From contig JALWNT010000096.1 of assembly GCA_027080995.1 (NCBI GenBank), positions 1 through 35,753 of the forward strand: a DNA stretch of 35,753 bases, in the 5' to 3' direction. How positions within the stretch are numbered: the stretch's first letter is position 1; every line of letters begins with the position of its first letter. This document shows, in pieces, positions 1 to 35,753 of this stretch. Both the position numbers and the translations under genes were made by a program. The notes beneath the pieces are model-generated. The model was not told the origin of the DNA and did not search any database. It worked only from the letters and a program-made list of their open reading frames with translations. This stretch comes from Campylobacteraceae bacterium (GTDB taxonomy: Bacteria > Campylobacterota > Campylobacteria > Campylobacterales > Sulfurovaceae).

Positions 1-28
1 AAATTCAAAATTCAAAATTCAAAATTCA
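1..28. repeat. Heptamer tandem repeat AAATTCA x4
   Basis: Four perfect tandem copies of the 7-base unit AAATTCA. The last copy contains the reverse-strand TGA stop codon of rimP at 26-28. It is one of about twelve 7-base arrays in this window. The array runs to the window edge and may continue beyond it. Confidence 0.9.
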
Positions 29-469
29 CTTTCCTTCGTTCGCCCAGTCGAAATAGGTGCGGGCTTTGTTGATCTTGCCGTAGTCGTAACGCTCTTCACC
101 CTCTTTGGTTTTGAGGGTGACGCCCTCTTCGTCGGCGGATTGGACGATCCCTTTGACTTTGCCGCCGCCGCTGATTTTGAGCTTGACCCGCTCGCCGACG
201 GCGCTTTGGAAGTGCTGCGGTTTTTTGAGAGTGCGTTCGATACCGGGGGAGCTGACTTCGAGGTAGTAGTTGCCGCTGACGGGGGGGTGGACATCCAACA
301 GCGGAGAGAGGTCGTTGGAGATCTCCGCGCAGGTGTCCAGATCGACACCGTCTTCTTTGGTGATGTAGACCCGGTAGATGGTTTGATCGTTCTCTTTGAC
401 CGTCTCCGTATCGTAAAATTCGGCACCGTGGCTGCGGACGATTCGGGCGATCTGTTCCTCAAGATTCAT
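26..469 (-). CDS. rimP: Ribosome maturation factor RimP
   Basis: 147 residues, about the usual length. RimP assists maturation of the 30S ribosomal subunit in the cytoplasm. The sequence begins [20 protein letters not shown] and carries the family core VDLDTCAEISNDLSPLLD followed by YYLEVSSPGIERTLKKP, which is diagnostic (the ExSSPGxxRpL motif near residues 75-86). A C-terminal SH3-like part follows. The ATG at 469-467 is chosen because residues upstream of it in the same frame look like shadow coding of rbfA. It overlaps the end of rbfA by 11 bases, implying translational coupling. It is the last visible gene of the long minus-strand operon, and its stop codon lies in a heptamer repeat. Confidence 0.95.
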   Translation of the reverse strand: MNLEEQIARIVRSHGAEFYDTETVKENDQTIYRVYITKEDGVDLDTCAEISNDLSPLLDVHPPVSGNYYLEVSSPGIERTLKKPQHFQSAVGERVKLKISGGGKVKGIVQSADEEGVTLKTKEGEERYDYGKINKARTYFDWANEGK

Positions 470-824
470 GGCCGATCTCCTTCTCGATCTTTTCGAAGAG
501 TTTGTCGATGCGGCCGATCCGCTCCAGTTCATCGTCGAATTCGAAGGTGAAGTTGGGGGCTTTGAACCACCCTTCCGACTCCTTGACGTAGGTCTTGAGA
601 TATCCGGCGACTTTGCGCAAACGCTGCAGAGCCTCTTCCTGCTCCTGCGCATCCAATTCGCCCGGTTCGAGATAGACTTTGGCGTCGTAGCGTCCGCGGG
701 AGCAGACGACTTCGGTGACGACGAGGGTGTTGATCCGCGAATCGTCGAGTGTTCCGAGCGCTTCGGGGATCAGCTCTCTGAGGACCGATTCGGTCCGTTT
801 GCGCTTGATCTCGGCCTGGTTCAT
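459..824 (-). CDS. rbfA: Ribosome-binding factor A
   Basis: 121 residues. RbfA is a KH-fold protein that binds the 30S subunit and helps process the 5' end of 16S rRNA, often linked to cold adaptation. The N-terminus with [14 protein letters not shown] and the core [21 protein letters not shown] match the family. The later [14 protein letters not shown] matches the conserved helix before the final strand. The ATG at 824-822 overlaps the infB stop codon as ATGA, and its 3' end overlaps rimP by 11 bases. The order infB-rbfA-rimP is standard in this phylum and puts 30S assembly factors with the initiation factor. Confidence 0.95.
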
Positions 825-3640
825 AGTGTGGCCTGCTCCTCGACCTCTTTGAAGGTTTCGATAACGTCTCCGACTTTGATGTCGTTGAAGTTTTCAAGCA
901 TGATTCCGCACTCGTAGCCGGCGCGCACCTCTTTGGCATCCTCGCTGAAGCGCTTGAGCGAGCTGATCTTGCTCGTATAGACGACGACTCCGTTGCGGAT
1001 AAGCCGGGCGCCGGCATTGCGTTCGATAACCCCTTCGGTGACCATACAGCCGGCGATCGTTCCGACCTTGGCGACGGAGAAGGTCTCTCGCACTTCTGCC
1101 TGGCCGGTCACTTCTTCGCTGACGACCGGGCTCATCATACCGCTCAACAACGCTTTGACTTCGTCGATCATATCGTAGATGATGGAGTAAGTCTTGATCT
1201 CGATGCCGAGATCCTGAGCCTTTTTCTTGACCGCACCGGTGGGGCGGACGTTGAAGCCCATGATGATCGCGTTTTCGTCGGCATCGGCCAGGAGCACGTC
1301 GCTCTCAGTGATCCCGCCGACCCCCCCGTGGATGACTTCGACTTTGACCTCTTCGTTGTGGAGCTCCTCGAGCGCCGATTTGATCGCTTCGAGAGAGCCC
1401 TGAACGTCGGCTTTGACGATGAGGGGCAGCTTTTTGATCTTGCCTTCGGCGATGAGGGAGCCCAGTTCGTCGAGAGAGACTTTGGTGCTTTTGGAGAGCT
1501 CTTTGGCCCGGGCGTACTCTTTGCGCTTCTCGGCCAGTTCCCTGGCCTCTTTCTCGCTCTCCATCGCGACAAGGACTTCCCCCGCTTGAGGGACATCATG
1601 CAGACCCACGACGGCGGCGGGAGTGCTGGGGCCGATCTCTTTGGCCCGGCTGCCGTCATCGAGGATCAGGGTCCGCACGCGGCCGAAAGTGGTTCCGACG
1701 ATGACGTTGTCACCCACATGCAGCGTTCCGTTTTTGATGATGACGTTGGCAACGGGGCCGAAGCCCTTTTCGACGGAACTTTCGATGACGATCGCTTTGG
1801 CCCGGCGTGTGGGATCGGCGACGAGTTCCATCACCTCGGCCTGGAGCAGGATCGTCTCCAGCAGATCGTCGATCCCCTCTCCGGTATGGGAAGAGACTTC
1901 GACCATCTCGTATTCTCCGCCCCAATCGATGGGCAGGATCCCGATCTCGGCCAGCTGCGATTTGACGTTGTCGGGATTGGCGGTCGGTTTGTCGACCTTG
2001 GTGATTGCGATAATGATAGGAACTCCGGCGGCTTGCGCATGGGAGATGGATTCCTTGGTCTGGGGCATGACGCCGTCGTCCGCGGCCACGACAATGATCG
2101 CAATATCAGTCGCCTGGGCGCCCCGGGCCCGCATCTCTGTAAAGGCGGAGTGCCCCGGTGTATCGATAAACGTGATCTTTTTGCCGTCTTTTTCGACCTG
2201 ATAGGCACCGACATGCTGAGTGATTCCTCCGGCTTCTTTCTCGGCGACTTTGGTGGAGCGGATGTAGTCGAGCAGACTGGTCTTTCCATGGTCGACGTGT
2301 CCCATGATCGTGATGACGGGAGGACGGGGCTCTTCGACCGTGTCGGGCTCCGCATCGTAAGCGGCGACGTAATCCAAAGCATCCAGTGGATTGATCGTTT
2401 CGACCTGCACATCGAACTCTTCGGCGAGGATCTCGATGGAGTCTTTGTCGAGGAAATCGTTTTTGGTCACCATCGTACCGAGAGCAAAGAGGACTTTGAC
2501 CACTTCGCCCACACTCTTGCCGACCTTCTCGGCAAATTCGTACACTCTGACATCTTCGGGAATCCGTACCACGCTGACCTTTTCTGTGTTCTCTTGTTTT
2601 GTATATTTTCTTCGTTTGCCGCGGCGGCGGATGTTGCGGCCGCCGGGACGGTTGGGAAAGTTACGCTGTTGACCGCCGATGCCCTGTGCGGCACGACGCT
2701 TGGCTTCGGCACGCCGCCGCTCTTCTTGGCGCTGCTGCTCTTCAAAGATCGTTTTGTCCGAAAAGTCGAGGAGGACCACCTCCTGCTCTTCGAAGAGTTC
2801 AACGGTTCCTCCCAAATCACGTTCACCGAGGATTTCGAGGCGCTCTCCGGCCGACTTGGCTTCAGCGGGACCCTTTTTCTTTTTCTTGCGGCTGGGGGCA
2901 GGCGCCATCCCACTGAGGGAAATCTTTTTCTGACGACTCGGAGCGGAGGGGCGAGCTTTTTTGACGATGGTGATCCCTTTACGCATCCGGGGAGCTCGGG
3001 GTTTGGGAGCCTCTTCGGCTTCCGCCTCCGGGCTCTTTTTTGCGGTGGCGGTGATGCCGGCACGTTTGCGGGGGGCTTTTTTGGGGGCGGGCTCCTCGGG
3101 TTTGGGCGCGACAGCCTCCTCGCTCTCCACCTTGGTCTCCTGTTCTACCGTCGTTTCGCTATTCGTCTTTTCGGGAGAGGGAGCTTTTGGAGCAGGCTTC
3201 TCCTGCTTCACACTCTTCTCTTCCGTCCTTTCGAGCGGGGTTTCAACCGACGTTTCCTTTCTCTCCTTTTCGGAACTCGTAACTTCACTCGACGTTTCGG
3301 CAGATCTTTGCGACGATACTTTTTCCCCGATCTCGACCTCTGGTGTTTGATTTTCCGTTTCGGACGCCGTTTGCGCTTCCGGCTCGTAAGGAGTTTCGAC
3401 GGATGTCTCCTCTTTTTTTCTGGAGCTTTTTTTTACTCCGCCTCTTTTCTCCCCCGCTTTGGCGAGTCCTTCGGGCATTCGACCCGTCATGAGATAATCC
3501 ATGAGCATCGCGGCCTGATCGAGGCTGACGGAACTTCCCGCCACCTTTACGTTGTATCCGAGTTCCTTGGCTTTGGCCAGGACCTCATTGTTCGACATCC
3601 CGGCTTCGGCCGCGATCTCCTGGATTTTGACTTTATCCAT
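821..3640 (-). CDS. infB: Translation initiation factor IF-2
   Basis: 939 residues. IF-2 is the GTPase that brings initiator fMet-tRNA to the 30S subunit and promotes subunit joining. Residues 1-50 form one IF2-N domain. Residues about 60-350 are a charged, low-complexity linker with a short internal repeat ETSVETP at 78-84 and 129-135. A second IF2-N domain lies about 354-415. The G domain shows GHVDHGKT (447-454), GITQHVG (472-478), DTPGH (493-497), TKVD in place of the usual NKxD (547-550) and a SSHTG G5 loop (583-587). Domains II, III and C follow to the end. The start overlaps the ylxR 3' end by 8 bases and the stop overlaps rbfA by 4. Confidence 0.97.
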
Positions 3641-3872
3641 CGGTGTCTAACTCCTTTATCAACTTGAGGAAATCCTCTTCGTCTAGTTTGAACTGTTTAA
3701 TAATTTTTTTGATCCTCTTCGGGTTGCGTCCGCACTCTCGACAGACGTAGTAACTTCGTCCGCTGCCCGTATAAGCAACCGCCCGGTTCTTGATGAACTG
3801 TATTCGGATGAGTGAATGTTGGGATTCTCTGTTTCTGCAGGCAATACACATTCGTATAGGATTCTTTTTCAT
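3633..3872 (-). CDS. ylxR: YlxR/RnpM family RNA-binding protein (DUF448)
   Basis: 79 residues. The fold is recognisable from [18 protein letters not shown] and [13 protein letters not shown], which match the family pattern RxCxxC...LIR...GRGxYxC. In Bacillus the homologue (RnpM) binds RNA and modulates RNase P; that role has not been shown for this lineage as far as I know. The gene sits directly before infB, as is common across bacteria, and overlaps its start by 8 bases. No Shine-Dalgarno sequence is evident just before the ATG. Instead an extended -10 box lies only 4 bases upstream of it, so translation may depend on thrB or on a leaderless mRNA. Confidence 0.85.
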
Positions 3873-3876
3873 GGGA

Positions 3877-3885
3877 ATTATAGCA
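3877..3885 (-). promoter_or_regulatory. Extended -10 box just upstream of ylxR
   Basis: On the minus strand this reads TGCTATAAT, a perfect extended -10 element. Its last T is only 4 bases from the ylxR ATG (3872), so the predicted transcription start falls in or next to the start codon. It would provide an internal promoter for ylxR-infB-rbfA-rimP. Confidence 0.45.
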
Positions 3886-3892
3886 GAATTCC

Positions 3893-4777
3893 TTACGGCT
3901 TTCCAATGACGCCCACGTTGTCCAGGGAGTGGGTCATGATCCGAAACTGGGGGAAGTGCTCCTCCAGCGCGGCGTGCAAATTCACCGCATCGTCGGCATA
4001 AGCGAGATTGAAAAAAGTCGATCCGCTTCCGGAGAGTGTGCTCATTAACGCCCCCTTTTCCAGGGCGAGCTTCTGGACCTCGAAAAGCTCGGGCATCATC
4101 CGCATCCGACGCTCCTGATGGATTTTGTCTTTGGAGGCGATGCGAAGTTGATCCCAGGATTCGCTCATAAAAAGCGCCGTCATGTAGGCGGCACGGGAGA
4201 GGGAATAGACCAGCTCTTCTTTGCTGTACATCTTGGGCAGGACGTGACGGGAGCGATTGGTGGAGATAGTACGGTTGGGGACGACGAGCACCGCCCGCAG
4301 GTAGGAGGGAAGGCGACGCTTTTTGCTGTAGACCCGGTCCCCTTCGAGGCAGGCGACGTTGAAGCCGCCCATAACGGCGGGAGTGATGTTGTCGGGGTGA
4401 TGCTCATAGCGTAGAGCGAGATTGAGAATCTTGCGTTTGTTGTATTTGAGTCCTGCAGCGACGTGGGCGGCGGTAATCGCCGAGACGATGACGGCGGAAG
4501 AGCTTCCCAATCCCCGGGAAATGGGGATACGGTTGGTAAATTCAAAACGAAAACTTTGTTTCGAGCCGTTCGTCAATCTGCGAAACTGTTCGTTAAAGAT
4601 ATGGAGAAAAAGAGAATTTTTTTTGATCCGAGGATTTTGGGCCCCCTCCCCCTTGGTCGAAAGGCTCAAAAAACGAGAGGGTTTAATGACGATTTCGTTG
4701 CGCAGGTCGATGGCCAGACCGAGGGTGTCAAATCCGGGACCGAGATTGGCACTGGTGGCGGGTACGCTGATCTGCAC
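3893..4777 (-). CDS. thrB: Homoserine kinase
   Basis: 294 residues, a GHMP-family kinase. It phosphorylates homoserine with ATP in threonine biosynthesis. The N-terminal VPATSANLGPGFDTLGLAI is the ThrB signature, and the GHMP ATP-binding loop PISRGLGSSSA lies at residues 85-95. The C-terminal LSGSGSTFF motif is also typical of the superfamily. The start is GTG at 4777-4775, giving MQISVPATS, which matches family N-termini exactly. It lies 15 bases after tsaB. Threonine synthesis sits here between a tRNA-threonylcarbamoyl factor and translation genes, an order I recall from Campylobacter and Helicobacter. Confidence 0.95.
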   Translation of the reverse strand: MQISVPATSANLGPGFDTLGLAIDLRNEIVIKPSRFLSLSTKGEGAQNPRIKKNSLFLHIFNEQFRRLTNGSKQSFRFEFTNRIPISRGLGSSSAVIVSAITAAHVAAGLKYNKRKILNLALRYEHHPDNITPAVMGGFNVACLEGDRVYSKKRRLPSYLRAVLVVPNRTISTNRSRHVLPKMYSKEELVYSLSRAAYMTALFMSESWDQLRIASKDKIHQERRMRMMPELFEVQKLALEKGALMSTLSGSGSTFFNLAYADDAVNLHAALEEHFPQFRIMTHSLDNVGVIGKP

Positions 4778-4792
4778 GGAGGACCTTTGGGT

Positions 4793-5272
4793 TCAGACGG
4801 AGGGAAGTCGGTAGTCCGGTTCCCGATCCTGCAGGATTTCGAGATCATTCAAACTCTCGGGCATCTGAAACTCCTGCGGAATCTTTTCGTCAAATTTTCG
4901 TGTAATTATAGTCTCTTTTTCTTTGACGAAATAGAGTTTTCCCATCGCTTTGAGCGGCTTTCCTCCGTTGAGGGAAAAAGCGCTGACGGCGGCGAAGGGG
5001 ATCCCTCTTGCCGTTTCAAGGGTTCGTAACGTTATGTAGGTAAGTTTGATCCCCATATAACTGCCGGGACCGCTGACGTAAAGGATCCGCTTGATCCGAT
5101 TTTGAGACAGAATCCGATCAAGTGTTTCTACAAGAGTTTCGGAGACGTACCCCTCCATCTTCAAACTCTCATGAAGAAATCCTTCCGCCCCGTAGATCCC
5201 CATCTGCCAGGGAGAGGCGATGGGATTAAGAAGAAGTGTACTTTCCTCTCGCTCAGGCAAAACAGCGCTCAT
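4793..5272 (-). CDS. tsaB: tRNA threonylcarbamoyladenosine biosynthesis protein TsaB (short epsilon type)
   Basis: 159 residues from the ATG at 5272-5270. TsaB is the scaffold partner of TsaD in forming the t6A modification at position 37 of ANN-decoding tRNAs. The family core is visible as ILYVSGPGSYMGIKLTYI, equivalent to the usual GPGSFTGLRIG motif, followed by GIPFAAVSAFSL. It is much shorter than the E. coli protein (about 230 residues), as is usual in Campylobacterota. An upstream ATG at 5293 exists, but the inner one gives the more typical short overlap with lpxC (about 20 bases). The identification rests on the one motif and on synteny. Confidence 0.8.
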   Translation of the reverse strand: MSAVLPEREESTLLLNPIASPWQMGIYGAEGFLHESLKMEGYVSETLVETLDRILSQNRIKRILYVSGPGSYMGIKLTYITLRTLETARGIPFAAVSAFSLNGGKPLKAMGKLYFVKEKETIITRKFDEKIPQEFQMPESLNDLEILQDREPDYRLPSV

Positions 5273-6137
5273 AGTGGGAAACGCGGGCCGCACCGAGACT
5301 GAGAATCTCGTAGTTGGCCGATTCGGCGAAGAGGGCCTGGGTGAGACGATGGTTGAGATCGTGACTGCCTGCGAAAGAGAGGTAACGACCCACCAGATTG
5401 TATCCGGCGACCTTCATATCTCCCATCGCATCAAGGATCTTATGTCGGACAAATTCATCAGGGTAACGAAGTCCTTCAGGATTGAGAACCTGTCGGTCGT
5501 CGAGGCCGATCGCATTGTCGAGGCTGGCACCCAACGCCAGATTCTGGCTCTGAAGATACTGGATGTCCCGAGCGAAGCCGAAGGTCCGCGCCCGAGCGAT
5601 CTCTTCAATATAACGACGGCGGGTAAAGTCAAAACGGTGATGTTGATGACCGATGGCGGGATGATCGAAATCGATGGTGAAATCGAAGATCGCCCCCTCG
5701 AAAGGCTCAAGACGAACGAATTTTTTCCCGTCGCGGACCTCAACGGGCTTTTTGATCCGCAAAAGCCGCTTCGGTTGGCGCTGCTTGCGGATCCCGGCTT
5801 CGTCAAGAAGCAAACAGAAAGAGACGGCACTGCCGTCCATGATCGGCATTTCATTGCCTTCGAGAATGACACGGAGGTTGTCGATGCCGTAAGCATACAG
5901 TGCGGAAAGGAAATGCTCGATGGTGGAGATGTACCCGTCGGGGGCGCCGATGACCGTGGCCATCCGCGTATCGATCACCGCCTCCACGCTCAAGGGAATA
6001 CTGCGACCCAGATCACTGCGGTAAAAGACGATGCCGCCGTCGTCGTCGAGCGGTTCGATCCTCAAACGAACCGATTCGCCTTTATGCAGACCGATACCGA
6101 CGACCTCCACAGGACGGGCGATTGTGCGTTGATACAT
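5253..6137 (-). CDS. lpxC: UDP-3-O-acyl-N-acetylglucosamine deacetylase
   Basis: 294 residues. LpxC is the zinc hydrolase that makes the committed step of lipid A synthesis, so the organism has lipopolysaccharide. The start at 6137 gives MYQRTIARPVEVVGIGLHKG, the family N-terminus, and is preceded by AAAAGGG. Zinc and catalytic residues are present: STIEHFLSAL (H75), HKILDAMGD (H232 and D236) and GSHDLNHRL (H259). The ARTFGF motif lies at 183-188. The frame continues upstream to 6248, but that part has no family character. It overlaps tsaB by 20 bases. An 85-base gap with a TATAAT box separates it from the M23 peptidase gene. Confidence 0.96.
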   Translation of the reverse strand: MYQRTIARPVEVVGIGLHKGESVRLRIEPLDDDGGIVFYRSDLGRSIPLSVEAVIDTRMATVIGAPDGYISTIEHFLSALYAYGIDNLRVILEGNEMPIMDGSAVSFCLLLDEAGIRKQRQPKRLLRIKKPVEVRDGKKFVRLEPFEGAIFDFTIDFDHPAIGHQHHRFDFTRRRYIEEIARARTFGFARDIQYLQSQNLALGASLDNAIGLDDRQVLNPEGLRYPDEFVRHKILDAMGDMKVAGYNLVGRYLSFAGSHDLNHRLTQALFAESANYEILSLGAARVSHYERCFA

Positions 6138-6165
6138 GGTGAACCCTTTTCGACGTATTGACCTA

Positions 6166-6171
6166 ATTATA
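6166..6171 (-). promoter_or_regulatory. -10 box for lpxC
   Basis: The minus strand reads TTGTTATAATTAGG here, with TATAAT 28 bases upstream of the lpxC ATG in the only sizeable gap (85 bases) of this half of the operon. There is no convincing -35, as is usual in this phylum. It would give a leader of roughly 22 bases with the AAAAGGG ribosome site. Confidence 0.5.
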
Positions 6172-6222
6172 ACAAATTTTATTATCCCTTTATGTAAGAT
6201 AAATGAAAAACTAACGGAAAAT

Positions 6223-7638
6223 TTACCGAGATCCCTTTTGGCTGGCAATGATCCGATCGGCCCGCTTGAAAACTTGATCGATATGGCTTTTGATCCAGTT
6301 GGCTTTCATCCAATCCATCGGGAGCACTTCCGTTCCCTGAACAAGCACACCGAAATGCAAATGATCCCCCAGAGCCAGGCCGGTTTTTCCGGTCTTTGCG
6401 ATGATCTCTTCGGCGCGAACCCTGTCTCCTTTGGCCACAAGCAGCGACGAGCAGTGACCGTAAAGAGTATAGAGGCCCAGACCGTGATCGATGATCGGCA
6501 TGTTGCCGTAGATACCGTTGTAGGAAGCAAAAACAACGGTACCGGAATTGGAACTGAAAATAGGCGCATTGCGCGTACTGGCCAAATCGTAGCCCATATG
6601 ATAGGATCGCGAGACTTCTACATTGCGGTCCTTGTAGTAATAGTGCCGTTCTGTACCGAAGTCAGCAACACGTTTGGCATGCTTGAGAGGATAAAAAGCC
6701 TTCAATCGCCAACGGTCGAAATCGACGGGAGAGACTTTGGAACTGTAACGGTGAATCAGTGCCTCATTCTTTTTGCGCAAATCTTCGTTGACCGCCTTGA
6801 AACGCTTGAGAGGATCATGGATCTTGGCAATTTCGGGATACTGCGATGCGATCTCGGCGATTTTGCCGTTGAGGAAACGATCACTGAGTTGGATCCAGGA
6901 TTGACGGTATTTGCGGTTGATTGTCTCAAAAGGGACTCGCAGAACGCTGCGATTACCCGCCAAATCTTCGGCAACGATCTCTACCCGAAAACCCGGATTA
7001 CGAAACGGCCAAGCAAGAAGCGTCACATAAGATCCTTTCTCTTTATAGGGGATGGGGATCCAGTTTCGGCCGCCGGCATGGACTTTTACGCTTTTGAGAT
7101 GAGCGTCACGGGCTTGAAAGATCAGCAACGCACTTCCTCCGCGAACGATGCTCGGGCTTTTGGCCAACACTCCCAGTACCGGAGGAGTCCGGTCCACGAG
7201 GATTTTCGAGGTGGCGAAAGATCGGTTGCCTTTGCCGAAATTCCAAAGACTTCGATCCGTCACTTCCACCTGGAGTGTCCAGGGAGTACGTCGGGGGTCG
7301 AGTTCGACTTTTTCAGAGATGGTGACGGGAATCCTGGCCTCTTTCAACCCTTCGACAAACGTTCCGGAAGCCAACCGAATCCGCTTGACTCCGTCGGTGA
7401 GAAAAACCCGATAATTCCCCAAAGCATGGTTGTCACGTACCCGGATCTCAATCGCCTTTTTCGGATTCCAGTAGCGGGTTCCCGGAAGCTCCACAGAGGG
7501 AGCGATCCGTTCAAATTTCGGCGAATACCAAACGTAGCCGGCCACCCCTCCCGCAATCAGCAAAAAGAGCAAAAAAAGGATCCATCCGCCGCCTCCCCGG
7601 CGGCGTCGCCGGGATCCGTAGTAGTTTCTTCGTCTCAT
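6223..7638 (-). CDS. Membrane-anchored M23 family peptidoglycan endopeptidase
   Basis: 471 residues. Residues 1-16 are very basic and followed by a transmembrane segment at about 19-37, so the rest is periplasmic. Residues about 55-245 look beta-rich, with repeated phrases such as RVRDNHALGNYRVF and IVAEDLAGNRSV suggesting immunoglobulin-like domains. The LytM/M23 metallopeptidase domain is C-terminal, with the zinc ligands H347-x3-D351, a GH at 394-395 and HLH at 426-428. It probably trims peptide cross-links and could affect cell shape, as related helical-shape peptidases of this phylum do (by analogy). It starts with an ATGA overlap with the preceding phosphoesterase gene. As I recall, an M23 gene also precedes lpxC in Campylobacter jejuni. 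Confidence 0.9.
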   Translation of the reverse strand: MRRRNYYGSRRRRRGGGGWILFLLFLLIAGGVAGYVWYSPKFERIAPSVELPGTRYWNPKKAIEIRVRDNHALGNYRVFLTDGVKRIRLASGTFVEGLKEARIPVTISEKVELDPRRTPWTLQVEVTDRSLWNFGKGNRSFATSKILVDRTPPVLGVLAKSPSIVRGGSALLIFQARDAHLKSVKVHAGGRNWIPIPYKEKGSYVTLLAWPFRNPGFRVEIVAEDLAGNRSVLRVPFETINRKYRQSWIQLSDRFLNGKIAEIASQYPEIAKIHDPLKRFKAVNEDLRKKNEALIHRYSSKVSPVDFDRWRLKAFYPLKHAKRVADFGTERHYYYKDRNVEVSRSYHMGYDLASTRNAPIFSSNSGTVVFASYNGIYGNMPIIDHGLGLYTLYGHCSSLLVAKGDRVRAEEIIAKTGKTGLALGDHLHFGVLVQGTEVLPMDWMKANWIKSHIDQVFKRADRIIASQKGSR

Positions 7639-8618
7639 CGTTTTGTCAATACTCCTTCGTTTTCAATGCACTGCAAAAGATCCTCGATCACCTGATCGCT
7701 CACGTGTCCCGGGAGCTCGAAACCGGCGGCTTCGCGATGGCCGCCTCCACCGAAAGCTTTGGCAAGGGGGAGCAGATCGGTCCCTTTGGAACGCAAAGAG
7801 ACCTTCGTCTCACTCTTCATTTCGACCACCAGTGCCGCTATCTCCACCGTTACCAGAGAGCGGGCATAGTCTACCACGCCGTCGAGGTCGCCGGCCGTCG
7901 CCCCCGTGGCGGCCAGATCTTCTCGACTGATCCGCATGATCGCCACTTGCGCATCGGCATAGAGTCGCAGTGATTCCAACGCTTTGCCCAAGATACGCAG
8001 CGAAGCCAAGGAACGCCGCTGGAGCATCATCTGCGCGATGGTGGCCGGATCGGCTCCCTGCTCGATCAGTGAACGGGCAAGGGTGAAAGTCTCCGCCGTG
8101 ACGTTGGAGGTCGTAAAATGCCGGGTATCGGAGATCAGCGCGGCGTAGAAGGCTTCGGCACTCTCTTTGCCGATAGGCAACCACCCTTCAAAAAGCCGGA
8201 AGGCCACCTCCGAGGTACTCACGGCGGTAGGGTCGACGATGTTGAGGGTCCCGAAACGGCTGTTGCTGAGGTGGTGATCGAGGTTGACGATCGTGCGCCC
8301 CTCGAGCCCCTCGAAGCCCAGTCGATCGAGACTTCCGCAATCACAACTGACGATCAGGGAATCCTTGTAATCCATCTTCCGTTTGATCTTTTCGTACCCT
8401 TTGAGAAAGTCGAGGGTCCGGGGGATTTCCCGGCTGGCGTTGGCGATTTCGACCCGTTTGCCCAGCTTTTTGAGCAGATGGTAGACACCCAGAGAGCTCC
8501 CGATGGCATCGGGATCGGGACGGATATGGGAGAGGACGGTCACTGAAGGAAAGCGCTCCAACAGTTGCCGAAATTCCCGCCGGGCATCCTCCCGGTCAAC
8601 GGTGGGATCGGTGTTCAT
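7635..8618 (-). CDS. DHH/DHHA1 phosphoesterase, NrnA-like (nanoRNase or pAp phosphatase)
   Basis: 327 residues from the ATG at 8618. The DHH catalytic motifs are complete: SHIRPDPDAIG (H31, D35, D37), CDCG (D93), DHH at 114-116 and SDTRHF. The DHHA1 substrate loop GGGGHREAAG starts at 290. Relatives of the NrnA group degrade 2-5 nt RNA oligomers and dephosphorylate pAp; the exact substrate here cannot be told. An alternative ATG at 8648 lies inside nadC, but 8618 gives an ATGA overlap with nadC and is preferred. The end overlaps the M23 gene by ATGA too, so three genes are tightly coupled. Confidence 0.88.
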   Translation of the reverse strand: MNTDPTVDREDARREFRQLLERFPSVTVLSHIRPDPDAIGSSLGVYHLLKKLGKRVEIANASREIPRTLDFLKGYEKIKRKMDYKDSLIVSCDCGSLDRLGFEGLEGRTIVNLDHHLSNSRFGTLNIVDPTAVSTSEVAFRLFEGWLPIGKESAEAFYAALISDTRHFTTSNVTAETFTLARSLIEQGADPATIAQMMLQRRSLASLRILGKALESLRLYADAQVAIMRISREDLAATGATAGDLDGVVDYARSLVTVEIAALVVEMKSETKVSLRSKGTDLLPLAKAFGGGGHREAAGFELPGHVSDQVIEDLLQCIENEGVLTKR

Positions 8619-9451
8619 CCCTCCACCCGCATCGAGAGGTCGGGCCAAGTCGCCTGATGGATGACGCTGCCGGAGCTGATGGCGTCGATCCCCGTGGCGG
8701 CGATCGCTTCGATCGTCTCCAGGGTGACGTTGCCGCTGGCTTCCATCAGGATGTGGGGATAGCGGGCGTTGCGAAACTCCACCGCTTTGCGAATCGTTTC
8801 GGGAGGCATATTGTCACACATCACGATGTCGGCTCCGACGGCCATCGCCCGCTCCACCATTTCCAGGTCCTCACATTCGATTTCGATCTTGGCGGTGAAA
8901 GGAATTTTGCGCCGGACCTCTTTCATAAAGCTTTCGAGATCGTCGATGGTCCGCAGATGGGTGTCTTTGAGCATCAGGCAGTCGTCGAGCCCCATCCGGT
9001 GGTTCTGGCCTCCGCCGCAGCGCACGGCGTACTTCTCGAAAGCCCGCAGCCCCGGGCGGGTTTTGCGGGTATCGAGGAGTACACAGTTGTACGGGGCGAT
9101 CTTCTCGACGTAGCGGGCCGTCAACGTGGCGATCCCGCTGGCATGAAGTGCCAAATCGAGGATCGAACGCTCCAAAGAGAGCAGGTCGCGCGACTCTCCC
9201 CGAACTTCCAGCAGCCGATCACCGGGAGCGAAAGCTTCGCCGTCAGTGATCTTCCACTCCAAAGCGATGTCGTAGAGCGCTTCCACCGCGTCGATGTACT
9301 CCCGGCCGGCGAAAACTCCGTGGCTTTTGGCGACGATGACCGCCTGCACCGGGCGGGAGTCGGCGATGCGGGCAAAGAGGTCCCCGCGCCCCAGGTCCTC
9401 TTCGACGGCGTTGCGGACGAAAGCTTCGATCAGACGCTGGGCGACTCTCAT
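8615..9451 (-). CDS. nadC: Nicotinate-nucleotide pyrophosphorylase (quinolinate phosphoribosyltransferase)
   Basis: 278 residues. NadC converts quinolinate and PRPP to nicotinate mononucleotide, CO2 and pyrophosphate in de novo NAD synthesis. The active-site stretch DTRKTRPGLRAFEKYAV (127-143) and GGGQNHRMGLDD (146-157) are diagnostic. The later EIECEDLE, GADIVMCDN and EASGNVT motifs complete the barrel. The ATG at 9451-9449 overlaps the nadA stop codon as ATGA, so quinolinate synthase and its consumer are translationally coupled. Confidence 0.97.
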   Translation of the reverse strand: MRVAQRLIEAFVRNAVEEDLGRGDLFARIADSRPVQAVIVAKSHGVFAGREYIDAVEALYDIALEWKITDGEAFAPGDRLLEVRGESRDLLSLERSILDLALHASGIATLTARYVEKIAPYNCVLLDTRKTRPGLRAFEKYAVRCGGGQNHRMGLDDCLMLKDTHLRTIDDLESFMKEVRRKIPFTAKIEIECEDLEMVERAMAVGADIVMCDNMPPETIRKAVEFRNARYPHILMEASGNVTLETIEAIAATGIDAISSGSVIHQATWPDLSMRVEG

Positions 9452-10443
9452 TTGACCTCCAACATCCGCTCGAGAGCCAAGCGGGCGTAGTGCACCGTCT
9501 CGTCGTCGACGAAAATTTCGTTGATGGGTTTACCCTCCTCGATGGACTTGAGGGTCAGATAGAGATCCTCCAGGGTCGTTTCGTTCATCGTGGGGCACTC
9601 GGGTTTGGTGGAAGAGAGCACGTAAGTGTTGCGTGGGCGCATCCGGTGGACCAGGTTGTATTCGGTCCCTACCGCCACCTTCTGTTCGGGATCGAGTTCG
9701 TTGACGTACTTGATCAGCTGGGAGGTGGAGCCCACGAAATCGGCGACAGCTACGACTTTGGGGTCGCACTCGGGATGCACGGCGATCTTGATATCGGGAT
9801 ACCGCCGGCGGTAAAACTCCACGTCGTCCACGGTAAAGAGCTGATGCACGGAGCAAAAGCCGTTGAAGCAAAGGACATCCGCTTCCTTGGGATCGCAGCC
9901 CTCTTCGCCCACGACGCAGGATTTGAGCCCCATCATGTTGGCGACGTTCTGCCCCAGGCAGCGATCGGGGACGAAGAGGATTTTCTTGCCGCTCTCCAAC
10001 CCTTTTTCGATGATTTTAACGGCGTTGGAACTGGTGCAGACCATTCCCCCCATCTTCCCGACTTTGGCTTTGACGGTGGCGTCGGAGTTGATGTAGGTGA
10101 TGGGCAGCAGATCCTCCCGGCTCACTCCGCCCTTTTCGATCGCCTCGACGGTGTCGTCGTAGTAGCTGCCGTCGATCATCCTCGCCATCGCGCAGCAGGC
10201 GATCTTGGGCATCAGCACCCGCTTTTCGGGAGCGATCACTTTGACGCTCTGACCCATAAAGCCCACACCGCAAAAGACCACCCAGGGGTTTGCGTCGACT
10301 TTACATTTTCTGGCCAGCTCCAGGCTGTCGCCGGTGATATCGGCCATCTCGAAGACTTCGTCCCGCTGGTAGTAGTGCCCGACGACGGTGACGTCCAATT
10401 TCTTTTTGAGGCGCTCGATCTCGGCGCGATAATCGATACTCAT
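9448..10443 (-). CDS. nadA: Quinolinate synthase A
   Basis: 331 residues. NadA is the oxygen-sensitive [4Fe-4S] enzyme that condenses iminoaspartate (normally from NadB) with dihydroxyacetone phosphate to quinolinate. The N-terminal VVGHYYQRDEVFEMADITGDS and the motifs VCTSSNAVKII, HPECDPKV, ADFVGSTSQLI and GTEYNLVHRM fit the family. The three cluster cysteines are likely C83 or C84, C136 and C283. No nadB is in the window. It is the first gene of the eleven-gene minus-strand series, with GGAAGGA upstream of the ATG and a TATAAT box about 30 bases further. Confidence 0.97.
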   Translation of the reverse strand: MSIDYRAEIERLKKKLDVTVVGHYYQRDEVFEMADITGDSLELARKCKVDANPWVVFCGVGFMGQSVKVIAPEKRVLMPKIACCAMARMIDGSYYDDTVEAIEKGGVSREDLLPITYINSDATVKAKVGKMGGMVCTSSNAVKIIEKGLESGKKILFVPDRCLGQNVANMMGLKSCVVGEEGCDPKEADVLCFNGFCSVHQLFTVDDVEFYRRRYPDIKIAVHPECDPKVVAVADFVGSTSQLIKYVNELDPEQKVAVGTEYNLVHRMRPRNTYVLSSTKPECPTMNETTLEDLYLTLKSIEEGKPINEIFVDDETVHYARLALERMLEVK

Positions 10444-10471
10444 CGTTTGGATCCTTCCGGAAAATTTCTGA

Positions 10472-10477
10472 ATTATA
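10472..10477 (-). promoter_or_regulatory. -10 box for the nadA operon
   Basis: The minus strand reads CTATTGTATAATTCAG with a perfect TATAAT 29 bases before the nadA ATG. A TGACTT 17 bases further upstream is a poor -35. This is the best candidate main promoter for the eleven-gene series. Confidence 0.55.
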
Positions 10478-10496
10478 CAATAGTCGCCGGAGGCAA

Positions 10497-10531
10497 GTCA
10501 TTAGCCATTAGTTGTCAGTCATCAGTCGTCT
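10497..10531. repeat. Degenerate heptamer array (GTCATTA-like x5)
   Basis: Five units in perfect 7-base phase: GTCATTA, GCCATTA, GTTGTCA, GTCATCA, GTCGTCT. Every unit starts with G. It lies just upstream of the nadA promoter. Confidence 0.75.
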
Positions 10532-10553
10532 GAAATCTGATTTTTACGGTTCT

Positions 10554-10592
10554 CGCCGCCATTCCGTATGAGAGAATACGGCGATGGCGGCG
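10554..10592. repeat. Strong intergenic palindrome
   Basis: Outer arms CGCCGCCAT (10554-10562) and ATGGCGGCG (10584-10592) are perfect complements. Inside them CCGTAT (10564-10569) pairs with ATACGG (10576-10581), with a GAGAGA loop. Only 1 and 2 bases are unpaired between the two stems. It is followed by an A-run on the plus strand and by no T-run on either strand, so it does not look like an intrinsic terminator. Confidence 0.85.
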
Positions 10593-10614
10593 ATACAAAA
10601 AAAACACTTTTCGA

Positions 10615-10620
10615 TAAAAT
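10615..10620 (+). promoter_or_regulatory. Possible -10 box for plsY
   Basis: TTTTCGATAAAATAG contains TAAAAT after an A/T-rich stretch. Transcription from here would give a leader of about 155 bases containing two heptamer arrays. There is no clear -35. Confidence 0.35.
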
Positions 10621-10636
10621 AGCATCCACAACAACT

Positions 10637-10685
10637 CGTTATCCGTTATCCGTTATCCGTTATCCGTTATTCGATATTCGTCATT
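10637..10685. repeat. Heptamer array CGTTATC x4 plus three variants
   Basis: Seven units in phase: CGTTATC four times, then CGTTATT, CGATATT and CGTCATT. It lies in the putative plsY leader. The gradient from perfect to diverged copies at one end is clear. Confidence 0.9.
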
Positions 10686-10710
10686 CGTTTAGCTGCACAT
10701 CAGCTTTTTT

Positions 10711-10738
10711 CGGAATACGGAGCACTGAACGCGGAACA
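10711..10738. repeat. Degenerate heptamer array (CGGAACA-like x4)
   Basis: Four units in phase: CGGAATA, CGGAGCA, CTGAACG, CGGAACA. It is weaker than its neighbours but keeps the 7-base register. Confidence 0.6.
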
Positions 10739-10781
10739 CAAAAATATTTGAGAGTACTCGTGTTTGAAAGGTAAACGATCC

Positions 10782-11411
10782 ATGGAACTTCTCGGTAACA
10801 TAAACATTCAACTCTATCTCGCCGCCTACCTTATCGCCGGCATCCCCTTCGGTTATCTCCTGGCCAAGACCTTCGCCGGGGTCAACATCAAAGAGGAGGG
10901 CAGCGGCAACATCGGGGCGACGAATGTCCTGCGTGTTCTCAAACAGAAAGATCCCGCCCTGGCCAAAAAACTGGGAGCGGCGACACTCTTCCTCGATGCG
11001 ATCAAGGGGGTCATCGTGCTTCTGATCGCCAAAATGGCCGGCGCCGAGCCTCAGACCCTATGGACCGTCGCCGTCCTGGCGGTTTGGGGACACTGCTTCA
11101 GCATTTTCCTCAACTTCGAAGGGGGCAAAGGAATCGCCACGGGCTTTGGCGTCCTGCTCTTTCTGCTGCCGATCCCCACGCTGATCGCCCTGGCGGCCTG
11201 GGCCGTCGCCGCCAAGACGATCAAGATCTCCTCCCTCTCTTCGCTGATCGCCCTGGCCACGCTGCTGATCGCCAGCTACGTGATCTACCCCGCCGGAATC
11301 CCCGGCATCGGCACCCATGCGCCGGTCTGGATCATCGCCATCACCGTCTTCTACAAGCATATCCCCAACCTCGTCCGCCTCGTGAACAAAGAGGAGGCCC
11401 CCGTCGCATGA
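10782..11411 (+). CDS. plsY: Acyl-phosphate:glycerol-3-phosphate acyltransferase PlsY
   Basis: 209 residues. PlsY is an inner-membrane enzyme that transfers an acyl group from acyl phosphate to glycerol 3-phosphate, the first step of phospholipid synthesis. It has about five hydrophobic segments. Conserved loops are visible: EEGSGNIGATNVLRV, GHCFSIFLNFEGGKGIATG and, near the end, HAPVWII followed by FYKHIPNLVRL. The ATG at 10782 is chosen over an in-frame TTG at 10764 because the ribosome site AAAGG lies between the two and the family starts here. It ends in an ATGA overlap with folB. Confidence 0.95.
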   Translation: MELLGNINIQLYLAAYLIAGIPFGYLLAKTFAGVNIKEEGSGNIGATNVLRVLKQKDPALAKKLGAATLFLDAIKGVIVLLIAKMAGAEPQTLWTVAVLAVWGHCFSIFLNFEGGKGIATGFGVLLFLLPIPTLIALAAWAVAAKTIKISSLSSLIALATLLIASYVIYPAGIPGIGTHAPVWIIAITVFYKHIPNLVRLVNKEEAPVA

Positions 11412-11743
11412 GGATCGAAATCCGTTCCCTGCAGATCGACGCGATTATCGGCATCCTGCCCGAAGAGCGCGAAGCCCCTCAGCGCATCGTCGCCGACCTG
11501 CAGGCCGAGTACCGCTACGAAGCGGGAGATTACCTCGACTACGCCGCCGTGGCCGAGACGATACGCCATCACCTTGTCGAGGAAAAATTCGGCCTCCTCG
11601 AAGAGGCTCTTCTCTCATTGAAGGAGAAAATCTTTGCAGAGTATCCTCTCATCGAGAGCCTCGAACTCCGCCTCGAAAAGCCGGAGATCCTGAGGCATTG
11701 CCGTGTCGCCGTCAGCGAACGGTGGCATCGAATAGATTTCTAA
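11408..11743 (+). CDS. folB: Dihydroneopterin aldolase
   Basis: 111 residues. FolB cleaves 7,8-dihydroneopterin to 6-hydroxymethyl-dihydropterin and glycolaldehyde in folate synthesis. The N-terminal IEIRSLQIDAIIGILPEERE matches the family, with the candidate catalytic E22 and, near the C-terminus, K91 in LRLEKPEIL. The start ATG overlaps the plsY stop as ATGA, which sets the start firmly. In Campylobacter, too, folB follows plsY as far as I recall. Confidence 0.92.
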   Translation: MRIEIRSLQIDAIIGILPEEREAPQRIVADLQAEYRYEAGDYLDYAAVAETIRHHLVEEKFGLLEEALLSLKEKIFAEYPLIESLELRLEKPEILRHCRVAVSERWHRIDF

Positions 11744-11805
11744 AATCACACATTCATTTCTCGATCTACGGCTTCAAGACTTTGACGGCGGAGCCACGCT
11801 ACCTA

Positions 11806-11940
11806 ATTACCGCACCGACTATATACTACCTCAAACATTGAGAGAACGAGACGTCGGTGCGGTAATAGATTGGGCTATTTGCCCAGCAAAAGCTACATAA
11901 TTTAGGGCAATAACTCGATCCACAAACTCAATTTGGATCG
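11806..11940. other. Hairpin-rich intergenic segment upstream of the cosR-type regulator
   Basis: The 278 bases between folB and the regulator hold several exact inverted repeats. A 14-base pair, ATTACCGCACCGAC (11806-11819) and GTCGGTGCGGTAAT (11853-11866), encloses a small CTCAA-ACA-TTGAG hairpin. Next comes TGGGC-TATTT-GCCCA at 11871-11885. CGATCCA (11916-11922) pairs with TGGATCG (11934-11940). There is no coding frame of note. It could be a folB transcription end, a small RNA or a decayed element. Confidence 0.5.
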
Positions 11941-11978
11941 AAGATAAACCAAAATCTTCTTCCTGGGGAAACTTTTTG

Positions 11979-11987
11979 TGCTATAAT
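11979..11987 (+). promoter_or_regulatory. Extended -10 promoter for the regulator/kinase operon
   Basis: TGCTATAAT, a perfect extended -10, follows a T-rich stretch (CTTTTTG) and lies about 35 bases before the ATG at 12022. The ribosome site GAAGG lies at about 12009. Confidence 0.65.
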
Positions 11988-12021
11988 TAAAAATATCTTA
12001 AACTGAACGAAGGCTTAAACG

Positions 12022-12696
12022 ATGCGAATCCTCATTATTGAAGATGAAGTAACCCTCAACAAAACTCTCGCCGAAGGCCTCAAAGAGTACGGGTACCAAA
12101 ACGACGTGGCCGAGAGTCTGGCCGATGGACGCTACTTCCTCGACATCCGCAACTACGATCTGGTGCTGTTGGACTGGATGCTCCCCGACGGGGACGGGAT
12201 CGAACTGATTCCCGAGATCAAAGAAAAACGCCCCAAGACCGCCGTCATCGTCCTCTCTGCCCGGGACGACAAGGAGAGCGAGATCGAAGCGTTGCGTACC
12301 GGCGCGGACGATTACATCAAAAAGCCCTTTGATTTCGACATCCTGCTCATGCGCATCGAAGCCAAACTCCGCTTCGGCGGCAGTAACATCATCGAGATCG
12401 ACGATCTGGTCATCAACCCCGAAGAGGAGAAGATCATTTACAAGGGCGAAAGCATCGAACTCAAGGGCAAACCCTTCGAGGTCCTGACCCACCTGGCGAT
12501 GCACAAAGATCAGATCGTCTCCAAAGAGCAACTGCTCGACGCCATCTGGGAGGAGCCCGAACTGGTCACCCCCAACGTCATCGAAGTCGCCATCAACCAG
12601 ATCCGCCAGAAGATGGACAAACCCCTGGGCATCGTCACCATCGAAACCGTCCGGCGGAGAGGATATCGGTTTTGTTTTCCCCAAAAGAAAGCCTAA
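12022..12696 (+). CDS. cosR: CosR/HsrA-type OmpR-family response regulator with intact phosphoacceptor
   Basis: 224 residues. An N-terminal receiver domain (1-115) is joined to a winged-helix DNA-binding domain (about 126-222). The C-terminal half (VSKEQLLDAIWEEPELVTPN and IRQKMDKPLGIVTIETVRR onward) matches what I remember of Campylobacter CosR and Helicobacter HsrA almost word for word, so orthology is strong. In those species the regulator is essential, controls oxidative stress and housekeeping genes, and has no kinase because the acceptor aspartate is replaced. Here D51 is present in LLDWMLPDG, with the acidic pair E7/D8, S79 and K101 in the expected places. A histidine kinase gene overlaps its 3' end by 25 bases. 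Confidence 0.9.
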   Translation: MRILIIEDEVTLNKTLAEGLKEYGYQNDVAESLADGRYFLDIRNYDLVLLDWMLPDGDGIELIPEIKEKRPKTAVIVLSARDDKESEIEALRTGADDYIKKPFDFDILLMRIEAKLRFGGSNIIEIDDLVINPEEEKIIYKGESIELKGKPFEVLTHLAMHKDQIVSKEQLLDAIWEEPELVTPNVIEVAINQIRQKMDKPLGIVTIETVRRRGYRFCFPQKKA

Positions 12697-14015
12697 GAAG
12701 CAATTACCTCATTAAACTCATCGCCGCGATGGCGGTGCTTCTACTCATTTTCTCTTTCGTGCTTTTTCATTATATTCGCTACAATCTCGAAGCGGAACTG
12801 CACGCATCCTTGACCAAACACGCCGAATATCTTCTCGCCAAAGACAAAGACCTCGAACACATTGTCTCCCGACAAAAAGAGTTGCTCAAAAAAACTCTCG
12901 GCATTCAAGCCTCCATCGTCCAAAACCCCCGGCTAAAACGTTTAAATTCCTACTTTAGAATCGTCCATCGCAAGGATGGAGAATATCTACTCGGCTATTT
13001 CCCCATCAAAACACAAAAGAGACGTTATCTTCGACTCGAGATGGATATCAGTCAGCCGATGCATATGCTCAAAGAGGTCTTCCGAGCCATTGTCTTGCTC
13101 AATCTACTCTCCATGGGGTTAATCATCTTTTATGCCTACATTCTCTCACGTATGTTGATCTTCCCCGTCACCGATTTCAGCCAGCGATTGATTCGCATGA
13201 ACGAAAACCTCCTTGAAACCCTCCGCCCCGAAGAGTTCCCGATCGAGTTTCGCCCTTTGGCACGCTCGATCAACCACCTTGTCACACGGATCAAAAACCA
13301 TTATCTGTACCGAAAAGAGCTCTTCGTAGGAACCGCCCACGAGCTGAAAACCCCCCTCGCCGTCATGAAGACCCGCAGTCAAGTGGCTCTGATCAAACGC
13401 AAAAAATCTCTAAAGGACCTGGAAAAAATTTTGCATGAGAACATTGAAACCATCGATGCGATGGATGCATTGATCGGGCAAATCCTGCAATTCGGAAGAG
13501 ACGAAGGGGCGCAGTTTGATGCCGCGGTGGAAGAGGATATCGTCTCTTTCATTCAAAAAAAGATCGGCGAGTTGCAACTCCTCGCTCATGCACAGAACAA
13601 AGAAATCTCCATCCGCTGCACTCCAACACATTTGACGATGCGTTTTCAACCGCATCTCGTCGATCAAATCCTCCGAAATCTCATCCAAAACGCTTTGCGT
13701 TATACGCCGGAGGGTAGCAGTTTGCGTATTGCCTGTCGTCGGGAGGGAAACGAATTTCTTCTCAGCGTGGAAGATGAAGGGCCCGGCATCGAAAACGGCA
13801 TCGATCTTTTCGCTCCTTTTCGCCGCTCCAAAGATTCGCCGGGTGCAGGTTTGGGCCTTTTTCTCGTCCGCAATGCCGTCGAAGCGATGGGAGGCTCCAT
13901 CACCCTACGCAACCGTCCCGACGGGAAGGGAGCCGTCGCACTTCTACGGCTCCCCATCGAAGAGGAAGAGCCAACTGCCGGGTTTAACGTCCACCTAAGC
14001 TTTGATAAGCTATAA
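12672..14015 (+). CDS. Sensor histidine kinase, probable partner of the CosR-type regulator
   Basis: 447 residues. There are two transmembrane segments (about 13-35 and 138-160) flanking a periplasmic sensor of about 100 residues without a recognised fold, then a linker, then the kinase core. The H box is GTAHELKTPLAVMKTR with H223. The N box is RNLIQNALRYTPEG (336-348), the G1 box DEGPG (368-372) and the G2 box GAGLGLFL (391-398). It should autophosphorylate and phosphorylate the regulator encoded just upstream. The start is assigned to TTG at 12672, inside the regulator gene, after GGAGAGGA; no ATG lies before the first membrane helix, so the start is uncertain. Confidence 0.9.
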   Translation: MFSPKESLRSNYLIKLIAAMAVLLLIFSFVLFHYIRYNLEAELHASLTKHAEYLLAKDKDLEHIVSRQKELLKKTLGIQASIVQNPRLKRLNSYFRIVHRKDGEYLLGYFPIKTQKRRYLRLEMDISQPMHMLKEVFRAIVLLNLLSMGLIIFYAYILSRMLIFPVTDFSQRLIRMNENLLETLRPEEFPIEFRPLARSINHLVTRIKNHYLYRKELFVGTAHELKTPLAVMKTRSQVALIKRKKSLKDLEKILHENIETIDAMDALIGQILQFGRDEGAQFDAAVEEDIVSFIQKKIGELQLLAHAQNKEISIRCTPTHLTMRFQPHLVDQILRNLIQNALRYTPEGSSLRIACRREGNEFLLSVEDEGPGIENGIDLFAPFRRSKDSPGAGLGLFLVRNAVEAMGGSITLRNRPDGKGAVALLRLPIEEEEPTAGFNVHLSFDKL

Positions 14016-14045
14016 ACTCGAAAATCTTTTTTAGACGAGGTAAGT

Positions 14046-14297
14046 ATGGCCCTGATGATCACCGATGATTGCATCGCTTGCGACGCATGCCGCGAAGAGT
14101 GCCCCAACGAAGCGATCGAAGAGAACGATCCGATCTACATTATCGATCCTGATCGATGTACCGAATGCGTCGGCTTTTACGATGAACCGCAGTGCATCGC
14201 CGTCTGCCCGGTTGACTGTATCATTCCCGATCCCGACAATGTCGAAAGTGTCGAAGAGTTGAAATTTAAGTTCGAGCAGCTCCAGGAGGAGCAGTAG
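14046..14297 (+). CDS. fdxB: 2[4Fe-4S] ferredoxin, YfhL type
   Basis: 83 residues. Two cluster motifs are visible: C9-x2-C12-x2-C15-x3-C19-P and C38-x2-C41-x8-C50-x3-C54-P. The eight-residue gap in the second motif is the mark of the YfhL/Alvin-type ferredoxins with very low potential. A further cysteine follows at 58, and the C-terminal 20 residues are acidic and helical. It serves as a soluble electron carrier; its partner is unknown. ACGAGG precedes the ATG. As I recall, fdxB adjoins cosR in Campylobacter; here the kinase gene lies between them. Confidence 0.92.
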   Translation: MALMITDDCIACDACREECPNEAIEENDPIYIIDPDRCTECVGFYDEPQCIAVCPVDCIIPDPDNVESVEELKFKFEQLQEEQ

Positions 14298-14305
14298 GCT
14301 TTCCG

Positions 14306-15799
14306 ATGCCCAAACGTATCGCCGTCATCGACATCGGCTCCAACTCCGCCCGCCTGGTGATCTACCAGCGCACCAGCCGCTACGGTTTTCATCTGATTGT
14401 TCAGCAAAAAAGCCGAGTGCGTATCGGTGAAGGCGCCTATGAACGCGGCGGAGAACTCCAGGAGGTCGGTCTGCGCCGGGCCTTCGGCGCTTTGCAATCT
14501 TTTCGACACACTCTCCAAGAATACAAAGTCCATAAAGTCCACTGCGTCGCGACCTCCGCACTGCGTGACGCCCCCAATCGAAGCGACTTCATCACAAAAG
14601 TCCGACAAAAACTGGATCTGAATATCAAGGTAATCGACGGTGAAAAGGAGGCGTTTTTCGGTGCGGTTGCCGTAGTCAACCTTCTTCCCGTAGAAAACGG
14701 AATCACTGTCGACATCGGAGGAGGATCGGCCGATTTGGCCCTCCTGCAAAACGGCCGGATCATCGCCACCCACTCTCTCAAACTGGGAACGGTCCGGCTT
14801 AAGGAACTCTTCAGCGACCGAAATCGCAATCTGGAGGCTGCCAAATCCTTCATCCGTAGAGAACTGGAAAAGTTGCCGGAGATTTTTCGCAACCGCACGG
14901 CCGTCGGGATCGGAGGAACGGCCCGGGCCCTCTCCCGCGGTATCATCCTCAAAAACGGATACCCTTTCGAAAAGATCCATGCCTTCGAATATTCCGTAAA
15001 AAAGGAGAGAGCCTACCTCGAAGCGGTCGCTGCAGCAAAAAGAGAAGAGCTCCCCGCACTTTTCATCAAAAAAAACCGCCACGATACGATCCGGGAGGGG
15101 GCACTGATTTTTCTGGAGATTCTCGAAACGATCAAAGCGCAGACGGTACTCAGCAGCGGCGTAGGTGTTCGAGAGGGGGTCTTTTTGCACGATCTGCTTC
15201 GCAATGACCGGCTCCATTTCCCTCCGGGAATCAATCCGAGTCTGCGCAGCATCAAAGACCGTTTCGATCTGCTCAAACTCCCCGAAGGAAACAAACAGAA
15301 AATCGGTCGTCAACTTTTCGAAACCCTGAGAGAGGAGTTCGACGGTTCGAAGCATCACGTCCTGATGCTCCATCATGCTCTATCGCTCTCCAATATCGGC
15401 AAAATGCTGACGATTTACAAAGAGCATCAGCACGCCTTCTATATCGCCAGCCAGGAGCTTAATTACGGCTTCACCCACCGGGAGATGCTTACCATCGCAC
15501 TGCTGCTGCGCTCCAAGGGTGACGCTCTTTATTATCGCCCTCTCTATCGGCAATACAAAAAGTTGCTTCCTGCCAAAAAAAAGATCAAATGGTTGGCTTT
15601 CATCTATACGCTGACACTGATCCTTCACGAAAACTCGTCCGCCGCGGAAATCAGATTCAGCTGGGACAAGAAAACGCTCCGCATCCTCAGCGACCGTCCG
15701 CTCTATCTGGCTCACGAGGAGATCGCCGGCTTGGAAAAACCTGCCCAATTCACTCTGTGGCTTGACGACGGCTGTCAAGCCTACCGTCTGCAGGAGTAA
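14306..15799 (+). CDS. ppx: Ppx/GppA family exopolyphosphatase or pppGpp phosphohydrolase
   Basis: 497 residues. The acetate/sugar kinase-like fold is shown by AVIDIGSNSARLVIYQR at the start, then CVATSALRDAPNRSDF, GEKEAFFGA and the phosphate loop ITVDIGGGSADLALL (about 133-147). GIGGTARALSR and SSGVGVREGVFL complete the N-terminal catalytic half. The remaining part, from about 310, resembles the helical C-terminal domain of Ppx. The enzyme releases phosphate from polyphosphate, converts pppGpp to ppGpp, or both; which cannot be decided from sequence. It begins 8 bases after fdxB. Confidence 0.9.
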   Translation: MPKRIAVIDIGSNSARLVIYQRTSRYGFHLIVQQKSRVRIGEGAYERGGELQEVGLRRAFGALQSFRHTLQEYKVHKVHCVATSALRDAPNRSDFITKVRQKLDLNIKVIDGEKEAFFGAVAVVNLLPVENGITVDIGGGSADLALLQNGRIIATHSLKLGTVRLKELFSDRNRNLEAAKSFIRRELEKLPEIFRNRTAVGIGGTARALSRGIILKNGYPFEKIHAFEYSVKKERAYLEAVAAAKREELPALFIKKNRHDTIREGALIFLEILETIKAQTVLSSGVGVREGVFLHDLLRNDRLHFPPGINPSLRSIKDRFDLLKLPEGNKQKIGRQLFETLREEFDGSKHHVLMLHHALSLSNIGKMLTIYKEHQHAFYIASQELNYGFTHREMLTIALLLRSKGDALYYRPLYRQYKKLLPAKKKIKWLAFIYTLTLILHENSSAAEIRFSWDKKTLRILSDRPLYLAHEEIAGLEKPAQFTLWLDDGCQAYRLQE

Positions 15800-15800
15800 G

Positions 15801-15827
15801 ACGACAGAGCCTCTCTTTTGTCGTTTG
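15801..15827 (+). terminator. Weak hairpin between convergent ppx and hisD
   Basis: ACGACA (15801-15806) pairs with TGTCGT (15819-15824), followed by only a few T residues. It lies in the 37 bases between two converging genes. It is a poor intrinsic terminator. Confidence 0.25.
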
Positions 15828-15836
15828 GCGAACCGG

Positions 15837-17129
15837 TCATTTGCTCAATCGTATTCGAACACTGCGTTCGTGCGCCGTCAACCCCTCGGTTTTCGCCAGC
15901 AGAGCACAAGCTTCGCCCAGTTCGTCGATCCCTTTTTCACTCATCATGATCAGCGAGGATTTTTTCAAAAAGTGTTCCACGCTCAACGGCGAGTAAAACT
16001 TCGCCGTCCCACCGGTCGGCAGCGTGTGATTGGGGCCCGCGATGTAGTCGCCGATGGGCTCGGGAGTGTAGTGTCCCAAAAAGATGGCTCCGGCATGCCG
16101 GATGCCGCCTAGCATCTCCATGGGCGAGGCGGTCATCACCTCCAGATGCTCCGGAGCGATTCGGTTCATCAACTCTACCGCCTCACTCATATCGGAAGCG
16201 ACGATGATGGCGCCCCGCTCTTCGATCGATTTGCGGGCGATGGCTTCCCGCTCCAATGTCCCCAGCGCCTTCTGCACCTCATCGTTGACCCGGTTCGCCA
16301 GCTCCGCGTCGTCGGTGATGAGAATGGAACTGGCCATCTCATCATGCTCCGCCTGACTGAGCAGATCCATCGCCAGCCAGTCGGGACGGGCGCTGCCGTC
16401 GGCGAGGATGCCGATCTCGCTGGGGCCGGCGATCATATCGATGTTGACTTCTCCGTAGACCAGTTTCTTGGCGGTGGCGACGAAGATATTGCCCGGGCCG
16501 GTGATGACATCCACTTTGGGGATCGTCTCCGTGCCGTAGGCCATGGCTCCGATCGCCGACGCGCCGCCCACCTTGAAAACCTTGTCGATCCCGCACAGGT
16601 GGCACGCCGCCAGGAGCAGGACATTGATCTCATTGTCCGGTGTCGGCGTGCAGACGACGATCTCTTCGACCCCGGCGACGATGGCGGGAATCGCATTCAT
16701 CAGCAGTGAGCTGGGATAGGCGGCTTTGCCCCCGGGGATGTAGAGTCCCGCCCGATCCACGGCTGTTACTTTCTGCCCCAGCATCGAGCCGTTCTTTTCG
16801 TAGTCGATCCAGGAGCGGGGCATCAACTTCTCGTGGTAGGCTTTGATCCGGTCGTAGGCCAGATGGAGTGCTTCTTTGAGTTCGGGGCTGATCGCCTCGT
16901 AGGCCCTCGCCATTTCCGCGGGATCGATCCGCAACTCTTCATCGTTTTTAGGCTCCCAGCGGTCGAAACGGGCAATGTGCCGACGCAGAGCGGTATTGCC
17001 TTCCTGGCGAATCTCTTTGAGCAGATTCGCCACTGTCTCTGTCACATTATCCATATCCATCGCTCCCCGTTTGAGAAGCTCTCTAAATTCCGTCGAAAAA
17101 TTATCATCACCGCTGTAATAGATTTTCAT
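15837..17129 (-). CDS. hisD: Histidinol dehydrogenase
   Basis: 430 residues. HisD oxidises L-histidinol to L-histidine in two NAD-dependent steps. The zinc ligands are present as Q259 and H262 (LLSQAEHDE), D361 (GDYIAGPNH, with H368 next to it) and a C-terminal histidine in TAHERSVRI. The catalytic pair E327-H328 is in NRIAPEHLEV. The long motif around 224-240 (YGEVNIDMIAGPSEIG) is the family signature. The ATG at 17129 lies 21 bases after the stop of the PLP enzyme gene, so the two are likely co-transcribed. No other his genes are in the window. Confidence 0.97.
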   Translation of the reverse strand: MKIYYSGDDNFSTEFRELLKRGAMDMDNVTETVANLLKEIRQEGNTALRRHIARFDRWEPKNDEELRIDPAEMARAYEAISPELKEALHLAYDRIKAYHEKLMPRSWIDYEKNGSMLGQKVTAVDRAGLYIPGGKAAYPSSLLMNAIPAIVAGVEEIVVCTPTPDNEINVLLLAACHLCGIDKVFKVGGASAIGAMAYGTETIPKVDVITGPGNIFVATAKKLVYGEVNIDMIAGPSEIGILADGSARPDWLAMDLLSQAEHDEMASSILITDDAELANRVNDEVQKALGTLEREAIARKSIEERGAIIVASDMSEAVELMNRIAPEHLEVMTASPMEMLGGIRHAGAIFLGHYTPEPIGDYIAGPNHTLPTGGTAKFYSPLSVEHFLKKSSLIMMSEKGIDELGEACALLAKTEGLTAHERSVRIRLSK

Positions 17130-17145
17130 CTCTGTCTACCTTTTC

Positions 17146-17166
17146 ACCATTCAAAATTCATTATCC
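17146..17166. repeat. Degenerate heptamer array (ACCATTC, AAAATTC, ATTATCC)
   Basis: Three units in 7-base phase sharing A-n-n-AtTC. It covers the stop codon of the PLP enzyme gene (minus-strand TGA at 17153-17151) and its last codons. Confidence 0.6.
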
Positions 17167-18062
17167 ATACCTGGGTATTTTCGCTGATATCTCGGCAGCA
17201 TACTCTCGTTGCCCTTGAGACCGCCCTGATGCAGATAGAGAATCTCTTCTTCACTCTCATGCACCTTTGTTTCAAACAGCGTCAACCACCCTTTCGGGTC
17301 GTAGAGCAGATCGAACTCCACTCCCGTTTGTCGGTACAATTCTAACCAAAGTCGGTAAAACTCCCGATAGAGTTTTCCGAAATGGTATTTTTTTCTGGTA
17401 TCCAAAACCGTGGGCCAAAGTTTTTCATCGGATTCCAGCATGGCAAACTGCCGGCACAGGTATCGGGCATCACCGACGCAGGGAGTTGTGACGACCTTTG
17501 TCGTCAGTGAAGAGTGACGTGTGAGAAAATGAAGAGATTTTTGGAGATAGAGTGCCGTCGTACCGGTGCCGGAAGGAAAAAAAACTGTCAAATTTCCAAT
17601 GCCTACCTCTTTTTGCCAGTCGAAAATCTCTTGAGCCAATAGCCAAATCCCCTCCTCGGCTTCGGGCTGTCGGCCTCCCTCTTCGACAAAAAGTACTTCT
17701 TCTCCCCACTCTTTCTTTTTCAATTCTGTTTTTTTACGAAAAACCGTTCCGTTTTCCAAAGCCGCCCGATAATTCCCGATGGGATTCTTCCTCAGCCGGC
17801 TCGGAATATGATCGACAAAATACTCGAACTCCCATTCCCGCATTTTTGCCAAAACCGAAAGGGAGTACATCGCATTGGATTGGACAGAGCCCCAGGAGAC
17901 GACTTTGCGTATGTCGGGGAATTCTCCCTCGAGCCAATGATAAAATTTGCGCGCTTTGTTGCCGGAAAAATCGGGATGAATCAGATCGTCGCGTTTGAGG
18001 AAATATTCCCTTCCTTCAAATCGGATCCGTTTCACCGGGCTGGGAATGGCAAGTTTCTGCAT
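17151..18062 (-). CDS. PLP-dependent enzyme of the ACC deaminase/D-cysteine desulfhydrase family
   Basis: 303 residues. Fold-type II PLP enzyme. FLKRDDLIHPDFSGNKARK (21-39) holds the probable Schiff-base lysine K36 in GNK, and SWGSVQSNAM and FPSGTGTTALYL are the substrate and phosphate loops. D-cysteine desulfhydrase or 1-aminocyclopropane-1-carboxylate deaminase activity is typical of the family, but the substrate is not predictable here. A stretch of 7-base repeats lies within the gene (17503-17523, encoding part of TRHSSLTTK), and its last residues lie in another array. It probably forms a unit with hisD and shares an intergenic region with divergent nrdB. Confidence 0.75.
   Translation of the reverse strand: MQKLAIPSPVKRIRFEGREYFLKRDDLIHPDFSGNKARKFYHWLEGEFPDIRKVVSWGSVQSNAMYSLSVLAKMREWEFEYFVDHIPSRLRKNPIGNYRAALENGTVFRKKTELKKKEWGEEVLFVEEGGRQPEAEEGIWLLAQEIFDWQKEVGIGNLTVFFPSGTGTTALYLQKSLHFLTRHSSLTTKVVTTPCVGDARYLCRQFAMLESDEKLWPTVLDTRKKYHFGKLYREFYRLWLELYRQTGVEFDLLYDPKGWLTLFETKVHESEEEILYLHQGGLKGNESMLPRYQRKYPGMDNEF
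17503..17523. repeat. Heptamer-like units inside a coding region
   Basis: GTCAGTG, AAGAGTG, ACGTGTG: three 7-base units each ending in GTG, resembling the GAGTGAA array at 30141. Its 21 bases equal seven codons and keep the PLP enzyme gene in frame. Confidence 0.35.
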
Positions 18063-18125
18063 CTTTCGAATCCTCTAAAATGTATCATATTATGGTAACT
18101 TTTGCTTAATCTTGCGTAAGCTGTG

Positions 18126-18131
18126 TATAAT
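18126..18131 (+). promoter_or_regulatory. -10 box within a palindrome upstream of nrdB
   Basis: GTGTATAATACAC places a perfect TATAAT at the centre of a GTGTA/TACAC inverted repeat (18124-18136), 44 bases before the nrdB ATG. A repressor binding here would block the promoter. Upstream is TTGCTTAATCTTGCGTAAGC, a 10-base tandem repeat. A second TATAAT (18149-18154) is too close to the gene to be a likely promoter. Confidence 0.5.
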
Positions 18132-18169
18132 ACACATCTTTCAGAAAATATAATAGAGGAACAAACCCG

Positions 18170-19183
18170 ATGAAACCCGAACATTATTACAACCCCCACG
18201 GCGAGCCGATCCTTGACGAGAAAATCTACGGCGGTAATCCGACGGGCTTCGTCGACTTCAACCGCCCCCGCTACAAATGGAGCGTCAATCTCTACGATCT
18301 GATGAACGCCAACACCTGGTTTCCTTCCGAGGTCAACACCACGGGCGAGAAAAAGAACTTCGAACTGCTTACTGAGAATGAGCAGGCAATCTACAAACTC
18401 ACTTTCGCCCAACTCAGCTTCAACGATAGCGCCCAGGAGGAGTATCTCTCAGATTTTCGCCGCCTGGCCAACAACCGCCTCGTCAAAGCGGCACTGAGTC
18501 TGCAGATCATGCAAGAGGTCAACCACTCCAAGAGTTACGCCGTACTTCTCGACGCCGCCGGCAACTCCGACGAAGTCTTCGACCTCTACAAGCACGACAT
18601 CGCCCTCAACCGCAAAAACCAGCGCATCGCCGAACAGTTCGCCCGTTACATCGACGGCAACTCCGCCGACGAAATGCTGCTCAGCGCCATGGCCAGCGTC
18701 AACCTGGAGGGGATTTACTTCTTGCTGGGATTCAGCTATATCTACGTCCTCGGCGACAAAGTCCCCGGCGCTCGGGATATGATCAAATTCATCGCCCGCG
18801 ACGAGATCAACACCCACTTGCCCCTCTTCGCCAATATTTTCAAAACGATCTACAAAGAGAACAAGATCCCCGCTTCCGTAGTGGACAAAGCCTACGAAAT
18901 GATCAAAGAAGCGGTGGACATCGAACTTGAATACGGGAAGTATCTGCTGGAGAATTATCCGATCATGGGCTTGACTGAAGAGCTGATGGAGAGGACGGTT
19001 TACAATTATGCCAACGACCGCCTCAACAAAATCGGCCTCGATCCGATCTTCGCACAAAGCGGTGAAACCTATCTACAAAAACTCGTCGAGAAACATCTGC
19101 GTATGAACGACGTACGCAGCAACTTTTTCGAAAGTAACGTCGCCAATTACGCAAAAAACAGCCTCGATCTGGACGATTTCTAA
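18170..19183 (+). CDS. nrdB: Class I ribonucleotide reductase beta subunit
   Basis: 337 residues. NrdB carries the metal-radical cofactor that starts reduction of ribonucleoside diphosphates by NrdA (not in the window). Predicted metal ligands are D86 (FNDSAQ), E116 and H119 (QEVNH) and E180 (VNLEGIYF), then E212 and a histidine. The radical tyrosine is Y123 in HSKSY. The last ligand pair reads RDEINTH, so E212 and H216 are four residues apart instead of the usual three, one residue more than in the families I know. The C-terminus (SLDLDDF) is the acidic, aromatic-ending tail that docks on NrdA. AGAGGA precedes the ATG. Confidence 0.93.
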   Translation: MKPEHYYNPHGEPILDEKIYGGNPTGFVDFNRPRYKWSVNLYDLMNANTWFPSEVNTTGEKKNFELLTENEQAIYKLTFAQLSFNDSAQEEYLSDFRRLANNRLVKAALSLQIMQEVNHSKSYAVLLDAAGNSDEVFDLYKHDIALNRKNQRIAEQFARYIDGNSADEMLLSAMASVNLEGIYFLLGFSYIYVLGDKVPGARDMIKFIARDEINTHLPLFANIFKTIYKENKIPASVVDKAYEMIKEAVDIELEYGKYLLENYPIMGLTEELMERTVYNYANDRLNKIGLDPIFAQSGETYLQKLVEKHLRMNDVRSNFFESNVANYAKNSLDLDDF

Positions 19184-19262
19184 AACGGAGGGCAAACGTC
19201 TCTTTCCCTCTCCTTTCCAAAAATCATCTCAACAACCTCTATGAATTCTGGGCCAGGCGGAA

Positions 19263-19287
19263 GTTTTCGTCCCGGAAAACCCTTTTC
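19263..19287 (+). terminator. Possible nrdB terminator
   Basis: GTTTTC (19263-19268) pairs with GAAAAC (19275-19280) around a six-base loop, followed by CCTTTT. The stem is short and A/T-rich, so efficiency is doubtful. Around it AATTCTGGG (19244-19252) is exactly complementary to CCCAGAATT (19333-19341). Confidence 0.3.
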
Positions 19288-19291
19288 GAAA

Positions 19292-19326
19292 CGCAAAGTG
19301 TAAAGAACGAAAAACGAACAATAACT
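19292..19326. repeat. Degenerate heptamer array (AACGAAA-like x5)
   Basis: Units CGCAAAG, TGTAAAG, AACGAAA, AACGAAC, AATAACT in one 7-base register, between nrdB and the DUF1800 gene. Confidence 0.55.
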
Positions 19327-19363
19327 ATTTAACCCAGAATTTTGGCTTCAATCACTTTTCAGC

Positions 19364-19369
19364 TAAAAT
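19364..19369 (+). promoter_or_regulatory. Possible -10 box for the DUF1800/DUF1501 pair
   Basis: CAGCTAAAATAG contains TAAAAT about 20 bases before the ATG. The very strong ribosome site AGGAGGGG (19376-19383) follows directly, so the leader would be very short. Confidence 0.35.
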
Positions 19370-19389
19370 AGAAGAAGGAGGGGAGAGAT

Positions 19390-21051
19390 ATGAGGCAAGG
19401 AGAATCAGAAAAAAGCAGCAGATACAGTGTCCGTTCGGCAGAGGAGGCTTCGGCTTTTCTCTCTCGGGCCACGTTCGGAGCTACGGAAGAGTCGATCCGA
19501 GAACTTCAGAGAGTGGGAGACTATCGGCAATGGATCCGACGGGAGTTCAAAAAAAAACCGAGCTACCATCTGGAGTGGGTACTCAATCACGCCAAAGGGG
19601 TGGACGGAACAGAGGATCTCAAAAACGATCCGGAGGGGTGGCAGCGCTATAGCGACGCTCTGGGGACCATGCAGCGTGATGCGTGGTGGGACATTGTCGT
19701 GCGCCACGCGGACCAGCTACGCCAACGCGTCGCTTTCGCACTGAGTGAAATTCTCGTCGTCTCCCGCAACGGCCCTTTGTTGAATTTCCCCGATGCCCGC
19801 CTCTCCTATTACGATATTCTGGTGCGATACGCTTTTGACAATTTCAAAACCCTGTTGAGAGCAGTGACCTATCATCCGGCGATGGGAAAATATCTCAGCT
19901 ATCTGGGCAACGCCAAAGCGGATCCGCGATCCGACCGCCATCCTGACGAAAATTACGCCCGGGAAGTCATGCAACTTTTTACCATCGGGCTCTATCAACT
20001 AAATCCCGACGGGAGCCGAAAGCTCCGCAGAGGAAACCCGATCCCGACCTATACCCAGCAAGATATTCGGGAGATGGCCCGAGTCTTTACCGGACTGAGT
20101 GACGACAACGGCGAATTCCCCGCTGAAGCCGCTTTCTCCGACTTTCACAGTCGCACCTCTGCAATGGTTCCATTCGATGAATATCACGACCGGGGAGAGA
20201 AACGGATCCTCCACGGGAAAAAAATCATTCCCGCAGGCGGGGATACCGTCACCGATATCAACACCGCACTGCATCATCTCTTCATGCATCCCAATGTCGG
20301 CCCTTTTCTTGCCCGCCGCCTGATCCAACGACTGGTTACCAGCAATCCCTCTCCCGGATACATCGCCCGGGTTGCTGGAGCTTTCGACGACAACGGAAAA
20401 GGGGTGCGCGGCGACCTCAAAGCGGTCATCGAAGCGATCCTCCTCGACAAAGAGGCTCTTCGGGGCAGACACGACCCGAAAATCTTTGGGAAATTTCGCG
20501 AGCCTCTTCTCTATCCGGCCCATCTTTTCCGCGCTTTCCACGCTAAAAATGGTATCCATACCCTTCGTCAGGGAGAGGAAAGGGTCTACCGCTACCGCTC
20601 TTTCAATTTCAACGGAACCGGAATGACCCGTCAGGAAGGACCTCTCGAAGCTCTAACGGTCTTCAACTACTTCACACCCGACGACGGCCCCTATTCCCTT
20701 AAGAAAAAGGGTCTCGTAGCTCCGGAACTCGAACTCTACGACAAACAGGGAATCGACGACGTCATCATGGGGCTAGTGACGGAAAACAGCTATGTCTATC
20801 GGCTTTTCCATATCACGGCACGTCTGCAACTTCAACGTGAAATTGCCTTGATTGCCCGCAAACGTTACCGTCGTCTGATCGATCGGCTCGATCTGATTCT
20901 CACAGGATCGCGCCTCGACCCGCGAACGAAACAGGCAGCACTGCACTACATCAAACGCCACATTCGTGACAAAAGAATGACCCACGAAAAGATGGCCCGT
21001 CTCGTCATCGGTCTGATTATGACTTCTCCCGATTACGCATTTCAGCGATAG
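19390..21051 (+). CDS. DUF1800 family protein
   Basis: 553 residues. The family is recognised from AFLSRATFGATEESIREL at the start and the central RHPDENYAREVMQLFTIGLYQL followed by YTQQDIREMARVFTG. A further conserved part is RRLIQRLVTSNPSPGYIARV. No signal peptide or membrane segment is visible, although many relatives carry one. The biochemical function is unknown. Its constant companion DUF1501 follows 9 bases later, so the two should form one unit. Base composition is not obviously unlike that of the neighbours. Confidence 0.85.
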   Translation: MRQGESEKSSRYSVRSAEEASAFLSRATFGATEESIRELQRVGDYRQWIRREFKKKPSYHLEWVLNHAKGVDGTEDLKNDPEGWQRYSDALGTMQRDAWWDIVVRHADQLRQRVAFALSEILVVSRNGPLLNFPDARLSYYDILVRYAFDNFKTLLRAVTYHPAMGKYLSYLGNAKADPRSDRHPDENYAREVMQLFTIGLYQLNPDGSRKLRRGNPIPTYTQQDIREMARVFTGLSDDNGEFPAEAAFSDFHSRTSAMVPFDEYHDRGEKRILHGKKIIPAGGDTVTDINTALHHLFMHPNVGPFLARRLIQRLVTSNPSPGYIARVAGAFDDNGKGVRGDLKAVIEAILLDKEALRGRHDPKIFGKFREPLLYPAHLFRAFHAKNGIHTLRQGEERVYRYRSFNFNGTGMTRQEGPLEALTVFNYFTPDDGPYSLKKKGLVAPELELYDKQGIDDVIMGLVTENSYVYRLFHITARLQLQREIALIARKRYRRLIDRLDLILTGSRLDPRTKQAALHYIKRHIRDKRMTHEKMARLVIGLIMTSPDYAFQR

Positions 21052-21060
21052 GAGCCTTCG

Positions 21061-22434
21061 ATGAACCCAAACAAAAAACGAAGAGACTTTCTCAAACAAA
21101 GCGTCGCAGGATCCCTCGGAATCGCCCTATCCACTCTTCCCTCGAACGCCACCGAAACAGTACCCTACTCCACGTCGGATAGCGGATACAAAGCTCTAGT
21201 TTGCGTACTCCTGGAGGGCGGAGCCGATACTTTCAACATGCTCATCCCACGACAGAGAAAAAGCTACAGAAAATACAGGCGACTGCGCGGAGAGCTCGCT
21301 GTAGCACGAGAGACTTTGCTTCCGATCGACACCGAATACGGCTTCCGAGGAAACATGGGAGAGATGCAAAGACTCTATCGGGAAAAAAAGCTCGCTGTCG
21401 TCGCCAATGTCGGTACTCTCGTCGAACCGGTAACCCCCCGTCAGGTCCGGGAGGGAAGCAAGAAAATTCCCTTCGAACTTTTCGCTCACAATACGCAACG
21501 GAACCAATGGATGTTCGCGGATGCCACAGGCAATACTCATAACGGATGGGGAGCACGTGCCGCAGACCGTCTCTACGCCACCTCCGATCCGGCCCGCTCC
21601 TACTGCGCCATCAATACAGCGGATATCAACACCCTTCTCTTCAGCGGCGGAAGAAAAGATCCTCTCCATTTCACGGAGCCGAGCATATCTCCCGACACTA
21701 TGCGACGTTACGGCTTCGGTCCGGAATCCGGAGGAGCTGCTTTCGGAAGGGTCTATCAGCACCTCTATGCCCTACAGCAAAGCAACCGCAATCCTCTACA
21801 GGCAACCATGGCACGACAGCGAATCCACGAACTGAATCTACCGGTAAAGCTCGAAGGACTTTTCGACGGAGTGCGGGATTTCGACGGATTTACGACTGGC
21901 GTCCACGAAGTGGGCAAACCACTCGGTTCCCAACTGGAGCTTGTCGCTCAGACACTCTCCGTCAAAGATCGTTTTCCAGCAAGACCGAGACGGCAGATTT
22001 TCTTTGTCGATCATCACAACTGGGATACCCACGACAGTGACAACGAACATCAGGCGGGCTATCTCAGTGACTCTCTTGGAGCGTTTCAAAAGGCGATGGA
22101 AGAATTGGAGATGGAGGAGGAGGTCACCCTCTTGACCCTTTCCGACTTCGGACGCTCCCTTACACCCAATGGCGCAGGGACCGATCACGGATGGGGGACC
22201 TTCGCTTTTGTGATGGGAGGAGCCGTCAACGGAGGCAATATTTACGGGAAAATGCCGCGCATCCAACGAAACTCCCCCGATGCCTGGTACGATCGGCTCG
22301 TCCCCGCTCTTTCGATGGAGAGTTATCTGGCAACTCTTTTGGCCTGGATGGGACTCTCAGAGGATGAACTCGATCTTGTCCTCCCGAATCTACGGAATTT
22401 TCCTACTCGAAATCTCGGCTTTATGAGAGGGTGA
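21061..22434 (+). CDS. DUF1501 family protein with Tat signal
   Basis: 457 residues. The N-terminus NKKRRDFLKQSVAGSLGIAL is a twin-arginine signal, so the folded protein is probably exported to the periplasm, possibly with a cofactor or metal. The family belongs to the alkaline phosphatase/sulfatase-like fold. Likely metal-site segments are LLEGGADTFNML near residue 50, VDHHNWDTHDS and LSDFGRSLTPNG...DHGWG towards the C-terminus. The substrate is unknown. It follows the DUF1800 gene with a 9-base gap, and its stop lies 4 bases from the stop of fba on the other strand. Confidence 0.87.
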   Translation: MNPNKKRRDFLKQSVAGSLGIALSTLPSNATETVPYSTSDSGYKALVCVLLEGGADTFNMLIPRQRKSYRKYRRLRGELAVARETLLPIDTEYGFRGNMGEMQRLYREKKLAVVANVGTLVEPVTPRQVREGSKKIPFELFAHNTQRNQWMFADATGNTHNGWGARAADRLYATSDPARSYCAINTADINTLLFSGGRKDPLHFTEPSISPDTMRRYGFGPESGGAAFGRVYQHLYALQQSNRNPLQATMARQRIHELNLPVKLEGLFDGVRDFDGFTTGVHEVGKPLGSQLELVAQTLSVKDRFPARPRRQIFFVDHHNWDTHDSDNEHQAGYLSDSLGAFQKAMEELEMEEEVTLLTLSDFGRSLTPNGAGTDHGWGTFAFVMGGAVNGGNIYGKMPRIQRNSPDAWYDRLVPALSMESYLATLLAWMGLSEDELDLVLPNLRNFPTRNLGFMRG

Positions 22435-22438
22435 TCTC

Positions 22439-23518
22439 TCAATACCGATCGATGCAGTTCAACTCTTCAAAAGCCAGCACGACCCGATCCCGCATCGACT
22501 CTTCGCCGGCGCGCAGCCATTTTCTCGGATCGTAATATTTTTTGTTGGGTTTGTCCTCCCCCTCGGGGTTGCCGATTTGGCTCTGGAGGTAGTCGTGATA
22601 CTTCGCTTCGTACTCGCGGACACCCTCCCAGAAGGCCCACTGGGTATCGGTATCGATGTTCATTTTCACCACCCCGTAGCTGATCGCCTCCTTGATCTCT
22701 TCGGGGCTCGAGCCGCTACCGCCGTGGAAGACGAAGCTGACCGGCTTGGGACCGGTGTTGTGCTTTTTCTGGATGTACTCCTGGGAGTTGTGTAGGATCT
22801 TGGGCTCCAGATGCACGTTGCCCGGTTTGTAGACCCCGTGGACGTTGCCGAAGCTGGCGGCAATGGTGAATCGGTCGCTGATGGCGCTGAGGCGTTCGTA
22901 GGCTTCGCAGACCTCTTCGGGCTGGGTGTAGAGCGCGGCATTGTCGACATGGGTATTGTCCACTCCGTCCTCTTCCCCGCCGGTAATGCCCAGCTCGATC
23001 TCCAGGGTCATCCCGATTTTGCTCATTCGCTTGAGGTATTTTTCGCAGGTGGCCAGGTTCTCTTCGAGAGGCTCTTCACTCAGATCCAGCATATGCGACG
23101 AGAAGAGAGGTTTGCCGTACTTTTCGTAATGCGCTTCGCTCGCTTCGAGCAATCCGTCGATCCAGGGCAGGAGTTTGCGGGCGGCATGGTCGGTATGGAG
23201 GATGACCGGGATACCGTAGGCTTCCGCCAATTCATGAACATGCTTGGCTCCGCTGATCGCTCCGAGGATCGCTGCCTTTTCCCCTTCATTGCTCAAACCT
23301 TTTCCGGCATAAAAGGCGGCTCCCCCGTTACTGAATTGGACGATGACGGGAGAGTTGACTTTCTTGGCCGCTTCCATGACGGCGTTGACCGAATCGGTCC
23401 CGACAACATTGACGGCCGGCAGAGCGAACTCCTGCTCTTTGGCGATTTCGAAGATTTTTTGCAGGTCGTCACCGGTCGCGACTCCCGCTTTGACGAATTG
23501 TGAGATTTTTTTGGACAT
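22439..23518 (-). CDS. fba: Class II fructose-bisphosphate aldolase
   Basis: 359 residues. The zinc aldolase interconverts fructose 1,6-bisphosphate with glyceraldehyde 3-phosphate and dihydroxyacetone phosphate; in an autotroph it would mainly run towards sugars. HTDHAARKLLPW holds the catalytic aspartate and first zinc histidine. EIELGITGGEEDG, FGNVHGVYKPGNV and FHGGSGS supply the other metal and phosphate residues. The length fits the longer E. coli FbaA type. The ATG at 23518 is preferred to one at 23578 because AAAGGAG lies just before it and the extra 20 residues show no conservation. It lies 25 bases after the LysM gene. Confidence 0.95.
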   Translation of the reverse strand: MSKKISQFVKAGVATGDDLQKIFEIAKEQEFALPAVNVVGTDSVNAVMEAAKKVNSPVIVQFSNGGAAFYAGKGLSNEGEKAAILGAISGAKHVHELAEAYGIPVILHTDHAARKLLPWIDGLLEASEAHYEKYGKPLFSSHMLDLSEEPLEENLATCEKYLKRMSKIGMTLEIELGITGGEEDGVDNTHVDNAALYTQPEEVCEAYERLSAISDRFTIAASFGNVHGVYKPGNVHLEPKILHNSQEYIQKKHNTGPKPVSFVFHGGSGSSPEEIKEAISYGVVKMNIDTDTQWAFWEGVREYEAKYHDYLQSQIGNPEGEDKPNKKYYDPRKWLRAGEESMRDRVVLAFEELNCIDRY

Positions 23519-23543
23519 TTCCGCTCCTTTTGAATGTTGATAG

Positions 23544-24311
23544 TTATTTGGCAGGGACTTTGAGCTTTTCGCCGACACGAATCACACTCTTGTTGTTCAT
23601 CCCGTTGAGCTGTTGAAGCTCTTTGACGGAAATACCGTAATGGTGGGCGATCTTCGAGAGGCTGTCACCGCTTTTGACGACATAGATCCCCTCTTTTCCC
23701 GATGCAGAAACTTTCGTGCTCTTGGCGCTCGACTTCAAGCCTTTACTTCCCATTTCGATCTTTGCGTCTTTCATCAGCTTCTCGACAAACTTTTTCTGTT
23801 TGAGCTGCATGGCGATGACCGGCTTGACCTTCTCAAGGGGAACGATTTTGCCGGTTTTTCTGTTTTTGAAAAAACGTTTGTTTTTTTTGTAAACGGCTTC
23901 GATCTCCGCATCACTAACGGGGATTGATGTCGACTCTTTACGTACCCATGCATCAGCGATCGCCATCTGCTTCTCCCTCTTGCTCAGGGATTTCTCCGCT
24001 TTTTTCATCAACTCCCGCATATGCTTGCGAACATAAAAATCCAAAATCAACTGTTTTTGAATTTTGGCGGGAACTTTCTGCTTGGCCTCCTCCAAAATCA
24101 GTTTGTCGGTGGCGATGGCTTTGATGACTTTTTGCCGATCAGACTTTTTGAGCATACTGTAATTGGCCCGTCCGCGGGTCGCTTTTTTGACGAAAGCGTT
24201 GGCCTCTTTCAGGGTCACGGGATAGCCGTTGACCGTTGCGATCACTTTCGCAGCAGCGAAAGTGACTCCCATTCCTATCAACAGAATTGACACTGCAAAA
24301 CGTTTTTTCAT
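23544..24311 (-). CDS. SurA-like periplasmic protein with C-terminal LysM domain
   Basis: 255 residues. A signal peptide ([21 protein letters not shown]) is followed by a segment, [20 protein letters not shown], closely like the start of the neighbouring PpiC protein. The middle is helical and very basic, as in SurA N-terminal chaperone domains. There is no parvulin domain; instead the end (about 208-255) is a LysM peptidoglycan-binding module ([20 protein letters not shown], then [11 protein letters not shown]). It looks like a duplicated PEB4/SurA chaperone whose prolyl isomerase half was replaced by a cell-wall anchor. It probably helps outer membrane proteins at the peptidoglycan layer; this is inference. 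Confidence 0.8.
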
Positions 24312-24463
24312 AGAGATTTTCCCTTTCTCATAATTTGATTACCGCAACAAGTTCAAGGTATTTATTTGGGGCGCTAATAATGCCGTCTCTTCTTTGACGA
24401 TTAGTCTCGATTTTACGATCATCTCATTGTATCGCGACTCAACCTAATTTCTAAACCAGGCTC

Positions 24464-25315
24464 CTACTTTCCCCCCTTGGGTGCATCGGGATAGATGACT
24501 TTTGCTTTCTCTTTGAGCTGCTTGGTCTCCTGCTCCATTTTCTGCGCGAAGCGCTGCTGCTTGAGTTTCATAATCACCTTCTCCTTCACCTGATCGAAAG
24601 GGATGGTCTGTGCCGGTTTTTTGTCCTCGAGATAGATGACATGCCAGCCAAACTGCGTTTTGACGGGTGTTTCGGTGATCGTTCCCTTTTTCAGGGCGAA
24701 GGCGGCTTTGGAAAAGGGAAGGACCATCTGCTCTTTGGTGAAATATCCCAAATCTCCCCCTTTGGGTCCGGTCGGACCTGTCGATTTCTCTTTGGCGAGT
24801 TCGATGAACTTCTGCTTGAGGGCTTCGCCTTTGAGCCCTTTGAGCTCGGCGATTACCGCTTCGGCGCTCTTTTTGTCTTTCAGCAGGATATGCCGTGCAT
24901 GCGCCCGTGCCGGTACTTTGAACTGATCCAAATGTTTTTGGTAATACGCTTTGGCTTCACTCTCGCTGACGATGGTTTTGTCGAACTGATCTTTCGCCCA
25001 AGCGTTGATCAGAAGTTTCTTCGCAGCCAGATCCACCATCTGTCTATACTCCGGCGACTTGTCGGCACCCGCTTTTTTCGCCGCCTGTGCCAGAAGCTCC
25101 GTTTCGATCAGCCCGTCGAGTACTTTTTTCTTCATTTTGGGATCCAACAGATCGTAACTGATCGGCTGCCCGGGCTGCAGTTGGTGGAGGAAGGCATTGG
25201 CTTCCTCTTTTGTGATTTTGATGCCGTTGACCTCAGCGAGAATATCCGACGCCGTCGCAGAAGCACTGATACCCACAATCCCGATCATTGCCGCAGTCAA
25301 TATCTTTTTCTTCAT
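24464..25315 (-). CDS. peb4: Periplasmic peptidyl-prolyl isomerase, PEB4/SurA type
   Basis: 283 residues from the ATG at 25315. A signal peptide ends near SASATASD. A SurA-like N-terminal chaperone domain follows, and a parvulin (PpiC) domain lies at about 135-235 with ARAHARHILLKDK, KGGDLGYFTKEQMV and TQFGWHVIYLED. It folds or escorts outer membrane proteins. The inner ATG is preferred to 25324 because GAGG precedes it by nine bases, whereas at 25324 the same GAGG abuts the ATG. The order nth, peb4, fba is the one I remember from Campylobacter jejuni, with the LysM paralogue added here. Confidence 0.92.
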   Translation of the reverse strand: MKKKILTAAMIGIVGISASATASDILAEVNGIKITKEEANAFLHQLQPGQPISYDLLDPKMKKKVLDGLIETELLAQAAKKAGADKSPEYRQMVDLAAKKLLINAWAKDQFDKTIVSESEAKAYYQKHLDQFKVPARAHARHILLKDKKSAEAVIAELKGLKGEALKQKFIELAKEKSTGPTGPKGGDLGYFTKEQMVLPFSKAAFALKKGTITETPVKTQFGWHVIYLEDKKPAQTIPFDQVKEKVIMKLKQQRFAQKMEQETKQLKEKAKVIYPDAPKGGK

Positions 25316-25384
25316 TCTTTTCATCCTCGTTTTTTATTTAAAGTTTTCCCCTCTCTCCTTTGGAAAAACTCGTTTTTATTATGA

Positions 25385-25390
25385 AGTATA
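25385..25390 (-). promoter_or_regulatory. -10 box for peb4
   Basis: The minus strand reads GTGGCTATACTTCATAAT, giving a TATACT about 70 bases before the ATG in the region shared with divergent nth. A CATAAT just downstream is an alternative. Confidence 0.4.
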
Positions 25391-25474
25391 GCCACTCAGA
25401 TTAAATCAAGCGTTAATCATTCTTGCGTAGCCTATGCTAAGATTGCGTCAAAATTCCGGATCCGGAAGGACAAC

Positions 25475-26140
25475 GTGAAAACCCGTAAGAAAAAAGTGAA
25501 ACTCGCCACCCGCAAAGAGATCGAGGAGATCAAGCGGCTTTTGCTGGAGCACTATCCCGACAGCGTCACCGAACTGCACTACCGCAACCTCTACGAACTC
25601 CTCGTCTCGGTGATGCTCTCAGCTCAGTGTACCGACAAGCGGGTCAACCTCATCACCCCGGCACTTTTCGAAAAATACCCCGATCCCGCCACCCTCGCTC
25701 AGGCCGATGCGGAAGAGGTCAAAGAGTACATCAAAACCTGCTCGTTTTTCAACAACAAAGCCAAAAATCTCGTCGCGATGGCGAAAATGGTGATGGAGAA
25801 ATACGGAGGTGAAATTCCGCTCGACGAAAAGGAGTTGATCAAACTCCCCGGCGTCGGACAAAAAACCGCCCACGTGGTCCTCATCGAATACACCGGCGCC
25901 AACCTCATGGCCGTCGATACCCATGTCTTCCGTGTCGCGCACCGTCTCGGTCTCAGCGACGCAACGACCGCCAAAGGGACGGAAGAGGATCTCGTGCGCA
26001 AATTCAAAACCGACCTGCACCGTCTTCACCAGGCGATGGTCCTCTTCGGCCGCTACATTTGCAAAGCGGTCAATCCCGAATGCGACCGCTGCTTCCTAAG
26101 GGAATACTGCAAAAGCAAAGAGGGTTTCAAGGCCAAATGA
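25475..26140 (+). CDS. nth: Endonuclease III
   Basis: 221 residues. Nth is a DNA glycosylase/AP lyase for oxidised pyrimidines in base excision repair. The helix-hairpin-helix LPGVGQKTAHVV carries the catalytic lysine K130, and AVDTHVFRV the catalytic aspartate D148. The [4Fe-4S] cluster motif is complete: C196-x6-C203-x2-C206-x5-C212. The start is GTG at 25475 after GGAAGGA. The basic N-terminal extension KTRKKKVKL is a few residues longer than in E. coli. Two TTGCGT boxes lie just upstream. Confidence 0.96.
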   Translation: MKTRKKKVKLATRKEIEEIKRLLLEHYPDSVTELHYRNLYELLVSVMLSAQCTDKRVNLITPALFEKYPDPATLAQADAEEVKEYIKTCSFFNNKAKNLVAMAKMVMEKYGGEIPLDEKELIKLPGVGQKTAHVVLIEYTGANLMAVDTHVFRVAHRLGLSDATTAKGTEEDLVRKFKTDLHRLHQAMVLFGRYICKAVNPECDRCFLREYCKSKEGFKAK

Positions 26141-26186
26141 CCACTCTAGGCAATATCCCTTCTTCTATCGGGTTCTCTTTTGAATA

Positions 26187-26287
26187 AGTGAGCTTTCACT
26201 TGAGGGTGACAAAGGAGCGCTTGCCCCGAAAGGGTGCCAACGGCATTAGAGACTGCCAAAGCCATCAAGTGAAAGCGGCTGTTTCAC
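26187..26287 (+). ncRNA. Structured intergenic element with alternative pairings (candidate riboregulator)
   Basis: A 12-base exact inverted repeat, GCTTTCACTTGA (26192-26203) and TCAAGTGAAAGC (26265-26276), closes a 61-base interior. Each arm can instead fold locally: AAGTGA with TCACTT (26187-26201) and GTGAAA with TTTCAC (26269-26287). The interior has CCC-GAAA-GGG, and a GGCA that can pair with TGCC on either side. It lies between nth and a 42-codon gene on the same strand. I do not recognise a known riboswitch; it could also be a small mobile repeat. Confidence 0.4.
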
Positions 26288-26318
26288 AAAGAATTCAATT
26301 ATTGAAGAAAGGAAGAAA

Positions 26319-26447
26319 ATGATCGGCGAATACATCAACGGAGCGCTGATGCTCCTCATCATCATCGCAACGGTCTGGATCCTCAAATCCCCGAAAAAAG
26401 CGAAAAAGGAATCAGAGGAAGAGGACAAAAGCGACAGCGCACAATAA
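26319..26447 (+). CDS. Small single-span membrane protein (42 residues)
   Basis: Translation gives MIGEYINGALMLLIIIATVW, then ILKSPKKAKK, then an acidic tail rich in E, D and S. One transmembrane helix covers about residues 8-23, probably with the charged tail in the cytoplasm. AAAGGAAG lies just upstream of the ATG at a good distance. It is followed after 48 bases by the rhodanese gene and may share its mRNA. The structured element at 26187-26287 lies in its leader. I do not recognise the family and assign no function. Confidence 0.6.
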   Translation: MIGEYINGALMLLIIIATVWILKSPKKAKKESEEEDKSDSAQ

Positions 26448-26495
26448 ATGCATAAGGAACCGTTATACTCTGAAACCAAAAAAGGAGCTCGATTT

Positions 26496-26912
26496 ATGAA
26501 AAAAATTCTCTTCTTACTCGCTTTCACCCTCCTCGGCGCCCAGGCGGGCTTCCGATCCATCGACGCCGATACGCTACTGAAGATGCAAGCCAAAGGCATC
26601 CCCGTCATCGACATCCGCACCCCAGACGAATGGAAAGAGCGCGGCATCATCAAAGGCGCACATCTGCTCATGTTCTTCGACCGACAGGGGCGGCCCCACA
26701 TTGACGAATGGATGAAGGAGTTCCGGAAACTGGTACCCCGGAAAGATACTCCCGTTATCCTCTACTGCGCCCACGCCAACCGCAGCAAAGCCGTCGGCCG
26801 CTGGCTCAGTGTCAAACTCGGCTACCAAAAAGTCTACGAACTCAAAGGAGGGATCGAATACGGCTGGAAGGAGCTGGGCAAACCCGTGGTCAAGCCGGAT
26901 ACCGGAAAATAG
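26496..26912 (+). CDS. Periplasmic rhodanese-like protein
   Basis: 138 residues from the ATG at 26496, chosen for the AAAGGAG before it and the signal peptide it gives (MKKILFLLAFTLLGAQA). A single rhodanese domain follows, with VIDIRTPDEWKERGIIKGA and the active-site loop C91-AHANRS, matching the Cys-x5-Arg cradle. Such proteins carry a persulfide; a role in periplasmic sulfur handling fits a sulfur-oxidising lifestyle but is inference. The frame continues upstream to 26448 without a ribosome site. The gene ends beside a heptamer array and faces the LysR gene. Confidence 0.88.
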   Translation: MKKILFLLAFTLLGAQAGFRSIDADTLLKMQAKGIPVIDIRTPDEWKERGIIKGAHLLMFFDRQGRPHIDEWMKEFRKLVPRKDTPVILYCAHANRSKAVGRWLSVKLGYQKVYELKGGIEYGWKELGKPVVKPDTGK

Positions 26913-26914
26913 CA

Positions 26915-26942
26915 AAGGACCAAAGACAAACAACTAACGACT
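26915..26942. repeat. Degenerate heptamer array (AACGACT-like x4)
   Basis: AAGGACC, AAAGACA, AACAACT, AACGACT in 7-base phase, directly after the rhodanese stop codon. A small CGCC-GTA-GGCG hairpin (26944-26954) follows, in the 44 bases between convergent genes. Confidence 0.6.
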
Positions 26943-26956
26943 ACGCCGTAGGCGCA

Positions 26957-27859
26957 CTAACATTTCCCCGAGAGGATGAAGTCCACCGTATTGTTGACGT
27001 AGGCGTTGTGCTTGTTGTCCTTGTGATAGATGATATAAAATTTCCGTTTCATCGTATATCCCTGGAAGCGGGCTTCGTAAAAGATACCGTTTTGGACCTC
27101 TTCGGCGACGGCGTAGTGGGAGACGATGGAGACGGTAGGATGTTCGGAATCTTTTTTTGCCCGTTTGATGGTCTGAAGCACCGCCGTAGTATTGGAGACT
27201 TCGCTGAGGACGTTAAAATCTTTACAGCTTACCCCCAACTCTTGGAACACTTCCTGCAGTACTTTGCGCGTTTGACTCCCCTCTTCTCGGCAGACCCATT
27301 TGAATTCGTAGAGATCCTCCGGACGCAAAATCTTGGGCAAAGGAACATTGCTGAAGACAACCAGCTCATCTTCTCTCCATTCGCGGATCACAAGATCGTC
27401 GTCGATAATAGGGGCTTCGATAAGCCCGAGATCGATCTTGCGTTCGCGTACCATCTCGGCGATTTTCCGGCTCACCTCGATGGTGAGCTTGACGTCATTG
27501 TTGATCACTTGACTGAGTGTGTTGAGACACTCCCCGGGTAAGATATAGTTACCGATCGTAAACGACGTCCCCAGACGGAAGGTGATCTTCTTGTCGATGA
27601 TCCTCAAAATGTCCGCATCGGCTTCGTGGATGCATCGCTCCAAATTCACCGCCACTTTGTAAAGCTCTTCACCGGCATTGGTCAGCCGAATGCCGTTTTT
27701 CTTACGCTCGATGATCTTCGTATCGAGATATTTCTCCAAAAACTTGATCTGCTGCGTTACCGCCGGCTGGGAGATCCCCAGTTTCGCCGACGCCCGGGAG
27801 AAACTTCGCTCACGTACCACCGTCAGAAAGGTCTCCAGTTTCGTAAAATCCTTGAGCAT
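26957..27859 (-). CDS. LysR-family transcriptional regulator
   Basis: 300 residues. The N-terminal winged helix-turn-helix (about 1-60) reads FLTVVRERSFSRASAKLGIS then QPAVTQQIKFLEKYLDTKII, the LysR signature. The rest is the two-lobed effector domain. The ligand cannot be predicted. No divergent metabolic gene lies next to it: upstream is uvrD, so the target is not obvious from context. GGGGAG precedes the ATG. It is a full-length and apparently intact member, convergent with the rhodanese gene. Confidence 0.92.
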   Translation of the reverse strand: MLKDFTKLETFLTVVRERSFSRASAKLGISQPAVTQQIKFLEKYLDTKIIERKKNGIRLTNAGEELYKVAVNLERCIHEADADILRIIDKKITFRLGTSFTIGNYILPGECLNTLSQVINNDVKLTIEVSRKIAEMVRERKIDLGLIEAPIIDDDLVIREWREDELVVFSNVPLPKILRPEDLYEFKWVCREEGSQTRKVLQEVFQELGVSCKDFNVLSEVSNTTAVLQTIKRAKKDSEHPTVSIVSHYAVAEEVQNGIFYEARFQGYTMKRKFYIIYHKDNKHNAYVNNTVDFILSGKC

Positions 27860-27997
27860 TTTCTCCCCTTTTCCTTATCACTCTCCATTAGAAATGGATA
27901 GTCGGTCATTATTAGGATGATAACATAGAATGGAATAACTTTGACTTATCTTTTTAAAAATCATCAAAATATCTTACTAATTTCCGCATTTTATATG

Positions 27998-28032
27998 ATT
28001 GGATCGGAACTCTACGCCGTTTTTAATCCAAT
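27998..28032. promoter_or_regulatory. Inverted repeat upstream of uvrD
   Basis: ATTGGAT (27998-28004) and ATCCAAT (28026-28032) are exact complements separated by 21 bases, ending 5 bases before the uvrD -10 box. It could be an operator, perhaps for the divergent LysR regulator. The rest of the 218-base gap is A/T-rich without further clear signals. Confidence 0.35.
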
Positions 28033-28037
28033 ATCGA

Positions 28038-28043
28038 TATAAT
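28038..28043 (+). promoter_or_regulatory. -10 box for uvrD
   Basis: ATCGATATAATTATTC contains a perfect TATAAT about 35 bases before the uvrD ATG. The ribosome site AAGGAAG follows at 28060-28066. Confidence 0.5.
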
Positions 28044-28077
28044 TATTCTATATTATAAGAAGGAAGTATACGGAGCG

Positions 28078-30135
28078 ATGCTTGAGCAATTGAACGATGC
28101 GCAACGGGAAGCGGCCACCCACATCGACGGCCCTTTGCTGATCCTCGCGGGTGCCGGCAGCGGCAAGACCAAGACCCTCACCACCCGTCTGGCCTATCTG
28201 ATCGGAGAGGTGGGAATCGATCCCGCCAATACCCTCACCCTCACCTTCACCAACAAAGCCGCCGCCGAAATGCGTGAGCGGGCCCTGCAACTCCTCGACG
28301 ACCGGACCGCCTATCCTCCGCTTCTGTGTACCTTCCACAAATTCGGTCTGCTTTTTCTCAAGTTTAACATCAACCGCCTGGGGCGGGAAAACAGCTTCGT
28401 CATTATCGACAGCGACGACAAAAAACGGCTGATTCGCTCCCTGGCCAAGGAGCTTAAAATCGACCTCAACCTCTCCTTCCTCGCAAGCGAAATCTCCAAA
28501 TACAAAAACACTCTGCTCACTCCGGAAGAGGTCATCGCCAAAGCGGAGCTCCCCGATTACAAAAAAGCCGCCCGGATCTACAAAGCTTACCAACGCAACA
28601 TCGAGGAGAACAATCTCGTCGATTTCGACGACCTGCTGATGCTTACATACCGTATTCTCGAAGCCGACGACGACCTGCGCCGGGAAACGAGCGAACGTTA
28701 TCAATACATTATGGTCGACGAGTACCAGGACACCAACGAACTGCAGTACAAACTCCTTCGCCTGCTCAGCAGCGAACACAACAACCTCTGCGTCGTAGGC
28801 GACGACGATCAGAGTATCTACGGCTGGCGGGGAGCCAACCTCAGAAACATTCTGGAGTTTCACGAACATTTCGACAATACCAAAGTGGTCAAACTGGAGG
28901 TCAACTACCGCTCCACCGCCCCCATCCTCGAAGCGGCCAATAACCTCATCGAGCACAACACCCGCCGTCTGGGCAAAACACTGCTCAGCCATCGCGGCGA
29001 AGGGCCCGAAGTCAAGCTCCTCCACTCCCTCGACGAAAGCCACGAAGCGCGCAACATCGCCCAAAAGATCCAGACGCTCCTCGCCGAGGGTGCTTCCCCT
29101 GAAGAGATTGCCGTTCTTTATCGGATCAACGCCCTCTCCCGCTCTCTCGAAGAGGGCTTCAGCCGCGAGGGACTCAGCTTCAAACTGATCGGCGGAATGC
29201 GCTTCTACGAACGCGCGGAGATCAAAGACATCATCAGCTACTTCCGGGTCCTCTCCAACCCTCACGACGACTTTAGCTTTCTGCGCATCATCAACAAACC
29301 CAAGCGCGGCCTGGGAAAGACCACCATCGATCGCCTCCGGCACCTCGCGCACGAAAAACGGCAATCCCTCTACCGCAGCATCGACGAACTCAGCCAAGAG
29401 CAGCTGGCAACGGTCGTGAGCAAAAAAGCCGCCAAAACCCTCAAAGAGTTGATCGAAACGATCCACGAACTCCAAGAGGAGAGTCGAAAATCGCTCTACA
29501 ACTTCGTCGACTTTTTCGAAGAGAAGATCGGTCTGCGTGATTATTACGGTGCGATGGTCGACGGTTTCGACCGGGTACTCAATATTGATGAATTCTACGG
29601 GTATCTGCGTGATTCGGTGATGAAAAACCCCGAACTCACCCTCGACGAATTCCTCAACGACATTTCGCTGCAAAGCGACCAGGACGAAGTCGACGGCAAC
29701 GCCATCACGATTATGAGTATCCACGCCGCCAAGGGGTTGGAGTTCGAGCACCTCTTCGTCATCGGAATGGAGGAGGAGTTTTTCCCCTTGCTGGGAGACG
29801 GCTGCAATATGGAGGAGGAGCGCCGCCTCGGCTACGTCGCGATCACCCGGGCCAAAAGCGACCTGACGCTCTGCTACTCCGACAGTCGCTTCTACAAGGG
29901 GCGCCGCAAGCAGCTCAAGAAGAGCCGATTCCTCGGCGAAGCCGGCCTGATCCAAAACGCCAGTCTCAAAGTGACCAAAAGCGCCGAATACAAAAAGGGC
30001 GATCTCGTCAAACACAAAATCTTCGGCATCGGCCGCGTCCAGGCCGTCACCAAATCCGGCAAAGAGTACAAACTCCGCATCAACTTCGGCGGCACGAAAA
30101 AGGAGATTCTCAGCTCCTTTGTCCAACCGGTATGA
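28078..30135 (+). CDS. uvrD: UvrD/PcrA/Rep-type superfamily 1A DNA helicase
   Basis: 685 residues. A 3'-5' helicase for repair and replication restart. Motifs in order: Q motif LNDAQREAA; Walker A AGAGSGKT (24-31); Ia LTFTNKAAAEM; Ib TFHKFG; II VDEYQDTN; III VVGDDDQSIYGWRGA; IV EVNYRS; V SIHAAKGLEFEHLFV; VI RRLGYVAITRAK. The last 45 residues form the beta-barrel tail of PcrA (GDLVKHKIFGIGRVQAV), which binds RNA polymerase in that protein. It is followed after 21 bases by truB, with a heptamer array in the gap. Confidence 0.95.
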   Translation: MLEQLNDAQREAATHIDGPLLILAGAGSGKTKTLTTRLAYLIGEVGIDPANTLTLTFTNKAAAEMRERALQLLDDRTAYPPLLCTFHKFGLLFLKFNINRLGRENSFVIIDSDDKKRLIRSLAKELKIDLNLSFLASEISKYKNTLLTPEEVIAKAELPDYKKAARIYKAYQRNIEENNLVDFDDLLMLTYRILEADDDLRRETSERYQYIMVDEYQDTNELQYKLLRLLSSEHNNLCVVGDDDQSIYGWRGANLRNILEFHEHFDNTKVVKLEVNYRSTAPILEAANNLIEHNTRRLGKTLLSHRGEGPEVKLLHSLDESHEARNIAQKIQTLLAEGASPEEIAVLYRINALSRSLEEGFSREGLSFKLIGGMRFYERAEIKDIISYFRVLSNPHDDFSFLRIINKPKRGLGKTTIDRLRHLAHEKRQSLYRSIDELSQEQLATVVSKKAAKTLKELIETIHELQEESRKSLYNFVDFFEEKIGLRDYYGAMVDGFDRVLNIDEFYGYLRDSVMKNPELTLDEFLNDISLQSDQDEVDGNAITIMSIHAAKGLEFEHLFVIGMEEEFFPLLGDGCNMEEERRLGYVAITRAKSDLTLCYSDSRFYKGRRKQLKKSRFLGEAGLIQNASLKVTKSAEYKKGDLVKHKIFGIGRVQAVTKSGKEYKLRINFGGTKKEILSSFVQPV

Positions 30136-30140
30136 TCTTT

Positions 30141-30161
30141 GAGTGAAGAGTGAGAAGTGAA
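30141..30161. repeat. Heptamer array GAGTGAA, GAGTGAG, AAGTGAA
   Basis: Three near-identical 7-base units fill the uvrD-truB gap. They contain the truB ribosome site (GTGAGAAG) and the GTG start codon at 30157. Confidence 0.7.
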
Positions 30162-30987
30162 TCGCCTCTTTGTCGTCGACAAGCCGATCTTTGTCTCCTC
30201 CAACCGCTATATGAACGTCATCAAGCGAAAATACGGAACGAAAAAGGTCGGCTTCTCCGGGACACTGGATCCTTTTGCCACCGGTTGCCTCATCGTCGCG
30301 ACGGGGCAGTACACCAAACTCTTTCAGTATCTGGACAAAACGCCCAAAACCTACCGCGCGACCCTCTGGCTCGGGGCCGAATCGGCCAGCCTCGATCTGG
30401 AGAATATCCTGAATATCCGCGATGTTCCAAAGGTGGATGAAACGAAACTCCGACGGATTCTCACCTCCCTGGAGGGGGAGCTGGAGTATCTGCCCCCCAA
30501 ATACAGCGCCAAAAAAATCGACGGAGAGAGGGCCTACCGGCGAATGCGCAACGGCGAAGAGGTCACATTGAACTATGTTCGTTCAAAGATTTACGAACTG
30601 CGTCTGCTTCACTACCGCCACCCCTTCGTCACCTTCGAAGCCACCGTCAGCGAGGGGACCTACATCCGCAGCCTGGGAGCGATGATCGCCGAGGCTCTGG
30701 AGCTCTCCGGAACCCTGAGCGCTCTGCGTCGCCTCCGCGAGGGAAAATTCCGTATCGGGAACGAAGAATCCCTGGATCCTCTGAACTATCTCGCCCTGCC
30801 GAAAAACCGATACTTCGGAGACCTCCAATGGCTCGAACTCGGCAAAAAGCTCCATCCCCGCTTTTTCGAAAAACAGGAAAACGGCCTCTACGTCGTCGAA
30901 ACCGAAGAGTTCTTCTCCATTCTGGAATTCAAAGAGGGGGAAATCAAATACCGGCTCAATCGGATCGAAAAGTATAGGGGAGGATGA
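30157..30987 (+). CDS. truB: tRNA pseudouridine(55) synthase
   Basis: 276 residues. TruB makes pseudouridine 55 in the T loop of tRNAs. The N-terminus MNRLFVVDKPIFVSSNRYM matches the family in this phylum. The catalytic aspartate is D38 in GFSGTLDPFATGCLIV. KTYRATLWLG, PPKYSAKKIDGERAY and EGTYIRSLGAMIAE are further signatures. The start is GTG at 30157, supplied by the third unit of a heptamer repeat. It ends with TGA directly followed by the ATG of a 66-codon frame. In Campylobacter, as I recall, csrA lies between truB and ispE. Confidence 0.93.
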   Translation: MNRLFVVDKPIFVSSNRYMNVIKRKYGTKKVGFSGTLDPFATGCLIVATGQYTKLFQYLDKTPKTYRATLWLGAESASLDLENILNIRDVPKVDETKLRRILTSLEGELEYLPPKYSAKKIDGERAYRRMRNGEEVTLNYVRSKIYELRLLHYRHPFVTFEATVSEGTYIRSLGAMIAEALELSGTLSALRRLREGKFRIGNEESLDPLNYLALPKNRYFGDLQWLELGKKLHPRFFEKQENGLYVVETEEFFSILEFKEGEIKYRLNRIEKYRGG

Positions 30988-31188
30988 ATGTCGCAAGTCG
31001 CAAGTGAAGGCGCCTTCGGCGCGGTTATTGGAAGCGTTGCAATGCAACGCCAACCGAAATCATTCACCATTCACCATTCACCATTCACCACAAGATTCTC
31101 ACTCAAAAATCGCTTACTAGTTACTAGTTCCTCGGTGCTAGTTAAAAAACATTCCTGGCGTGATTTTCATCGGAAGGAATTCCGATGA
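30988..31188 (+). CDS. Possible 66-residue leader peptide between truB and ispE
   Basis: The frame starts with ATG immediately after the truB stop (TGAATG), with GGAGG four bases upstream, and ends in TGA overlapping the ispE ATG as ATGA. Its geometry is thus that of a true operon gene. Its content is not: it runs MSQVASEGAFGAVIGSVAMQ, through palindromes and heptamer arrays, to FHRKEFR. It has no resemblance to CsrA, which occupies this place in relatives. It may serve only to carry ribosomes through the hairpin at the ispE start. It could also be open by chance, since these repeats contain no stop on this strand. Confidence 0.4.
   Translation: MSQVASEGAFGAVIGSVAMQRQPKSFTIHHSPFTTRFSLKNRLLVTSSSVLVKKHSWRDFHRKEFR
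30990..31010. repeat. Heptamer array GTCGCAA x2 plus GTGAAGG
   Basis: Two identical units and one variant in phase directly after truB. The array runs into the palindromes at 31006-31050. Confidence 0.65.
31006..31050. repeat. Cluster of perfect palindromes
   Basis: GAAGGCGCCTTC (31006-31017) is a perfect 12-base palindrome. It overlaps the hairpin GCGCC-TTC-GGCGC (31010-31022). GCGTTGCA-A-TGCAACGC (31034-31050) is a perfect 8-base-pair hairpin with a one-base centre. There is no T-run, so these do not look like terminators. Confidence 0.85.
31061..31088. repeat. Heptamer tandem repeat CATTCAC x4
   Basis: Four perfect tandem copies of CATTCAC between truB and ispE, with a partial CACA continuing. 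Confidence 0.92.
31116..31143. repeat. Heptamer array ACTAGTT x2, CCTCGGT, GCTAGTT
   Basis: Four units in 7-base phase, two identical, one strongly diverged and one nearly identical. It overlaps a poor -10-like TGCTAGTTA. Confidence 0.65.
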
Positions 31189-31195
31189 AAATCAC
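31160..31195 (+). promoter_or_regulatory. Perfect 16-bp hairpin enclosing the ispE start codon
   Basis: The arm at 31160-31175 is the exact reverse complement of 31180-31195. The loop is GGAA, a GNRA tetraloop. The right arm includes the ispE ATG (31185-31187) and the next codons. The ribosome site AAGGA (31174-31178) straddles stem and loop. In RNA this would hide translation initiation. A GGA in a hairpin loop over a ribosome site is also the arrangement bound by CsrA-family regulators. Confidence 0.9.
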
Positions 31196-31979
31196 CGCTC
31201 CCGCCAAAGTCAATATTTTTCTCAAAATCACCGGACACCGCGACGGGTACCACACCCTTCTCTCCCGGTTCATGCAGGTACCCGATCTCTACGACACCAT
31301 CCGCTTCGTCCCCTGCGACTGCGAGACTTTCACCATCGAGGGCTGTCCCGGCGTCCCCAGAGAATCCAACACGATCTACAAAGCCTGGAGAGCTCTCAAC
31401 GAGGCGACGGGGGATCTGGATCTGCTGGAGTTTTTCTATCATCACAAAGTAGTGGTACAAAAGCGTATCCCCTCCCAGGCCGGCCTGGGAGGGGGCAGCT
31501 CCGATGCGGGTGCCTTCATGCGGCTGACCCGAGAGGTCTGCAACCTGAAACTCTCCATCGATGAACTGGCTCAAATCGGCTCCGGGATCGGCGCGGATCT
31601 GCCATTTTTCATTTATGATTATCCCAGCGCCAATGTCTCGGGCTTTGGAGAGGTCGTCGAACCCTTCGACGAAGCTCCCCTCCCCCTCGACATTTACACC
31701 CCTCCGGTCGGCTGCGACACCGCCCAAGTCTACAAAATCTTCAAAGAGCGCTTTTTGCCCCGGATCGACCTCTCCTCTTTCCGAGGATGGGAAGGGCTCC
31801 CCTCCGCCGATCTTCTCGAACGCATAGCAGACCCCTCCCTCCTCAACGATCTCTATCCCGCCGCGCTGCTCGCGTGCCCGAAACTTCGGGAATACGAACG
31901 CCCCGGCTGGTTTTTCAGCGGAAGCGGCAGCAGCTTCTTCCGCCTCCATTTTTCGACTGAGCATTCCGCCCAGCTCTAG
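31185..31979 (+). CDS. ispE: 4-diphosphocytidyl-2-C-methyl-D-erythritol kinase
   Basis: 264 residues. IspE is the GHMP kinase of the MEP isoprenoid pathway, usually essential. APAKVNIFLKITGHRDGYH (5-23) and the ATP loop IPSQAGLGGGSSDAGA (95-110) are diagnostic, and FFSGSGSSFFRL near the end is the third GHMP motif. The ATG is fixed by these N-terminal residues and the AAGGA before it. This start sits in a perfect 16-bp hairpin and overlaps the stop of a preceding 66-codon frame. The gene ends 1 base from the stop of the cytochrome gene on the other strand. In relatives smpB follows directly, as I recall. Confidence 0.94.
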   Translation: MKITAPAKVNIFLKITGHRDGYHTLLSRFMQVPDLYDTIRFVPCDCETFTIEGCPGVPRESNTIYKAWRALNEATGDLDLLEFFYHHKVVVQKRIPSQAGLGGGSSDAGAFMRLTREVCNLKLSIDELAQIGSGIGADLPFFIYDYPSANVSGFGEVVEPFDEAPLPLDIYTPPVGCDTAQVYKIFKERFLPRIDLSSFRGWEGLPSADLLERIADPSLLNDLYPAALLACPKLREYERPGWFFSGSGSSFFRLHFSTEHSAQL

Positions 31980-31980
31980 A

Positions 31981-33198
31981 TCAAAACTCTATCACCCCGT
32001 TTTTAAGAACATATTCGTTGATAAAGAAGGGATCACGTACTCCAAGCCTTCGATCCATTTTCGGATCGATCTGTCGATAGATCACTTTGTAGTTGATCAA
32101 ATGCGTCCCGTTTGGAATCGTGAAGGTCTCGGCAACATCTGCATAAGGAGCCAAGCGATCGTCCAAGCCTTTTTTCCTGGCCAGATGGGGAATCGTCTCC
32201 TTTCCTTGCTCATTGATCCAGTGGGCGGTATAGAGTTTGCGCTGTTCGGAGATCTGTTTACCGTCCTTTCCGAAAAAAGCGACCCGGATTTCAAGATCCC
32301 TCAGTCCGTATCCGGTCGGGACTTTGTGGGGAACTTGACTCGTTATTGAAACCGTCAGACGATCCTTTTGCCGTTTTGCGGAAATTGTGAGATATTTTTC
32401 GTAAATTTTGCTGTTATCGATGCTGGCAAAGAGGTGATCGCGAATCAGACGCTTGACGCGTCCGCCTTCTCCCCCGAAATTGGAGGCGATTCCTTTCTTC
32501 TTTCCGCTCATGTGACACTCGATGCACTGCGGGGCATTGGGATGTTCGGCTTTGGCCGCTTCGTACTCTTTGCCGGTGCTGTAAACTTCGACTCCGAAGT
32601 CGTTGGTATCGCTGTAGTGACAGACAAAACAGAGACGGTTGGGGTCTTTGACGAAGAACTCCCGCTTTTGCGTCTTGTGATAAGGAGAGACCGCCCCCTC
32701 GAAAGGGCCGTACATTATCCCCTGTGGTCCGAATTCCACTGCATCAAATCCCCGTTTCCCCCCCCTTTTATCCAGATGGATTTTGTCGACATTGTGGCAG
32801 ACAATGCAGTTGATTCCGTTTTTCATCGTCGGTGTCTCAAGGATTCGGTCCAGCGATTTTTTGTCGATATCCAATAGCAGTCCCAATTTATCCGCACTGT
32901 TTATCGACCGTTTTTCAATCCGGGGATTGTGGCATTTCGCACACTCTACGACAATCTCCTCTTTGGTCTTTGTCAGTTCATGAGCCACGATATAGTCGAG
33001 GGTTTTGTCGTAGAGATCGTTTTTGGTGAAATGAGAATGCGCATGACGTGAGGTTTGCCACTGTTTCGATATTGCGGTATGGCACGCTTCGCAGTTTCTG
33101 TTGGTCGCATAACGAGGATCGATCTGCTCCCCCTCCAGCAAACCCCAGCTCCCCAAGAGAGCAAGAGCGATGATGGTCCATCTCTTTTTACGTCGCAT
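31981..33198 (-). CDS. Periplasmic pentaheme cytochrome c
   Basis: 405 residues from the ATG at 33198. A basic start and hydrophobic segment (TIIALALLGSWGLL) form a signal peptide or anchor. Five CxxCH heme sites lie at 36-40, 86-90, 131-135, 190-194 and 225-229, with histidines such as RHAHSHF that may be distal ligands. The spacing recalls cytochrome c554-like multiheme proteins. The last 150 residues carry no heme motif and look beta-rich. It probably moves electrons in the periplasm; the partner and substrate are unknown. The frame continues upstream to 33366, but across smpB and the promoter. It seems inserted between ispE and smpB. Confidence 0.88.
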   Translation of the reverse strand: MRRKKRWTIIALALLGSWGLLEGEQIDPRYATNRNCEACHTAISKQWQTSRHAHSHFTKNDLYDKTLDYIVAHELTKTKEEIVVECAKCHNPRIEKRSINSADKLGLLLDIDKKSLDRILETPTMKNGINCIVCHNVDKIHLDKRGGKRGFDAVEFGPQGIMYGPFEGAVSPYHKTQKREFFVKDPNRLCFVCHYSDTNDFGVEVYSTGKEYEAAKAEHPNAPQCIECHMSGKKKGIASNFGGEGGRVKRLIRDHLFASIDNSKIYEKYLTISAKRQKDRLTVSITSQVPHKVPTGYGLRDLEIRVAFFGKDGKQISEQRKLYTAHWINEQGKETIPHLARKKGLDDRLAPYADVAETFTIPNGTHLINYKVIYRQIDPKMDRRLGVRDPFFINEYVLKNGVIEF

Positions 33199-33215
33199 CG
33201 GCTCTTCCCTTTTCC

Positions 33216-33239
33216 TGCTATAATTTTTTCTATTATAGC
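33216..33239. promoter_or_regulatory. Palindromic pair of facing -10 boxes (smpB and cytochrome)
   Basis: GCTATAAT (33217-33224) and ATTATAGC (33232-33239) are exact inverted copies around a 7-base T-rich spacer. The left one, with TG before it, is an extended -10 for smpB on the plus strand. The right one is a TATAAT on the minus strand for the cytochrome gene. The two polymerase sites overlap and should exclude each other. Confidence 0.7.
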
Positions 33240-33279
33240 CTATATAGCCCAAGAGGCACAAAGAGAGAAATGACAGATT

Positions 33280-33741
33280 ATGGCCATTAAAATTATTGCC
33301 CGGAACAAAAAAGCGCGACATGAATATGAGATCTTGGAAAAGTATGAAGCAGGTATCGAACTCCAAGGCAGTGAAGTCAAAGCCCTGCGCCAGGGGCGCG
33401 TCAATATCAACGACGCCTATTGCCGCTTTATCAAAGGAGAGCTCTGGCTACTCAACGCCCATATCGGTCATCTGGAGACAGCCAACCGCCATTTCGCCCG
33501 CGAAGAACGCGCCCCCAGAAAACTGTTGCTTCACAAAAAACAGCTCCATGCCCTCTACGGGAAAGTCAACAAAGAGGGTCTCACCATCGTCCCTCTGATG
33601 CTCTATTTCAACGAACGCAACCGGGCCAAACTCTCCATCGCCTTGGCCAAAGGGAAAAAGCTCCACGACAAGCGCGAAACCCTCAAACGCCGTACCCTGG
33701 ATCGTGAAGCGGCCCAGGCGATGAAAAACAGGACTATTTAA
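33280..33741 (+). CDS. smpB: SsrA-binding protein
   Basis: 153 residues. SmpB binds tmRNA and brings it to stalled ribosomes. The N-terminal IIARNKKARHEYEILEKYEA, then GIELQGSEVKALRQGRVNI and FIKGELWLLNAHI are family signatures. The basic tail beginning KGKKLHDKRETLKRR is the part that reaches into the mRNA channel. GAGAG precedes the ATG weakly. Its last 8 bases overlap the 3' end of the opposing membrane protein gene. Confidence 0.96.
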   Translation: MAIKIIARNKKARHEYEILEKYEAGIELQGSEVKALRQGRVNINDAYCRFIKGELWLLNAHIGHLETANRHFAREERAPRKLLLHKKQLHALYGKVNKEGLTIVPLMLYFNERNRAKLSIALAKGKKLHDKRETLKRRTLDREAAQAMKNRTI

Positions 33742-34318
33742 GCCGATGACGATTTAGACGTTCACGCAGACGTCGATAAAGAACCCGTAGGTGACGGAAC
33801 AATTCGTTCCTACCTTGGGGAAGGATCCGACGCAGTTTTTCCAAGATTCCCACCAATCTCTCTTTGATCCGTCGAAAGATCTCCATACTGCGAAGATAGA
33901 TCTTTCGCGATTTGAGCCAATCAAGAAAAAGAAGAAGTTTGGCATAGACCCATCGAAACCATGCGAAAGAGAGAAGTTTTTCACGGCTGATTCGAAAAAG
34001 CCAAAAAGTAAAAGCGGCGATGGGAATTTTCAGGGCGTATAGAAGCACGCCAAAGAGTCCCATACCACGGACCACCAGCACTCCCGCCGTAACTCCGGCC
34101 AACTCCACCGATACAAAAAGAGCAACAAAGAGTACAAGAAGAAGATAGCGGTTCATCCGTCGAATCAAACTCTCCAAGCCCTGCAAAAGCCGCAACGACT
34201 GCAGATAGGTCCCTACGGGAACCGCGATTCCTTCCCAGATAAACTCTTCGAAAACTATAAAGAGAAAGACCAGAAGATATTGAATCGGCAGTGTGAGTCT
34301 GTAAAGGAACTTTTTCAT
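33734..34318 (-). CDS. Membrane protein of unknown function with basic C-terminal tail
   Basis: 194 residues from the ATG at 34318. Hydrophobic segments lie at about 10-28, 58-83 and 87-108. The last 85 residues are amphipathic and strongly basic (for example FRRIKERLVGILEKLRR) and should be cytoplasmic, able to bind nucleic acid or acidic phospholipids. The in-frame extension to 34417 lacks membrane character and a ribosome site. The chosen ATG also lacks a good ribosome site; a GATAAT about 20 bases upstream may be a -10 box with a very short leader. I do not recognise the family. It overlaps smpB tail to tail by 8 bases. Confidence 0.65.
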   Translation of the reverse strand: MKKFLYRLTLPIQYLLVFLFIVFEEFIWEGIAVPVGTYLQSLRLLQGLESLIRRMNRYLLLVLFVALFVSVELAGVTAGVLVVRGMGLFGVLLYALKIPIAAFTFWLFRISREKLLSFAWFRWVYAKLLLFLDWLKSRKIYLRSMEIFRRIKERLVGILEKLRRILPQGRNELFRHLRVLYRRLRERLNRHRLK

Positions 34319-34399
34319 AAGAGAGTGTACCGGATTATCGAAGAAAGAAGAAAAATATTTCGCGTTTCGATTTACTATAGATTTTTGGATTGTCGCGAA

Positions 34400-34434
34400 G
34401 GAGCTTGCTCGCAGCAAGTGACCGAGCCGGCTCC
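34400..34434. repeat. Nested palindromes downstream of rplS
   Basis: GGAGC (34400-34404) pairs with GCTCC (34430-34434). Inside lie the hairpin CTTGCT-CGC-AGCAAG (34404-34418) and the perfect palindrome GAGCCGGCTC (34424-34433), so alternative folds share bases. A further hairpin, AATC-GAAA-GATT (34455-34466), touches the rplS stop codon. There is no clear T-run for a terminator on the minus strand. Confidence 0.7.
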
Positions 34435-34465
34435 CGCAAAGATGCAGTGAAGCGAATCGAAAGAT

Positions 34466-34825
34466 TTACTTTCTGCGGAGTTCTTTGATGCGGGCCGCTT
34501 TCCCTTTGCGATCGCGCAGGTAGAAGAGCTTGGCACGGCGGACACGACCGCGACGGACGACTTCGATGTTTTCGATGCTCTCGGAGTAAAGAGGAAAAAT
34601 CCGCTCGACACCGATATTGTTGGCCCCCATTTTACGGACGGTAAAAGTCTTGCCGGCACCTTCGCCTCGGAGGGAGATACAGACACCTTCGAAGTTCTGT
34701 ACACGCTCTTTGTTTCCCTCTTTGATCCGTACCGCGACACGGACAGTATCACCCGCACGGAATTCGGGAACGTTCTTGCCTTCGATCTGAGATTTTTCAA
34801 AGCTCTCGATGTATTTGTTTTTCAT
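34466..34825 (-). CDS. rplS: 50S ribosomal protein L19
   Basis: 119 residues. L19 lies at the 30S-50S interface. [40 protein letters not shown] and [19 protein letters not shown] are the family signatures. The ATG at 34825 overlaps the trmD stop codon by 4 bases (ATGA). The order rimM-trmD-rplS is the widely conserved end of the rpsP operon. Confidence 0.97.
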
Positions 34826-35517
34826 AGTTTCGCCTTCGCTTTTTGGTATAAATCGGGGCGGAAGTATTTTGTTTTTGACAGTGCCATCCGATTTTTAATG
34901 GCTGCGATTTTACTATGATTCCCCTTTAGGAACTCTGAAACAATCCGTTTCCCCCGAAACTCGTCGGGCTTTGTAAACGAAGGTGCTTCCAGAAGTGACG
35001 CATCAAAGCTCTCTTCCTCCAGTGAAGCCTGATTGCCCAGGACCCCGGGGAGCAGACGAGTGACGGCGTCGCAAACCGTCATCGCCGGCAGTTCTCCCCC
35101 TGTCAAAATCGCGTCTCCCACCGAAAAGACTTCATCGGCATGCAGTTCGATCAGCCTTTCATCGATCCCCTCGTAACGTCCTGCGACCAATACGAGATGC
35201 TCCGTATTTCGAGCCAGACGTCGGGCATCGTTCTGACGAAAAGGCTTGGCCACGGGAGTGAGAAAAAGTATCCGCGCCTCGGGAGAGTCTCGTCGGATCG
35301 CTTCCAGAGCGCTGTCGAGAGGCTGCGGCGACATCAGCATCCCCGCTCCCCCTCCGATCATCGCGTCGTCGACCTTTTTGTAACGATTTTCACTGTAATC
35401 CCGGGGGTTGACGAAATCGATCCTCAAATGCCCCGCTTCAATTGCCCGCGCGAGGATCGAAGCTCGAAAATACCCTTCGACGATTTCGGGAAAAAGCGTT
35501 ACAAACGTACAGCGCAT
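34822..35517 (-). CDS. trmD: tRNA (guanine37-N1)-methyltransferase
   Basis: 231 residues. TrmD methylates G37 of tRNAs with SAM and prevents +1 frameshifting. Its trefoil knot is shown by [15 protein letters not shown] and [16 protein letters not shown]. The N-terminal [17 protein letters not shown], then [17 protein letters not shown], and [12 protein letters not shown] are also conserved. The ATG at 35517 is chosen because it matches family N-termini and lies one base after the rimM stop; the frame runs on to 35547 inside rimM. The stop overlaps rplS as ATGA. Confidence 0.96.
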
Positions 35518-35518
35518 C

Positions 35519-35753
35519 TCAACTCGCTTCGAGGATATCCCGGGCATCCCGTGCCTGAATTCGTCGCGTTTCGGGATCGAAGGAGAGGATATAGCGGGGG
35601 ATATAAGGAAGGAGGAAGCTTTCGGGCAATCCCTCCTTTTTCAGAGAGTCGGCGCTTTCGATCAAAAGATAATCGGTATCGAGCATCCGCTGAATCTCCC
35701 GTACCGTCCCCAGAAGCTCTTCGCCCTCATAGAGAGATGCCCCTTCGATTTCA
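35519..35753 (-). CDS. rimM: Ribosome maturation factor RimM, 3' part
   Basis: Only the last 77 codons are in the window; the start lies beyond 35753. The translated part includes YEGEELLGTVREIQRM, then LDTDYLLIES, FLLPYIPRYI and the ending DARDILEAS. This is the PRC-barrel half of RimM, which binds ribosomal protein S19 during 30S assembly. The stop at 35521-35519 is one base from the trmD ATG. The gene is cut by the window edge and shows no sign of being broken. Confidence 0.9.
   Translation of the reverse strand, partial: EIEGASLYEGEELLGTVREIQRMLDTDYLLIESADSLKKEGLPESFLLPYIPRYILSFDPETRRIQARDARDILEAS

Follow-up and report, generated by a model that had tools for sequence, protein, structure and literature searches.

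The perfect hairpin over the ispE start codon looks like one of many inverted copies of gene ends beside heptamer arrays in a presumed Nitratifractor genome

Introduction

The start codon of ispE lies within a perfect hairpin in the window, by which is meant the whole 35,753-nucleotide stretch of DNA analysed here (contig C96 of genome G000). The preliminary description of this DNA offered several readings of the hairpin: an RNA lock on translation, a DNA operator, or a gene start duplicated in inverted orientation. The question is therefore whether the structure is a private switch for ispE or one instance of something more general, and how its arms came to be complementary.

Results

The ispE start hairpin

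The ispE gene (31185..31979, + strand, 264 aa) encodes 4-diphosphocytidyl-2-C-methyl-D-erythritol kinase, a product name taken from the preliminary description, and orthologues were found in 57 of 60 relatives. The perfect 16-bp inverted repeat occupies 31160-31195, with 100% complementary arms and a 4-nt loop. The right arm, TTCCGATGAAAATCAC (31180..31195, +), is the original gene start and consists of TTCCG, the ATG (31185-31187) and codons 2-4, whose MKI/MTI coding is kept in relatives. The left arm, GTGATTTTCATCGGAA (31160..31175, +), is the copy, as judged by comparison of orthologues. A Shine-Dalgarno-like GGAAGGA runs from the 3' end of the left arm into the GNRA-type loop, GGAA (31176..31179, +). 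Sequence comparison of the arms thus bore out the geometry first described, that is, exact 16-base arms with such a loop, the ATG in the stem and the ribosome site across stem and loop.

The folding-energy check proposed at the outset came out positive: folded as RNA, the hairpin has a minimum free energy of -27.2 kcal/mol, whereas shuffled versions average -11.7 (z -5.4), and 0 of 200 shuffles were as good. When the whole window was shuffled 60 times with dinucleotides preserved, the longest perfect stem with a loop of 3-8 was 12 bp (one shuffle), the usual result being 9-10 or none. The ispE mRNA should be able to form the predicted hairpin, and some effect on translation is likely. An Rfam scan of the window gave no family matches anywhere, and hence no known thermometer family. 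The suggestion that the GGA of the loop is a CsrA site fails as a general idea, the loops of the orthologues being variable (GGAA, tc, gcct and others).

The truB-ispE spacer and the ispE start in relatives

The upstream neighbour of ispE (30157..30987, +) was named truB, a tRNA pseudouridine synthase, from our reading of its protein. The element GGGGAGGATGAA (30977..30988, +) represents the ancestral ispE ribosome site followed by ATGA(A), and its overlap with the truB stop persists, as in the spacerless genome G006. Between the genes lies a spacer (30988..31159, +) composed of G-type heptamers, GC stem-loops and C-type heptamers, and this spacer is absent from G001 and G006. On the truB side, the heptamer GTCGCAA is repeated with the G-type on top (30990..31005, +), in a vocabulary also seen in other spacers. 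It is followed by the GC stem-loops GGCGCCTTCGGCGC (31009..31022) and GCGTTGCAATGCAACGC (31034..31050), the latter recurrent in spacers of the genus, by a (CATTCAC)n array with the C-type on top (31059..31090, +) and by two copies of TTACTAG (31114..31129, +). The left arm of the palindrome has no direct contact with an array in the window, whereas sister species do have such contact.

The genus is taken to be Nitratifractor, the nearest named contigs being from Nitratifractor sp. and from Campylobacteraceae/Sulfurovaceae metagenome assemblies. Genome G011, a single contig of 2,101,285 bases, is presumably N. salsuginis. A hairpin of different sequence is present at the same place over the ispE starts of G002, G005, G008, G009 and G011, and a decayed one in G010. 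There is no ispE start hairpin in G001 or G006, nor in the array-free G003, G004 and G007. In G001 and G006, truB abuts or overlaps ispE, and in G006 the end of truB contains both the ispE ribosome site, GGGGAGG, and ATGA. The truB genes of G000 and G005 still end in GGGGAGGATGA (GAGGGAGGATGA in G002); a spacer of ~180-240 bp follows, and the new ispE ribosome site of these three genomes sits inside the palindrome. In the ispE tree, a single-gene tree of modest support, the spacerless G001 is sister to the hairpin-bearing G002, and G006 comes next. The spacer and hairpin state thus changed more than once.

Heptamer arrays across the genus

In 800 kb of G011 there were 46 period-7 arrays, against 0-8 for other periods, and 1 in 400 kb of the control genome G034. 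Tandem heptamers are mostly intergenic, with 8 arrays inside coding sequences in G011 and 0 in G000. Searches for the heptamer pattern were clear in eight genomes of the genus, weak in G010 and negative in G003, G004, G007 and G012.

The spacers follow a common plan, in which G-rich heptamers adjoin the left gene, GC stem-loops lie in the middle and C-rich heptamers adjoin the right gene, so that the G-rich repeat strand runs 5' to 3' away from each flanking gene. In the genome samples, the ratio of convergent to divergent array polarity was 57:5 in G011, 14:3 in G000 and 60:4 in six other Nitratifractor genomes, and the rule holds equally at arrays bordering 5' and 3' gene ends. In G039, which belongs to another family of the order, the ratio was 30:4.

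Several smaller features of the arrays were also seen. A (CGTTATC)n array lies at 10637-10673 of the window, with more degenerate heptamers around it, and the start of the contig (1-28) falls within an (AAATTCA)n array, which suggests that heptamer arrays break assembly. Two very long uniform arrays occur in G011 (L048 13130-13509 and L050 4110-4474, with AACGACC and CTCAACT units), together with 8 arrays of period 8. In many spacers a GCGTTGC-n-GCAACGC stem-loop, exemplified by 31034-31050 of the window, separates the G-type and C-type arrays. The polar arrays of G039 (L126-L145) are of the same GGTCATT type, and almost no junction palindromes accompany them.

Inverted copies at the starts and ends of other genes

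The start hairpin is not confined to ispE. The start of a tsaD-like gene bears a hairpin in 8 genomes, of up to 23 bp, and a hydrolase-like gene start bears one of 18 bp in G001, G002, G006 and G008, with matching synonymous changes in the arms. At the ispE, tsaD-like, hydrolase-like, selB-like and truB starts (the last four named from our reading of the proteins), a hairpin was found in many array-led orthologues and in none without an array; some array-led orthologues of these genes have no hairpin. The structures are near-perfect inverted copies of adjacent sequence and are absent from relatives lacking the spacer or array.

The association was counted by scoring an inverted copy of a coding terminus of at least 11 bp, with at least 7 nt in the coding sequence, in samples of eight Nitratifractor genomes rather than whole genomes and with genes called by a simple caller. 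An inverted copy was present at 18 of the 76 gene starts that border a period-7 flank and at 1 of 666 that do not (p 4e-18). For gene ends the corresponding figures were 10 of 123 and 2 of 567 (p 1e-6), and both array-less exceptions adjoin degenerate heptamers by eye. The array threshold was loosened after the 3' cases had been seen, and the 3' enrichment depends on it, with p 1e-6 at 16/21, 0.003 at 17/21 and 0.35 at 18/21. Specificity for starts, as indicated by a strict array detector (18 of 48 starts and 3 of 73 ends), was rejected when the looser detector found both ends enriched; the strict detector missed the 3' cases because these palindromes sit at more degenerate heptamers. Starts nevertheless carry a palindrome three times as often as ends at arrays (24% vs 8%, p 0.003), and many array-led starts have no such stem. 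Almost no junction palindromes were found in the control genome G034 and one in the array-bearing G039.

In examples of 3'-end palindromes (L042 3156, L061 12849, L088 15220 and L160/L161) the copy lies beyond the stop codon and is followed by G-type heptamers. The possibility was considered that these are intrinsic terminators, and it was rejected because G/A/T heptamers, not a T run, follow the stem. The border palindromes copy the host gene, and no palindrome sequence is common to the loci. The ispE hairpin consequently looks like one of many gene-specific copies of gene ends and not a private switch for ispE.

Ribosome site and start codon within the hairpins

The Shine-Dalgarno sequence is inside the hairpin in 22 of 22 start hairpins of at least 10 bp. 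Fifteen of these have the start codon in the right arm, and the other 7 have it in the loop or at the junction. All seven of the latter genes have CTCC, CCTC or TCCT in codons 2-6, compared with 10.8% of genes, and the inverted copy of these codons is the Shine-Dalgarno sequence. A C-type array reading into a gene contains few or no G residues and cannot supply a Shine-Dalgarno sequence; start palindromes may be retained more often because the inverted copy can.

Changes in the arms

The proposed comparison of ispE upstream regions for compensatory changes found paired changes in both arms between species. Among six aligned ispE starts, both-sided changes occurred at 7 of 16 pairs (12 cells), with 1 G-U cell, and in a second gene the counts were 5 and 0. 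The arm changes thus occur together without G-U intermediates, although the numbers are small. Under selected RNA pairing, G-U pairs are expected to be far commoner than A-C mismatches, an expectation not calibrated here. The mismatches in the start hairpins comprised 3 G-U and 10 A-C (raw), or about 8 A-C when G005, which was listed twice, was counted once. These counts differ from an assumed 80% G-U expectation (p 2e-4) and do not differ significantly from equality.

Template switching is known to generate perfect stems and to keep them so by changing several paired bases at a time (PMC8794818), and it homogenises arms in coding DNA, within codons (PMC8604942). An AAA/ACC change at codon 2 of ispE is mirrored in the left arm, which fits such homogenisation. 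In several species the arms differ synonymously and yet match perfectly along 18 bp, which selection could explain equally well.

Discussion

Origin of the palindromes

An inverted duplication of the gene terminus by fold-back or template-switch synthesis, at a border with heptamer filler, is on balance the probable origin of the ispE hairpin; its arms would be kept alike by DNA copying, and starts would be favoured because a ribosome site comes with the copy. Duplication of the gene start, one of the options first listed, is the best supported of them: the left arm is a gene-specific copy, and this explanation is preferred because the pattern recurs at unrelated genes, is associated with arrays and is found at both gene ends. 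A spacer of 7-base repeats would have been placed between truB and ispE, where fold-back or template-switch DNA synthesis would have copied a short piece of the ispE start in inverted orientation. Strands may have been extended inwards from both flanking genes, the fold-back first and the heptamers after. The ribosome site would then be given by the loop and the tip of the left arm, as in ispE, or by the complement of CTCC in codons 2-6, and the arms would stay complementary mainly by recopying of one from the other. What is inferred in this account is how the copying works, in which sequence its steps follow and why selection would favour starts. Several results count against it: the excess at starts (24% vs 8%), which would not be expected of a purely neutral process; the polar arrays of G039 with almost no junction palindromes; the variation of the 3' association with the array degeneracy allowed; the perfect 18-bp arms that selection could also explain; the lack of a candidate enzyme among RVT_1 and Ku matches; and, in the window, a left arm that does not adjoin the array.

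More tentatively, Nitratifractor might possess a dedicated or very frequent form of DNA-end extension by which intergenic regions are rewritten. At either gene border, a free 3' end would fold back, copy about 10-20 nt and gain G-rich heptamers before the two ends were joined, and lost ribosome sites would be remade from the inverted copy of the gene's first codons. This wider proposal is possible and rather doubtful. Enzyme searches covered RVT_1 and Ku. An RVT_1 reverse transcriptase acting in the manner of a telomerase or retron was rejected, as none of the array-bearing genomes of the genus gave an RVT_1 match, and Ku-type end joining was rejected as no Ku was found in any genome of the genus.

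The main rival is a selected RNA element, in which the unstructured, G-free leader is a ribosome standby site and the hairpin hides the Shine-Dalgarno sequence and start until opened by a ribosome, an S1-like protein, a helicase or temperature, the stem being kept by compensatory mutation. The presence of the Shine-Dalgarno sequence within every start hairpin, the paired changes at synonymous sites and the bias towards starts are all in keeping with it. Additionally, array-led starts have more strongly folding leaders in the samples of G000 and G001-G009 (p 0.013, 4e-7 and 8e-5), and more weakly so in G011 (p 0.07). However, the same copies also occur at the 3' ends of genes, which offer no start codon to lock, the mismatches have no G-U preference, many array-led starts have no stem, the palindrome-bearing genes share no common function, and essential genes would hardly be expected to have start regions as stable as -27 to -42 kcal/mol. 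The RNA element is rather unlikely. Of the lock first proposed for ispE, what stands is the pairing; it co-varies between species, which gives an RNA role some probability.

A DNA-level site, that is, a palindromic operator or cruciform read by a protein, is improbable. Perfect dyads with strict Watson-Crick arms and no G-U bias are also expected for DNA recognition, but the arms are gene-specific and differ between orthologues, and therefore offer a regulator no common sequence, only a cruciform shape. A mobile palindromic element of the MITE or REP kind, inserted at gene borders with its own hairpin, is less probable still. The spacers do share a plan, a small vocabulary and recurrent GC stem-loops, their presence or absence varies between close relatives, and the ispE spacer has a GATGAA on either side. 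The border palindromes, however, copy the host gene and not a shared element, and no constant terminal sequence was seen. Chance or an assembly artefact is scarcely credible even though the named relatives compared are draft metagenome assemblies, given the strong enrichment of inverted copies at array borders and the fact that separate assemblies, the single-contig G011 among them, have species-specific versions at this site.

If inverted duplication is the origin, DNA copying could give many genes a perfect, co-varying hairpin across the start codon that is not a regulator; this bears directly on the usual rule that co-variation proves functional RNA. Furthermore, the heptamer repeats, long noticed but unexplained, would be linked to a process that is polar and anchored to genes, and there would be a route by which a gene's own coding sequence provides it with a ribosome site.

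Relation to known systems

Hairpins that sequester ribosome-binding sites and RNA thermometers of the ROSE and FourU type likewise have the Shine-Dalgarno sequence and start codon within a stem-loop. The Nitratifractor hairpins differ in having no family match, in being almost fully Watson-Crick, in occurring at unrelated housekeeping genes and in having the same structure at 3' ends. In the P-nucleotide palindromes and filler DNA of V(D)J or end joining, a short inverted copy of a coding end is followed by added sequence, as is the case here. The present palindromes, in contrast, are bacterial and longer, the added sequence consists of heptamer repeats, and no Ku was found in the genus.

Searches of the Nitratifractor literature yielded nothing on start-codon hairpins or intergenic repeats. 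Heptamers and template switching are known as ingredients, and no description of their combination was found. The cyanobacterial STRRs and the TAACTGA repeats of Beggiatoaceae (PMC4679880) are alike in their period of 7, intergenic site, frequent position beside start codons and related variant units. The Nitratifractor arrays differ from them in their many units, in a polarity fixed relative to the gene on each side and in junction palindromes specific to each gene; among 170 sets of the TAACTGA repeats there was a single inverted repeat of the unit (PMC4679880). Template-switch, or quasipalindrome, mutation resembles the present cases in its one-step perfect arms, multibase paired changes and changes within codons (PMC8794818, PMC8604942), whereas the Nitratifractor cases cluster where genes meet heptamer arrays and recur genome-wide.

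Other inverted repeats in the window

Two further perfect inverted repeats were observed in the window. One, of 10 bp (TCACTTTCGC/agca/GCGAAAGTGA, 24242-24265), has no array nearby and lies within the start of a minus-strand gene (23544-24311) whose product looks secreted. The other is a loopless repeat of 13 bp (CCCCTCCCAGGCC/GGCCTGGGAGGGG, 31469-31494) within ispE itself, over the codons of the GLGGGSSDA motif.
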